Of a DNA stretch of 64,000 bases, positions 1 to 64,000 are shown piece by piece. Every line of letters starts with the position of its first letter. Positions within the stretch are counted from its first letter, which is position 1. The position numbers were made by a program, and so were the translations under genes. Source of the DNA: Polytrichum commune (taxonomy: Eukaryota > Streptophyta > Polytrichopsida > Polytrichales > Polytrichaceae); assembly GCA_950295325.1 (NCBI GenBank), contig OX485808.1, forward strand, positions 1,056,501 through 1,120,500. Direction: 5' to 3'. The notes beneath the pieces were generated by a model. That model had not been told where the DNA came from. It did no database searches and worked only from the letters and a program-made list of their open reading frames with translations.

Positions 1-378
1 CGTGCGAAATCTTTGTCAAAAATGCACGTGGACTCGATTGCCAGTCATGCTTAATTAAGAACATGGCACTTACCCGAGCTCTGCCTAATTGATGTTTTGA
101 TCCAAAAACAAACTGAAACATTGCGAACCGTACGAGATAGTTTGTTGTCTCTTCCGGTGATCATGAAGAACTTAATGTACTCTTCAACGAGCTGAGTGGT
201 CTTCGCGGTTGGTCTGCCGGCTTGTTTGAGTATCCACAAGAAGGTTGGGGTGAAACAACTCGTACACTGGTTCCTTGGAGGCGAGGGTTTAGGCATCCAA
301 CGAGGAACGAGTGTGTGGGTTGGTTCCCCAAGAGAGTCCTTGTGCGGTCTTGGAAGGGAGGCACATAAGACCTTAAAA

Positions 379-725
379 GTTCATCACCTCTGTCCCACAC
401 ATCTAGGAAAATGGTAGATTGTGCCACTTTCACCAGTCGTGCAGATAAGTGTGGAGTGGACAAAGGTGATGACTTTCTCATCCCCAGTGCAGTTTGAAGG
501 AAGGGACTCAAGTTCATCGCCTCTGTTCCAAATCTAGGAATTCAGTAGATGTGCCAATTTTACCATTCTTACCAGAATGCACATTTGAGTTATCTAAGAA
601 TGGGGTGGACAAAGGTGATGACTGCGTAAGTAGTCCTCGTTCACATGCACAGGACCCTAACTCAGCTCCTCACCTCTGTAACAATATCTAGGAGTTCTGG
701 TAGATGTACCAATTTCGTGAAATCG
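379..725. repeat. Three-unit degenerate tandem repeat upstream of the TBL gene
   Basis: Three related units start near 379, 511 and 655. Each carries a 'TC(A/G)CCTCTGT...ATCTAGGA' block followed by 'GTAGAT(T)GTGCCA' or a close variant. The first two units also share 'GTGGACAAAGGTGATGACT' further on. The period is about 132-149 bp. No long open frame is conserved between the units, so this is a non-coding local duplication. The rest of 1-1434 holds only simple repeats (GTGA at about 965-981, GACAGA and GGGA at about 1198-1226) and no gene that I recognise. Confidence 0.75.
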
Positions 726-1434
726 TATCATCTATACCCGTCCTAGAGACTGGACAGAGCTGAAGATGAAACTTGAGACTCGAGGACCCAGCTGTGCAGT
801 TGCAGAGATTAGATGCAGGGAGGCAGCTTGCTTCGTTCGGTGCCGCGGGAGCAGCGTCATCATACCAAAAAGCTTGGGAAAAGATTGACAGACAGACAGA
901 CTGTGGTGGAGGTTGCAAGAATACCGTAATAATACGCGGACGGTTGCTTGATGAGTGGAAGCTGAGTGAGTGAGTGAGTGAAAGCAACAGGGCAATGATA
1001 ACGGCGGCATGATGATAGGGGTACGGTGGGAGTGACTTAAGTTAGGCCGATGAGTGCATCATGTCGAGGTGACTCCTCGGGGGACGATTGAACGAAGCTT
1101 TAGAGCTTTCTGCATTATTTTACGAATCAGACAGTGCATGAAGTTGTCGGTTAGTTGCCGGATCTGTCGACGAATCACGGACACACACAGCCTACAGACG
1201 GACAGACAGAGAGGGAGGGAGGGGGTAGACTAGTCCGTCGTGTGCACAAGTCCAGTGATTGTGTAGCTTCTTTGGCTACAGAAGTAGAAGTTGCATCAAA
1301 GGCTTATTTGATGCTCGGGCTGAGGTTTTTGGGGGTGTAGAGAGGACTAACATGCGGTGGGGGGAAGCTTGGTGAGGAAAATTTAAGTGTGCGGAGAAGA
1401 ATTCCAGGAGTTTGATAGGGTGGGGGTGAAGAAG

Positions 1435-4400
1435 ATGGAGGGCTATGGGCGTCCCAACAAGGGAGGCGGGGGGATGTGTGGTCTCAACCGAGGGCAGCAG
1501 ACATTGTTGTTCATGGTGCTTATGGTGGGGAGCATGATCTTGGTCCTGTGCTGGGAGTCCACGCCCTTCACCAGCGAGATTAACAATCCACCGCACCGTG
1601 ATGGATCTCCAACTTCAACTTCAACATCCCGCAGTGTAGATGGTGCGGAGTTTTACGAGACTGACTTGTTAGACTCCAGATCTTTGCAGAGCAACCGCCG
1701 GGTCATGAGTAGTGTGTTCATTTGTAAAGTTTTCGTGTTTTTGCGTTCTTTTTGTCCGGGAAAAGGGCACATCTGATTTGTTAGTATTTGTTTCAGATCC
1801 TATTTCGGAGGATGAGAGGAGGATTCAAGAGGAATACAAGGTTGGGTCTGCTGCTTACCCCGAAAAGAGTAAGTTTTCTTTCTACTTTTGATCTGACACG
1901 CTTTTGGCGTTTGAAGAGTATGTGGTAGGTTTTCTCGGAGCATGAAATTTATGATTCTGTCTGAAATCCTCCGTTGGTGATGTAATGCATGTCGTTTCGG
2001 AGAAGACGAGAATACCGGGTGGTTGTTGCAGCGACTGACTGGAAAATGACTTTATCTGGTCTGGGTATGCAAGAGTGGAACAGTCGAAGTTTGGCACGCA
2101 CTTGTTAAGCCTTTTTCAACTTTTCTATCTGCTTCTGTTGTGCAGGAAACACAGTCGAGGAACCAAATCGGAGATCTGGTGGAGAGCAGGCTGTCGCTGA
2201 AAAAGACTCTGATTCAGAAGGTATTGGACTTTTTAAGAGAAATTGTTTTGAAACATAGGTTGTAGGGTTGAGCAAAGCTATCAACTTTAACTTGGTCGCC
2301 ATGATCTCTAACTAACTTGCTTACTTACCGTGGATGCCACCAGATCTGAGCGCTTTCAAAATCGATAGCCTGGAGTCCAAGACCAATTTAGATGTACGAA
2401 CCGATGAGAGTAAGGAAACTGTAAGCACAACTTTGAAAGAAACTATGGTGAGGGATATGGACGGCGAGAGCGAGGCCGAGGAGATTGCTCTGGACGAGAG
2501 GAAAGTGGCCAAAGCCGATTCAGTTCGCGGCGAAGTTGACTCAAATTCACCTTCCACGCTTCGAAGAGAGAGGAGTGATGGAAAGGTTGGATCAGATAAA
2601 AGAAGAACTAAGGTTGACGGCACAAACAATGCCACTAGTGGTGATGATGTATCGGAGGACGATTCCACTCAACAACTGCCAGTGAAGACGAGGAAGACAG
2701 AGCTCGACGTGGACGAGGTTTCGGAGACGACAAGTGAAAGTGACCTTGTGGGGACAGCGAAGGAAACTATGACAAATCTCGACATCGAAGGCACTGCGCC
2801 AGTCGCGGAGAAGAAAGAAAAATCAGCAACCACTGAATCAGAAGTGGAAGAAGATTCAGACGTCTCCAGAGGACCCAAGTTAGAAGCAGGGCCTACTACG
2901 AAAGCTCGTCGATCCGTCGACGGTGTAAAGACCGACACCGAATTAGTCGAGGATTCTACCACCAAGTCTAGGGGTATTGCTAAGGTGGCTCCTAAAGATT
3001 CGGATCCTGATGAAACTACTACCGAGACTTTAGATGATGAGCTCGTCACGGCAAAGAAAGATGCAGGGTTGCAGATCACAGCCACTAGGTTAGACGAGTC
3101 CACCACCATCACCAAAGAGGATGAAGAGCTTGAAGCTTCGACTGGTCCAGCTTTGGAGAAGGCCGAAGATGAATCTGATGATTCAGAAGCAGTCGCCCTT
3201 GCCTTAAAAAAAGATAGATTGTTGGTCAACACATCAGAGTCGGACATTGCCACCGAGACATCGAAATTTAATGAAGAACTTGCTCCTGCAACTGGATCTT
3301 CAGTTAGTACTTCTTCATTAAACTCAACCAAACCTACTGCAACTGCAGCACCCACCTTGTTGAACAGCACGAAGAAATTGGAGGTGTCTGAAGGTGGTGT
3401 GCAGGCCAGCAGCAAATCTGCGGACGAAGCGGACATCAGTTCGGAGATGGAGAGTGATCTGGACGAGGAAGATGGGCCCATCCAGCAAGAGGTAGAGGCA
3501 AATAGTGCTGGAGCACCCAAAACTTGTGATTACTCCGTGGGAAAATGGGTGCCTGATTCCAGCCGGCCGATCTACTCTGGTAACGAGTGCAAGCTATGGC
3601 TGGCCGCTCCCTTCTCGTGTCGCCTCAACCACCACCCAGACTTGTCGTTCGAGAAGTATCGGTGGCAGCCGGAGGGTTGCGATCTGCCAAAGTGGAGCGG
3701 CCGAGCTTTTCTTAACAGGTCAGCATTTTCTCTTCCTCACCTCACCTTTTATTTCCTTTTTCATTACCAATGGGAGATCTGATGTTTTCCAAATAGGTTA
3801 GGGGTCCCAATGTGAGATGGGTATTTTTTGGAAAGAGAAGACAGTCTCTTATATTTTGGAAAATTGACTCGGAAGTAGGTTAGTCACCATGCACTAACAC
3901 TTGAGAATGGAAAGTGGCCGTCGAGTAGGTAAATTTACCGCAACATTTAGATGCTTGAGAAATGGAATTTGGTGTTTGTGTGCAAACATAAGGGGTCCCA
4001 ATGTGAAATTGACTTATTTTATCTTGTTTGGGGCACTTGAGGACACACTTATTGGATTTTTTTTTCATTTAACAATGTCATGGATGAACCACCTGGAAGA
4101 AGCGCCACTTGCAAGTGGTTTCGAATTGGCATGTGGATAGTAGTCTGTATCGACTGGGCTCGAAAGATGACTCCCAACGAGAGTACAAGTACTTGAGGAT
4201 GGAAGGTGGCCGTCAAGTAGATTAGTCACCGCAATATTTAGATGCTCGAGTGATGTAACTTGACGGTTGTGTGCATACATGAGTAGGTCCCAGTGTGAGA
4301 TGTTTTTTTAATTTTTAATTTTTTTTTATATCTCTTTGAATGAGGCACTCGAACACAAATTCTTATTGGTTGTAGGTTCATTTAACCACGTAATGAACCA

Positions 4401-5721
4401 TAGGGAGAGGAATCACCACTTGCGGGTGAACATGAACAGACACGTTAAGATATATGTGTATGAACTCTGACAATAGTGTCTTGGTCTTGTCAAACTTGAG
4501 GTAGATTTGAGTTTAAGGATCTTCATGGTCATGGTTGGCCCTTTGCAAGAGGAGTGCACCTTTCCTCCTGCTCTGGGCACCAATCGGACATAGAAAATTT
4601 AGCACACTGTTCACGGAAAATATTCTTAAGTGACATCTACAGGAGTGACCTTACTTGGATGCTATACATGAAAGAAAGCAACAGTGGATCCTGTTCACTA
4701 TCTCGTGGGACCCAATATTGACATATACATTCAATCCGCTCAGAATTCAAGGAAAGTCCCCTGCCTTTATTGACCATGGAATTGTTGAGACCCATTGTTG
4801 AAACCCATCCAGGTTTGTTATTCAGCTGCTGTCCCGTGTTGCTAAACTCTTCTTTTGTACAGGTTGCGGAATAAAGTGCTGGCATTCGTTGGAGACTCGC
4901 TCGGTCGCCAACAATTGCAGTCGCTCATGTGCATGATCACACACGGCAAGAACAAGACGCTCATCAACGAGGTTGGGTCCGAGTTTGGGTTCTACACTCC
5001 GCATGGTGCTCGAAAACCCACCGGGTATGCCTATCGTTTCATGGACACAAACACAACCATTGTCTTCGTGTGGACGACAACCCTGGCGCTCGTGGAGCCA
5101 CTTAATAAGTCAGACCCAGCAACACGCAACGCGCTTCACATTGACCGTCCGGAGAGGTTTATCAAGGACCACCTCCCGCAGTTGGACGTGCTCATTTTGA
5201 ACTCGGGACATCACTGGAACGGTGGAAAGATGAAGCTCAACAAATATGACTTCTACTACAGCGGAAAGCCGGTGGTGAAAGGCGAGCCGCTGTCAAACGT
5301 TTATAATGCGTACAACATGTCCATACACTCGGTAGTCAGCTGGCTGAGCAAGGAGATTGCAGGTACTGACAAACAGGTGTTTTATCGCTCCCTGTCTCCC
5401 CGACACTTCCGAAATGGCGATTGGAACTCAGGTGGCACGTGTGACAGCATCCGGTTTGACAAGGAGGTCAAGGTGCAAGAGGGTGACCCAACCGACCCGA
5501 GGGCCGAGAGTGCGATCCGGGGCACCAACGTGAAGCTCTTAAACATCACGTCTCTCTCACTGTCGCGAGGAGAAACTCACATCTCAAAATACAATGGTGG
5601 CAAAAATGGCCAAGACTGTCTGCACTGGTGCTTGCCTGGGATCCCGGACACTTGGAATGAGGTTCTTTTTGCCATGTTGTCTCCGCCAATTTTTAGGCAG
5701 AAGGTTGCAGGGGCAGCGTAA
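1435..5721 (+). CDS. Trichome birefringence-like (TBL) protein, PMR5N plus PC-esterase (DUF231), with a very long acidic spacer
   Basis: Predicted exons are 1435-1723, 1797-1868, 2146-2220, 2344-3718 and 4863-5721, giving 889 aa. All junctions are GT-AG; the first donor (GTAAAG) is the least certain. The start was chosen because it directly precedes a signal anchor at about residues 22-41. Residues of about 42-539 form a spacer rich in Asp, Glu, Ser, Thr and Lys. The PMR5N domain begins at Cys540 (CDYSVGKWVPD) and runs into the LRNK motif at the last splice junction. The esterase GDS motif is at 614-616 (VGDSLGRQQ) and the DxxH motif (DCLH) at 855-858, which supply the Ser, Asp and His of the family. 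Characterised TBL proteins are Golgi type II membrane enzymes that O-acetylate wall polysaccharides; the acceptor here cannot be told from sequence. Family members usually have 400-600 aa, so the roughly 500-residue spacer is unusual. No lesion is visible. Confidence 0.9.
3891..4430. repeat. Tandem duplication inside the last intron of the TBL gene
   Basis: Two copies of about 290 bp start at about 3891 and 4180. Both contain 'GGCCGTC(G/A)AGTAG', then 'CCGCAA(C/T)ATTTAGATGCT', then 'GGTCCCA(A/G)TGTGA', and later a paired 'ATGAACCA...CCACTTGC' block. A further 'GGGGTCCCAATGTGAGATGG' at 3803 suggests part of a third unit. The array lies wholly within the 3719-4862 intron and explains most of that intron's length. 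Confidence 0.75.
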
Positions 5722-5835
5722 ACTTGGCGTGTGGCCATCTCCGAGTTTTCTGTAGCTGTATGGATTCGCAGTCCCTAAAAAATACACATCCTTCAGTGTG
5801 CATACAACATCGATACCCATCATCATCAATTTTTT

Positions 5836-6430
5836 TAGTCGCCGAGAAATTAATCCTTGGCCGAGTTAGCAATAACATAAACCCACCTGATGTAGGAACC
5901 TCCTAGCTTGATTAGTTGACTTGCCTTCGTCAACTGTAATTTATAGGTAGGACGCAGCCAAGAATTTAGCCAAAGAATTCCACATCAGGAAATGAGACTG
6001 ACTGCAGCATTGAAAGCAAGTCCACCCTGCTGCTGCTGGAGGTGATGAATTCGCCTTCTCCTGAATGGCTACAAACCGCATTTATATAAAACTGTCACTC
6101 ACTCCAGCCAATATTTTCGCCTCACAGTAGAGTGATGGACATGGTATGGGGGTTGGGGGTTTTGGGTTTGGCATGGATCTGAGGTGATATCTACGGAAGT
6201 TGGAAAGTGATCATTATTCTGTTTAGTCGCTGAGAACTAATCCTCGGCCGAGTTAGCAATAACCACCTGACGTGGAATCTAGCTTGATCAGTTGACCCAC
6301 TTCCGTGGATTGTAATTTGCTATGAATTAGTCAAGAATATAGTCAAGAACTCCACATCCGGCTGTCATGAGACTGCATTACAGAAGCGTCCCTCATTCCG
6401 GCCATCTTTTCCCTGCCCTTTGCCCTATGT
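5836..6430. repeat. Direct duplication in the 3' flank of the TBL gene
   Basis: 'TAGTCGC(C/T)GAGAA' followed by 'GGCCGAGTTAGCAATAAC' occurs at 5836 and again at 6224, a period of 388 bp. The similarity continues through 'TAGCTTGAT(T/C)AGTTGAC' and 'TCCACATC(A/C)GG' to a 'TCA(C/T)TCC(A/G)GCCA' block near 6095 and 6390. The duplication starts about 115 bp after the stop codon and could include the 3' UTR or the polyadenylation region. It is followed at about 6486-6520 by a short GACAGA microsatellite. Confidence 0.75.
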
Positions 6431-6817
6431 GACAGGCATTAAACATGTGCACAGCTGCCCAACATCACTTTTTTCAAGAGAGCAGTGCAGACAGAGACAG
6501 AGACAGAGACAGAGGGAGAGAGAAGGCTAGCTAGTAGTTGCCAGAAACACAGCAGGAGCAGGTGCAGGTCCGTGACTAGGTATAATCAATGTCAACAATT
6601 CTGGCAGTGAAGGACATGTCATAACTGTTTGGTACGAAGCTGCTGGCACAGCAGTCATACACACTTGGAGATGCCAGCCACTACCCAACTTACCGGCGTC
6701 GGTCATATCAAAAAAGAAGACAGCTACGAAACAATTCTGTGATGAGACTTTTGACAAGCGAATTCTGACATTCGAAGGCTAAGGCGGGTGTCTACGTAAA
6801 CTCAATAGTTGAGAAGG

Positions 6818-7660
6818 TGAAAGCGTAATGAGGGATTCAATAGCTTGTAAGATTTTCAATTTCAACCCGTTTGACCTCGAATTAGAGACCCCAAATTAGT
6901 CGAGTTCAATCCAGTTGAAATGATGTTGGCCTTCACTCTACCGGGAGCTTGGTTTCATAATCTCTTGCACGATGGATGAGTTCACCTAGACATATTGTGG
7001 TGTCTGGTAAAGTTATACACCAGGGAGGTGAAAAAGTAGCGAGGGATTTTATAGCATGTAATGTGCTATTTTGAAAGTACCATGACTCCAAAATTGACAT
7101 CAAAGATTTCAAACTACACTAAATAATATGATATTTAGTGTGACTTATTGTTTGGAGTCACATGTTCCTATATCTTTTTACTATTGATGTATTTTTTAAC
7201 CAATTAAAGATGTTAATGTTCTATAGTGTCCAAACAACCAATTCGACCATGGTTGGTAAAAAATGAGATGCATAGTAGACAGTTATAGCATTGCGTAATT
7301 CCAAATAGTAAGTCACACTAAGTATCATATTTAGTGTAGTGCACCTAGCATAATTCAATTGGAATGGTGTTGGTCTTCAATTTGTAGGGGCTTGTTTTTA
7401 CTAGGGTCACTTCATTTACAATGGATGAGTTTACCTAGATGCCACAAGGCTAGAGCTAGGAAGGTAAAAATGTAGCAAGGGATTCTATACTAGCCTTCCT
7501 TTTTAATATTTTAAGTCAACTTTGACATTAAAAATGTCATCAAAGACCGGGCCGACTTAGTGTAGTGGAACCTAGTTGAACTGAATCAACCCTTGACCTA
7601 TAGGAACTTGTTCTCACTAGAGCCCCTTCATCCACGATGGATGAGTTTACGTAAGGTAAA
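6818..7660. repeat. Three tandem units of intergenic DNA, the middle one carrying a MITE
   Basis: Units start at about 6818, 7028 and 7468. Each opens with 'GGTGAAA(A/G)...GTA..GAGGGATT' or a close variant. Each later carries a 'GTTGGCCTTCA' or 'GTTGGTCTTCA' type block and then 'GATGGATGAGTTTAC'. The middle unit is about 226 bp longer because of the insertion at 7114-7339. No coding function is seen. Confidence 0.7.
7114..7339. mobile_element. MITE with CTACACTAAATA termini, copy 1
   Basis: The left end is CTACACTAAATAATATGATA and the right end reads as its inverse, closing in TTTAGTGTAG. The inverted similarity extends about 45 bp inward, including a shared 'GTGTGACTTA(T/C)T' block. The element sits inside the middle unit of the 6818-7660 tandem repeat, so flanking units act as approximate empty sites. 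No ORF is present. The superfamily is not settled because a clean target-site duplication was not found. Confidence 0.75.
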
Positions 7661-10600
7661 GACACCCAATATGAGCAACCCCCTACCCAATATTGACCCC
7701 ATTGGTCAAATGAAATCAACTAAAAATAGCACTAGATATCATATTGGATGTCATTGGTTGGAAGTGTCAACAATGGTTTTATTTTAAATGATGGAATAGT
7801 GTCTTCATTTGTGTGATATTAATCATAAAACCACTCCGTGAAGGGTAGGTGTGCTCTTAGTGTGATCATCAAAAACTCATTCATTTGCATCGATAAGAGA
7901 GAAATTAGGAAATATTAGATCTCGATAGCATTTTATGAGAAATCTCATTGTAAATTGGTTAATTATTTGAAGATGGTCCTAAAATAGTTCAGAAATAAAA
8001 TAAGATGCGGGAAGTTAATCCCCACATGATGAAGTTAATTCAAAACCAAATTCACTATCCATATATATTTTCAAGATCTTAGTCATCAAAGTTTGGGTGG
8101 TAAAAGGTTTGGCCACCTTACAATGTCCAAGCTTCGTGGGAATGTAGTAGGATCCCACCTCTTGACATTTTTTATTTGTATTTTGTCAGTTTATAAACGA
8201 ACAACCTATTTGGTTCTTAGGTTGTTGGTTTATAAACTTGTGCCAACATTAAATTACTGGTCTATGAAGTAAAATGGAGGGGCCAGATTCAAACAAGGTT
8301 CCAATCTATGGAATTATTTTGCAATATGTCTAGCACAAGTGTGGTCATAATCAATCACTTGTGATGATATCCTAAAGAGAATTCCACAATTTTATTGGTT
8401 TAAATGGATCAAAGTCAGCAATTTAAAATCTTCTTGATGCTTGCCATTGTGAGTCACTTATGTAAATACATTACAAATTATTTGAAGAACCGAATAGTTG
8501 TTTGGAAACTTTATTATATGATCCCACTTGTGTTGGATTACTAGAGAATTAGCAAATATGTATCAACCTCGATGGATATTTACCTTCAACAATTTCTAAC
8601 ATATAAGCATGACACACCACAATCGAAAACATAGATATCAAAAGAAAACCAACTAAAGAAATCCATGACTAAACTCTTCAAGATTTCAATAGCTTTTTGT
8701 CTTGACTCATAATGCCAATGTGCTAATTATGTAACCCGTTTAAGGTTCACTACATACATGCACTAGAATGCTAGAGGCATCCATTAAAAGTTGATAAATA
8801 CCTTAGTTGCATAAAAATTCATATAAATTCACCCACTTGGCACGAGCATGTGAAGTCATTGAAGTGTTGGTTATCATATTAACGTGGATGTGTCTAATCC
8901 AATATCTTTGATGATGGGATATTTTTTTTCAAGGTTAATTTGTGGTGATCTACATCATTAAGTGGTTGCTCATCTTCCGAAATCATATTAAACTTAGACA
9001 TGTGACCAAATTAGTTCAACTTAGCGTCATGCAACTAATTTTATGAAGGCATGTAACACAATTTGGAAGTGGATGCACTCACCAAACCTTCCTTGTATGT
9101 TGTTCACGTACCTTAGAAGTTTTTCAACTGGTCTATTTGAAGTGAACAAGAGCCCAAAATACGCAACATGTGGTTCAACACGGGAACGGCATGAAGTGTA
9201 CTTTAAAGCAACACAAGTGTTTTCCACAAGACCTACATGACTACTTTATGAAGAGAAAAATCTCGTGTCTACAAATTCATAACAATTTCCCACAACCTCC
9301 GAATTGATATTGGATTTTCACTCTCCTCCACACATTTGCAAGTACCTCAAAAACACGAGGGTTGAAAGATCTACCACACAATAAGGCTTCAATCTCATAA
9401 ATATATCCATTCGAGACATTTACCTTATGCACATCAGCAAGTTCCCCAAATATCAATATGTGACCAATTAGGCAGTCGACAACAAGGGACAGAGCTATGG
9501 TTTTTCTAGATTGCCGAGCTAATTAGAAGTTAGACCCTGCTGCCGGGGAAAAGTCATAGTAGTACCTGAGAAGTCCAAATACACATGTACCCTAGTATGT
9601 ACCTCCAGCTTAAAAGTAAGAATTGAATAAACAGTTTTGATAGGACACGAAGTGGCCTGGCCTGTTCCTTCCTGCCAAATGTGTACGAGAGCATTTAGTT
9701 CGGAGGTAGGTATACTACAGAGCCTCTACCTGGAGACCAGAGCAGAGTACCTTTGTTATTGTAGAGGATCAACTTCTAATAAGCCTGGTGCTTGGGTGGA
9801 TCGATGGAGGCTATGATTTGTGTCTTGCCTGCATGCGAGACTGGAGACCTCTTGGCATGGAGCGCATGAGCTGGAGCATCTGCACCAATGTTGACATACT
9901 GTCTAACCTTGGGAATTTTCTTTTGCAAAGTATGTCCAAAGGGGTTTTCTTCTGTGGTGTATTAATCAATGTTAAATCGGTAAATAGGTGAATGCATGGT
10001 ATCAATTCATAACACCGATAATGGTATGAAGAACCATCCCCACCCGTATCAAAATTTCAACTAGTAGTCATGTAGTGATACTGTGGGTATAATATTATCC
10101 TAGTCATTATTTGGGTCAGTACCATACATTGCAGTCAGTGACAAAATAATTGCATTCCAAGGTACCAACGTAGAATTCATAACCAATGACAACACGACAC
10201 GTGGCACTTGGAAATCTATTCATTTGCATTTAAAATTGATTATGTACAAAACTGACATGCGTCTAGGGTCACACCATCCAACTACCATATTGATGCAAAG
10301 GTTATTTTACACAGGTACGAAGGTCTATGGATTGATATAAATCCGAATGGTATTAAAAGCAAACACATTCTCAAGTACATGCACACTACTGGTATCAAAC
10401 AAAATGTAGAATCTCCATGACATATTCCAAACCAATTTGAAAAAAATAGAGATACCAGTCCAACATGAAACATCGCTTACACAGAAGCTCAGTTTAGGTG
10501 GCTTCTATATTTCAATATAGGTTGTACTCTAGAAGCCAAATGTGATGATTACTTGTTCTCCAGAAAAATGCCATTATAAATAACTTTGAAGGAAATAGGT

Positions 10601-11768
10601 TGCGGGTATAAGCATAATGAAGTTGAAATACAAATGCACTAGAATAATTTCATGCCATTATCATAAGAATTTTTGAAAGCACATTGCACAATGTTGTTGA
10701 CACTCGAGGGTTTAATATAAATCTTGGTTTTTACAAGGGTGTGTGCTCATAGATTGTTATGCTTTGTGTGGCAATTTACTATCTAAGAGAACACTTTATG
10801 GCCATCTTAAATGATTGGAGTCAGGAGAGACGAACCCAAGATCCAAAATATGTTTTCAAGACAGTTAAGTATGATACATTAGCCACTAACCTTTGACTGC
10901 GTTTGCTTCCTCTTTTGGTACCTTTCTTGATTCATACATTGAAAACTTCGACTTGATCAGATATAAGCTGCATCCTGTCAGGCCAAATTAAGAAATGACC
11001 AAAGTGAAGAGGATCTCCAGACTCCCGTTGTGCATTGGGTACTGGGCATTGGGGCTCGCAAATGTTGATCAAAATTTGCTAGCACAGATGCCAATGAATG
11101 GACTCAATTTACAAGGACCATTAATCCAGTACCTATGAAATTATCCTTCAGTCCGAGTCTCAACCATCTTAAACCTAAGGCTTGAACTTGAGTAGATTGG
11201 AGAGATTTAGGCCTTGAGTAGGCCTTGCTGCTAAAGGTGGGTAGATCATTTAAGCTGTTCAATTGCCCTGGTGATGAGTATGGGTGGGTTAAGACTTTTC
11301 CTATTGGTTGAGATTTAACTCATTTGTGCCTATGTGCTTCCTAGGGATCCCCACATTCCACCATCAGGTGAGCCCTCTTGTCCGCACCACTCATTGTACT
11401 CACTTCCTGAATCACCTGCAAAGGAACTTGCAAGTCAGAATTCCAGTTGTCATCCTAATGGGCTTCATTCTTGACCTCAATGTGCCAAAGGAAGACAGGG
11501 TAGCTATTCACATAAACAAGACCACAAGGCCCCGATTTTAGCACTGTTTAGATACTACACGTTCAAAAACCAGCAAGACACTCAACCCTGTACGTCCAAA
11601 CTCATCAACAATACCAGTCATGGGAAACAAACACTTCACTCTAAAAGCTTCCCAAAAATGCTTATGCTGCAGTAACTGAAAGAAGCAGAAATTACCTCTC
11701 TGCTGGATATTGATAGCTTGCTATTCCAGAAGTCGGCAAGCAGTGTAAGGTGGTCACTGTTATGGGGC
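7661..11768. other. AT-rich intergenic DNA with no recognised gene
   Basis: This stretch lies between the TBL gene's repeats and the release factor's 3' end. Only short open frames (at most about 77 codons) occur, with no recognised domain and no splice-compatible chain. A weak inverted similarity is visible around 9515-9600 versus 9700-9790 (a shared TTAGAAGTT core), which may be an old hairpin element. I found no tRNA, rRNA or complete transposon here. Confidence 0.5.
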
Positions 11769-14700
11769 TTAAGGAGCTGAAGAATTTGCCAAATAAGAAA
11801 GAATGAATCCATCAATATCCCCATCCAGCACAGAGACAGGATCTGACACCTCATAGTTGGTACGTAGGTCCTTCACCATCTGGTAAGGCTGCAGATCCAC
11901 ATACCACGTAACTTTGTCATTTCAGCACACAGCAGAAATGTCAACATAGTCAGCAACATGAAGAGCATCAGTACAAGTTAAATAAGAAATAAAGCATGCT
12001 GCTATCTATGTACTCTATGATGAATTCAGTCTTAAAGCCAGCTACCACTTGTGGTCCACAAATTACTGTCATTCATGTATTTTGGATCAGCTAACCTGAA
12101 GTACATATGAGCGAATCTGATTCCCCCATGAGACATCCGAGAGAGACTGTGTGTGTTTAGAAGCGGCCTTTGCTCGGCGAGTCACTTCCAATTGATAGAG
12201 TTGTGATTGGAGTACCCCTAGCGCTATCTGCTTGTTCCGGTGCTGTGACCTGCACAAATAAACTTACCATTAACCTTCAAATCATGCCTCAAGTACACCC
12301 ACTGGCCTGATTAGTGACCTACCTTCAAGTGGTAGTCCCTGCTTCCATGCAGATACATACAGGAGGTTGATTTCAATGTAGCTTTCTTCAATGCAAAAAA
12401 GTGATGTGATGTATCAATATCACGGACTGATGGGGACATGGTTGGCCAAAAATGTGTCCCACGTTGCATGCTCTCATAAGTAACTTTTACCTTGGATGAA
12501 GAACCACTGACCATCTCAGTGGCCTTGTGTACAAGAGATCCAGGTAACTAACAGCTTATGGGAACTCTATTGGTGGAGAATAAACATCCAGCAACGTACA
12601 CAACATTCATAAACGTTTGTTCAACAACACAATATAGGTACCTGACATTTACTTATGAAAATATGTATTGTCCAGAGTAGAGCTTGGATAAACACCTGTC
12701 AGCTTGACACTGGACAACTATGCCAGTTGGAAGATGTATGATACGCACAGCACTCTCTGTTTTGTTAACATGTTGGCCTCCTGCCCCACCAGCTCGGTAC
12801 CTCTCTATACGTAGGTCAGACTCATTGATTTGAATGCTCACTTCGGACTCATCCAGGACAGGCATCACAGCAACGGCAGCGAAGGAGGTGTGTCGACGTT
12901 TGCCTGCATCAAATGGTGATATGCGCACCAAGCGATGAACTCCTGCTTCAGTTTTGGCATACCCATATGCATACTCTCCATCCATTCGGATTGTTGCTCG
13001 CTGTAATAGGATACACAAAACGTCAACTAAAACTCCCAGGATAACTTATCTTTTCACACCCATATCACCCCACTAGTGATACCCACATGGGCACTAGGCT
13101 CAAAGGAGCTGGCATCACCAGCACAATTGCTCATATGTACTATCTCCTACATGTTACACAAAAGTCACCTAAAACAAAACAAAAAAACACTTGATAGTCA
13201 AACTAACTTGACAACCCAGAATGATGAGAAGTGTCCAGACACACAGCAATCAAGTACAATGGCCCGATGGAGGTTTCAGGATTGAATATCATGATGTACC
13301 ACCAATACAGCCCCTCTTTATAACAATCCAACAACTTAATCAAACCTCACAAACTGCAAACCCAAGTCTTAGCACAAAGACTGTATAATAAAGTTACCTT
13401 AATACCAGCCTCTTCACCAGGCATCTCATCTACCACTGAAACTTCATAGTTACGATTCTGGGCCCACATGCGATACATGCGCAAAACCATAGCTGCCCAG
13501 TCCATACTCTCAGTTCCACCTGCCCCAGCTTGCACCTGCTCCCATCACCCTCCAAATGCAGAATATCTATACGTGTTTCAAAGGGTTCAAGGTAAAGAAG
13601 AACTAGTATCAGAGAACATACCTCATAAAGTAAATAGAAGATCTATCAATGCAGGCACAAGAGGTACAAATTGTCAAGTGTCACTTGCTCTACAAAGGGG
13701 TGACTACAACTAGAAACCAAGGTAGTGAACAAATTAAGAAATTTTAATATGAAACGAGGCAAAGGTATAGGAGATGCACAGATCCACAGGAAGTCTAAAG
13801 AAAGGTCAATGTAATATATCACCATCAAAGACAAGTTTGGGAAGATTTCAAAGGCTAACCTCCAAGAAACAGGAACGTGAGTCATGCTCACCAGAGAGCA
13901 ATGCATTCAGCTCCTTATCTTTAGCTGCCTTGCGAAGTTCTGCTAGTGCTCTCATTGCATCCTGTTTGTACCAAATATGCTATCAAGGTCCAATAGATGA
14001 CATTTTAAACAGGAAAGAGCTCTAAAGTCATTTGCACATGCACTCATGATTTCTGCAACATAATCTACATGAGGGGTACAGCCATGATCGCATGAAAAAT
14101 GGTCTCAGCTGAGCTTCTTGCATTGCCACAATTCAGTGGGAATTTGACTCTGCTTGGAATTATCATGAACATCTCCAATACTAATAAGGATGTTACCCAA
14201 AAGAGGACCATTGCATGAACCTATTTTTTTTAACCATGAACCTGTGAGTATGACCAGCCCATAAGCATGTACACAATGGGCCACCATTGAAACATGCATG
14301 TCGAGATTACAAGCAACCCAAGATTGGAACATTTCTTGCTATGCACCAGGTTATATTTCTGAATATGAAGCAGAACATCAATGTAATTTCGTTGAAGAGA
14401 TAGAACTAATTCTCCAGGATGCATTCCTGGGTCTTCAGCTGATTCCAGTCACCCCAAAGCACAAGCTCCATTTCTAAACCTCACAAGGAACGTTGGATGA
14501 GGGGGAAGCATAAATACACAGATGCCCCATCAAACCTCTATTTTCTAATCCAGTACAACCATCAAAATGTAGAAACATTGGGTACAGGGGTGGATGGTTT
14601 CACTTACTGCAGCTACTTGTACATCATTCTCTTCATGTGCCAATTCTGCAAGACCAACATGTTCCAGTAGATCATTCTCCATGCTGACAACAGCCTTCAC

Positions 14701-16280
14701 TTGACCTGCAAGTGAACCCCTCTCTCGACTGCATTGGCCAGCTTTGACTGCATCATCCCAAAGATCTGGTTTGGCCAATTCGGTATCCAACTCGCCAAGC
14801 CTGGCTATTAATTTCTTCCACTGCATATAGCACCACTCCATTAGTCCTGTTGATGTACATTGTTGACCGAGAAAATGGAACTGTGCTATCAATTTATCCT
14901 CATACAAGCACCTGCCTGTAATCCCAGACACCAAAGACACTCTAGAGGCAGATAGTGATAGTGTTGATTACGCAAGGTACTACAAAAATATAAGGTAGGT
15001 AGATCAGCATATTAAGTGTCATTCAGAGACAGGTGCTTGAGAGAGTGTTTCACGTGTGTAGCCTCTTATAAACTGAATCTGATATGCTTAAACCCTAAAC
15101 CCTGAACCCTGGATTGTAACAATCTAATTACATCACAGAAACCTCTAAGGTAGAGAGCTCAATAGCTCTACTTCTCACTAACAAGGATCCTAGCCCTAAA
15201 TTAAATAAATCATGGATTGCGAAGAAGGACCCCATGACGAGGAGTAAAAAATTGGTGTATCCTTCTGGTAGCATATAACCCTAGTTCATCACTTTAAAAA
15301 AGTGCAGGGACCACGACTAATTTATTTAATTTGAATCATTTCATAAACCCTAATGTACTGTGCACAAGTGCACTGAATCAGTAAACTTCAATCAAAGATA
15401 GCAATCTCATCGTGAGGAATTAAACATGAGTGAATCCTCCTGGTAGCATTCCAGTCTGGATACATAAAACCCTATTCCATCACTGACCAAAAATGCATCC
15501 CCAAGAAACAGTAATTCGATGTGAACCAATTCATACACCTCAGGGTCCAAGCACACAAACTCTACATAGCACCAACTCGATTGAATACTAAATCGAAGAT
15601 GGCATCTATAGGCAATCCTATTTCAGCACTGAGAAACTCAGCGTGTGGAATTAAACATGAGTATATCCTCCTGGTAGCATTCAAAAGTATGCATATACAA
15701 AACCCTATTTCATCGCTGACCAAAAATGCATCCCCAAGGAACAATAATTGAGAATCAATTATTAATATAATCAATTATTCAATGTGAATCAATTCATACA
15801 CCTCACGGTCCAAAAACTTAAACCTTAAACCACTGCACAAGAAAGCCTCGCCTACTCAATGTAAATCTCCTTGACGATGGCTGTATTAGACCATAAGTCT
15901 TTGACAGAACATTGTCCCTAATTGCCCAATCGGGACTTGAACGCCACAAATTTCAGCAAACTGCGATTCCTTCCAAAGCAGAGGACGCGTACCTGAAGAC
16001 GAGATTTGATGAGGTCGACAGAGCGGGCGACAGCAGCGGCGTGACTGCGCCAATCGCTGTCAACCTCGGAGGTGATTTGCCAGCCGCGAGAGGCGATCTG
16101 AGAGGCACCGCTGGCAGCAGGAGTATCTTCGATAGCATTGGCATTGGCATTGCTGCTGGTGGTTGGTTTGTGGTGGGAGGCGGTAGAGAGCGGGCGAGAT
16201 CGTGTGAGCGATGGTCGGAGAGGTGAGGTGCGGCTCATGATGGCGGCCCATAACCTGAGCTCCGCCATCGCCATAGCCAT
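11769..16280 (-). CDS. Organellar peptide chain release factor 2 (PrfB-type)
   Basis: Minus-strand exons, in transcript order, are 16280-15993, 14820-14608, 13961-13860, 13535-13398, 13000-12696, 12249-12096 and 11888-11769. The total is 1320 bp, 439 aa, and every intron is GT-AG. The start ATG has a good context (GCAATGG) and precedes an Arg/Ser-rich transit-like leader ([20 protein letters not shown]), more mitochondrial than plastid in style. Residues 275-277 are SPF, the stop-codon recognition tripeptide of bacterial RF2. The GGQ of peptidyl-tRNA hydrolysis is at 321-323 ([14 protein letters not shown]). The GAGGTES-DWA and GEEAGIK blocks and the C-terminal [20 protein letters not shown] are typical of class I bacterial-type factors. 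It should release peptides at UGA/UAA in an organelle. It appears intact; mitochondrial versus plastid targeting is inference. Confidence 0.93.
15235..15840. repeat. Tandem repeat in intron 1 of the release factor gene
   Basis: Three units begin near 15239, 15414 and 15646. Each carries 'TCCT(T/C)CTGGTAGCAT' followed by 'ACCCTA(G/T)TTCATCAC' or a variant. The last two also share 'TGACCAAAAATGCATCCCCA' and 'CAATTCATACACCTCA'. Unit length is about 175-235 bp. Just before it, at 15093-15110, lies a short telomere-like stretch (AAACCCTAAACCCTGAACCC). Confidence 0.75.
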
Positions 16281-16388
16281 TGCGACCTTCTTCTTCTTCT
16301 GAACTTCTTCGTTTTCTTTGTTTCCATGGTAAATTGCCCTATGCATAAGGGGCTGCCTTGAGGGAAGTGCATTCCGCGGCGTAAAGAA

Positions 16389-16405
16389 TATATATATATA
16401 TATAA
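16389..16405 (-). promoter_or_regulatory. Possible TATA element of the release factor gene
   Basis: An alternating TA run that reads TTTTATATATATATATATAT on the minus strand lies about 110 bp upstream of the release factor start codon. The spacing fits a TATA box with a short leader. It could equally be a plain TA microsatellite. Confidence 0.4.
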
Positions 16406-16493
16406 AAGGCATTTTATGCAAGGTGGCATGAACACATTTTTGGTGGTGAGGACATCATATCCGGCATAATGCCTGCATTCAAATATTTGCACA

Positions 16494-16581
16494 CACGTTC
16501 GAATCCCGGCTGTGAAATCTCCTCTCTACTTGACGGAAAATTTGCCAGGTGGTCAACTGCCTCCTGTGTTTTGGCGTTGGC
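16494..16581 (+). mobile_element. SINE fragment, same family as the copy at 54.7 kb
   Basis: The fragment starts at a Pol III B-box-like GTTCGAATCCCGGCTG and continues with 'TCTCCTCTCTACTTGAC', 'CAGGTGGTCAACTGCC' and 'TTTGGCGTTGGC'. The same order of blocks, at high identity, is found on the minus strand at 54.7-54.8 kb. Sequence 5' of the B box is not shared between copies, so this copy is 5'-truncated or has another head. The usual 3' end is replaced by a CT microsatellite. It lies about 215 bp upstream of the release factor start codon. Confidence 0.7.
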
Positions 16582-16582
16582 A

Positions 16583-16589
<7 letters not shown>

Positions 16590-16634
<45 letters not shown>
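16590..16634. repeat. (CT)n microsatellite
   Basis: An uninterrupted CT run of about 45 bp directly follows the SINE fragment, after a short TCTCTCGC transition. Confidence 0.95.
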
Positions 16635-16637
<3 letters not shown>

Positions 16638-16640
16638 AGT

Positions 16641-19574
16641 TCTTGGCAGGCCATTAAAAGACTATAACACTTTGTATAAATGACCCTATATAAGGTTCCA
16701 CCTTAAGGGCCCAGCAAAGGGAGGTTAAAAAACTCAGCCGTAGATCCAGAACTTGCATCTAAGGTCCTAAAAGTTTACCTAATCGTATAATAAGAGGAAG
16801 CCAACCTCAGTACTTCCTTTCCAAGAGTAAACCACATTAGCAGTTTACTCTAAGTAACTTCTGGGATTAGGGTAAACGTGACGTGAGTTTGTAGGAAGTG
16901 GAAGTGACTGACTTCAAGCTTTGAACGTCAAAGATAGCAAATGGCTAAAGAACAGGTAAAATACTCATTGAAAGTAATGAGTATTGTGTATGATGGGGAT
17001 ACTAAATGTTTGATTATGCTGTATAAGTTTGTGTGACATAGATAACAATTGGGTTCTGCTGTAATTCACCTCGTGTACGTTACTAACCCTCTCCGTGGAT
17101 TTGGTTGGTGGCATGGGCACAGGTGAGGCAGACCCTTCACAAATATGACGGCCACATTAGGTTTTGTATACCATCTGATTGCAAAATAGTGTGTGTAGAT
17201 GAAGGTTACATATAATATATGCAATGACCAGTTTTAGTCTACATTGCAAGTTATTGAGCATTTGATCGGTGTTACCATTTTTACATTTGATTTATTGGAG
17301 CTCAGTTGTAAGGAGACTATGATAGGGTTTACATTGGAAAACCTTAGTATTATGGAATACTCCAAGGTTTTACTTGTAACAGAGATCTTTGTAAGAAGCT
17401 CCAAAGTGTTATGTTTTAGCATTTGCATTGCAATGGGATGGGGGAATGATCCCACCCACCCTCCCATGTTTTGATAGATACATAGATATATGGAAGAATG
17501 GTATGGCCTCTTGCCAAGAGGATGTTATGTGAAAAAGAACTATGCTTGAAAGTAAGCTTAGCTTCTCTCAAGAAATGCCCAACTCTATATATATATATAT
17601 ATATTTGCACATTCGGCTAGATAAAAGACACATAATAACAAAGGGAGAAATCTAGAAGTGTTTTACAATGGAACAATGCTTTGAAGAAAGACCAGTAGTT
17701 AGTATGTGGCCCTTATATATGAAATTTTGACTAGTCCAAGGTAGTGTCTAGGGAGATTTTTGAGCATAATCGGTCAAAATCCTAGTGTTTCCAAGTCCAA
17801 CCGGTTATATGTTGTCTTGAACTTCAACCGAGATATTCGAAACTCGACCAATTCATCTATACCTAGAAATTGGTTCTCCATGTTCACTAGTCCAAAGGAG
17901 AGGGTCCAACAAAATGGAGCAATCCTATTGGCTGAGAGGTGTAAATTGGACTAAAAGCCAAAGCACCCCTTGATGGACCTTACTTTTGGATTCAAGATTG
18001 GTTTCTCAGACAAGGAGTATGTTCGGTGTGAGGACGACCAAGATTTGGCATGAAAGTAATGCCACGTTAGTGCCACTACATCTTTTCATACCCTAGTGTA
18101 AACTTTTTGAGTCTAAACAGTTCACTCTCGACCAATAGGCTCGCTTGATTTTGGAGTTTCTTTGGTCTTGGACTAGTGTAGACCCACCCTAAGGTGTTGT
18201 ATGTATTATGTTGGGACTCAAATCAATGATAGGTTTTCTTGTATCTTGTGTTACTTTCTAGTAACAAATTGGGCTAGTATCATGTAAGAAGATATGCAAA
18301 TTACAACTTGAAGTTTACCTATATTAGAATGACCCCTATTTTTGATCAAGCAACATCTTTATTATGAATGGCGTCAACCATCCTGCAAATATGATTAATT
18401 TATGATAAATAAAATAAAATAAAAGTAACGTCGGGGTTTGGTTTATACACCGATGTGAATGGGAGCCCGTTCCTCTATACCATGTTCATATTGGGTATTA
18501 ATGAATAGAAATACTGGACCCAATTACCCCAAGCCAAACATGCTAATTATAAGTGGACATGGAATTTTGGGACATGTGTGTACCTCTCTTCCATGCATGC
18601 TAAAAAGTTAATGCATATATATTGTGACTGATTCATTTCAAATATGTATGTTCAAATGATTCGAAATCTTGAAGTTAATTTTGGTGCTAAAGCAAGGAGA
18701 GAGAGGGCATTATCACATATGAGTGTATCTCTCGCTCATTCATCCAACACAAAAACGACAAGAGCATGATTTATTTTTAAAGATCTTGAATTAGTCCATT
18801 TCAAGTCTATTCAAATGAATTGGCCACAAACCTACAAAGATCAAGTTTTTATGTTGGATGAATGAGAGATAGTGTACACTTATATGCTACAATGCTCCAT
18901 CTTTCTAACTCTACTAGAAAAAATAACAGCCTCTAGACAACATGCTATCTCAAGGTTTTGTGGGTAGACAAATGAGAGGCATCCTCAAATGCAAAAATTC
19001 CCTCTCACCTTATTATGATACCTCAAACATAAGAGACATAGACTGTCGGTCCCCAGAGTTACATTAGAAGCAACAATTTTTTCTGTACAATTTATCACTA
19101 CATTTGGCGCTAAAACTACAAATGGAATCTCCATTATTATTCATCCATGATCTCCAGCATACTCCCCCAAAACCAGAAAAATGGACGGAATCACCAAAGT
19201 TAGGATGAATATGCTCACGTTTTGAAGTAAAACTGGCAATTGAATTGGGGCTCGAGTTAGTGTCACATCTGCACCCCACATTCATGAATGACCGGGGGTT
19301 AAGAATCCTATCGGTATCTAATAACCATCTTATTTGGTGCCCTCTAGCGTACCTTTACAGTTATCATTCACATGTGGCTTCATCACTTCATTGTTGCTAG
19401 TGTCATCGTTGCTTCCAAGTATCTCCCAATGCCTTTCAATTCAACATTCTATCCAATTAAGAGTTAGTTTCCATGGAGGTTGTTTGTCAAATTCTAGTGG
19501 AATAATTAAATCACATGGTGGCATCTACATTCCCATTAGAATATGGTGGGTGAGCGGCCAACATGGAAACTAAC
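16641..19574. other. Intergenic DNA with no recognised gene
   Basis: Only short open frames are present. The notable item is a dispersed repeat copy at 17752-17885 whose partner is at 48942-49155. I see no RNA gene and no complete element. Confidence 0.5.
17752..17885. repeat. Dispersed repeat, copy A
   Basis: Blocks shared in the same order with 48942-49155 include 'GGGAGATTTTT(G/T)AGCATAATCG', 'GCAAGTCCAA' or 'CCAAGTCCAA', 'GTCTTGAACT(T/C)CAACCG' and 'GGTTCTCC'. The partner copy has about 90 bp of extra sequence in the middle. The element type is unknown. Confidence 0.65.
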
Positions 19575-19577
19575 TTA

Positions 19578-20416
19578 GGCCCTTGCCACACGAGAGGAAA
19601 CTTGCATGAACGGTAGTGAGTTGGATGAATAGCATTGGTTCAAATGAGCAAGTGGTTGCCACATGAGAGGAAGTATGGGGAGTGGCAACAATGACTTTTT
19701 TAGCTTTGGATTTTGCTTTGGATCTTGCTTCGGGATCTACTTGGCAATAAAGTAGAGTGACATGGCACAATAAATGTAGTTCGCAACTACCGGGCACTAC
19801 TGTAGTGCCCGGAAGTCCACAATATAAGGCCCTTGCCACACGAGAGGCAGAGGAAGTTTCACAACTTCCTCCAACATGGCGTGAACATGGCACCTTGCCC
19901 AAGAAAAGTCTCCTTTTCCTCGTTTTTCTCCTTATATTGTGGGACTTCCGGGCACTAGTGCCTGGTAGTTGCGAACTACATTTATTGTGCCATGTCACTC
20001 TACTTTATTGCCAAGTAGATCCCGAAGCAAGATCCAAAGCAAAATCTGAAGCTAAAAAGTCATTGTTGCCACTCCCCATACTTCCTCTCATGTGGCAACC
20101 ACTTGCTCATTTGAACCAATGCTATTCATCCAACTCATTGCCGTTCCTCCCGTGTGGTTTGGGCCACCCTTGTGTAGGCATTAAAATCCACTACGTAGGA
20201 TACGCGGATGATTAGGTAATAAAAGTGGCCGGGCCAAAAAACTTAGTTGTCAAGATCGGAGATAAGGTGAAAGAGTTCCTAACAAAGGAATTTGAACTGA
20301 AACTAGACGAAGAAAAAAGCTAAGGAGAAAAACGAGGAAAAGGAGACTTTTCTTGGGCAAGGTGCCATGTTGGAGGAAGTTGTGAAACTTCCTCTGCCTC
20401 TCGTGTGGCAAGGGTC
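19578..20416. mobile_element. Foldback element with TTA flanks and internal rearranged arms
   Basis: The ends are GGCCCTTGCCACACGAGAGG and its inverse CCTCTCGTGTGGCAAGGGTC, each flanked by TTA (19575-19577 and 20417-20419), as in PIF/Harbinger-type insertions. Inside, arm A (19578-19827) is inverted as A' (19931-20158), and block B (19828-19930) is inverted as B' (20318-20416). The order is A, B, A', a unique segment, B'. The unique segment plus B' reads as a group II intron reverse transcriptase fragment. Open frames on opposite strands share the same N-terminal peptide MTWHNKCSSQLPGT, which confirms the inversion. No transposase is present, so mobilisation would need help from elsewhere. 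The PIF/Harbinger assignment rests on TTA alone. Confidence 0.8.
20180..20365 (+). pseudogene. Fragment of a group II intron reverse transcriptase/maturase
   Basis: The frame reads HYVGYADD, a stop codon at 20213-20215, then VIKVAGPKNLVVKIGDKVKE and FLTKEFELKLDEEK. After a one-base frameshift it continues AKEKNEEKETFLGQ. Bacterial and organellar group II RTs have a 'hYvRYADDf.i' catalytic block, then a helix ending 'L.L.LS.eKT', then a short linker to 'FLG'; all of these are present in order. YADD is at 20201-20212 and FLG at 20349-20357. The stop and the frameshift make it non-functional. Plant mitochondrial maturase DNA is a likely source, but a nuclear maturase or another retroelement RT is not excluded. 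Confidence 0.65.
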
Positions 20417-21540
20417 TTAAGGACACCAAAAACATTCAGTCATAAACTTTTTGACTTTTGAACACACTCTTCAAAAGTTAAGCTTAAGTTACATTGTTGT
20501 ACTTACAAGTTACACCATGTCTGTCTATGTGAGTCATGACCCACGACCATCCATACCTATTCGTGCGGGCCATAAATGAACGGGTACTACCATCTAGTGG
20601 CTCTCACTGACCAAATTGGAGCTGAAAGTGGCCCTTGTTGGTAGGAGCCATGCATTGGTCACCCCCACCAGTAATTGTGGGCATGCTATTAGTCAAACAA
20701 GTGACCATGGCTTAAGTTATTGATAGTGAGCAGTCACAATGGTCACTTCAAACATGATGACAAAATTATGGTTGCAAGATTGAAATTGTAAGTAAGTACA
20801 CATATTAAGTCACATATGCATGTCAAAACCAAATATCCTTGTGTGTGTGTGTGGGAGGTTATAATTAGCAATCCACAATGGCAACCCACAATGCTTGAGA
20901 TGTTGCTTCAAAAGTGATGCACCTTGCTATAGTACATACTTACCTCATGAACAGTGTACATACCACCAACTTTCAAACATATTCTAAGCTACATTCAAAG
21001 TTGGTTTACACTATGGACCATGAAGTTGTCCCATGGCGATGTAAGAGCGCTAATTGGATGTTGAACTTGTCCCGGGATCACTTCAGTTTACACTGGGGGG
21101 AAAAATGGCAGAGGGACCATGAAGGTCGAGGTCCTCAAAATTTAATTTTCAAGGCTTAATAAATGCATTGACATGGTCCAACGGGTTTTGCAGTGAGAGA
21201 GGCAAGAGAGGTGGTATGGTAGGAAAAAGCAATGGCCCATGGCAAAGAAATGCTCTTATAGTAATTTTCAATAAGTCTTTTTTGGGGGGCTTTATATACA
21301 CCTCTTCCAACTAAGCAAGGCTCACAGGCTCACTTTTCGGTATTCATATGATATAATGAATCTTGAGAAGCATGTCCAACCTCTATGTGCCTAGATCATA
21401 TCATAGCCCATGAGATATACTATTTCTTCCATACCCTACCCCTTAAACTTGCTCCCACATGTTTCATCAAACAATGTGGGACATCTAGAACTCAAGAATT
21501 TGAGTGCAAATTTGTTTTTTTGGGTCTACCAACCGATGTA

Positions 21541-21622
21541 TTTGGAATTTGGGGGCTTTTAATATACCGTTGGAAATGTTTTGAAATATCCTTTCCAACG
21601 GTATATTACACGCCCCCCCCCC
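21541..21622. repeat. Hairpin-forming inverted repeat bounded by G and C runs
   Basis: 'AATATACCGTTGGAAA' is followed after a 15-bp loop by its exact inverse 'TTTCCAACGGTATATT'. The stem is extended outward by a GGGGG run on the left and a C run on the right. It may be a small foldback element. No coding content. Confidence 0.7.
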
Positions 21623-21753
21623 TCAAGAAGTTTAAAAATTACAGTCGCAAAACAAAAAAGAAACATTTGTAGTCGTCTAGTGACTGTAGATCAAGGTGGT
21701 CAAAAGAACCGCAATGGGAAAAAGATTGCGGTTCTTTTTCGCATAGTTTTCTA

Positions 21754-22074
21754 CTACACCAAATAGGATATTTAGTGTTTGATGCACTAAATACGAACGC
21801 ATACACTAAATGTCAATAACCCTATGAAAGTAAGTAACATCAAATGTAAACTCAAACACTAAATATCAACTATAGTAATATGTGGAATTTACATGTTTTA
21901 ATTTAGTGTTAGTAAGGATATGAAAAGAATTAACCATAATAAAAGGAGAATTCCAACATATCTTCTAGAAAACTTCTAATACTAATTATCAAAGAATTGA
22001 AAATAAGTGTTGAGCAAGGTACACTGGTAGCAACATTAAATTTAAACAAACACTAAATATCTTATTTAGTGTAG
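21754..22074. mobile_element. MITE with CTACACTAAATA termini, copy 2
   Basis: It begins CTACACCAAATAGGATATTT and ends TTATTTAGTGTAG. The interior matches 49202-49523 closely in order: 'TACTAAATACGAACGCATAC'-like, 'CCTATGAAAGTAAGTAA', 'TTTAGTGTTAGTAAGGATAT' and 'AACACTAATTATCAAA'-like blocks. It has no ORF. The termini match the smaller element at 7114-7339. Confidence 0.8.
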
Positions 22075-22344
22075 TGACAACACAAGGTACATGTCATATG
22101 CAAATTGCATTAAACATGTACAAATTAAACCGCTCATTTTTTTTTTGTAAGAATTGTTGTGAGAAGGTTTACAAGCCACATCTTTGACATATTTAACAAG
22201 AAGTGAAGACAAGTGAAGCCCAAGAGAAGACAAGAGCATGGTCAAACTTGATTTTTTTTTTCTTTTCAAAACTGCCCTTTTTGGGCATGTATTAAAGAAA
22301 ATCAACACATTCACTTTTGGGTGCATGATCATTCTTCTTGGTCC

Positions 22345-22484
22345 ACATTCGGTTTACACCTAGCGAGGGGCCCAAGACTTTCAAAACTAATTTTTTAAGA
22401 AGTCGGACCATGAACTCGGACCATTGACAAAGGCCATCTTCCATGGTCCAACTTCATGGTCCATAGTGTAAACCGCCCCTCAGG
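22345..22484. repeat. MITE-like repeat with GGTTTACACTATGGACCATG ends
   Basis: On the minus strand the right end reads GGGGCGGTTTACACTATGGA followed by CCATGAAGTTG; a second GGTTTACAC lies near the left end. The same 'GGTTTACACTATGGACCATG' block occurs in plus orientation at about 21004-21023, the start of another partial copy. The termini resemble those of the TTA-flanked MITE at 32236-32721 (shared TTTACACTATGG core). Confidence 0.5.
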
Positions 22485-22859
22485 TCTGCAAGTTGGGCAT
22501 GTCTCTGCCTAAATTTGTTTTCCACGTCAGCTTGGTACAAGTTTCGACCCACCATATGATGACACGTGCCACATAAAGTAAATCATAGCCCAGTTTGTCC
22601 GAGCAAAGCAGGGTGCCTTGCAAAGCACCTCCTTAATGCCTTTCCTCTTAGGATTCTAGAATCACATGATAATCATGATAGTCTGACCGTGACTTTTGTA
22701 AAGCCATTCTTTCATGAGCTACAGATTTCAAATCAAAGCAACCTCTTCTCCGACCGCTTAACTTAGTTTGCATCATCCTTGTAGGTATACACGATGGGGT
22801 TTGCAACAGACACATGAAGCGTGGTACTGCAAGTCTTGGTGTGATTGATGTGAGCAGCG

Positions 22860-25408
22860 ATGGGGTATTTCCAGACAACACTGGATGGAATGGACTCGAG
22901 GATTCCACGCGACCGGAGAAGGTGTGTGAGGGAAGGGACGATGATCTTCGATGATCTGGCTGTCAAGCTTCTGGAAAATCGATTCCGACTCTTCCTGCCT
23001 TTCATCCTGGCTTTCTACTTGCCCGGATTCCTGCTGTATTTCCTCTTGCAGTGGCGACTGACTGCGTGGATTTCACCTGACAACCTTGCTCAGGATAATG
23101 TCTACAATGGCTTCAACTCATCACAGCTGCAGGTAATTGATTACCTTGCTGTACATAGTTCATTTCTGCTCAGTTCGATTGAATGACATCGGAGCCATGG
23201 CTGGAGAGCTGGCCCCATCTCTCTCTCTCTTTCTCTGCAACCTTCTAAATCCACTACCTCTCTCTATTGCTTACAAGCTTCTACCCTCTCATTTTTTACA
23301 ATACAAAAAGCCGAATAGGTGCAGTAAACTCTTAAGGTTTTTTGCATGAACCTCAAAACACGCCAGCCGTTTGGTTTTGGCAAATCCTATGTAGCAGAGA
23401 GAGATAAAGTTGGCATGATAGATTGCACTAAGACACTGATTTAGGGCAGAGAGAGAGAGACGCGGTCCCCTTTGCAACAACAATGTGCCCACCATGTGAT
23501 TCAACATGTGAAATTAGGTGACCGATAGAAAAAAGTTTTAGGACATATTTAGGACAAAGGTTGCTATGTTCTCCTCCTACCCCCAACAAAGAGGACACTA
23601 ATGGCTATTTTGCACATTGGCTATGTTTGGGTGTTCAACAAACAATGTGGATGTGACAATCCCTTATCCACACGATTTACAGGCTCACATCAAGTAGGGT
23701 GCTTGACAAAAGTTTTGTCAGTCATAGCTTTGGCTAGCCACTTTTAGTCAGTTGAGAAGGAATTAGGTGATGGGTTTGTGTTGATCGAAGAGATCTTGAG
23801 ATTCTCTATAACATGGAACAAATTTTCCATCTCCTCTGCCAAAAGTTTTCAAGAGGCCACAAATTCCTGCATAAAGTCTTGATCCTGAATAGTTAAGAAA
23901 TTTTTAAACCAAGAATTGCTATGCAAAATTGTATCATTCACATAAGGTGGTGGGTCAATTGGACTAATTAGAATACTCTCAAGAATCCCTAGATTCAGGA
24001 AACCAGCGTCCATTCATATCAGTTGGCAAGGATTGGAGTGAGAAGTTCACACTTTGAACATCTTGCAGTTCAAGCGTAATTGAAGCTCAAGTGTGCAGAT
24101 TCGTATCTTGTCAGTTGTGTAGAAGATATTTGCATTTCAGGGTGGCAAATCCAAGACCTCAACCCAGATCCCATTGGGAACTTTAAGGTTAAGCCCGCTT
24201 ATGGCCAAAATAGTACTCGGATGGGTGACCTTCCTAGCACTTGATTTCTGATACACCTACCACCTGTAGTCCACCCAATTATAGTGGAGCTATCCAGGTG
24301 AATTTGGGATTTCCAATGAACCATGTGAGAACCTAGGGGCTTGCATGCGCATGTTCAAGGTGTTCACCTTCACAAGAGGGCACTAGTCTTTGGGGGCCTT
24401 CTAATTCTCGTAATGCCATTTCGAGATTACAGAGAGACTTAGACGAACTCAAAAACGAAGCAACACCATAATTCATGTGGGTGGCAACATCGGAGTCATC
24501 TTTCTTTCTTTCTTTGCTTGCATTTCCATCAATGGAGTTCATAGGCAATTGCAAGGACTTAACACTTGAAGGGCTGGGGATGAGCTTTTCAGATTGCAAG
24601 CACTGCAGGGGCAAGCCATGAGCCTTCAATATCATCTCCAACACTGCACTTTATCTCTGTCACTATGATATGGTGGATTTTGCAATGGGCGTTTCTCAGC
24701 CTTGCCCTCGCAGCATTCACGAAATGTGTGCAATATATTCTTGAAAACGAATCAGAAGACGACACCTCAATAATGAAGAAAGTGCTGGTTTCCCTTCCAC
24801 GCACTCTTCTCAAGCTCTTTGTCACGCAGCTTTGGTCTGTTCTATTGTTCGGCCTAGTGAGCTTTGTCCCTTTCACCATTCTTCTTCACGTCTATCTAAG
24901 ATCGGTCACCAGTCCAAATACAACCACAACCATCCTCGCCTTTGTCCTCTACTTTCTCTCAGATTCCGTTGTCTGGTTCACTGCCTACACATTTGTTGCT
25001 TACCATCTATTCCTAGCAAACCAAATCACAGTGTTGGAGCCTGGCATCTATGGCTGGGCTGCCATCAAGAGAAGCTCAGCCCTCGTAAAGGAGAAAACCC
25101 TCTTGATCGTTGCCTTTGTGGTGATGCAAAACATTTTGGGGTCGTCCACTGTGTTGCATTCATTAAATAGTCATTTACACCGCAGCAAGAGTGTGTCAGC
25201 TGGCTCGATGTCAGAGGTAGGATGGTCTGTCATACTCCTGAACGTCTTTGACATGGTCCTCAACCTTTACTTCCTTCTAGTCAAGATCATAATTTATTTC
25301 TTGATCTCCAAACCAAAACTTGTAGATGGTGAATCCGTCATGCCCATTGCAAAAGCTTACATCCGCAACAATTCTGCAAGAAGTCCTGACTTGCAATTGC
25401 ATAGCTAG
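22860..25408 (+). CDS. Predicted six-helix membrane protein of a plant family without assigned function
   Basis: Two exons, 22860-23132 and 24593-25408, joined in phase 0 by a GT-AG intron whose acceptor is TTTTCAG. The product is 362 aa. The start ATG (GCGATGG context) gives a soluble N-terminus of about 40 residues. Hydrophobic segments follow: FRLFLPFILAFYLPGFLLYF in exon 1, then in exon 2 a helix at WWILQWAFLSLALAA, one at LWSVLLFGLVSFVPFTILL, a long pair around ILAFVLYFLSDSVVWFTAYT, one at TLLIVAFVVMQNIL, and a last one at LYFLLVKIIIYFL. The segment WAAIKRSSALVKEKT between helices resembles the 'A...S..L.K.K' signature I associate with uncharacterised plant integral membrane proteins. 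No enzyme or transporter motif is visible. The intron is 1460 bp and holds a 5S rRNA-like sequence. Confidence 0.75.
24140..24265 (+). pseudogene. 5S rRNA-derived sequence within an intron
   Basis: Compared with plant 5S rRNA, the core is clear: GATCCCATT.GGAACTTTAA, then GGTTAAGCCCGCTT, then ATAGTACTCGGATGGGTGAC and C. These cover the internal Pol III control region: A-box-like GGTTAAGCCCGCTT, the intermediate element AGTAGT/ATAGTACT, and the C box CGGATGGGTGACC. The first ~30 bp and the 3' ~25 bp are much more diverged, so it is not a functional rRNA gene. It may be a lone pseudogene or the head of a 5S-derived SINE; no partner copy was seen in this window. Confidence 0.8.
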
Positions 25409-27299
25409 TTGCCCACTTTCATTGACGTGCGAATTTAGTGGAAAATATTCTTCGCAATTTATGTGTCATTTGTGAAACCCATTGTGAGCTAGATTATTTG
25501 CAGATCAAAGGATTAGATCTAATCATTTTACATGGATAGTGTGACATAGCATACTGATCTTGTAACTGTTCCTTCCTATATATTCTCTACATATTCTTTG
25601 TAAGCTCTCTATCTGCCTTCCTTCCTATCTTATTCATTAATTGAGTCGTCCCTTGCTTTCGTATACTTACATACTTTTCAACTTCCAATGACTGTGTTCC
25701 AAGAAAAAACCAGAAGCATCCAAAAAGTGATAAAATAGCCAAGAAAATGAAAGACATGCAATTGTAACTAGGTCCACACAAAAATATTACAATGCTAATA
25801 TTGATTATCCGATGCGTCTTCACTTTAGTTTCAATGCTCCCTACCCTGATTCTCGGAGCCTTATCCTTAGCTTTCATAACCCTCATTGCCCTTGCTCTCA
25901 TTGGTTGCTACTATTTTATTTTCTACTAGGTATTTATGGGACTCCCCAAGCTAATTACCCCCAAAGGTACAAGTTCATTATAACTTATTTAAGTACTTAG
26001 TCTCTAAGTTATACATGAGTTTGCGAAAGGACAAGCATATGCATTGTAGGAAGTTGCCTTCATGTGCCACCCGTGTTGGGAACATGGTTGCTTGAATAAG
26101 GCTTACTAGCAATTCATCATGATTCAATACTTGTAAAATTTGGCCACGTTATTCTAACTTCACTATCAATTGGAACAAATTCAGATTGTCTCATCTAGTT
26201 AGCAGCATGGAGGGTACACCTACACTTCATTTATGTAAACACATGTGAGAACCCCCTATTCAAATTTTTTTTTGGGGGGGAGGGGGTGTTTAACTTCCTT
26301 CGTTGAATATTTTCCACCTTATAAGTAGCTAAATTTCTAATGGATGGTGTTTTCTAACACCCTATCATTATGTGTAAATTTTAGAGTCGCATAATTATAA
26401 TCACCCTTGTTTATTTATAAGGAATAGAAATGTTGTGTGAACAATGTGCACATACATTGTGCATACAATACTCTATGCATACATTATAATGTGTAGATAT
26501 AACTTTGCACATTACACACATACAATTATCATATTATAAACTTTAGCATATCGCGTATGGTTCTTGAAACCCCCCCCCCCAAGGAAACCTTAAATAAGCC
26601 AGCCAACCCTTCTATCACCAGATGACGGTACTTGTCATCCAAAGGCGACAACTTCAACAAATCCATTCTTATGTTCACATTTTGCTTATTTCTCATCCAA
26701 TGTCACTAATGCCAGATGATTTATGTTGAACCTATAAATAAAAAATCTAACCTTAATTATGTGTATGCTAATTTACATCTAAATAAAATAAAATACCACA
26801 ACTTAAACCACATTATACATTATATATAATTCTCAAATTACATTTAGAGGACGATATTGTATATCCAAGAAAAATGTAAAAATAATTTGTTTTGAATAAA
26901 ACCCACCCTACAATTCTCACACGTAATTTTCTACATTTTCGCCAATGGCCGCCCCTAGGTTAGCAATTGTGATGAATTGCTTGGATTGTCATTTCAAGAT
27001 GCAACTTAATTAGTTGGAATGCAAAAGTCAGAAGAGGTTCAAGGGAAGCTCCCATTTCTCTTTAAGTGATCATCACACTATAAGCCCTCCCAATTGTGTC
27101 AATTATTGAACTCAAAATAGTGTCCATATTTTGAGCACATTAACCAATCTCATTATAACATGTGATGTCTTTTCGGCATCTATTCTTAGTTACAAGCCTT
27201 GTTATATACCATATTAGTCAAGTATAGGTGTCTTTTTAAGAATAGTGACCACACAAGGCCCACATACCTTAGCTACCTAGTTTATTCCACAATGAAGTT
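25409..27299. other. AT-rich intergenic DNA with no recognised gene
   Basis: It contains a G run at about 26274-26286, a C run at about 26570-26580 and many TA-rich stretches. The longest minus-strand open frame (25587-25901) has no recognised domain and no conserved context, so it is not called. Confidence 0.5.
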
Positions 27300-28571
27300 G
27301 TAACAACTCTAATTTGAAGGGACTCCAGTCTCCTTGCTTGTCTAAAAGCCTTGCATGCACATTCAAGTAGGGAGGTGTCCAACAATTCATCTCATAGAGG
27401 AAATCACATGTAATTCTCCTTGATGTAAAGGGTCCAATATTCTTATTGGAGTAACATTTCTAGCATTTTTTTTGCAAATTAATACACACGACTTGTTGGT
27501 TGGGATAGCTAGAAAGTCAATACGTGCTCAATACCCGCTCAACAACTTACCACTTTTCATACACCTATATATTAACTACTTGAGATGATCCCATGCATCA
27601 TCTTTAAATATTTGAGGTTTAATTATTCTCATTCTTATGACATTGAATTTGTACAAGATTTGTTGATTAACTAAATTGCTTTCCTTGATTTTTGCACATA
27701 AGAAGCCTAGCTCAATCCTCCTGAAAGTATCCTTAATAGGTTCGTCTAACTGACATTCCGATTTGAAGGGACTCCAGTCTCCTTGCTTGTGCGGAAGCTT
27801 AGCTTACACATTCAAGTAGGGGGTGTCATCAACACACCGAATATAAGTACTCACAATTAGTGCTTCTCAATAGTCAATATTCAATCACATTCAACATTCT
27901 TATTGGAAATTATGAAGTTCACATCAAGTACAAATTAAGGATGAACAAAACAACTCGTTAATTGGGGTAGCCAAAATGTCAATGTTCAACACCCTCTTAG
28001 CACTAACCACTTTATGTTCGCTTGTATAATCACTTAAGAAGATCTCGTTCTTATGAAGTTGGATTTGTACAAGATATGCAAATCGACTAGACATTTTTCA
28101 TGGATTTATTGCACATAAGATCTTGTCAAGGCCAAACCCCACTCAAGTAAGAGTAATAGGCTTGTCCACCTTACAACTCCAATTTGAAGGGACTCCACTC
28201 TCCTTGCTTGCCCAAAAGCTTGGTATGCACATTCAAGTAGAGAGTGTCTAGCAACACACCCACATATGGAGGCACTTCCATCCAATGCTTGCCAATGTAG
28301 AATGGTTAGGTATTCTCGCTAAAAGAAACATCTTTTAGGAAATTTCTAGCATGAATAAAACGGCTCGTTGGTTGTGTCAATGTTCAAAACTTGCTCAACA
28401 CTAACTACTATCGGCACATCTACATAACCAATCACGATCACATAAATTATCCTCTCTGAATATTTGTCACCAATTGATATTATTCCTATGACTTTGGATT
28501 TGTACAAGAATCACTAATCTAAGAAGAGGCCAAAACTCATGGAGGTAACTGCAATAGGCTCCTCTATCGTA
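27300..28571. repeat. Tandem array of three decayed copies of the 3' end of the haloperoxidase-like gene
   Basis: Units begin near 27310, 27759 and 28181. Each opens with 'TTTGAAGGGACTCCA(G/C)TC', continues with 'CCTTGCTTG' and then 'CACATTCAAGTAG'; the second and third units go on to 'CACACC', then 'AGTGCTT' or 'AATGCTT'. The same order is found at the 3' end of the gene from 29172 (TTTGAAGGGACTCCAGTCGC). Each copy retains about 110-125 bp of coding-end similarity, equal to roughly the last 40 codons. It is followed by about 300 bp of shared non-coding sequence (for example 'TTTGTACAAGA' and 'AATAGGCT'-like blocks). Frames are broken. The array lies downstream of the gene in its own orientation. 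Confidence 0.8.
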
Positions 28572-29164
28572 GGGCCACTTCACACATGAGCCAAGAGCCG
28601 TGACCTTGTAATGGTGAGGACCCTTGACTCTCATCCAAAGGCCATACCATGGGTGTTGGGAAAGCCGTTTTATGTAGTCACAGGCCCTCAAGCATAGTGT
28701 GAATTGAGAATGGACCATGTTGCGGGACCATTACACATTTTGTTGGTGGAAAAAGTGAAGAGGATTTGGTTTAATATAATGTTTCTCAAACTCTATCAAC
28801 TTAAGAAAATTACTTGGTGGTGTTTGTTTGTCCTAGAATCTATTATCGGATCTACCCTGTAATTTGTCCTGAAATCTCATATGCTAGGAAAAAAACATCT
28901 AAAAAAATCATGATCTCCCGGAATTTGCGCCAGGCCAACCTCTTGAAGGTGGGCTTGACGCAAATTCTGGGAGACCATGAAACCTTATCCATAGTCCGCC
29001 ATGTAGGACTCCATGTAAACTTTTCATCCATAAAGTCTTGTTTAGGCCTTTAGGCCTTCACCTTGGTGTGTGGAGTGAACTTGGACGGTGTCTGCCCTTT
29101 TGACCAATGCGAGCTCTTAGATTGCAATGGTCACGGGCCTTCAGTCTTGTGTGTGAAGTGGCCT
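28572..29164. mobile_element. MITE with GGGCCACTTCACAC termini abutting the haloperoxidase stop codon
   Basis: The left end is GGGCCACTTCACACATGAGC. The right end, inverted, reads AGGCCACTTCACACACAAGA, with a further shared GCCGTGACC/CCCGTGACC block inside. A strong internal hairpin lies at about 28909-28980, where GGAATTTGCG(C/T)C pairs with G(A/G)CGCAAATTC. The right flank is TTA, which is also the stop codon of the neighbouring gene (TAA on the minus strand); the left flank is GTA, so the duplication is imperfect. The terminal motif is shared with the MITE at 32236-32721 and occurs inside the arms of the 43937-48732 element. Confidence 0.75.
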
Positions 29165-30590
29165 TTAAATCAACTCCAGTTTGAAGGGACTCCAGTCGCC
29201 TTCCTTGTCTGGAAGCTCGGCGTGCACATTCAAGTAAGGGGTGTCCGGGAGCACACCAGATGGTGGCACTCGCAACCAGTGCTTCTCGATGCAATTCCCA
29301 ATTGTTGTGCCCACGGTGACAGCATCCACCACCGATTTGTTGAAGTGGATGCCCGCATACAACCTTGCCAATTGCGCTTCCTTGACTTGCTCTGAGAAAG
29401 ATTTGTATTGGCGAGTAACAACACCGGCCGGGAAGCAGTTTGGTCCAACTCCCCCCGTTTGCATCGAGTAAGCAACCTCAATTTTACCAAAAAAGTTCTG
29501 AAGGACAGTCGCAGCGGCGGTGACAACGCTAACAGTCCCACTCGGATACTCTGCGTGCGGGGGTGTTGCCAAGAACGGAGTCCAATCGGGAGTCGGAGAG
29601 TGGTCAGAGTCACCCGCCTTGTATGCCATTTCTGGCCGCCAGAGCCAGAATCCGAACTGTAAATTGGAGTGTACAATCCACGCATCGTGCATTGAGACAC
29701 TGAGCTTCGCAAACAAGACAACGGTTGTCATAGAGGGATGTGTGCTTGGGCAATACGGCTCTTGTAATGGCTGCCCATCTTGTCTCAGTTTGGCAAGAAA
29801 TTTGTGACGATGATGAGCAGGCTGAGTAGACTTGTCCCGTGATGTTCCAGTCGAGGGGACGCCCTGGCAGGCCCTACCGATGACCTTCGACATCTCGTAT
29901 TGCTCGTTCCACTCCTTGGAGGGGACTTTCATAGGTTTGATTCCACTCAAATACGTTGCGATGAACTCCTCCGGATCCGGCACCACGTATGGCCGTTGTG
30001 TCACAACGTTGTGGAGGATGAAGAGAGCTCTTTCGTGGTCCGCAGGGGTGGTGTTCGGGTACCGGTAAACTCCAGGTATCAGATGGTTCACTCCATCGTC
30101 TAAGGCAGCCTTGAGAGCTCGCAACGACAATTCCCTTGGAAGTGTGCGTTTCCGGAGGAGGTCGATTGCCACAGCCTGGGCTAACCTCTTCCCGAGTTTT
30201 TCTTCGGACTCGGACAACTGCAGGGTATTGAGCTGCCCTTGAAGCAGAGGATCAATGGCCAAATCCAGCTGGAAGGGGAAGTAGTTGGCCAAAATCGTGT
30301 GGCTCGCATACGCGACCACGGCCTCCTCGATCGAAACCCTAACCCCTGTGTGCTTGAGTGCCAGTAGAGCATGCCATTGTGCCAAGTGCAGTTGGGAGAA
30401 GATGATGCTTGGCTCTATCAGACGACCGGAGCTCGTGCAACAGAGGTTGCAGAAGAGACGGTGCCATTGGACCGCCCCAATTGTCGATCTCCGATGTCGT
30501 AAGTGCACTCGCAACAGTTGGGGATCTTTGCACAAGGAGTGTGATAGCAAAGAGGAAGTATACCACGGCTTGTGCTGATGAATTCGCCAT
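29165..30590 (-). pseudogene. Vanadium-dependent haloperoxidase-like protein (PAP2 superfamily), with one frameshift and altered active-site residues
   Basis: The proposed start at 30590 opens with a signal peptide (MANSSAQAVVYFLFAITLLV, cleavage after about residue 29). The frame then reaches a run of four C (plus strand) at 30475-30478. Removing one base there would join it to the long frame that continues to 29165, about 474 aa with no intron. The body shows an N-terminal helical region and three phosphatase-like blocks. Block 1 is FGFWLWRPEMA, with Gln where vanadium haloperoxidases have Lys. Block 2 is HAEYPSGT, with Thr in place of the acid-base His. Block 3 is ARLYAGIHF, which keeps Arg and His six residues apart. 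Known relatives bind vanadate and oxidise halide with H2O2; retention of that activity is doubtful. The frameshift could be real decay or a sequence error. Decayed copies of its 3' end lie downstream. Confidence 0.72.
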
Positions 30591-32232
30591 CCTATCACAT
30601 CAGAAGTACATGACACGGTTAGCATTCTACAAGTAGCCCATGGCAAGATGCTGACTGGAGCTAATGAATCAGACGAATACTATGAAGGATTGTGATGCCC
30701 GTGCCAGATAGAATAAGCCAGAATATTCGAGAAATTGAGTGTAGGTTCCAGGTTTCAAGGCGGTGTATAAGAATGCATTTGATAGATTGTGCGGCAGCTA
30801 ACCTTGACCTGAATCTGATCCAGCATTTGCTGATTGATCAGTTGATTGCATATGGTAGACATGAGTTGTGTTATGATCGATGCTTGATCAGATGCATTAA
30901 AGATTGCTTGTTCACAGGTAGTTTAAAATCTAGCAAATCGATCACGATTGTAAATGGAAATGCAGTCTTAAATCTTGTAAGGCTCCTCAGATCACAGAGG
31001 TAGCCAAACTTAAACATGAACAATGATTTAGTTGTAAGATTGGCGGGGCTTTAGTAAAAACCAGTACTTGATGTCTGTTTACAATGTCCTGATTTAGTGT
31101 AGATTATGCTCGGTGATACTCTAACAAGTTTCTGTGTTTTTTACTCATCAAAACCAATTGCCCCGTCCACAGTTTCCCAAAGTCTACAGATATCCCTCCG
31201 CACGCTCCCTATTGCTCCATCAAACCTTCAACTTGGACCACATGGCCTAGTTCGACATACTCTTCATATGAGCACTTACAAGGATGAATCAAACTTTCAT
31301 TAAGGAACAGTATTTCGGAGTCAGTTAGCATGTGTGATGCATCAGAGAATACAAGTCCAAATTTTGAACCCTTCACCAATCAAACAACTCCCTTGTGAGT
31401 ATCACACACCTGGAGCTTCGAGATCCACTTCAAATTCAAAGCAACACTTCCTCGAGCTGATTAGCAGCTCCACAACAGATGTCTTTAAAACAGCAACAGA
31501 TCTTGGATCAAGTAGCTACAAGGCTGACAAATATTACTAGGATGTACCCATCATGGATTTCAAAAGCGACTGCTGAAATGCAGCGGAGAATACATACTTA
31601 CATTAGGCATTCTCTAACGAATCTACATTGGAATAATTTATTGATGAGCTTGGATAAGCGGCGACTGAACAGCGATCAGTGTGTATGTTTGACAAATTCC
31701 ATTTGATGTTCAACTTCAAATCCAAAGTGTCACGTGACATTTTCAAAAACAAAATCGAATATCAATTGACATCTACATTTTCTTGTAAAATATCACCTCA
31801 ACATCACATGTCTAGTAGCACGTGTCATTTCAAATTTCTAAAGTGTCAATTGAAGTGTGATGTTTTCCTCCATAAGTCACACTACATGTCAAATCTATAT
31901 TATGCGTGTCAATTGACGTGCATATTATTTTAAGGCAAGTTTTTGTATGTCAAGTGTCAAAAACTTGCAAAAACTTTGTCAAAAATGCACACTGATAGCC
32001 ATGCCATCACGTACATTTTAGCATGAATGGCAATTTGCATGTGTACAGAGTGTGACTATGGATAGAGAGATGCCTAATGTCATGTGGTCAACCATGTCTA
32101 AACTGGGAATTTTGTTTTCTGGGCTAGGGTTAAATGATATGTGGCTAGAAGCATGCCCACTTCACAAACCCCACCAATTCATGGATTGCATGGGATGAGT
32201 GCAATGACTCTAACCCTCCATGTTAGGGTGTC
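30591..32232. other. Intergenic DNA upstream of the haloperoxidase-like gene, no recognised gene
   Basis: This region should contain the promoter of the minus-strand haloperoxidase-like gene, but no convincing TATA element is visible close to 30590. From about 31725 to 31990 the sequence is rich in variants of 'GTCAATTGACGT' and 'AAGTGTCA', a degenerate simple pattern. No RNA gene or transposon was recognised. Confidence 0.45.
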
Positions 32233-32235
32233 TTA

Positions 32236-32721
32236 GGGCCACTTCACACTATGGTTGTCCAAGTCGAGAGGCCGTGGGATTGAAAGGCCAAACTTTGTTG
32301 AGAGTCCAAAGAAACATGCTGAAAATAGCCAATAAAGTATAGGAATTGGAGCCTTCGGCCGAGCATAGTGTGAAGCCTCCAAAGGCCAAGCCCAAAGTCC
32401 AAAGGAAGAAGGAACATCCCATTTTATTCCTTGTCCAAAACAACCCCTCCAACCTAACAGCCAAGATCTTGTCAAAGATTGATTTTTTTTTAAAAAATTG
32501 ACGGCCTCTCGACCGTAGTTTGGGTTTCCATTCATGTTTGACCCAAACTTCCTTCAAGAGTCCGTCGCCTTGATAAAAAAAAGTGTGCATTTTAAATTGC
32601 AATGGCCTTTGAACTTTGGCCTCTTGTGTGAAGGGTTGAGAAGCCAAATTCTTGGTTTCTTGTAATCTGATTAGTGGAAATCGACGGCCTCTTGATCTTC
32701 AACCATAGTGTAAACTAGCCC
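32236..32721. mobile_element. MITE with GGGCCACTTCACACTATGG termini and a TTA duplication
   Basis: The left end is GGGCCACTTCACACTATGGT and the right end, inverted, is GGGCTAGTTTACACTATGGT; a shared AGAGGCCGT block lies about 40 bp in. TTA flanks both sides (32233-32235 and 32722-32724). A TTA duplication with GGGC-type ends fits Tourist-like MITEs of PIF/Harbinger. Length is 486 bp and no ORF is conserved. Confidence 0.8.
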
Positions 32722-33029
32722 TTAGAAGTAACACCATGGGCCATGGATGACGGATGTTGAAATGTATATTTATAAGGTATGTGGGTGTTATTTGGTTCCG
32801 TTTCCATGTTCTCCAACTTCTACGGATTAGATGTACACAATGAAAACTTGTGTTGCATTAGCAAACATATGATGAAGCATCAGCAAAAATTGGACCAAAA
32901 ATTAGGCATTCCTTGACTTAGTTATGGTTATTGGAAGTGCATGTTTGTAGGATAGATAGGTCCTCTCAATGAAATGAAATTGATATCAAAGTCAAGGAAG
33001 CCATAAAGGCTACTAGGATTGAAAGTATG

Positions 33030-35417
33030 TCATGATTTCAAAGTAGCTAATTCTCTAGAGTGACGGAGGAGTGCGGTAGCCTTCGTGAGATAGAGGCTAA
33101 TGTCAACTTGCTGGTCCAATTGAAAGAAAGACTTGAGGCTCCCTAGGAGTACATTCTCAAATAGTGATGGAAACTTATCTCTAATGGACTTACACATGGG
33201 ACATTCCAACACGAGATGTGCCTCATTCTCAATTGCAATATAGGAGCAAAAGTGGCATAGTCTAGTATCTCTAGAGATAGGGATAGTCGACCACCGTCTA
33301 ATTTCAATGGCTAGTCTATGGTTGGAGGTGTGGTAAGCGGCAATGATCTTGCGTTGTGGTGGTGTCAATGGTTGCTTCAAGTACAATTTATATTCGTATT
33401 TGAGAAAATCCTTGAGGTGAAAATAATCTAGTTTCTTCCCTAAGAGATGCAAAGAGTTCCACTTTTTAGCAAGAAAGGCCTCCTTCATAACATCACGTGT
33501 TCATTTAGATGTGGTAATGCTATCATAGGTGTCCTAGTGAGATAGACCCCATGATGTCTTCCACATGGTTGTCAATTTTTGCGAAGTGTTAAATTCATTT
33601 TCGGCTAGGTGTCATGAAAATGAGGTTGCTTTTTACTGGCTAACCAAGAGGGGGATATGTGGGCAAGCCGTTGTTGAAAGCCCCTAGTAAGCTTGAGAGT
33701 GTATAATTCTACAAGAAATTCTCCTAATTTGGCCAATAAGATATGATAGGTAGTCGAAGAACACAGTTTGATGTGAGACACCATATGCATCTTCATGCCT
33801 TTCTCGAAAACTTTCCATGGCCAATGAGAGTTTTTCAAGTCACCTCCCCAAATTTTAGTGTCGTATGTGAAAGTTGGAAGTACCAAAGCCTTAAATAGAT
33901 GGGATTTGAGTTCCCAACATGTGACTCTTGATTATTATTATTTCCTTAAAATGCTCATCAACGCTTTCATACTTGGAATTCTTCGCCTTTTACTGGATGG
34001 CTCAAAGTAGCCATGTGACTAAAAAACCAATCCCAAGGTATTTATATTTATGGGTTATCTAAGAAAAGCCCTTTTCTTAGATATCAAGATGAGATCTTCA
34101 AAACTTATTTTTAAAAGTGCTACTTAAAAGGTAATAGCTATATTTTGTTTGGACATAGATTTCATGACCTTAAATATTTCAAAGTTGATTTTTTTAATAT
34201 CCTTGAATTCATTACAAACTTGAGGGTACCATTACAAAAATATGTCGCAAAAATCCATTTAATGTGATTCTATCATAATCTAAACAAATTTTAGAAAATA
34301 ACATGTTCAATATACCCACTTGCACACTACTTGCACTGTCCTCTGAAATATGAGGACTTTTCTTGAATTTTTTTGTCAACATAATCTATTTGGCTTTGTA
34401 GATCAATGTGTTATGAAATGTTTATGTTTTTCTCCTTCACAAAATTTAAAGTTAGTATATAGTTTTGGATCACTTTCATTTAAATCTATAAAAAATAATG
34501 GAGTTGTGTACTTGACCGTGCTTGTGTTAGAAGCCAAATAGTATGGGAGAGAGGGGATGTCCTTGTTTAACACCAATGTTGGACATTGCTTCACCATGTG
34601 TGTTGCCATTTATTTGAACTTTTGTGTAGAGTGTAGTGTACATGACTTTTACATCATGTTGTAAATGAGGTGGTACACCTAATTGTTGGAGGTGTGCTCA
34701 AAGCTTTGACACGTGGAACTGTGTCAAAAACTTTTTTGAAATCAACAATACAAGATTAGAAACTTCAACCTACAAATACTTCTTGTTCAATTGAAGTACA
34801 TAATGTGAGGATGTGGTCCAAAATGGATATGCCTTCCCTGAACTATGCTTGTCCTCTCGCTTTGACCCTTTTCAATCCCCCCCATCATCTAATTATTTTC
34901 TTTAAAATAGAGCCATAAAGTTTGCCAAAGATTGCTCCTAGCATTATGGTCCTATAGTTCTCAAGGGAGTGGTTCTCACTAGATTTGAAGATCATTTGAA
35001 TGATGTTGATAGTCCATGAAGCCAATAAACCCTCTTTAGCTACCAAATTAAATAGTAATGTGATTGGTTCACACATATCATTTGTACCCATTTAAGAAAC
35101 TCTGGTTTTAATCCATGGATATCACTAGCCTTGTGATTTGCTAAATATAACATATGTCCCCATACTATAAAAACGTGAAAAAGTTGAATGTTCATAACAA
35201 CATGATCATTGATAATTTGTCTTGAGGTGTAGAGTTTTGTGCAATAATCTACTGCTTCTTGTGGTGTAAATGGGAGGGTTCGAATCATCTTTTTCTTCAA
35301 ACATCTTCCAAAATAATTTGGGTCACTTTTGAGTGGACGATGTAGTCCCTTTTGTTTGCGCTCCAAGTAAAAGCATTTCTTAAACTGGATCATCATTTGG
35401 TACTTTTTGAAACCCAT
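33030..35417 (-). mobile_element. Decayed LINE (non-LTR retrotransposon), reverse transcriptase region
   Basis: On the minus strand, from 35.4 kb downward, fragments in several frames follow the RT order. First 'KASDIHGLKPEFLKW' (about 35.1 kb), then ENYRTIMLGAIFGKLYGSIL (about 34.93 kb), then ARGQA-FREG (about 34.84 kb) and catalytic motif A VDFKKVFDTVPR (34.72-34.76 kb). The C-terminal part (33030-33488) has RWSTIPISRDTRLCHFC and a zinc-binding C-x2-C...H-x4-C pattern (HLVLEC). Stops and frameshifts separate the pieces. No endonuclease domain, 3' tail or target-site duplication was identified. Confidence 0.8.
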
Positions 35418-37707
35418 TATGGACGTATTGTTCTAGTGACTTGAGAAGGTGGTCTTCACTACCAAGTGTGAAGTAGATAATAAATTATGAGATGTAGTCC
35501 AATCTCGTTTAAACATGTGCCTTTATGATGTTTGTTCTTTGATCCTCACCTAACTACACACCATTCAATATTCAAATTACATATGTGTTGGTGTTGCGGT
35601 CTACGATAGCATGGGTCCGAGCCAATCCACTAAACTATATTACGTTTGATTTAGTCTAGCCACAATACTTATGATTAGCTCATGTGATAGATTTTGCAAC
35701 TACTAGAGAAGGTGACATGGGACATGTTCCGCTACAAAACTAATCATGCAAATCACTTGAACTAACATGACATGTCAATTTCAATGCTAGCACACTTAAC
35801 CATAATAGGGTACTTACAATAAGGCAAAGTCTTAATGTGTTTTAAATGTGTTTTCTTATAATCACATGCCAGAGAGCATGAGAACTTGGACATTTCACTC
35901 AAATTTCAATAACTTGTTGACCAATCAATTTAAACTTCATCAAATACAGCTACACTAAATAGTCTTATTAATGTGGGTGGAAAAGTAGCGTGGGTCACAC
36001 TGATTAGCTAGTCAAGGTGGAATTAACATGGGTCCAGGACCCCAGGCCTTCCCCTAACCTTCACGAAGACTTCTACCAACACAATACATATTATTCATAA
36101 GACAAAAGTAGCACAAAATAAATAATCACCCACATTCATTTTCTAGAAAAAGAACAATTATTGTGGCCCACCTTAATTCTTACAATGAAAATTAGCATGG
36201 GCTTTAGAAAATTATTATGGCCCATAATAATTCGATTATTTAGTGTCCTTGCTACACTAAATATGACAATCAATGTAAGTTAATTTTAGAGTTATTTAGT
36301 ATAGTTATGGTGATAATCATGATTCAAATTTGTCTATGTACATCAAGGATAAGGTTCATGAACTCTAATCAAGTCACTATTCATACATAAACCTATAAGC
36401 TTGACCTATATTTGTATCAATAGTATTGTATTCCCTATATTTTGCATGATAGGGGGTTTATTTTTATAGATGCGTACCATCTCATGACAACCTAATCTAT
36501 GCTACCAACACCATCTTCTTACAGATGGTTTTCCTCCTTAAGTGAACCATCTTTAACAACATCTTCAATGTAATTCCTAATGTAACTTTTCTATATGAAT
36601 CCAAATTTCATGCACTAAAGGGATAGACTTAGCTCTTGGGAGGCTCTTGCACTTATGAAACATTGAACAACACTAAGAGTGTCCCCTCTAGCCCCCTTAA
36701 TGCCCGTCATGTATAATATTGGTGTTAGGGAGGCCGCCACATGGCTTGGCTCGACCATCAAAGATCAAGGTCCACTAGAGGTTGGGCATCCTCCCATCAT
36801 AGTCACACATACCTACTATCATGTAGTAGTATCTTGCAAATACTAATTACAATATAAAGCTAGGAAAGCCTCACTATTTGAACCATATGGTGGGACACTG
36901 GTGTCCCAAATAAATTGGAGCCTCTTTGGTGATTGGTTTTGTGATTATGTGATAAAAAATAATAACCAACTTTGAACATTAGAGCGTATACAAGACGTTG
37001 AGATAATCCCAACACCGTCTTGATCGCCTTCAATTGATCCTTTTTGACATCAACATGGGCTTTAGAGTTTAACCAATGCATTATGGGACACCAATGTCCC
37101 ACCATCATGTTCATATATTATAATTATGACAACTTAGCCAAGTTTCAATATTGGTGCAAGTACTCAATACAACGGCCCAACCTATTCCTAAGCATACTCA
37201 AATATTGACGAAGTTAGGAAAACTTTTGGACAACATTGACAAGTGTTATACCTGTTTTGTTGACGATACTCTAAGGTAGGCATACTCTAAACATATATTA
37301 TGTACAAGTGTATGATTATGTTGGTTTTGGACATTTACATTTTTGTATAAAATGATTGTAAAATGACTTGGCTTGTATTCTTATAAAATACAAACAAACA
37401 ATCTAGATATTTTGTTTATTTCTAATGGCTCTAGCTTTAATACTATGAATGAATTCAATTAGAAAAATCAATAGTAGGCTTGCAAAGGCTAAATTTTGGA
37501 TATGGTAGCCATTATAGACTCATATGATATCTGTACTTATGAAACCATAACACATGGTCTTTATATTTCTTCATCTTAACACATTTTGACCTTAAATCGC
37601 ATATTTTGAAACTAAACATACGTTTATCGAATAAAACAATTGGTGACAACAATCATTGCATACTCTCAAATGACATTGTTGCTTGCCATAACGACTCCAA
37701 TACTCAT
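35418..37707. other. AT-rich intergenic DNA with old MITE remnants
   Basis: No gene was recognised. A possible fourth, diverged member of the CTACACTAAATA MITE family lies at about 35950-36305: 'CTACACTAAATAGTC' at 35950, 'ATTATTTAGTGTCC' near 36236-36249, and a further inverted pair out to 36305. A compact palindromic element lies at 36889-37103. Confidence 0.45.
36889..37103. mobile_element. Short element with palindromic 20-bp inverted ends
   Basis: The left end is GGTGGGACACTGGTGTCCCA and the right end, inverted, is GGTGGGACATTGGTGTCCCA, a 19/20 match. Each end is itself nearly palindromic (TGGGACAC-TGGTGTCCCA). The total is 215 bp. Flanks are AT-rich and no unambiguous target duplication is visible. 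A minus-strand open frame crosses the whole element without a recognised domain. Confidence 0.55.
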
Positions 37708-40512
37708 TTATTGACAACATTCAATTATTTTAACACATGCTTTGTGCATAGATGATATTGTCTTGTTTTCAGGCTTGATAAGCCTCAAGATACGAATAAA
37801 GCAAAAAACTATCACTACTAAGCACATCAATCCACCTATGACAGTTGGATAGAATGCATAGGATTGTAGCACAGACTTGTAGTTTGGCATACCTGCACAA
37901 TTAGCTGCTGAAAAAGAAATGAGGATGCTTAATACAGACAACAAGAGGGCCATCAGGGATATAGATACTGTCCCTCGTGAATGCCTCCATTCATCAAACA
38001 AGTTTTCTTGTGACACCGGAAGAGATGGCATCAATGAAAGCATGAGTGCCAAAACAGCAAACAAAAATGAGAAACTATTGCTCACCACAAAAACTCGAAC
38101 AGCCATATTACTATGAACTTGTACCACTGAGTCAGGTGTCTCAAAACCAAGAGGTGGTTGTAATGGACCAGCATAAGATGCACTTACAACCAAACCTGCA
38201 ACCACAGATATTGCATTTCCAGCTGCCTTGAGATTTCTTCTGGCTTCAATGACTTGCATTCTTATTCTATCATGCCACCAAAGATTATCTCCATCTGGTG
38301 CTGCCCATCTTGGTTCAGACAAATCACCATTTTCATTTCTATGCCACATGTCCAAACCAAACTCTAGTAGCATTATCATGCATCGTTTTTTTCCGTTGTA
38401 GACATTTCTCATGATTGTTTTGGATGAATATGTATCATCCTCTTGAAGAATGGAAATTGATTGTAACATGTGATGATTGTCGATATCAACAAGGCTTATA
38501 GCTGTTCCAACCATTTTAAAGATCCAACAAGGATCAAAATCAACGCCTAACCCTCTGTAAATGGGTATAGTATCATCAGCGGCAAGGTGTAATGTTGTTC
38601 GATGTCCATTTCCTCCAGCTCTTTCAAAATTATCCAAAACAATAGCTTTCATATGATTGAAATGCCGATCATACAAAAACAACCGCAAAACCTCATAATT
38701 TCCTGATGCTGCAGCCAAATGTACGGCTGGCATCTTTTCGTCATAAAAGTCAGATTTTTTTGCCAACTTACAATTATTCCACTTGCCAACATCATAGATC
38801 TTTTCAATCTACAACACAAAAAAATGAACTTCAGTTTGTCATTAAGATTTTTTTTCTAAGAACATTAAAATTAAACAAATTGCAAATATACAACATCAAA
38901 ACACTTGATAATGTTTTAAAAACCGAGGGTGTTCTTGCATAGTGTGATTAATATACATTACATAGATCAACACTTACCAAAATATTGATACCCATGACCC
39001 TAGGAGAAACTGCTCTATGTATGTGAACGATTTCTTTATCGTTGGCAAAACCTAGCCAATTTCTATAGGCTCATAGTGTAAAAATGGTCCATACAATGTC
39101 TACAAACACCTAGATTCTTAAGAATTGATTAGGCTTTAAAACAAATTGTACATAGGTATGGTACCTACATTTTGTGCATACACCATATTCAAAAATATCC
39201 AAAACTTAAGATTAGAACCTATATAGAGAATTGCAATGAATGGAATGTGTCCACATACCTTAGCAAGAAGTAATTTCACAATACGTGGATTACCCAAGAG
39301 TGCAGCTAGTTGTAGTGGACTCCACCGAGCACCCTTTCCAGCCCCACCATGTCCATATTGAATGCGTCTATAGAGAATGGCATTCAAATCTACATTATAC
39401 TTGTCTTCTAGTAGTTTATCCACATTCACAGGCTGATTGTGTAGAATGGCCAAATGAAGCGCAGTTGCCCCTCCCTTTCCTTTCATGCCTTCTTTGGGCG
39501 AACTATGTTCTTGACTTGACTTCATTCTCTGATTGAGCAAATCTTGCAAATCCATAAATTTGGCAACCTTCTCATGGTCGAACACATAATGTATAGTGCT
39601 TTCATCTGGCTTCATGGACACATTTCGATGAAAGATGGTTCTTTCCATAGCATCAAGAGCTGTCACACAAGATTCAAGCCCCGTAGGTTCCTTTAATAGC
39701 CAATCTATCAATTTATCCACTTCTGCGTATACAAGTTTGCAATAACCATTCTCGCTTGACGCAAGTAATGCATGGAATGGTGGCCTTCCTTGAGCATTAG
39801 GACGGTTAAAAAGGAACTTCAATGTTATAACACCTACTTCACCTTGTGCGAGGCACTTTTCCATAACCTGCAGCACGAACTTCATCAACTTGCTCTCCTC
39901 TTGAGATTCTTCCCTCCCAATTTGACTGAAAGCATGATGAAACACCAACTCAAAATTGTTTTCAATATTGTGAAAGTTATAATCCACATCCTCACCAAAT
40001 GATGCCTTCAAGAAGTCAAACATCGGCGTACTCGAAAAAATTCCTGAAATGATTTCCCGAACTCTCTCCAAAGATTGATCATCTTGGGCATTGGCCGTTG
40101 CTTGTTGGTAGTAGGAAGGCCCAGATTGAAGACATTGTATGATGTTTTCCATTCCGAGAAATTCTTGGGCCACTCCGAGAGTTGTTACTCCGCCACATCT
40201 CCCATCCTTTGCTGTCAAAAGTACCTGATATCGAGCCATAAAGGTTGCAGGTTCTAATCCGTCACCAAATAATCTCAAAATATGCTCCACCAAATCCAAA
40301 CATCCTTGAATGACGGCCACATGCAGTACAGTGCGTCCTTCGTAACTTGTTTTTCTTACTAAGTCTATGTCTGTTTCCAGCAGGCCCTTGAGAGTCTTGC
40401 AATTTCTACTTTCCAGAGCTTTCAACCACGGTGAATCCACAAGATCTTTCTCCAATTTGAGATTTCGAGCGAGGGCGTGAAGTAGATTCGAATCAAGAGA
40501 AGTTTGAGCCAT
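37708..40512 (-). CDS. Ankyrin-repeat membrane protein with a C-terminal PGG domain
   Basis: Two minus-strand exons, 40512-39259 and 38808-37708, joined in phase 0 (donor AAG|GTATGT, acceptor TTGTAG). The product is 784 aa. The start MAQTSLDSN was preferred over an upstream in-frame ATG. Ankyrin repeats are seen at GRTVLHVAVIQGCLDLVEHI near the N-terminus, at GGATALHLAILHNQ, at WSPLQLAALLGNPRIVKLLL at the end of exon 1, and at MPAVHLAAASGNYEVLRLF and HRTTLHLAADD in exon 2. The PGG domain begins around residue 614 (AGNAISVVAGLVVSASYAGP then LQPPLG) and is followed by hydrophobic segments to about residue 770, implying a four-helix membrane anchor. Plant proteins of this layout (ACD6/ITN1 type) act at membranes in stress and defence signalling; the role here is inference. 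No lesion is visible. Confidence 0.88.
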
Positions 40513-40734
40513 GATCCTACAACAGTGGAAGGTAAAGAACCTGAGAATCTTCACTCTATTCACAAATTGGAAATCGTTGGCAAATCATGTGATATGATGG
40601 AATAACCGTCGAATCTACCACTTATGGCAGCTCAAACCACTTGCACAACATGAGCTCATTACCGTACACAGCAAGATTGAACAAATTTTCAAGCCTGAAC
40701 ACACAAGATTTATACATGAGTAACCAAATTAGTA

Positions 40735-41370
40735 ACAAATTAGTAACCAAAGTTCAGCGTGCAACTATGGCTATACCCACTTCAAGATGACGCTCTTTAG
40801 AGCGTGAAGGAGTCCGACACGCCCTTAAAGTACCAATGAGCAGATTTAAGTACGAGAAATCACATGGAAGCTACGTTGTCCAACTCCAGATACACCCGCT
40901 TCAACATTAAGCTCTCAAGAGATTCGAGCAATTGCGCACATGTTGAAACCCAATAGCTAGAATACACAGGTTAGTGACAACATATTCTTGCAAAACTTGA
41001 ATCTAAAACCATGGCCAAACCCATAAAACGATAGAGCTCTTGAAAGATTTCAACATTAATACAGACATGGATGTGTGCAGATTAGCCGCCACAAATGGCT
41101 AATCTGCATACATATGAGTCCGTATGATCAAGTTTGGAGCCAACTACAGCCATACCCCAGTTCAGCATTGAGCTTTTGAGAGCTTCAAGCACTTTTAAAG
41201 ACATGTTTGCCTCCAAAACAGCGCTCACAAACGACTATTTTCCAAACCTGATTGTGCAACCATGGCCAAACCCACAATATGATTTGGAGTGCTTTAACAC
41301 ACGCGTGAATGGGTACGATACGACAGTCACTCACACTCTATATGAGTCCTGAATCCACATTTATTTCACT
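40735..41370. repeat. Degenerate ~128-bp tandem repeat upstream of the ankyrin gene
   Basis: About five units, starting near 40740, 40870, 40990, 41118 and 41246. Most contain some version of 'CCA(A/T)ACCCA...TTCA(A/G)CATT(A/G)AGCTCT' followed by 'TGA(G/A)AG(C/A)TTCAA' or 'GAGATTCGAGCA'. Units 3 and 5 share 'AACCATGGCCAAACCCA'. The array starts about 220 bp upstream of the start codon on the promoter side. No frame runs through all units. Confidence 0.6.
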
Positions 41371-43936
41371 GCTCCACGCTCAGCAGTAAGTACTATTTAT
41401 GTGTGCGGAAGTAGCACCCAAATATCTCAGTCGTTCTTGACCACTGCAGGGGAGGATTGAGAAATGAGAAATAGCAATGTATGCAAGAGGTGTAAACATC
41501 TAGAAATTCAGATGCAGCAGATCACGCACCTGTGAATTCTGAGAGCTGGAGGTGATGGTCGACGCTTCAGTCCATAACCTACAGAGGGCAGGTTTCCGAG
41601 GCTCTCGGTTCTGTTTTGGAATCAGAATGCAGCCGTGATTGAGAAGCTGGATTCTGTACACCAAGCACGACAATTCTTGTATCGTTCTTGATAGATAAGC
41701 AAGTACTTCGTTGCAACAAGTCGCACAAAGACTTTCACAGTGTACCTCAGTCCATATCACTTATCACCCTACAAAATTGAAAAGCACAACAGGAAAGATG
41801 TCATTCAACCAATATCACAAGTCACAACTTGGAGATTTGTCAACTGCAACTAAACACCCTAAAATTTGTTCAATTAACAATATTACTCGGAACTAATTGA
41901 GTATGCTCTGGAAACTCAAGTCCACTGAACAACGTTAAATCTTTGCCAACCTTGTCAGTTTTCATAGATATGAAATTGAGATTCGTACGGAGCAGTGCAT
42001 ACTGAGGGAAATCTAATTGACAGATCTAATTGACTACTCTAGTCCACTAGAAAATCATTTGTAGCACTGTGTGCAAGAAAAAAATGGTCATATTTCACAC
42101 GAAGTAGAACAGATAAAGAGAAAAGCCATGCACAATAAGAGTCTCCATACTGTCACCTCAATTCCTGTACACCAAGCACGACAATCGACGTCACAACTAC
42201 TATATTGAAAACCATCTTCGAACAGTTATTTACCAGTCTATGCTTCCTTTATGGGTACTTAAGGAAATCATAGCACTATTCAGATTATCATCCTGGAAGT
42301 GGTCAAACAATGCTGGAGTTGACTGAGATGACCATCTGAGAACATATAGGTCACAGATCCAAATAAGCTCCCCAAATATCACACTTGAAGATCACTATAA
42401 ATCCTTACCCATCATCCACAGAATTGCTCTAGGAAGAACCTGACCAGCTAGGCTCCAGTCCAAACAATGCAACTCGTCGTCGTGTTGCTGGAACACGAAT
42501 CTAGATTACATCGTAAACCAATAAAGCCTTTGACAAGGTTGTGAGAAGAGCAAAGTTGAAGTGACGATTAGATCGCAGATTCTGTGTACCTGGATTGTTT
42601 TGCGGCTGCCCAATGTTGCAGTTTGTCTCCAGGAACAGATCAGACTATAACTTACACTTTTGCCTTCATGGAGCTCGAGAGGATAACCTAAACAATCCCG
42701 CCACAGCCTGAAAATTGCAAATGAGTAAGTAGATGAAAAAACACTTTAAGATAGAGATGGATCAATCAAAGCTGTTAGATAAACTAGAACACAGACCCAT
42801 TAGAAACATTCCATTGGCATTCAGGACACGATAGCATCGGACGAAGAAATGCATCTGCACCTGAATCTTCTCACACAGGTACTTCGTTCTTTTCTAAGTG
42901 ATGATTATTGGATGGAATGAGAGCTACCGCATAGTGTGTGCCTCATTCACAAGATTGCAATAGCAAAGTTGTCTGTATTTCGTCCTTCATATGGATCCTT
43001 CATACACCTCTTTCTCTGGTTTGTGATGTGCTTCACTACTTAGAGAATCCTACAGCCTTAAGTTTCATGTGAGGCTATCATAGCACCTGCTAATAATAAC
43101 TTGAAGAAGTATGATGCTGAAGAAAAGAGCAAGACAGAGGGTCGATCGTAAGATGTTGCAAATCTGGTGTATGAACTCAACACACTGTAAACTAATGTAA
43201 CTATCCAGAGGATTAGTCTCTTAGTTGAGGGTAGATTACATACAAGTGGAGCAACATTAACGCAGAAATATGAATCTAGGAATTCCTCTCTTTATGCACT
43301 TTGATCTGCGGCTAAGTAAAAACCACTCCTATTGCATGACAACAACAGAAATTGCAAGAAGGCTGCAAAGACATCGGAAGAACAGATCCTACACATAGTA
43401 CTTTCTATTTTCTTTATCAGAGTGCGTGCATGACAATTCCAATCACGAATTTTCTATAGTGAAGACCCTAGAAGTTTTGGCATCTTGAAGTCATCCTTCG
43501 CTATCTGCCATCTAAAACTACAATTTCTTCATATTAAGGTAAGGAGGGAGTACTGGAAATGGTGTGTGTGGCCAAACCTTGCTTTTCTTCTTGCAATAGG
43601 GTGGTTGTCCAGAGCGACTTCTGGCTTTTGAGAAAATAAAGCCCTACGGCTGCGTACTGCAACAACCATAAAGAGATGAGTCTTGAGTGGAAGTCATGTA
43701 GCACACATGCCTACTTACTCCACGCGAATCTCCGACAACTGGACAAGACACCTAAAGTCTCCAAGATTCAAGGATCTCACTCCGGTTCTCGCGTGGCGCG
43801 ACTTTTACTCATCTTGACATGGTTTGCACGATCTGGCTGTAAGGACCACAAGAATAATAATAATAATACCGATGTCCTCTCATCATTATTCAGATACACA
43901 TGCTTGTCAAGTGGGCTGACATATACCCTGGGGCCC
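41371..43936. other. Intergenic DNA with no recognised gene
   Basis: A 15-bp motif CACCAAGCACGACAA occurs at about 41659 and 42172, with related flanks (TGTACACCAAGCACGACAAT). No coding region, RNA gene or bounded transposon was recognised. It may include the 5' leader or promoter of the ankyrin gene. Confidence 0.4.
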
Positions 43937-46856
43937 GCCATGTCACTGGGGCGCTCCATGGCCCCAGGCGCAGGGTTAATCTCGGCCATGGAGGCGCCCC
44001 CTCACCATCGACAGCCCAGATCGGGCCGGGCAGCTACCCCGGGCTGCCTCCAGGGCAGCGGGGTAAAAGGGGGGCGGGCGGTGGGCCCGGGGAGCAGAGC
44101 AGGCCCCAGGCTGGGGCCACTTCACACAAAGCTGAGGGCCACTTCACACAGAAGGCTGAGACTTATTTTGGAAGATATAAAAAAAGTCGTATTATTGAGG
44201 TGTCATCTTTTCATTAATATGTTACATGGTCGTATTATCGTGGTCTTGTCTTCTCATTAATATGATAGATGTCGTAAACTTATCATATCATTGAGGGAAT
44301 ACAAAAACATAAGTACAATGAGAGTTAAAACATATACAACGAATTTAAGCAATATAAATGCTATGGAATAATATCTCATAGCTCCCAAAAAATACAATTC
44401 CGATAATGCAAGGAATTCAATTACATAAGCATATTAAATGATATTGAATAACTGGATTACAATGATGCTCCAAGGCCACGTGAAACCGGTACCTCGTCCA
44501 TTTCTTGCTCTTTGTTTGGTACAAATTGAAAAATCAATTACAAGAAATGAGTTAAAATACAACCACCCCAGGAGAACCAATGCAACCCGAGGGAAATCAA
44601 GAAATAATGCCCATCTGAGGTCTATTCTTTGATCCTCTTTGAACCACTCAACAATCAAATTTAGGGGTCCGATCAAGAAAACGTGCCACTTAAGACCCAC
44701 CTACATTAATGATGTGAAAGAATCATTGCATATAAGCATAATTCTCAACATTTATTCGATAAAATTGCATTGATTAGTATAAAGCTTGGACATTACTTTC
44801 CTTTGTAAATTATAATAATGTTACTTTCCTTTCGATTTGACACTAAATTCAAAGGCCAAGAATTAGGATAATATAGATGGTTAGTTAGTTAGTTAGATAG
44901 ATAGATATTAACACCGGAACATGGTGGAGCCACACATGAATGACAAGTGTTTTCCCTAAACTAAGAAGCATTTGAGATGAATGACCACAAACATTTGAGG
45001 GGCGAATTTTACCCACAATAGACGAGAGATGCCCTCATATATATGCAACATTTCTCTCTCTCTCTCTCATCATAATTATGTTGTAGATTGCCTCCTTTGT
45101 CCTTTATGGCACGTTAGTTTACACTTGATTGATGGGAGAAATAAATGGAAATCAAAATAATATATTTTATCTCATTTTAGTTTCTCTTTATATATATATA
45201 TATATAATAAACAAGAACCCACCCACCGCAAGGTAGGCAGTAAATCTCACCCTGCATTAGGGGAATTTTTGAGTAGGGTAGGGCCGATGGGCTCAAATTC
45301 ACGTAGGATTGCCCGACATTGATTCTTCCTCATGTTCTTCTTATGAGAGAAAAATAATATATATTTGTGGTATGAACTATAAATTAAATAGAGTAATTAG
45401 TGTAATTAGTGTGGATTTCCATTTGGAAATTGCAAGGCTATGGCTTCTAACATCAAATGAAACTTCTTACAATTAATATCAAAACATTGTACTGTGTTAA
45501 CTTACTAAGTGCATAATGTCTATTCTTGTAATAAATTCCATCTTTAGCATAGACCTATCTAGCACTTGAAAACTCCAACTTGTGCTAATTGAAAAAGAAG
45601 GTCTAGGATGCTTGCAAGTTGCCATTATGGCCTAGCCATCATAGACATAAGAAGTCATTCTTAAACCATTCCAAATAAGCATTCAAACAAATAAAAAAAA
45701 GACTTCTTAGAGGTAGATTATGAGTTTCTTTTTGAGAAATTATAAGATACTAGAACAAATTCCAAGTATAGCAAGTTCAACTTTCATGTTTCTTGTTCGG
45801 ATTTGGTAATGTGCTCATCAAATCCTTACATATCTTGAAATGCTCAAAGTGTTCATAATAGGGACACTCGACTTACAAGGATTATGGATGATATGTACAT
45901 GAAAGTGCACCCGTTTTTAACATATTATGAACTAAAAGCCATACAGTAATCTCCTGCTTAAGTATGCACTTTGAACCAGAGCCGTTGGTGCCCACTTGGT
46001 TGGTAGGTGTGTACTATACTCATATCGCTTCCAGACCCTCTGTGAGCCCAAAATGATGTCCACATGTGTTCTTAACACTTGTAAAACATTACAAGTGGTG
46101 TTTTTATGATTTATGACTATTCACAAAAATATAAAAAGAGTGAAGCTTGAAGAAAGCTGAGTTTTAGCATTAGGCTTGTGTGGAGTGAATTGAGTAAGTT
46201 TAGTAGTGTGAGGAAATGACCTTGGTGGAAAGGGTGGTAGGTAGAAAGCCAAGGTTAGTTAAATATTTGAATTAGGATCTTTGTTGATCGTTTGAAAGAA
46301 GAAGGCCTACAAAGTAGGAGGAGATTTCGAAGGCTTATCGTGAGCCTTGAGGGTGCTCACCTCCTCAAACTCACTATTTAAGACCTCGTTCTTCCCTCAC
46401 TCCTCCTCTCTTTCCTTCGTGCTCCTTGGCACCCCACGTGTTATAAGTGTGGGTGTGTGAGAAGCAAGATAGGAGCACGTGTGTGTGTATGATTTTAAGG
46501 TGAAGAGCCAAGACTAGTTGGCCTTTAAGTAGGCTTGACCTTTTGTTAGGAGTAGTGTAGTTTGAAAAAGTTTAGAATTTAATTTATAGTATTCAAATTG
46601 TAGTGCTTGGATTTATATTATCCACACCTATAATTATTTAGACTTGCAAAATTATGTTTGTGAAACATTGAAGCATTTAGTTTTGTTGGACTTACAAAGT
46701 TACATTATTGAAGTAGGTGAGCTTGTGTGTGCGTGCAGTAAGAAAGAGGCACGTAGGTATGCGAGGTTATAAGGTGAAGAGTCAAGATCAATTACTCTTG
46801 AAGATTAGCTTTACATTATTAGATGTGGTTTAGACTCAAGGCATTCATTATTACAT

Positions 46857-47360
46857 ATTCATGTAGAGGACTTCATTACCTATCCATGGATATTAAGAAC
46901 TCATTTTTTGGACTTCATATGAATTTTAAAGAGCCAAAAAACCGACACTATGTTCAAACTTCCAAAAAAATAGTGAAAAAGTGAAGATTCAAAGGGAACA
47001 GCGTAGAATTGCGACCATATACTTTTTTGCAGTAGAAATATTATTGCATATTCATGTAGAGGACTTCATTACCTATCTATGGATACCAAGAACTCATTTT
47101 TTGAACTTCATATGAATTTTTGAGAGCCAAAAAACCGAGACTATGTCCAAACTTCCAAAAAATAGTGAAAAAGTGCAGATTCAAAGGGAACAGCGTAGAA
47201 TTGCGACCATATACTTTTTGGCAGTAGAAATATTATTGCATATTCATGGAGAGGACTTCATTACCTATCCATGGATACTAAGAACTCATTTTTTGGACTT
47301 CATATGAATTTTTGAGAGCCAAAAAACCGAGACTATGTCCAAACTCCCAAAAAAATAGTG
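46857..47360. repeat. ~191-bp tandem repeat, about 2.7 copies
   Basis: Units start near 46857, 47049 and 47240. Each opens 'ATTCATG(T/G)AGAGGACTTCAT', then has 'AACTCATTTTTTG(G/A)ACTTCA' and 'GAGCCAAAAAACCGA'. The first two continue with 'GGAACAGCGTAGAATTGCGA' and 'GTAGAAATATTATTGCAT', and the third breaks off at 'AAAATAGTG'. Identity between units is high, so the expansion is recent. It lies inside the 4.8-kb inverted-repeat element. Confidence 0.9.
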
Positions 47361-47818
47361 ACACACTCTTATAGTTTTTGACTTATGATGTTTAGACTTA
47401 AAGTGTTGGATTCATTAGGTAGGAAGGGGTGTGTGTAACTTTTGAATATATTGGTGATTGACCATTGAGGTTGAACTTAGTAATGGAATGTGAAGGCCTG
47501 TGAAGGAGAGGCCATCATAAGTTACACAAATATTTGTTAATACTTAAACTTAGGTACTTCATGGAATCAACAAGCGAAGGTTCGTGCAGTAGTGTGGAAT
47601 CAACGGCGAGGACTCGATTCACACGAGGGAAATCATTGAAGGCAGGCGTAGCCAAGGCGGCTGGGTGGACATTGGAGAAGGCTAAGGATGTGACCTTACC
47701 CGAAGTTAAGGAATATAAGATGACATAGTGTGGGATTAGTCAAGTTGTGTATATTCCAAGGGTATATTGGAATCATACATTGAATTACCGAGGGAGGATT
47801 TTCTACGTGTCATTATAA

Positions 47819-48049
47819 CTTTTCCACTCGGGCTATGACGAAATCGAAGGGTGGGGAATTTTTTGTGACACCCTCTTATTCAATGAATCGCTACGGGAAC
47901 CTGATAAACTTGAGGCAACCCGCTTGACCGAAATCCGACTTATCAAGACATTGGTTAAATTTGAAAGTGCTACCGACTTCAAAGGCTTTGAAACTCTACA
48001 CAACATTGTCCTCGACATCGACGACCAATTGCTTTGCTACGATGTTTAA
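47819..48049 (+). CDS. Short unassigned open frame inside the inverted-repeat element
   Basis: A 76-codon frame without an ATG at its beginning ends at a TAA at 48047-48049. It reads for example GWGIFCDTLLFNESLRE and later LVKFESATDFKGFETLHNIV. The composition is protein-like (balanced charged and hydrophobic residues, with none of the low complexity of the surroundings). I do not recognise it. A second short frame at 47534-47728 (start MLILKLRYFMEST) lies just upstream on the same strand and may belong to the same captured gene. Both could be chance. Confidence 0.25.
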   Translation, partial: LFHSGYDEIEGWGIFCDTLLFNESLREPDKLEATRLTEIRLIKTLVKFESATDFKGFETLHNIVLDIDDQLLCYDV

Positions 48050-48941
48050 ACGGAAATTGGACAAATGTATGATGAACTATGATGATCGTTTGAGACGTTT
48101 CAGCGAAACGTTAACAAACTGACATTGAATATCAAGCAGAAAAATGCATGCATTCGCGGCAAATGATTTTGCATGACGTGTTCAAACATCAAAGTATGAA
48201 CCCTTGGAGCATCATTGTAATCCAATTATTCAATGTCATTTAATATGCTTATGTAATTGAATTCCTTGCATTATCGGAATTGTATTTTTTTGGGAGCTAT
48301 GAGATATTATTCCATAGCATTTATATTGCTTAAATTCATTGTATATGTTTTTAACTCTCATCGTACTTATGTTTTTGTATTCCCTCAATGATATGATAAG
48401 TTTGCGACATCTATCATATTAATGAGAAGACAAGACCACGATAATACGACCATGTAACATATTAATGAAAAGATGACACCTTAATAATACGACTTTTTTG
48501 ATGTCTTCCAAAATAAGTCTCAGCCTTCTGTGTGAAGTGGCCCCAGCCTGGGGCCTGCTCTGCTCCCCGGGGCCACCGCCCACCGCCCACCGCCCGCCCC
48601 CCTTTACCCCGCTGCCCTGGAGGCAGCCCGGGGTAGCTGCCCGGCCCGATCTGGGCCGTCGATGGCGAGGGGGCGCCTCCATGGCCGAGATTAACCCTGC
48701 GCATGGGGCCATGGAGCGCCCAGTGACATGGCTGCCCACACTTGCTGGTGGTGGGCAGCAGTGAACGGAGTTCGCCCGTTCACTGCCACCAGTAGGTGTG
48801 GATGTCTACGCTCTCTCGCGGTCCTCCCACCAGCAAGTATGTAATTTTTTTTGCCCCAAAAACCTTCGCGAAAATTTCTTTACCCACTATGACTAGTAAA
48901 ACTTGAGAAAAAATGTGAAATCCTTCGGATCCACTGATCGG

Positions 48942-49155
48942 GGAGATTTTTTAGCATAATCGATTGAGACCCTATTGTTTGCAAGTCCAATTGGTTACAC
49001 GTTGACATCCTCTAGTTATCTTGGGATAAATCGGGGCATATTCCATAAATTCCTCTAAAATGATTGGTAATTTTCCTGCAGTCTTGAACTCCAACCGGTT
49101 ATTTCTCAAACTCAACCGGTTCATTTGTAACTAACTGCCGGTTCTCCCCGATCAT
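48942..49155. repeat. Dispersed repeat, copy B
   Basis: The partner of 17752-17885, with the same block order. It has extra sequence in the middle (about 49009-49075), so copy A may carry a deletion or copy B an insertion. Between the 4.8-kb element and this repeat, 48733-48830 holds a small inverted repeat around 'GTGAACGG...CCGTTCAC'. Confidence 0.6.
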
Positions 49156-49201
49156 AGTTCAGACCTTGGAAAACTAACCAACTAATTCAACTATTAGTTA
49201 A

Positions 49202-49523
49202 CTACACTAAATATGATATTTAGTGTTAAATATACTAAATACGAACGCATACACTAAATATCACTAACCCTATGAAAGTAAGTAAAATTAACTATGAACT
49301 CAAACACTAAATTTCAACTATGGTAATGTGTGGAAATCACATGCACAAATTTAGTGTTAGTAAGGATATGAAATTAAAATTAACAATGATAAAAGGAGAA
49401 GGCGAGCGGCTAGTAGGGAAGGTGGTGGCGCATTTATGTCTAACACTAATTATCAAATAATTGAAATTTAGTGTTGAACATGATAGGCTAGTAACAACAC
49501 TAAATACAATCAAACACTATTCA
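49202..49523. mobile_element. MITE with CTACACTAAATA termini, copy 3 (right end degraded)
   Basis: It begins CTACACTAAATATGATATTT and follows the interior of the 21754-22074 copy block by block. A short unrelated insertion (GGCGAGCGGCTAGTAGGG and following) lies near 49400. The right end stops at 'CAAACACTATT' without the final TTTAGTGTAG, so this copy is truncated or mutated at one terminus. Confidence 0.75.
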
Positions 49524-51000
49524 TGCTCCTTCGCAGTCCACTGATGTAACTTATCTTGTCCTTCCTCCTATTACTATGTGGGTTGACAACACCAATACAA
49601 TAATATAACTTCCCATAGACAATGTTGACAACCACCGCCTTGTACTCAATAATTCTGCAAATTATGTTTATCAATAAATACATGGACATTGTTGTGCTGG
49701 ATTTGTAAATTATGACTTAGAACAATTTCTTAGTATCGCAGGTTAATTGTCCAAGATATGTACACATGTAGTGATTGATCAAACTTTAAAAACATGAAAG
49801 AACCATATGTGTAAAAATGACTACCCAAGATATTGGTGGATAAATGTATATTTGCATCAGGAAACCACTATATTTGTATGTGCAAATACTTTGCCCCACA
49901 CTAATATATCCACATACCACACTATTTTAGATATGTATTAATGCAATTTCTAAATACAATATTTTTTGTAATGTGGTTGATGTACAGATGAACAAAGATA
50001 TAAATTTTTTAATTAGAATTTGACCCAAGTTAGGTTGCATGGGTTAAGAGTCAACGTATTTGCAAAGGCAACCTAATAGTTGGTATGTAAACCACCTTAT
50101 ACTCATGTTTATATGGAGGAATATTATACCACTTTAGCCAATAAGTTAGTGAGGTTGACCTGACTAGAGTGGTAATAGGCTTCTTTGATGCTTCAACCAT
50201 TTGTTGACCCATCAATAAATATACAATAAGATTGATAACTACTTTTAAAATAGTGTTTAGAGTCACATGATAGTTTATGTCACTTATGTAATGACATTTC
50301 TTAGGAATATATTCACAAGAAGTGTCATCCAACTTAATAAGTAGAAATGGCATATTCTATGTCCTAACGTTTTTGTAAGAAAATATAGTCATGGATAGTT
50401 GAAATTTGCATGAAAGATCAATTAGTTAGTGACAATATTTGCAACATTGAAAATCTACAATGTCCATCAGTTTTTACAACCCATCCTCCTATAACAAGCT
50501 AGAAAATTGGTATTTTTTTCAACCCAATACCGGTGAGCCGGTGAGTTTGAGGCCTAACCCGGTTGAAGGTCGCGACTTCACAGTAATTTGGTGCCCAATG
50601 TTACCAAGATGAGCCAGTGAGTCTGAGGCCTAACCCGGTTGAAGTTCGTGACTTCACGGTAAATTGGTGCTAATAGTACGAATTGTTTTTTCCGAAAAGT
50701 TACTAAATTGCTTGCGAACGGGCGAGCGGCGCGAACCTTGCGCCCAGTCGCTGCCGCTGCCGAATTTCGGAAGAAAAGTGGCTCCTTTCTGGTGGGGACC
50801 TGCGACTGGCCCTCCCACCAGCAGGTGTAGGCAGGCCTATAATTTCACGTAGTATTCCCATATCTTGTCCAACATGTGGATATTCCCCAGCATTCAGACT
50901 AAATGTGAGAACCTTGAGGCCAGCTAGGGGGCAATTGACTTGCCAAGCCTGGTGGCTGGTGCCCAGGGTCAATACCTACCACACATGTATCAGCAGTGTG
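49524..51000. other. Intergenic DNA with no recognised gene
   Basis: AT-rich up to about 50500, then a short direct duplication at 50528-50670 and a GC-rich patch at about 50715-50850. That patch has 'CCCTCCCACCAGCAGGTGTA', similar to 'CCTCCCACCAGCAAGTAT' at about 48822-48842 next to the 4.8-kb element. No coding region was recognised. Confidence 0.4.
50528..50670. repeat. Direct duplication of ~84 bp
   Basis: 'GAGGCCTAACCCGGTTGAAG' followed by '(G)TTCG(C/T)GACTTCAC(A/G)GT' and 'TTGGTGC' appears at about 50540 and again at about 50624. Identity is about 90 percent by eye over 60 bp. The function is unknown. Confidence 0.8.
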
Positions 51001-51692
51001 TAAAGGTTTTTTTTTAAACAGAAGGCAAATAAAGCCAACGCCAAGTGCATTGAAACCAGAGGAAAAACACGCCCATCACTGAGGGGAGGTGAGACCCCTT
51101 GGGCACGAGACACCGCCATGTAAAAAGAACCAAACAACCAAACAACCAAACACCACCAAGGTCAACCCACCGACCCCACCAAGCCAAGGACCCCCCCCCC
51201 CAACCCGCCAGCCAAGGACAACCCCCAAGCCACCATTCCACACGCCGAAGCGGGGGTAAAACTACCTACCTATTTGTCTTCTCCAATTCCATTCAATATT
51301 AAGATTCCGTCTCCTACATAGCATGCTCCATGCTCTCCAAGTTTTGTTGAAACATAGCCACTGACAAAAAGTTACTAATCTTAATGTTCTCAAGCACCCA
51401 TTTCCACGCCGCTTTGGCGTAGAAGATAAGCTCGTCCCAAATCCTTTACTTAACCTTTGATTCATTCCAATGTTCATGATTGAACACTTTGTCATTGTGT
51501 TTGATCCAAATGTTCCAGAGCGTAATCACTCTAAGTAGATGCCAAATTTTTATCATTTTGCCATACCTTTTAGGAATTCTTTCCCCAAACAAGGTTTGTT
51601 TCCAATTGAAACAGTCGTAGTTACCTATTCTCACTTGTAGATAGGTTTTTAGTTTGGGTTCCAATAAAGAAAACCACACAGGGAAGACCAAA

Positions 51693-53589
51693 TGAGTGTC
51701 ACGTGTTACATCTAGGGATCACCATTAAGTTAATTGATAGATCACAAGAGAATTAAAATGAGTTTAGGACAACAAACCCAGGGAAAATGACTTCTAAAGT
51801 GAGATCTAGGACATGTTTTAATTAAGGTTAAGGGTCACTCACAATAGTACATGCAATTGTTCAGTCACTCCCTTACAACTCACTCTCATCAATAACATCA
51901 CTCTTATAGTGTTTTGGCAATGCAGAGAGTCACAGCTCAACAATAGTCTTTTGGTTACACCATAGTCTCGTAACTCCAAGGTCAAGGCACCTTCGTTGGG
52001 TCCATAGTCTCTTCAATAAAGTAACCAGGGACCATAGGCCATACCATGGGTTAGTATCTATCCATCACACCTCATCCTCGTAATCTTCAAATTATTGGAT
52101 TAAGTGAATTAAATTAATGTTGTGACAATTAATCACTACTTAGTCCTTTGGACTTAAAATGATTTTTTTAGACTTAATGCATTAAAAATAATTATTATTA
52201 TAATTAGCAGAAGTCTAGTTATGAGTGACCGAGCTAAGCGAACCGGCCTAAGCGAAGAGTCCCTAGGTCCATAGTCTCAATATTCAGCCATAGTCTTAAG
52301 AGCCAGTAACCAGTCTCCAAGAGACATCTCTTACCAGAGTGGGCCATAGTCCTAGTCACAATAGCAAGTAACCAGTTCCAAGTCAGCATCTTGTTCTCGA
52401 ACAAGGCTCCGACCACTTCTCCTTATATCATTGCCCTTGAGCCTTCCCCCAAACCATATGGGATAAGCCGCGTCTGGCCCACATATGGCAGATTCCTTTC
52501 GTGCTCGGCTCCTTCCTCTTCCTTACGCGTTGGCGCTCGTCCCTGTCTCCCTCTCTCAATCACTCACTATGTGTATACAACCCTTCCAAGGTGATCACAT
52601 GTTATCAGATTCCTCCGACGGGTGGACAGAATTGAAGAAAACTATATACTGTATATTCGGCAGAAAGGTAACTATTACTCTCATCCCCTTCTGGAATCTC
52701 TTTTCTACAGGACGACAACCTCTCACTGCATCAAACTTAATTCACTTTCCTCTTGCTCAGAGATTCAAAATTACAATTTTGACACACTTAAGGATATCAA
52801 CTTACTCTCCCAGTAAGTCAGAGAATGAATGGGAACTCTTCAGTTATGTCCTAACTGAACACTCCTTCTTCTGATCCACTCAGCAACGGGAATCACACTT
52901 TTCTTAATACGATTAGCAGAATTGAGTAATGGTCCTCGTTACCCTTTCGCAGGATTTCAATTCCAAAGCACATCCTCAGTCTCAGATACATTCACAATAT
53001 GACTTATTCATAGAATTCACTTCACTTTACTCACCACGAAAGTATCTCTTCCTTCTCAGAAGAGATTTCCAGTTTCCACAAACACACCTATACACTCTCT
53101 AGTAGGGTAAGTAGAGCCTTCACATCAATAACATCACAAGTAAAGTAATTCAACTGACACTTAAAACAGGGAAATGTTACTTTGTAATATTTTTTATATT
53201 AAGAGGAATCTGATACATATTAAAAGGGCTTCACACCCGGATCGATCAACCACGCTAAGGATGTTCACAAAACTATGGGGGAGGCTCTCTTCTCGAGAGG
53301 AACTGAACTCTCCTCTCCCCTCTTCCTGGTCTATATCTCATGAACCAACTCCCCCAACTGCCACATCTCTCCGTAGCTTGATCTCAATAGTCTCTTTAAT
53401 ATATTCACATGACTATAGCCCTACCCAAATGATTCTTCAACTCTTGAGATTTTACTTAACTAAGTAAAATGAGTCTCCTTTTGCTCATTTCCATTAACTA
53501 GTCACTAATCACCTATTTCAGTGTTCATTTGGCATTCTAATTTACATTTTGAGTTCAAATTTCATCAAAATTCCAAAATGTCTACTCCT
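51693..53589. mobile_element. 1.9-kb unclassified insertion in the LINE, flanked by AGACCAAA
   Basis: The 8-bp direct repeat AGACCAAA lies at 51685-51692 and 53590-53597. Removing one copy plus the 1897 bp between them joins the LINE frame (…YRFLV to FPVWFSLLEP), which supports a clean insertion. The insert begins TGAGTGTCACGTG and ends GTCTACTCCT. No clear inverted termini or TG...CA ends and no coding domain were seen. An 8-bp duplication would suit a hAT-like element, but the ends do not confirm that. Confidence 0.7.
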
Positions 53590-54668
53590 AGACCAAAAAT
53601 CTGTACCACATCACCCCACATAGCTCATGCATAATGAACGTGGCCCATCTCCATGCCCTTCTAGCTTGGATGCAATCCCAGAATTTATGTTTGACCGATT
53701 CACTAGTGTTAGGGAGGCAAAGCACACATTGTCTAGAGATAGAGGCCGGTGCGATGCAAACCTTCCACTCATTAACGGCAACTACCTTGTGCCAAATTGA
53801 CCAGGTGAATGCTGCTTCTTTTCCGGATCTAAGTGGGTCCCAAACTTGCGACCAATAGAACATGTAGTTACCCGGGAGGTAACCCTGCCATTTCTCAGTT
53901 GCATGGGTGGTGCCCGGGTTTCTGTTAATGATGGAATCACGACCGTCCTTGGTAGTGCAATCCAGGTTGTGGCCTCCATCAATCCACCACCACATGTCCG
54001 GGTCCCACCCAAGTGTGGCTAGTTTGCCATAAAAGAAAATGATATTTCCTCTTCTTTCCTTTTTAGGTCCCCTATTGGTGTGGATAATCTTAACCTTGTG
54101 AAAATATCCTTCTACCTCTCCAAGGGGCCGTTCCCACTCTCTAAGGCATCTAGAATGAGTGCCCACCGTATAGCATTGCACTGGGAAGGGCATAGTAGTG
54201 CTATGTCATTGTAGACATTCTGCTGTGAAGTCCGTTTCACATTGAAAAACACAGACCGGGTCTTCTTCATCCTTCGTGTAAAATCCAAGCCATTGTCCGG
54301 GGTATGCAATGTCTTCATCCTCCTCCAAGAGGTTATGCCATTGTTCCGAGATATTATTGGTTAATTCTACCTAGTTATCCCTGTCCGTATTAGTGAGCCT
54401 AAATTCCTCTTGCGTTTTTTCCCATGTGTGAAAGTTCTGTAGGTTACTATCCCATATGTCATCAACACATCTAATCCCTTTGCGATAAAGGTTGAGGCCT
54501 TTATGGTAGTCAAACCCCTTGTTGAGAAGTTTCAGCCCATCCGACCACCAAATGTTTGAGTCCATACTTCAATTCGTGTGCATAGCGGGATTTGATAGAG
54601 CCCCTTGACCATGATTTTCCATGCCTTGCTAATGTGACTCCATATTTTGGATCCCGGGAATCCTTGAT

Positions 54669-54905
54669 TTTTTAAAATATATTTTTAGAAAGAAGGCCGA
54701 CAAGCCAACGCCAAAGCACAGGAGGCAGTTGACCACCTAGCAAGTTTTCTGTCAAGTAGAGAGGAGAATTCATAGCCGGGATTCAAACCACCGACTCTTC
54801 CTTGAGATTTGGGTATCTCTTCATCATCATCCGGTAGTTTAAGGTCATCTCGGACCTCCTTGATGTTTTTTGCTAGTGAACCAATCAAGGCTAACCCCCT
54901 AGCTA
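54669..54905 (-). mobile_element. tRNA-type SINE inserted in the LINE
   Basis: On the minus strand a B-box-like GGTTTGAATCCCGGC (54778-54791) is followed by 'TCTCCTCTCTACTTGACA', 'TAGGTGGTCAACTGCC' and 'TTTGGCGTTGGCTTGTCGGC', then 'CTTCTTTC' and an A-rich tail. The same body occurs at 16494-16581. The 5' boundary is uncertain; an A-box-like sequence (TAGCTAGGGGGTTAGCC) lies near 54889-54905 but is farther from the B box than in a tRNA. The end of the tail matches the 3' end of the host LINE. Confidence 0.72.
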
Positions 54906-55740
54906 TTTCCCCTTTGGGAATTAAACCTTGCCAACCTATATCTTAGCATAAGTTGTAGGTTAAATTCCCCGGGTTCCATGGCCTTAACTATCCATTTACA
55001 CATGAGGCTGGTCTTGGTGGCCTTTGGGTCAACCCTAGTCCTCCGTGCTTCTTCTTTAAGCAACATTTTTAGCTAACTTTAGTACGTGTGAGTTGCTCTT
55101 TCCCTGACCAAAGGTAGTTGCGGATCGCTCCTCTAATTTTGTTTAAGATTTTGTTGGACCCTCTTCATACCGTGATGAAAAACCAAAGTGTAGAGAATAA
55201 CACTTGGTTACATATTACCGCTTTACCTGCAAGTGAAAGTTTCATTGTGCTCCAATAGTCTAGTTTTTTGGCAATTTTCCGATAAAGAAAAATTATCTAT
55301 GTCTTTTGTGTTGAGGTTTAACCTAAATGGGGTGCCTAAAAGCTTGGATAGGTCTCTTTCCTCCGCCCATTGCCAGTTGTACTCGTTCAACCACTCTGGT
55401 TTGTGTGTGAATTCATCAAACCACTATGCACAAGACTTCTCCCAGTTGATTTCCATTCCAGAGGCCGCATTAAATACCTTAAGAATGCGTACTAATTTGT
55501 CCACGTATTTTTTTTCCCCTCTCACCATAAATGAGGAGTCATCCGCATATTGTGAGATGCTCTGCTGTTTCTTCCCCCCTGGCAAGGATATCCCTTTCAA
55601 CCTTCCTTCATCGACTGTTTTCTTAATAATGTGTGTGAGAGCTTCTCCCACTATGAGAAAAATGTACGGAGCTAGTGGGCAACCCTGTATAACCCCATGT
55701 GAGCCACAATCACCCCCACCCTTCGATTGCGTCCTAATCC

Positions 55741-57450
55741 GGGTGGGAGATCATGTGCCACATCCTAAGCCAACATGTTCGTAAGCAAGTACAAATTCAA
55801 TCCAATTGAAGTGGGCAAAGTGGTGTGTATAACACATTTTTTTAATTAGAAACTAAAAGCATTCACAAATGTTTGGTTACATGCAATGACAATCAATACC
55901 TTTTTGCTTGCTTCTTTCCATACCCTTCTCCTAATCTCTCTAATGCCCCACCACCGGGGCTTAGCTCACCACCTAACCTGCACTTCTGCCTCTAGCCCCA
56001 CTGCACTTCCGCTACCTTTACGAATCGGAAGCATCCGTTCTACCCAGAGGGGTGGAGGGTTATGCCAGTGACCTGTGCACCGGTTTCCATGCAGGGCACG
56101 ACACCATCCACCTGAATTCGGCAGTGAACTGTCACTCTGTCCAAGGATGGTGGCAACCTCCGACCACAGTCCTACCCTGCACTCCACAAAACCCCACACC
56201 CACTGCACTAGAAACCAACTCAATCCTTGCAGCAATGTCTCTCCCCAAAAAGGCAAATCTTCCACAGCATCATGTCGATGGATTGCTTTGAAAACAATTA
56301 TGCCGTGACTGATACGTACCCTCACACTGTTCTAAATACTACCCACCAAACTGGTTACAAGATACTAATTCCGTCACAGCTCCCTAGCTAATTGCTATAT
56401 GTTTTTTTTTTTGGTTGTTGTTGTTGTTGTGGCAGCCCTGGACTGCTTGGGTTCACTGCAATGGCACCCACATCCCATCCAATTCTACCACCTTTCCTTA
56501 CCTAAATCGTGGGCCTTTGCTTGGATGGAACGGAAGCTCACATCCCAGCTGCCCACATTTGAATTGCCACCTTCAACAAGGGCTCCACATCTCCCCTTAT
56601 CTCATCTCCAATCCAATTCTCCACTGCTTTTGTCTCGGCCGATATTGCTCCTCTAACTTCCACTCCGAATTTTGCTCCGCTGCGGCACAATCACCGCATT
56701 GCACTATGTTTACTCCAAAGAAAATGAATCCCAACTAGCTCAACACACCAGGTTGTTCCGTCAGATTCCTCCACTCGCCAACAATCTAGTAACTCTCCCC
56801 TCTGTGCATCCCTCTACAGTGGCCAACCCAAAGCAGCCACCGAATAATCAAAGACCCACCAGCGGCACCGGCGCTCTGCGCCTCTGCTTCATGCGTGGTC
56901 GATTCATGTATGTTGGTGTGGTGACTCTTGTGATGAGTTTGCTCTCATCAACTCCTTTGGACTCACCGCTAGGCTCCTGTTGCCGCCCTCGGTGGTTCTG
57001 GTTGCCTCTCCGGCTTGGTTCAGAAAGAGAGGGGATCTCGCCCTGGCACTCGTTCTCCGCTTCGAAACTCCCAGATCCGATCGCTCTCAGAAAGGCGGAA
57101 CACTAGCATCCGGCGCCATAGACATCTCCACCATAGACTTGACATCACACTCAGTAATGCTCTTGTTCAAGGCGGGCAAGAATTTTTTCCCTTTTCTGTT
57201 CTCTACCCCGAATCTCCTAGCTCTGATCCCTTTCCCGAAAATTGAGGTCCAGGCAATCTAGCGATGGGACAACGGAGGAGACGCACCAACAGAGGATGGA
57301 GTCGCTTAAACTAGTTAACCGATTCTTCCAGCGTTGACTAATACTAAGAAAAAATTGCAGTTGAGGAGCACAAGGGATCAGCGGAACCGCTAGGAAGAAA
57401 GGTGCACAATTAGGCTCGTCCAGGAGTTTCTCCCGCCGCGTACACATGTC
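55741..57450. other. GC-richer block of unknown nature
   Basis: The block is distinctly C-rich on the plus strand and has overlapping open frames on both strands of 75-145 codons (for example 56672-57106 plus and 55966-56325 minus). None shows a domain I recognise, and none chains across convincing splice sites. A GTT microsatellite (GGTTGTTGTTGTTGTTGTGG) is at about 56412-56430. It may be a remnant of a retroelement 5' region or of a gene. Confidence 0.35.
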
Positions 57451-57451
57451 T

Positions 57452-58100
57452 TCATAGGCTCAACAGGTGTGAGGCCCAAACCTTCACCCTTAAGCGTCCT
57501 AGTCCGAATGAAGGTTCAGGGCTCACCATGTACTTGCGAGGTTCAACAGATGCCCATGCACAATTAAACACGCATACAACTTTACTAAATTATTTTGGTT
57601 CATGATTACAAGCATTAACAAATGCTTTTCACAAGTGACTAACTCCCCTAACCCTGCCTAATCCCATCACTACTTCTTAACCCCCATTTAAGTCCTTAAA
57701 CCCTGGACCCCATCCGGCCGCCCAGCAGCAGTTGGAAGCCCCTGGTTGCAGATGTCAACCCGTCAACCCGTCAACCCTCATTCGGCCAACTGAAAACCAA
57801 TACCCCCACCGTGACTGGCTGCCTCCCAGCTCCTCGACCAACCGACTGATGGCTCTTTCTCACTGGGCTCGTCCCCGGTTGTGAGGCCAAACCACACACC
57901 CTTAAGCGTCCTAGTCCGGGTGAGGGAATGGGTATCACATTCGTGTTTACACAATTCCCTCTTACCAACTCCATAAAACTCCATTTAAATTCCCATCAAA
58001 TATTGCACACCAATTTATTCCATAACACGAGTACAAGCATTGAAAAATGCTCTTCCCCAATTATTCCCTTCTACCCACACTAATTACAATTCAACCCTCA
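57452..58100. repeat. Tandem duplication of ~410 bp beside the gypsy element
   Basis: 'TGTGAGGCC' followed by 'ACCCTTAAGCGTCCTAGTCC' appears near 57470 and 57879. In each copy the 'TACAAGCATT(A/G)A(C/A)AAATGCT' block follows at a similar distance (about 57605 and 58030). It may lie in the 3' LTR region of the minus-strand Ty3/gypsy element, but LTR boundaries cannot be set without the other LTR. Confidence 0.65.
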
Positions 58101-58284
58101 ACTCCTACCAAAAGCTCCCCCCCTTATATTACCCTCTAATTCATATGAGATCTTCTGTTCTAATTCACTAGTAAGTGAAACCCCTAGTCTTATTCCTCTT
58201 CCCCTTCCTAATTTACTAGCCCCTGATCGTACCCGGCCCATAACCGGCCATAACCGGTCTCATGCCCGGTCCAACACCATCCAA

Positions 58285-58545
58285 CGTTCTCCCTTAGTTC
58301 CAGCAGACTGTCACAGCGTTCTCACTTAGTTCCCAACAGATTGTCAACAGCGTCCTCCCTTAGTTCCAGCAGAGACTTGTCACAGCGTTCTCCCCTAGTT
58401 CCAGCAGACTGTCACAACGTTCTCCCTTAGTTCCCAGCAGACTGTCAACAACGTCCTCCCTTAGTTCCAGCAGACTTGTCACAGCGTTCTCCCTTAGTTC
58501 CAGCAGACTGTCACAACGTTCTCCCTTAGTTCCCAACAAACTTCC
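58285..58545. repeat. Minisatellite of eight ~33-bp units
   Basis: Units have the form CG(T)TCTCCCTTAGTTCC, then (C)AGCAGACT, then (T)GTCA(A)CA. Starts are near 58285, 58317, 58351, 58386, 58418, 58451, 58485 and 58517. Two unit types alternate (with and without an extra base pair in TTCCC and GTCAACA), which suggests expansion of a two-unit module. It lies between the gypsy integrase end and the duplicated block at 57452-58100. A GA microsatellite (about 58721-58740) follows it. Confidence 0.9.
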
Positions 58546-59178
58546 AAAACCAGCCCCCTTGCATTAGTTCCCCTAAGTATCCTACCTAATTCACCTACCT
58601 ATTCCCGCTAATTTCACTAAATTTCCTACCTAATACACCTATCTAATTCCACTAACCCCACTAAGTCTCCCCCTAATTCCCGCATTCTCTCTTAGCTCTA
58701 AGAGCTCAACTTCCTAGAGAGGAGAGAGAGAGAGAGAGGAAGAAGAGAGAATGAAGAGAGAAGAGGAGGAGGAAGAGAGGGCACCCAAGACCACAAACCC
58801 CTTTAGCATTCTCCTACTTAGTAGGACCTTATCCTATCCACTAACCTTCACCCTTTAAACCAACAAGAGCATGTTCTAATTCAAACATTTAAATCAAAGG
58901 ACCTTACCCTTGCTTCCTCAAACACTACCCACTCAACCAAAACACTCCCTATTGTTGCTAAGCTTCTACTTAACCACACAAAATAAGCTTAAAGCCTAAA
59001 ACATAAACCACACCAATCCTCACTCTTTTTATACTTTTGATTGTTTCAATAACACTCCGAATGCAATTCTAAATAAATTCTAAACATAAAACAAATATGA
59101 GCACTCATTTTGGGCTCATATAATTGGCGACCATCGGGGGATGGATCCTGAATTTCTTGCTTCGAAGGCAAGTTGTCT

Positions 59179-60078
59179 TCAAACTCGATACTCCTTACAC
59201 CTACTCCCCGCCGTTCGAGTTGGGAAGCTCTCCCCGTTCAATGTTTCCAATTGTATGGAATTGTTGGGAAATACGTCGCGTACAAGGTAAGGGCCAATCC
59301 AAACCGCATCAAACTTACCGGGGAATTCTAGTTTCTTACCATCTTGAATCATCACCATCATTCCCGGTCGTAGTGCCCTCTTCTTGTGCCGTTTGTCGAA
59401 GGTGATTTTCTTTCGACGTTGAATCGCCTCGATGTGTTGAGCCGCCATTCGCCTTCTCTCATCAAGCTCCTCCAAGTCGGTCAATCTATTTTTCAACGAT
59501 TGGCTTTCGGTAAGGCGCGAACCTATGGCCACTCGTAGAGACTCCACCTCATACTCAATTGGAAGTGTAGCTTCTAAACCATACACCAAGGAGAAAATAG
59601 TAGCTTGGGTAGTTACTTTGTAAGTTGTCCGATAAGCCCACAATGCCGCCGTCAACTTCGTGTCCCAATCTCTCTTAGAGTCTATCACCGTCTTGCGTAG
59701 GATACTTACCAAAATACCATTTACCCTATCCGTTTGACCATTTGTTTGGGGGTAATAGGGTGTAATTTTCCTATGATCAATTTGGAACTTGTCCGTCATT
59801 TCTTGAATCAAGGAATTTAGGAAATGAGTATCTCTATCACTCACCAAAATCTTGGGCACTCCGAACCTTAAGATGATGTTTTCATACATAAATGTCGCCG
59901 CATGCGCCGCCGTATCGGCCTTGCCGGCCTTAGCTTCCGCCCACTTGGTGAGGTACTCGGTGGCAACTATAATGTAAGCCATTCCCATGGAGGAATGAGG
60001 ATGAACCTCACCTACATAGTCAATGCCCCACTTCTCGAAAGGCACAAGAGGCAATGATACATGAAGTGGCATTTCCAT
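59179..60078 (-). pseudogene. Ty3/gypsy integrase core and C-terminal domain
   Basis: A 299-codon frame. The catalytic core has Asp20 (KWGIDYVG), Asp81 (VSDRDTHF) and, exactly 35 residues later, Asp117 (TNGQTDRVNG) where the DD35E family has Glu. The C-terminal part ends with a GPY/F-type module (VWIGPYLVRD) and then LETLNGESFPTRTAG. The zinc-binding HHCC segment is split from it: the histidines are at the end of the upstream frame (ACHDSARGGHFSGQ), and the cysteines (DACQRYAR) fall in the frameshifted gap at about 60095-60120. Integrase inserts the cDNA copy; this one should be inactive. Confidence 0.9.
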
Positions 60079-60146
60079 ACGTAAATCATTCCGAGCATAC
60101 CTTTGACAAGCGTCACATAATCATGTGAGTCCTTAAACAAGGTAGG

Positions 60147-62210
60147 CTAAAAGTATCCCGCTCTAAGAATCTTTTGACCGGTAAGTTGGCCGGAAAAATG
60201 TCCTCCACGTGCACTATCATGACATGCCTCTAGGATGGTCGGGACCTCTACCTCCGACACACACCTCCTAAGCAACACATTGGTCCCCCTCCTAAACAAT
60301 CTATGGCCTACCACCGCAAAATGCCTACTATTAATTCTAACTTTTCTTCTCTCCTCTTTGGTCCAATCTTCGGGCAACTTTTGTGTGGTTAAGAACTCCA
60401 CGATACCCGCATACCAATCCAGTTTGGTCGTAACCACAAAAAGATTGTCATCCATTAATCTATCATCTATTGGACTCTCTCCCATACTCTCGGACAACTT
60501 AGACAAGTGGTCGGCTTGTAAGTGCATGCGGCCCGGTTTGTCCTCCACCGTGTAGTCAAACTCCTCTAATAACAAGACCCATCTAGCTAATCTCCCGCTT
60601 AGCTCCGCCTTATTGACCAAGTATTTTATGGCCATGTGATTTACAAAGAAAACAACCGGATTACACACAAGGTAATGGCGAATTTTTTTAACCAAAAATA
60701 CCATAGCCAAACATTCCCTCTCCGTCGTAGAATAATTCCTCTCGGCCGGTGTCAATTGCTTGCTAGCATAGGCAACGGGGTGGTCATTCCCGTTCTCACC
60801 CGTGGATTGACACAAGACACTGCCAACCGCTACATTGCTAGCATCACAATACACATGAAAAGATTTATCCCAATCGGGTGGCCTCAAGACCGGATAAATG
60901 CTCAACTTATCCCTCAACTCCTCAAACGTCTTTTGGCAAGCATCGGTCCACTCAAATCTAACATCCTTCTTAAGCAAGTGGGTAATAGGGACCGCTATTT
61001 TATAGAAGTTAGGAATCAACTCCCTATACCATCCCACAGGTCCTAACAACTTGGCTATATCCTTGGCATTGGTGGGAGTGGGCAACTCATCAATAACTGT
61101 GATTTTGTCGGGATCCAGTTTTCTTCCCTTCTCGCTCACCACATAACCCAAAAGAACTCCCTTGTGAACGCCCAAGAATGTTTTGTCCGGATTCAAAGCC
61201 AATTGCATCTTCCTACATCTAATCAAGGACTGTCGCACACACCCTATATGTTGACTAACATTTGATTGAGTGCTAAAATCGTCAATGAACACGGTTATGG
61301 ATTTGTACAACAAGTCGGTGAAAATGTACATGACAAGTCTTTGAAACGTGGCCGGGGCGTTACACAACCCAAATGGCATGACCACCCAAACAAATGTGCC
61401 CCATGGAGTAGTAAAAGCCGTTTTGTGGATATCTTGTAATGCTATGGCGATTTGGTTATATCCCACATAACCATCCATGAACGTGTAGCAAGCATGCCCT
61501 CCTACCTCTTCTAGAAGGAGCGTGATGAATGGTAAAGGGAAATGATCATTTTGTGTGCAAGCATTTAGATTCTTATAATCCACACACACCCGCAATTTCC
61601 CATTATTTTTGTTCACCAATACCATCGGAGAGACCCAATCCGTAATGTCGACGGGCTTGATAAACCCGACATTCAACAATCTCTCTAACCCCGCTTTAAC
61701 CAACAATTGTAGTCGTGGGTTCATCCTTCTCTCATTTTGCCTAATAGGCCTAGCACCCGGAATCAAAGGAATGTGATGCTCCACCATCTCTCTTGGGATC
61801 CCTTTAAACTCATCGTATGACCAAGCAAAAATGTCATTAAACTCATCCACCAAATCGCTATATTCCTTGATTTCTTCCTCCCCCCATTGAGTCCCCATCT
61901 TCATTTGTCTCACTTTGCCATTCTTTGTCGTAACATCTACATACTTCCAATCTCCTTCGATGACATGAACTTGTTCATCTTTGTTCCTATACCAATCCAC
62001 CGGTACATGAGAATAATCCTTGACATCTTGTCCAACCACAATTCCCGTTGACGTCGTCTTGAAGTGTAAAGGCTCCTCCAACTTCTCCATTTCCATGATA
62101 GCATCCTCATCTTGAGTCCCATCCACATGCACTAAAGTTACGTCATTCTCTTCTATACTATCAAGCCAAGGTGTCAACCCCCCTAAAATCCACTCTTCTT
62201 CGGTGAGCAC
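60147..62210 (-). pseudogene. Ty3/gypsy reverse transcriptase and RNase H
   Basis: A 687-codon frame. RT blocks are LRVCVDYKNLNACT (about 206-219), WVVMPFGLCNAPATFQRL (about 275-292) and the catalytic FIDD at 308-311. RNase H starts near residue 451 (FHVYCDASNVAVGSVLC) and continues through the YSTTERECLAMVF block. The tail contains the integrase zinc-finger histidines and ends at a TAG that replaces a codon in the GYF-PTLFKD context. Catalytic residues of RT and RNase H appear present, so this part has decayed less than its flanks. Confidence 0.93.
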
Positions 62211-62221
62211 CTCACATAGTT

Positions 62222-63196
62222 TTACAAAGAATATTCCTCACTCCGTGACTCAAGAATATCATCGCTCAAGCATGGATGGTGGGACGTGGTCATGATGTCG
62301 AATTCGGACTCCAGATAATCCCTCAACCATTGGGCGTACTCCCCATCATCCCCATAATTGTAGAAACTAGGACCTAAACTACCCAAATGAACTACTCCTA
62401 CCAAGGCCTCATCATTCTTGCCATCCTCCTTGTTATCACGTTCATCGTCGGAAGATAAAACAATCTCTTGTCTAATCCAACCACCTAACGACCCTATAGG
62501 AACTTTGACATTTTTGTCCTCCGGACCATAAGTAATGGATGGTTTGGCTCCTCTCCAATTTACTATGGCATCCGCCATTCTCAACCAAGGCCTACTTAAC
62601 AAGATGGGAAATGTATCCTTGTTAGAATGCATTTTGATGACATGAAAGGTGACCATATATTCCTCCCCTCCGGTACTAATCCTACAATCCTTAATCATTC
62701 CCAAGGGCACGGCTGGACTTTGATTCGCCATATTGATGATGAAAGGTGACGGACCGGTAAGACTAAGACCCAACTTCTTTATGGTGTACTCCGGTAAGAT
62801 GTTCAAACCACTACCTCCATCCACTAGCACATTAGGAACCACCTTGTCCACCACCATAACCTCAATCTCAATCGGTTTGACATCCCGTCTTGGTCCTTTC
62901 GTTTGAACAATAGCCGACATCCTAGGCTTAACCTTCCTAGTCCTCCTAGTTACCGGCATTCCTTCTTTGAGAGTCTTCTTCGCCATCGGTGAAATCTCCA
63001 ACAATTGTCCAAAAGTAATATCGGCCTTGAGTGAGCTAAGATCGGCCCATAAATCGTAGCCACTCGATTTCTCCACTTTGGCCTTGCCAACACTATCAAA
63101 CTCATCCAAAGGAATTCCCGGTCCTTCCCAATCTCCCATCTCACTACCGTCCAAATCATGAATGACATTAGGCCTCTCCCTATCATGAAGAATCAC
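62222..63196 (-). pseudogene. Ty3/gypsy aspartic protease region
   Basis: A 324-codon frame. The protease active-site block is PNVLVDGGSGLNILP with Asp126, a DGGSG variant found in some plant gypsy lineages. It is followed by PLGMIKDCRI and the PILLSRPWLRMADAIVNW block usual in plant retropepsins. The frame is out of register with both gag and RT by one base at each end, near 63200 and 62220. Confidence 0.85.
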
Positions 63197-63971
63197 ATTC
63201 TCCTCCCTAATTCCATAGTGGCCCTCCTAGCTACTCTAGCTACTCTATCAAATTCCGAAAGTTTAGGAGCCTCATCCGAAGAATACTCCTCTTGACCTTC
63301 TTCTTCTACCTCTGATGATGCCTTCCATCTCCTAGCTCTAGTGGTAACCGCTAATGCCGGTGCCTCATGAGTAACCTCATCTCCCAGACTCTTCAACTCA
63401 TAGGTGATGGCATTGGTGTGTGGAGGCCATTGACCTTGTTCCTCTCCACTATCCATGTGGAGAAGAAGAGTGTCACCATGATGTGACTCCACTACACCAT
63501 CCATAAACCTCACATCTTGATAATTAGACGGACCCGGATCCGTAGGAGGAGGTTGACGCCTATTGTCGAAGTTTTGTGGACCTCCTTGCCTACCTTGAAC
63601 CGGAATGTAACCATTCGCCGTTTGCAATCCCGCCGGTAGATGAGAAGTTTGTCTCGCATTACCATGGTCGTAATACAAATTCGGTGGCCTAAGCTCATTC
63701 GGTGCTCCACCTTGAGGTCTAGCTCCCCTCATGTTGTCCCTCGCTTGTTGTGGATTGGCCACCAGGTAATTCACACTAATAACCTTATCCGGTTGACGAC
63801 ATTCATCCGAAGGATGGTTCCCTCCACAATTACTACAACCATGACTTTGTCCCTCGGGCCAACATTGACCTTATGCATGCCACCTCCCACAAAACGGATG
63901 GAACTCCCTCTTCTCCACGTTTTAACCACCTTGACCTCTAGGAGGAGGTCCCCTATTGTTGCATTGTCCAT
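63193..63971 (-). pseudogene. Ty3/gypsy gag C-terminal part with zinc knuckle
   Basis: The minus-strand frame contains a CCHC knuckle CSNCGGNHPSDEC at about 63798-63836, then runs through VNYLVANPQQARDNMRGARP and a Pro/Gln/Gly-rich stretch to a stop at 63193. An in-frame TAA lies upstream of the knuckle at 63871-63873. The N-terminal capsid part is beyond the window. The CCHC pattern is that of a nucleocapsid binding genomic RNA. Confidence 0.8.
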
Positions 63972-64000
63972 ATTGAGGTTATCCTTTACCTCGTTGGTTT

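Follow-up and report, generated by a model that had tools for sequence, protein, structure and literature searches.

The window, a stretch of 64,000 nucleotides of the Polytrichum commune genome (C6:1056501-1120500), contains at positions 19578-20416 two MITEs of PIF/Harbinger type, members of a single family, of which one is nested within the other in reverse orientation, together with a 155-bp segment, referred to here as X, which lies between the right end of the inner element and the target-site duplication belonging to that end. The outer edges of the locus are flanked on both sides by TTA (19575-19577 and 20417-20419), and its blocks follow the order A-B-A'-X-B' with inverted repeats, as had been described in an earlier note on this DNA. 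The inverted arms form four complementary pairs of 106 nt (96%), 93 nt (98%), 56 nt (98%) and 51 nt (100%), and arms of 51-106 nt at 96-100% complementarity are far above chance. Among the literature matches listed, no paper dealt with this particular locus.

Two nested MITEs of one family

The outer element, MITE-2, is split into two parts. Its left part (block A, 19578-19827, minus strand) follows the left TTA target-site duplication at 19575-19577 and terminates in an internal TAA (19825-19827), which is the left target-site duplication of the inner element; its right part (block B', 20324-20416, minus strand) is followed by the right TTA duplication at 20417-20419. The inner element, MITE-1 (blocks B-A', 19828-20165, plus strand), is complete with 338 bp, starts with GGCCCTTGCC and ends with TTTGGGCC. 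It carries an 11-bp insertion, AACATGGCGTG, at 19873-19883 on the plus strand, which none of the other seven aligned sequences shares; the alignment of eight comprises MITE-1, the joined halves of MITE-2 and six solo copies. A single unassigned base, the A at 20166, stands between the end of MITE-1 (20165) and X (20166-20320, plus strand), and the right TAA target-site duplication of MITE-1 (20321-20323) is located beyond X. These features were assigned from the window sequence, the comparison of the arms, the genome copies with their flanks, and the alignment, in which both window copies belong to the MITE family.

When the genome (408 Mb in 64 contigs, C1-C7 being 42-78 Mb each) was searched with 19574-20422, at least 41 other near-full-length matches to 19828-20165 were found at 89-95% identity, a lower bound with 40 of the 127 candidates scored. 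These matches cover about positions 239-261 to 581-593 of the query, which correspond to window 19828-20165, and none of the 41 listed continues into X. The members of the family are short (about 330 bp), non-coding and present in many copies. In the six solo copies one end reads GGCCCTT(G/C/A)CCACAC(G/A)AGAGG and the other CCTCCCGTGTGGTTTGGGCC, and the flanking triplets are TTA/TTA, TGA/TGA, TAA/TTA, TGA/TGA, TAA/TAA and TAA/TAA; equal 3-bp TNA flanks are therefore present in five of the six, L005 with TAA/TTA being the exception. As TAA stands on both sides of the split in MITE-2, and the split site is a single uninterrupted TTA in all six aligned solo copies, MITE-1 has entered MITE-2, and the opposite orientation of the two copies accounts for the palindrome. 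It had been proposed earlier that block B is an inverted copy of the 3' part of a maturase; this has to be given up, as both B and B' are MITE sequence, and B' was present in each of the six aligned solo copies.

The assignment to PIF/Harbinger is based on several features. A 3-bp target duplication of the TAA/TTA type is present around both window elements (TTA/TTA for MITE-2 and TAA/TAA, the latter copy beyond X, for MITE-1), and the TIRs begin with GG(G/C)CC, the left one being GGCCCTTGCCACACGAGAGG and the right one TTTGGGCC. With up to two mismatches allowed, the terminal pattern gave 52+42 = 94 matches in the genome, compared with 0+0 for a reversed control. The target triplet and GG(G/C)CC ends listed for Harbinger in a published table (PMC4423477) agree with those of the window MITEs. 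Furthermore, the transposase domain DDE_Tnp_4 (PF13359) has at least 150 matches in the genome (150 of 990 candidates scored). One of them is situated 0.95 kb inward from a family end at C7:23555249 and belongs to a 4.06-kb element (L046, 153-4213) flanked by TTA/TTA, which has the left TIR of the MITE family with one mismatch, a right end with six mismatches to the family TIR, and an ORF of which a 132-aa piece matches DDE_Tnp_4 at E 2.5e-24. A second candidate transposase element (L047) has a good end on one side only. The window family thus shares with PIF/Harbinger MITEs the 3-bp duplication, the type of ends, the short non-coding body, the high copy number and an element that codes for transposase and has the family's left end, and differs in nothing essential, the family-specific sequence and the TGA triplet in two of the six solo copies aside. 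MITEs of this kind are called Tourist-like. Another non-autonomous element, distinct from this family but sharing its Harbinger TIR and flanked by TTA, was also observed at about L043:3414-3830 (C5:23786711); where its TIR ends, the first bases are similar to those found there in the 4-kb element L046.

X and its relatives in the genome

X is not MITE sequence, and reads KIHYVGYADD-stop-VIKVAGPKNLVVKIGDKVKEFLTKEFELKLDEEKS. A series of three RT motifs had been noted earlier, of which HYVGYADD and LKLDEEK were confirmed; X contains both in a single frame, where a TAG stop immediately follows YADD. The third, ETFLG, was rejected as a maturase motif; it is a chance reading of MITE sequence in block B' (20324-20416), in another frame than HYVGYADD. 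The probable true continuation past X is ITHPATKKGKFLGTLIG, which is found in a shifted frame in the relative L010, and not in B'. The group II RT/maturase profile TIGR04416, from the NCBIfam library of bacterial and archaeal profiles, matched X alone at E 1e-4 with 21.6 bits (the cut-off of 300 is that of the whole protein), and X with the continuation borrowed from L010 at E 1e-6. For this X+L010 composite the sole PDB match up to E 10 was the group II protein LtrA (E 1.2e-4), and plasmid-borne bacterial maturases match X at up to 49% over 45 aa. A Pfam search of X returned RVT_1 only, with no maturase domain, and no Rfam match to domain V/VI of a group II ribozyme was found at the gathering threshold within the window. 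Judged by these profile and structure-database matches, X is a broken RT piece of group II intron maturase type. A copia or LINE RT, which the earlier note had named as what would speak against it, was not encountered as far as tested: Pfam gave RVT_1 and not the copia model, and LINE was rejected less directly, from the PDB search, whose only match up to E 10 was LtrA. Going by their published description (PMC10012718), group II RT motifs are common to X and the moss and liverwort maturases mat-nuc1 and mat-free as well as degenerate mitochondrial intron maturases, whereas X is a 155-bp broken piece.

Among the intact ORFs of the genome, the one closest to the X+L010 composite is nuclear and maturase-like, with 470 aa (L020:331-1740; C7:27072148-27073557) and 43% over query residues 1-72. 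This ORF carries YGDQ instead of YADD, matches TIGR04416 at E 3.6e-34 and Intron_maturas2 at E 2.2e-24, and may be a counterpart of the moss nuclear maturase mat-nuc1. Another intact maturase ORF, of 460 aa and with FADD, was seen on the minus strand at L021:1282-2661 (C2:28574853-28576232), and a broken relative of it (40%) lies in a mitochondrial DNA-derived block at C7:17078164. In the genome protein searches the relationship of X to either ORF was too distant for X to be a close copy of it. A matK-like ORF of 516 aa was also noticed on contig C8 (146,561 bp).

Eight other partial DNA matches to X, 85-98% identical, were found in its own genome, L037 overlaps X weakly (76% over 41 bp), and a search with L010, which extends past X, gave further matches, part of which were examined. 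Fifteen loci were examined (L010-L016, L029, L036-L042), and 13 were counted as independent, since L011/L012 and L015/L042 (94% over 1,108 bp) are duplicates. L010, L014 and L037 bridge X and its continuation, and L029, L036 and L038-L041 overlap the L010 continuation only. The left edge of X, CCCTTGTG, is common to X, L011/L012 and L016 within one base (window 20167, L012:1501, L016:1501) in unrelated surroundings, and simple random shards do not explain it. The right edges are not shared, the pieces of the X family starting and breaking off in many places. Five loci include the codon that follows YADD: it is TAG in the window, L011, L012 and L014, and CAG in L016. If the reading frame was already decayed in the mitochondrial source, the stop common to these four would be accounted for. 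A degenerated or unrecognizable maturase in the moss mitochondrial intron cox1i511g2 is in print (PMC10012718).

No copy of the MITE family was found directly beside the X piece at any of the eight further matches to X. The nearest lies 0.4 kb from the X piece at L012, with its intact end at 0.7 kb, and the neighbour of L016, at 2.8 kb, is a different element with the same TIR. ARAGORN predicted no tRNA in 13 X-family/maturase loci or in seven loci related to mitochondrial DNA. An Rfam scan of 14 loci gave the snoRNA snoZ102_R77 at L037:891-970, just above its gathering score, and two microRNA-like matches, both below theirs.

Mitochondrial DNA beside relatives of X

A 16-kb region of C7 (L044/L045, approximately C7:17068000-17082400) is largely a nuclear copy of plant mitochondrial DNA, containing cox3, nad1, cob (with a group I intron) and atp1 as well as group I/II introns. 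X itself has no match in this 16-kb copy. We used 14.4 kb of it as the mitochondrial reference, the last 1.6 kb of L045 being judged nuclear and dropped. The window matches this right, probably nuclear, end of L045 at 32424-32692 (79%) and 49165-49204 (93%), both of which are repeats.

Stretches matching the reference were found next to X-family pieces at L010 (627 bp, 93%, at a distance of 0 bp), L038 (30 bp, at 0 bp), L039 (67 bp, at 25 bp) and L040 (110 bp, at 57 bp), and at L042 (30 bp, at 1 bp) with a weak match (E 0.004) seen at E 1e-2 only, whose reference piece sits past the last recognised cob exon. Mitochondrial shards are therefore present within 57 bp of X-family pieces at 4 of the 13 independent loci at E 1e-3, and at 5 of the 13 at E 1e-2. 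With both thresholds applied equally, one of the 19 control loci matched mitochondrial DNA, namely L021, which is the 66% maturase relative, and the window had no match. The controls include L018, L020, L021 and L031, and L030 was excluded as circular; seven loci fetched with a query containing the mitochondrial part of L010 all matched mitochondrial DNA, as expected. At L030:1501-1816 (in the region of C1:75693002) we observed a mosaic of three mitochondrial shards, two of them directly abutting.

The five loci were reached in different ways: L010 and L042 were found via X, L038 and L039 via the continuation, and the choice of L040 was not blind, in that its mitochondrial piece also matched the L010 query. 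Only L010 and L042/L015 among these five neighbours overlap X itself, L038, L039 and L040 having the continuation only. Pieces of the X family thus tend to sit in mosaic NUMTs, and X is probably a mitochondrial (NUMT) shard, the link to X itself being made by L010 and, weakly, by L042/L015.

The mitogenome of the host was not found in the assembly, where a COX1 search led to scattered nuclear pieces and to contig C9 (67,364 bp; L035). C9 was rejected as the host mitochondrial source, as its cox1 region looks fungal: to the eye, cox1 is split by introns with ORFs of LAGLIDADG/GIY-YIG appearance, and the contig is probably a contaminating fungal mitogenome.

Origin of the arrangement

The target duplication of MITE-1 should touch the end of the element, and X intervenes; a break that was repaired with a foreign piece is therefore the simplest history. 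MITE-2 would have inserted at TTA, and MITE-1 would then have inserted at TAA inside MITE-2, duplicating TAA. Later, MITE-1 may have suffered a break at its right end, the most likely cause being an incomplete excision cut made in trans by a putative Harbinger transposase; the break may have been sealed by a 155-bp mitochondrial piece derived from the decayed frame of a group II intron maturase, which would have separated the MITE-1 end from its TAA duplication. As MITE-1 is still present, one has to assume that the cut was one-sided or was joined again. We consider this account as a whole, nested Harbinger MITEs with mitochondrial filler at the right end of MITE-1, to be likely, our confidence being slightly lowered by the three of the five mitochondrial neighbours that touch only the continuation of X.

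Two known systems resemble this history. In rice, excisions of DNA transposons mostly leave deletions or fillers, with filler of 1-123 bp in 58 of 94 cases (PMC4423477). As in those cases, a foreign segment sits at a transposon end, here X within 1 bp of the MITE-1 end and hence of the putative transposase cut site; on the other hand, X measures 155 bp against 1-123 bp in rice, and MITE-1 remains whereas the rice elements had been excised (PMC4423477). Mosaic NUMTs and organellar DNA used as filler at double-strand breaks have also been described (PMC7037861; PMC6215612). The likeness lies in short organellar shards that are joined to one another or to X-like pieces at several loci. The parts of the locus are of ordinary, known kinds; it is the arrangement that is instructive. 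Two ordinary processes are enough to produce what looks convincingly like an intron captured by a foldback element, and the junction is a clear example of probable organellar DNA lying between the end of a transposon and the target duplication that belongs to it. In addition, the shards keep pieces of a decayed maturase and could help to date its loss.

It is possible, though we think it unlikely, that X came in by aberrant transposition, i.e. that MITE-1 was excised together with 155 bp of flanking sequence derived from mitochondrial DNA and both were inserted at TAA. This would account directly for the right TAA beyond X, but MITE-1 is followed by ACC instead of the TNA triplet that stands beside all six solo copies, the right edge of X, GAAGAAAAAAGC, bears no resemblance to the TIR, and no other direct MITE-X junction was found among the genome matches listed, where the closest case, L012, has the two 0.4 kb apart. 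A somewhat less probable alternative concerns the source of X, which could have been nuclear instead of mitochondrial DNA, namely a maturase gene of the kind of the intact ORF L020 or pseudogenes of one. Although L020 is the closest intact relative of the composite, its identity is far from the 85-98% of the eight other DNA matches to X; the match between L020 and the X stretch is weak (33% over 45 aa, E 0.66, with L020 as query), YGDQ faces YADD, and several relatives of X adjoin mitochondrial shards.

The shared left edge at three unrelated sites (the window, L011/L012 and L016) and the recurrent TAG would also suit a nuclear repeat of its own, with left edge CCCTTGTG, that once carried a group II-like RT and of which X is a scattered fragment. 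We regard this as improbable: the right edges differ, with pieces starting and breaking off in many places, some pieces are joined to mitochondrial DNA, and the shared stop fits a decayed frame in the mitochondrial source as well. Starting again from filler of mitochondrial origin, one could further suppose that breaks at Harbinger ends are a regular door of entry for mitochondrial DNA here, that cutting by the transposase is linked to the formation of mosaic NUMTs, and that the shared left edge marks a preferred end of the source molecule; taken jointly, we hold this to be a long shot.

It can hardly be upheld that the locus is a true foldback transposon which took up intron DNA from an organelle and made an inverted duplicate of part of it. 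Long inverted arms with TTA flanks would suggest this, but the arms consist of two MITE copies of 330 bp, each with ends and target duplications of its own, and the solo copies contradict the reading; block B is MITE sequence, and of the 41 further MITE matches listed none extends into X. The search for further copies with the insert, which the earlier note had proposed, gave no sign of mobile cargo, and from its claim that an element had captured organellar intron DNA the single foldback with an inverted intron part falls away, while a DNA transposon targeting TTA and a group II RT of probable mitochondrial origin are retained.
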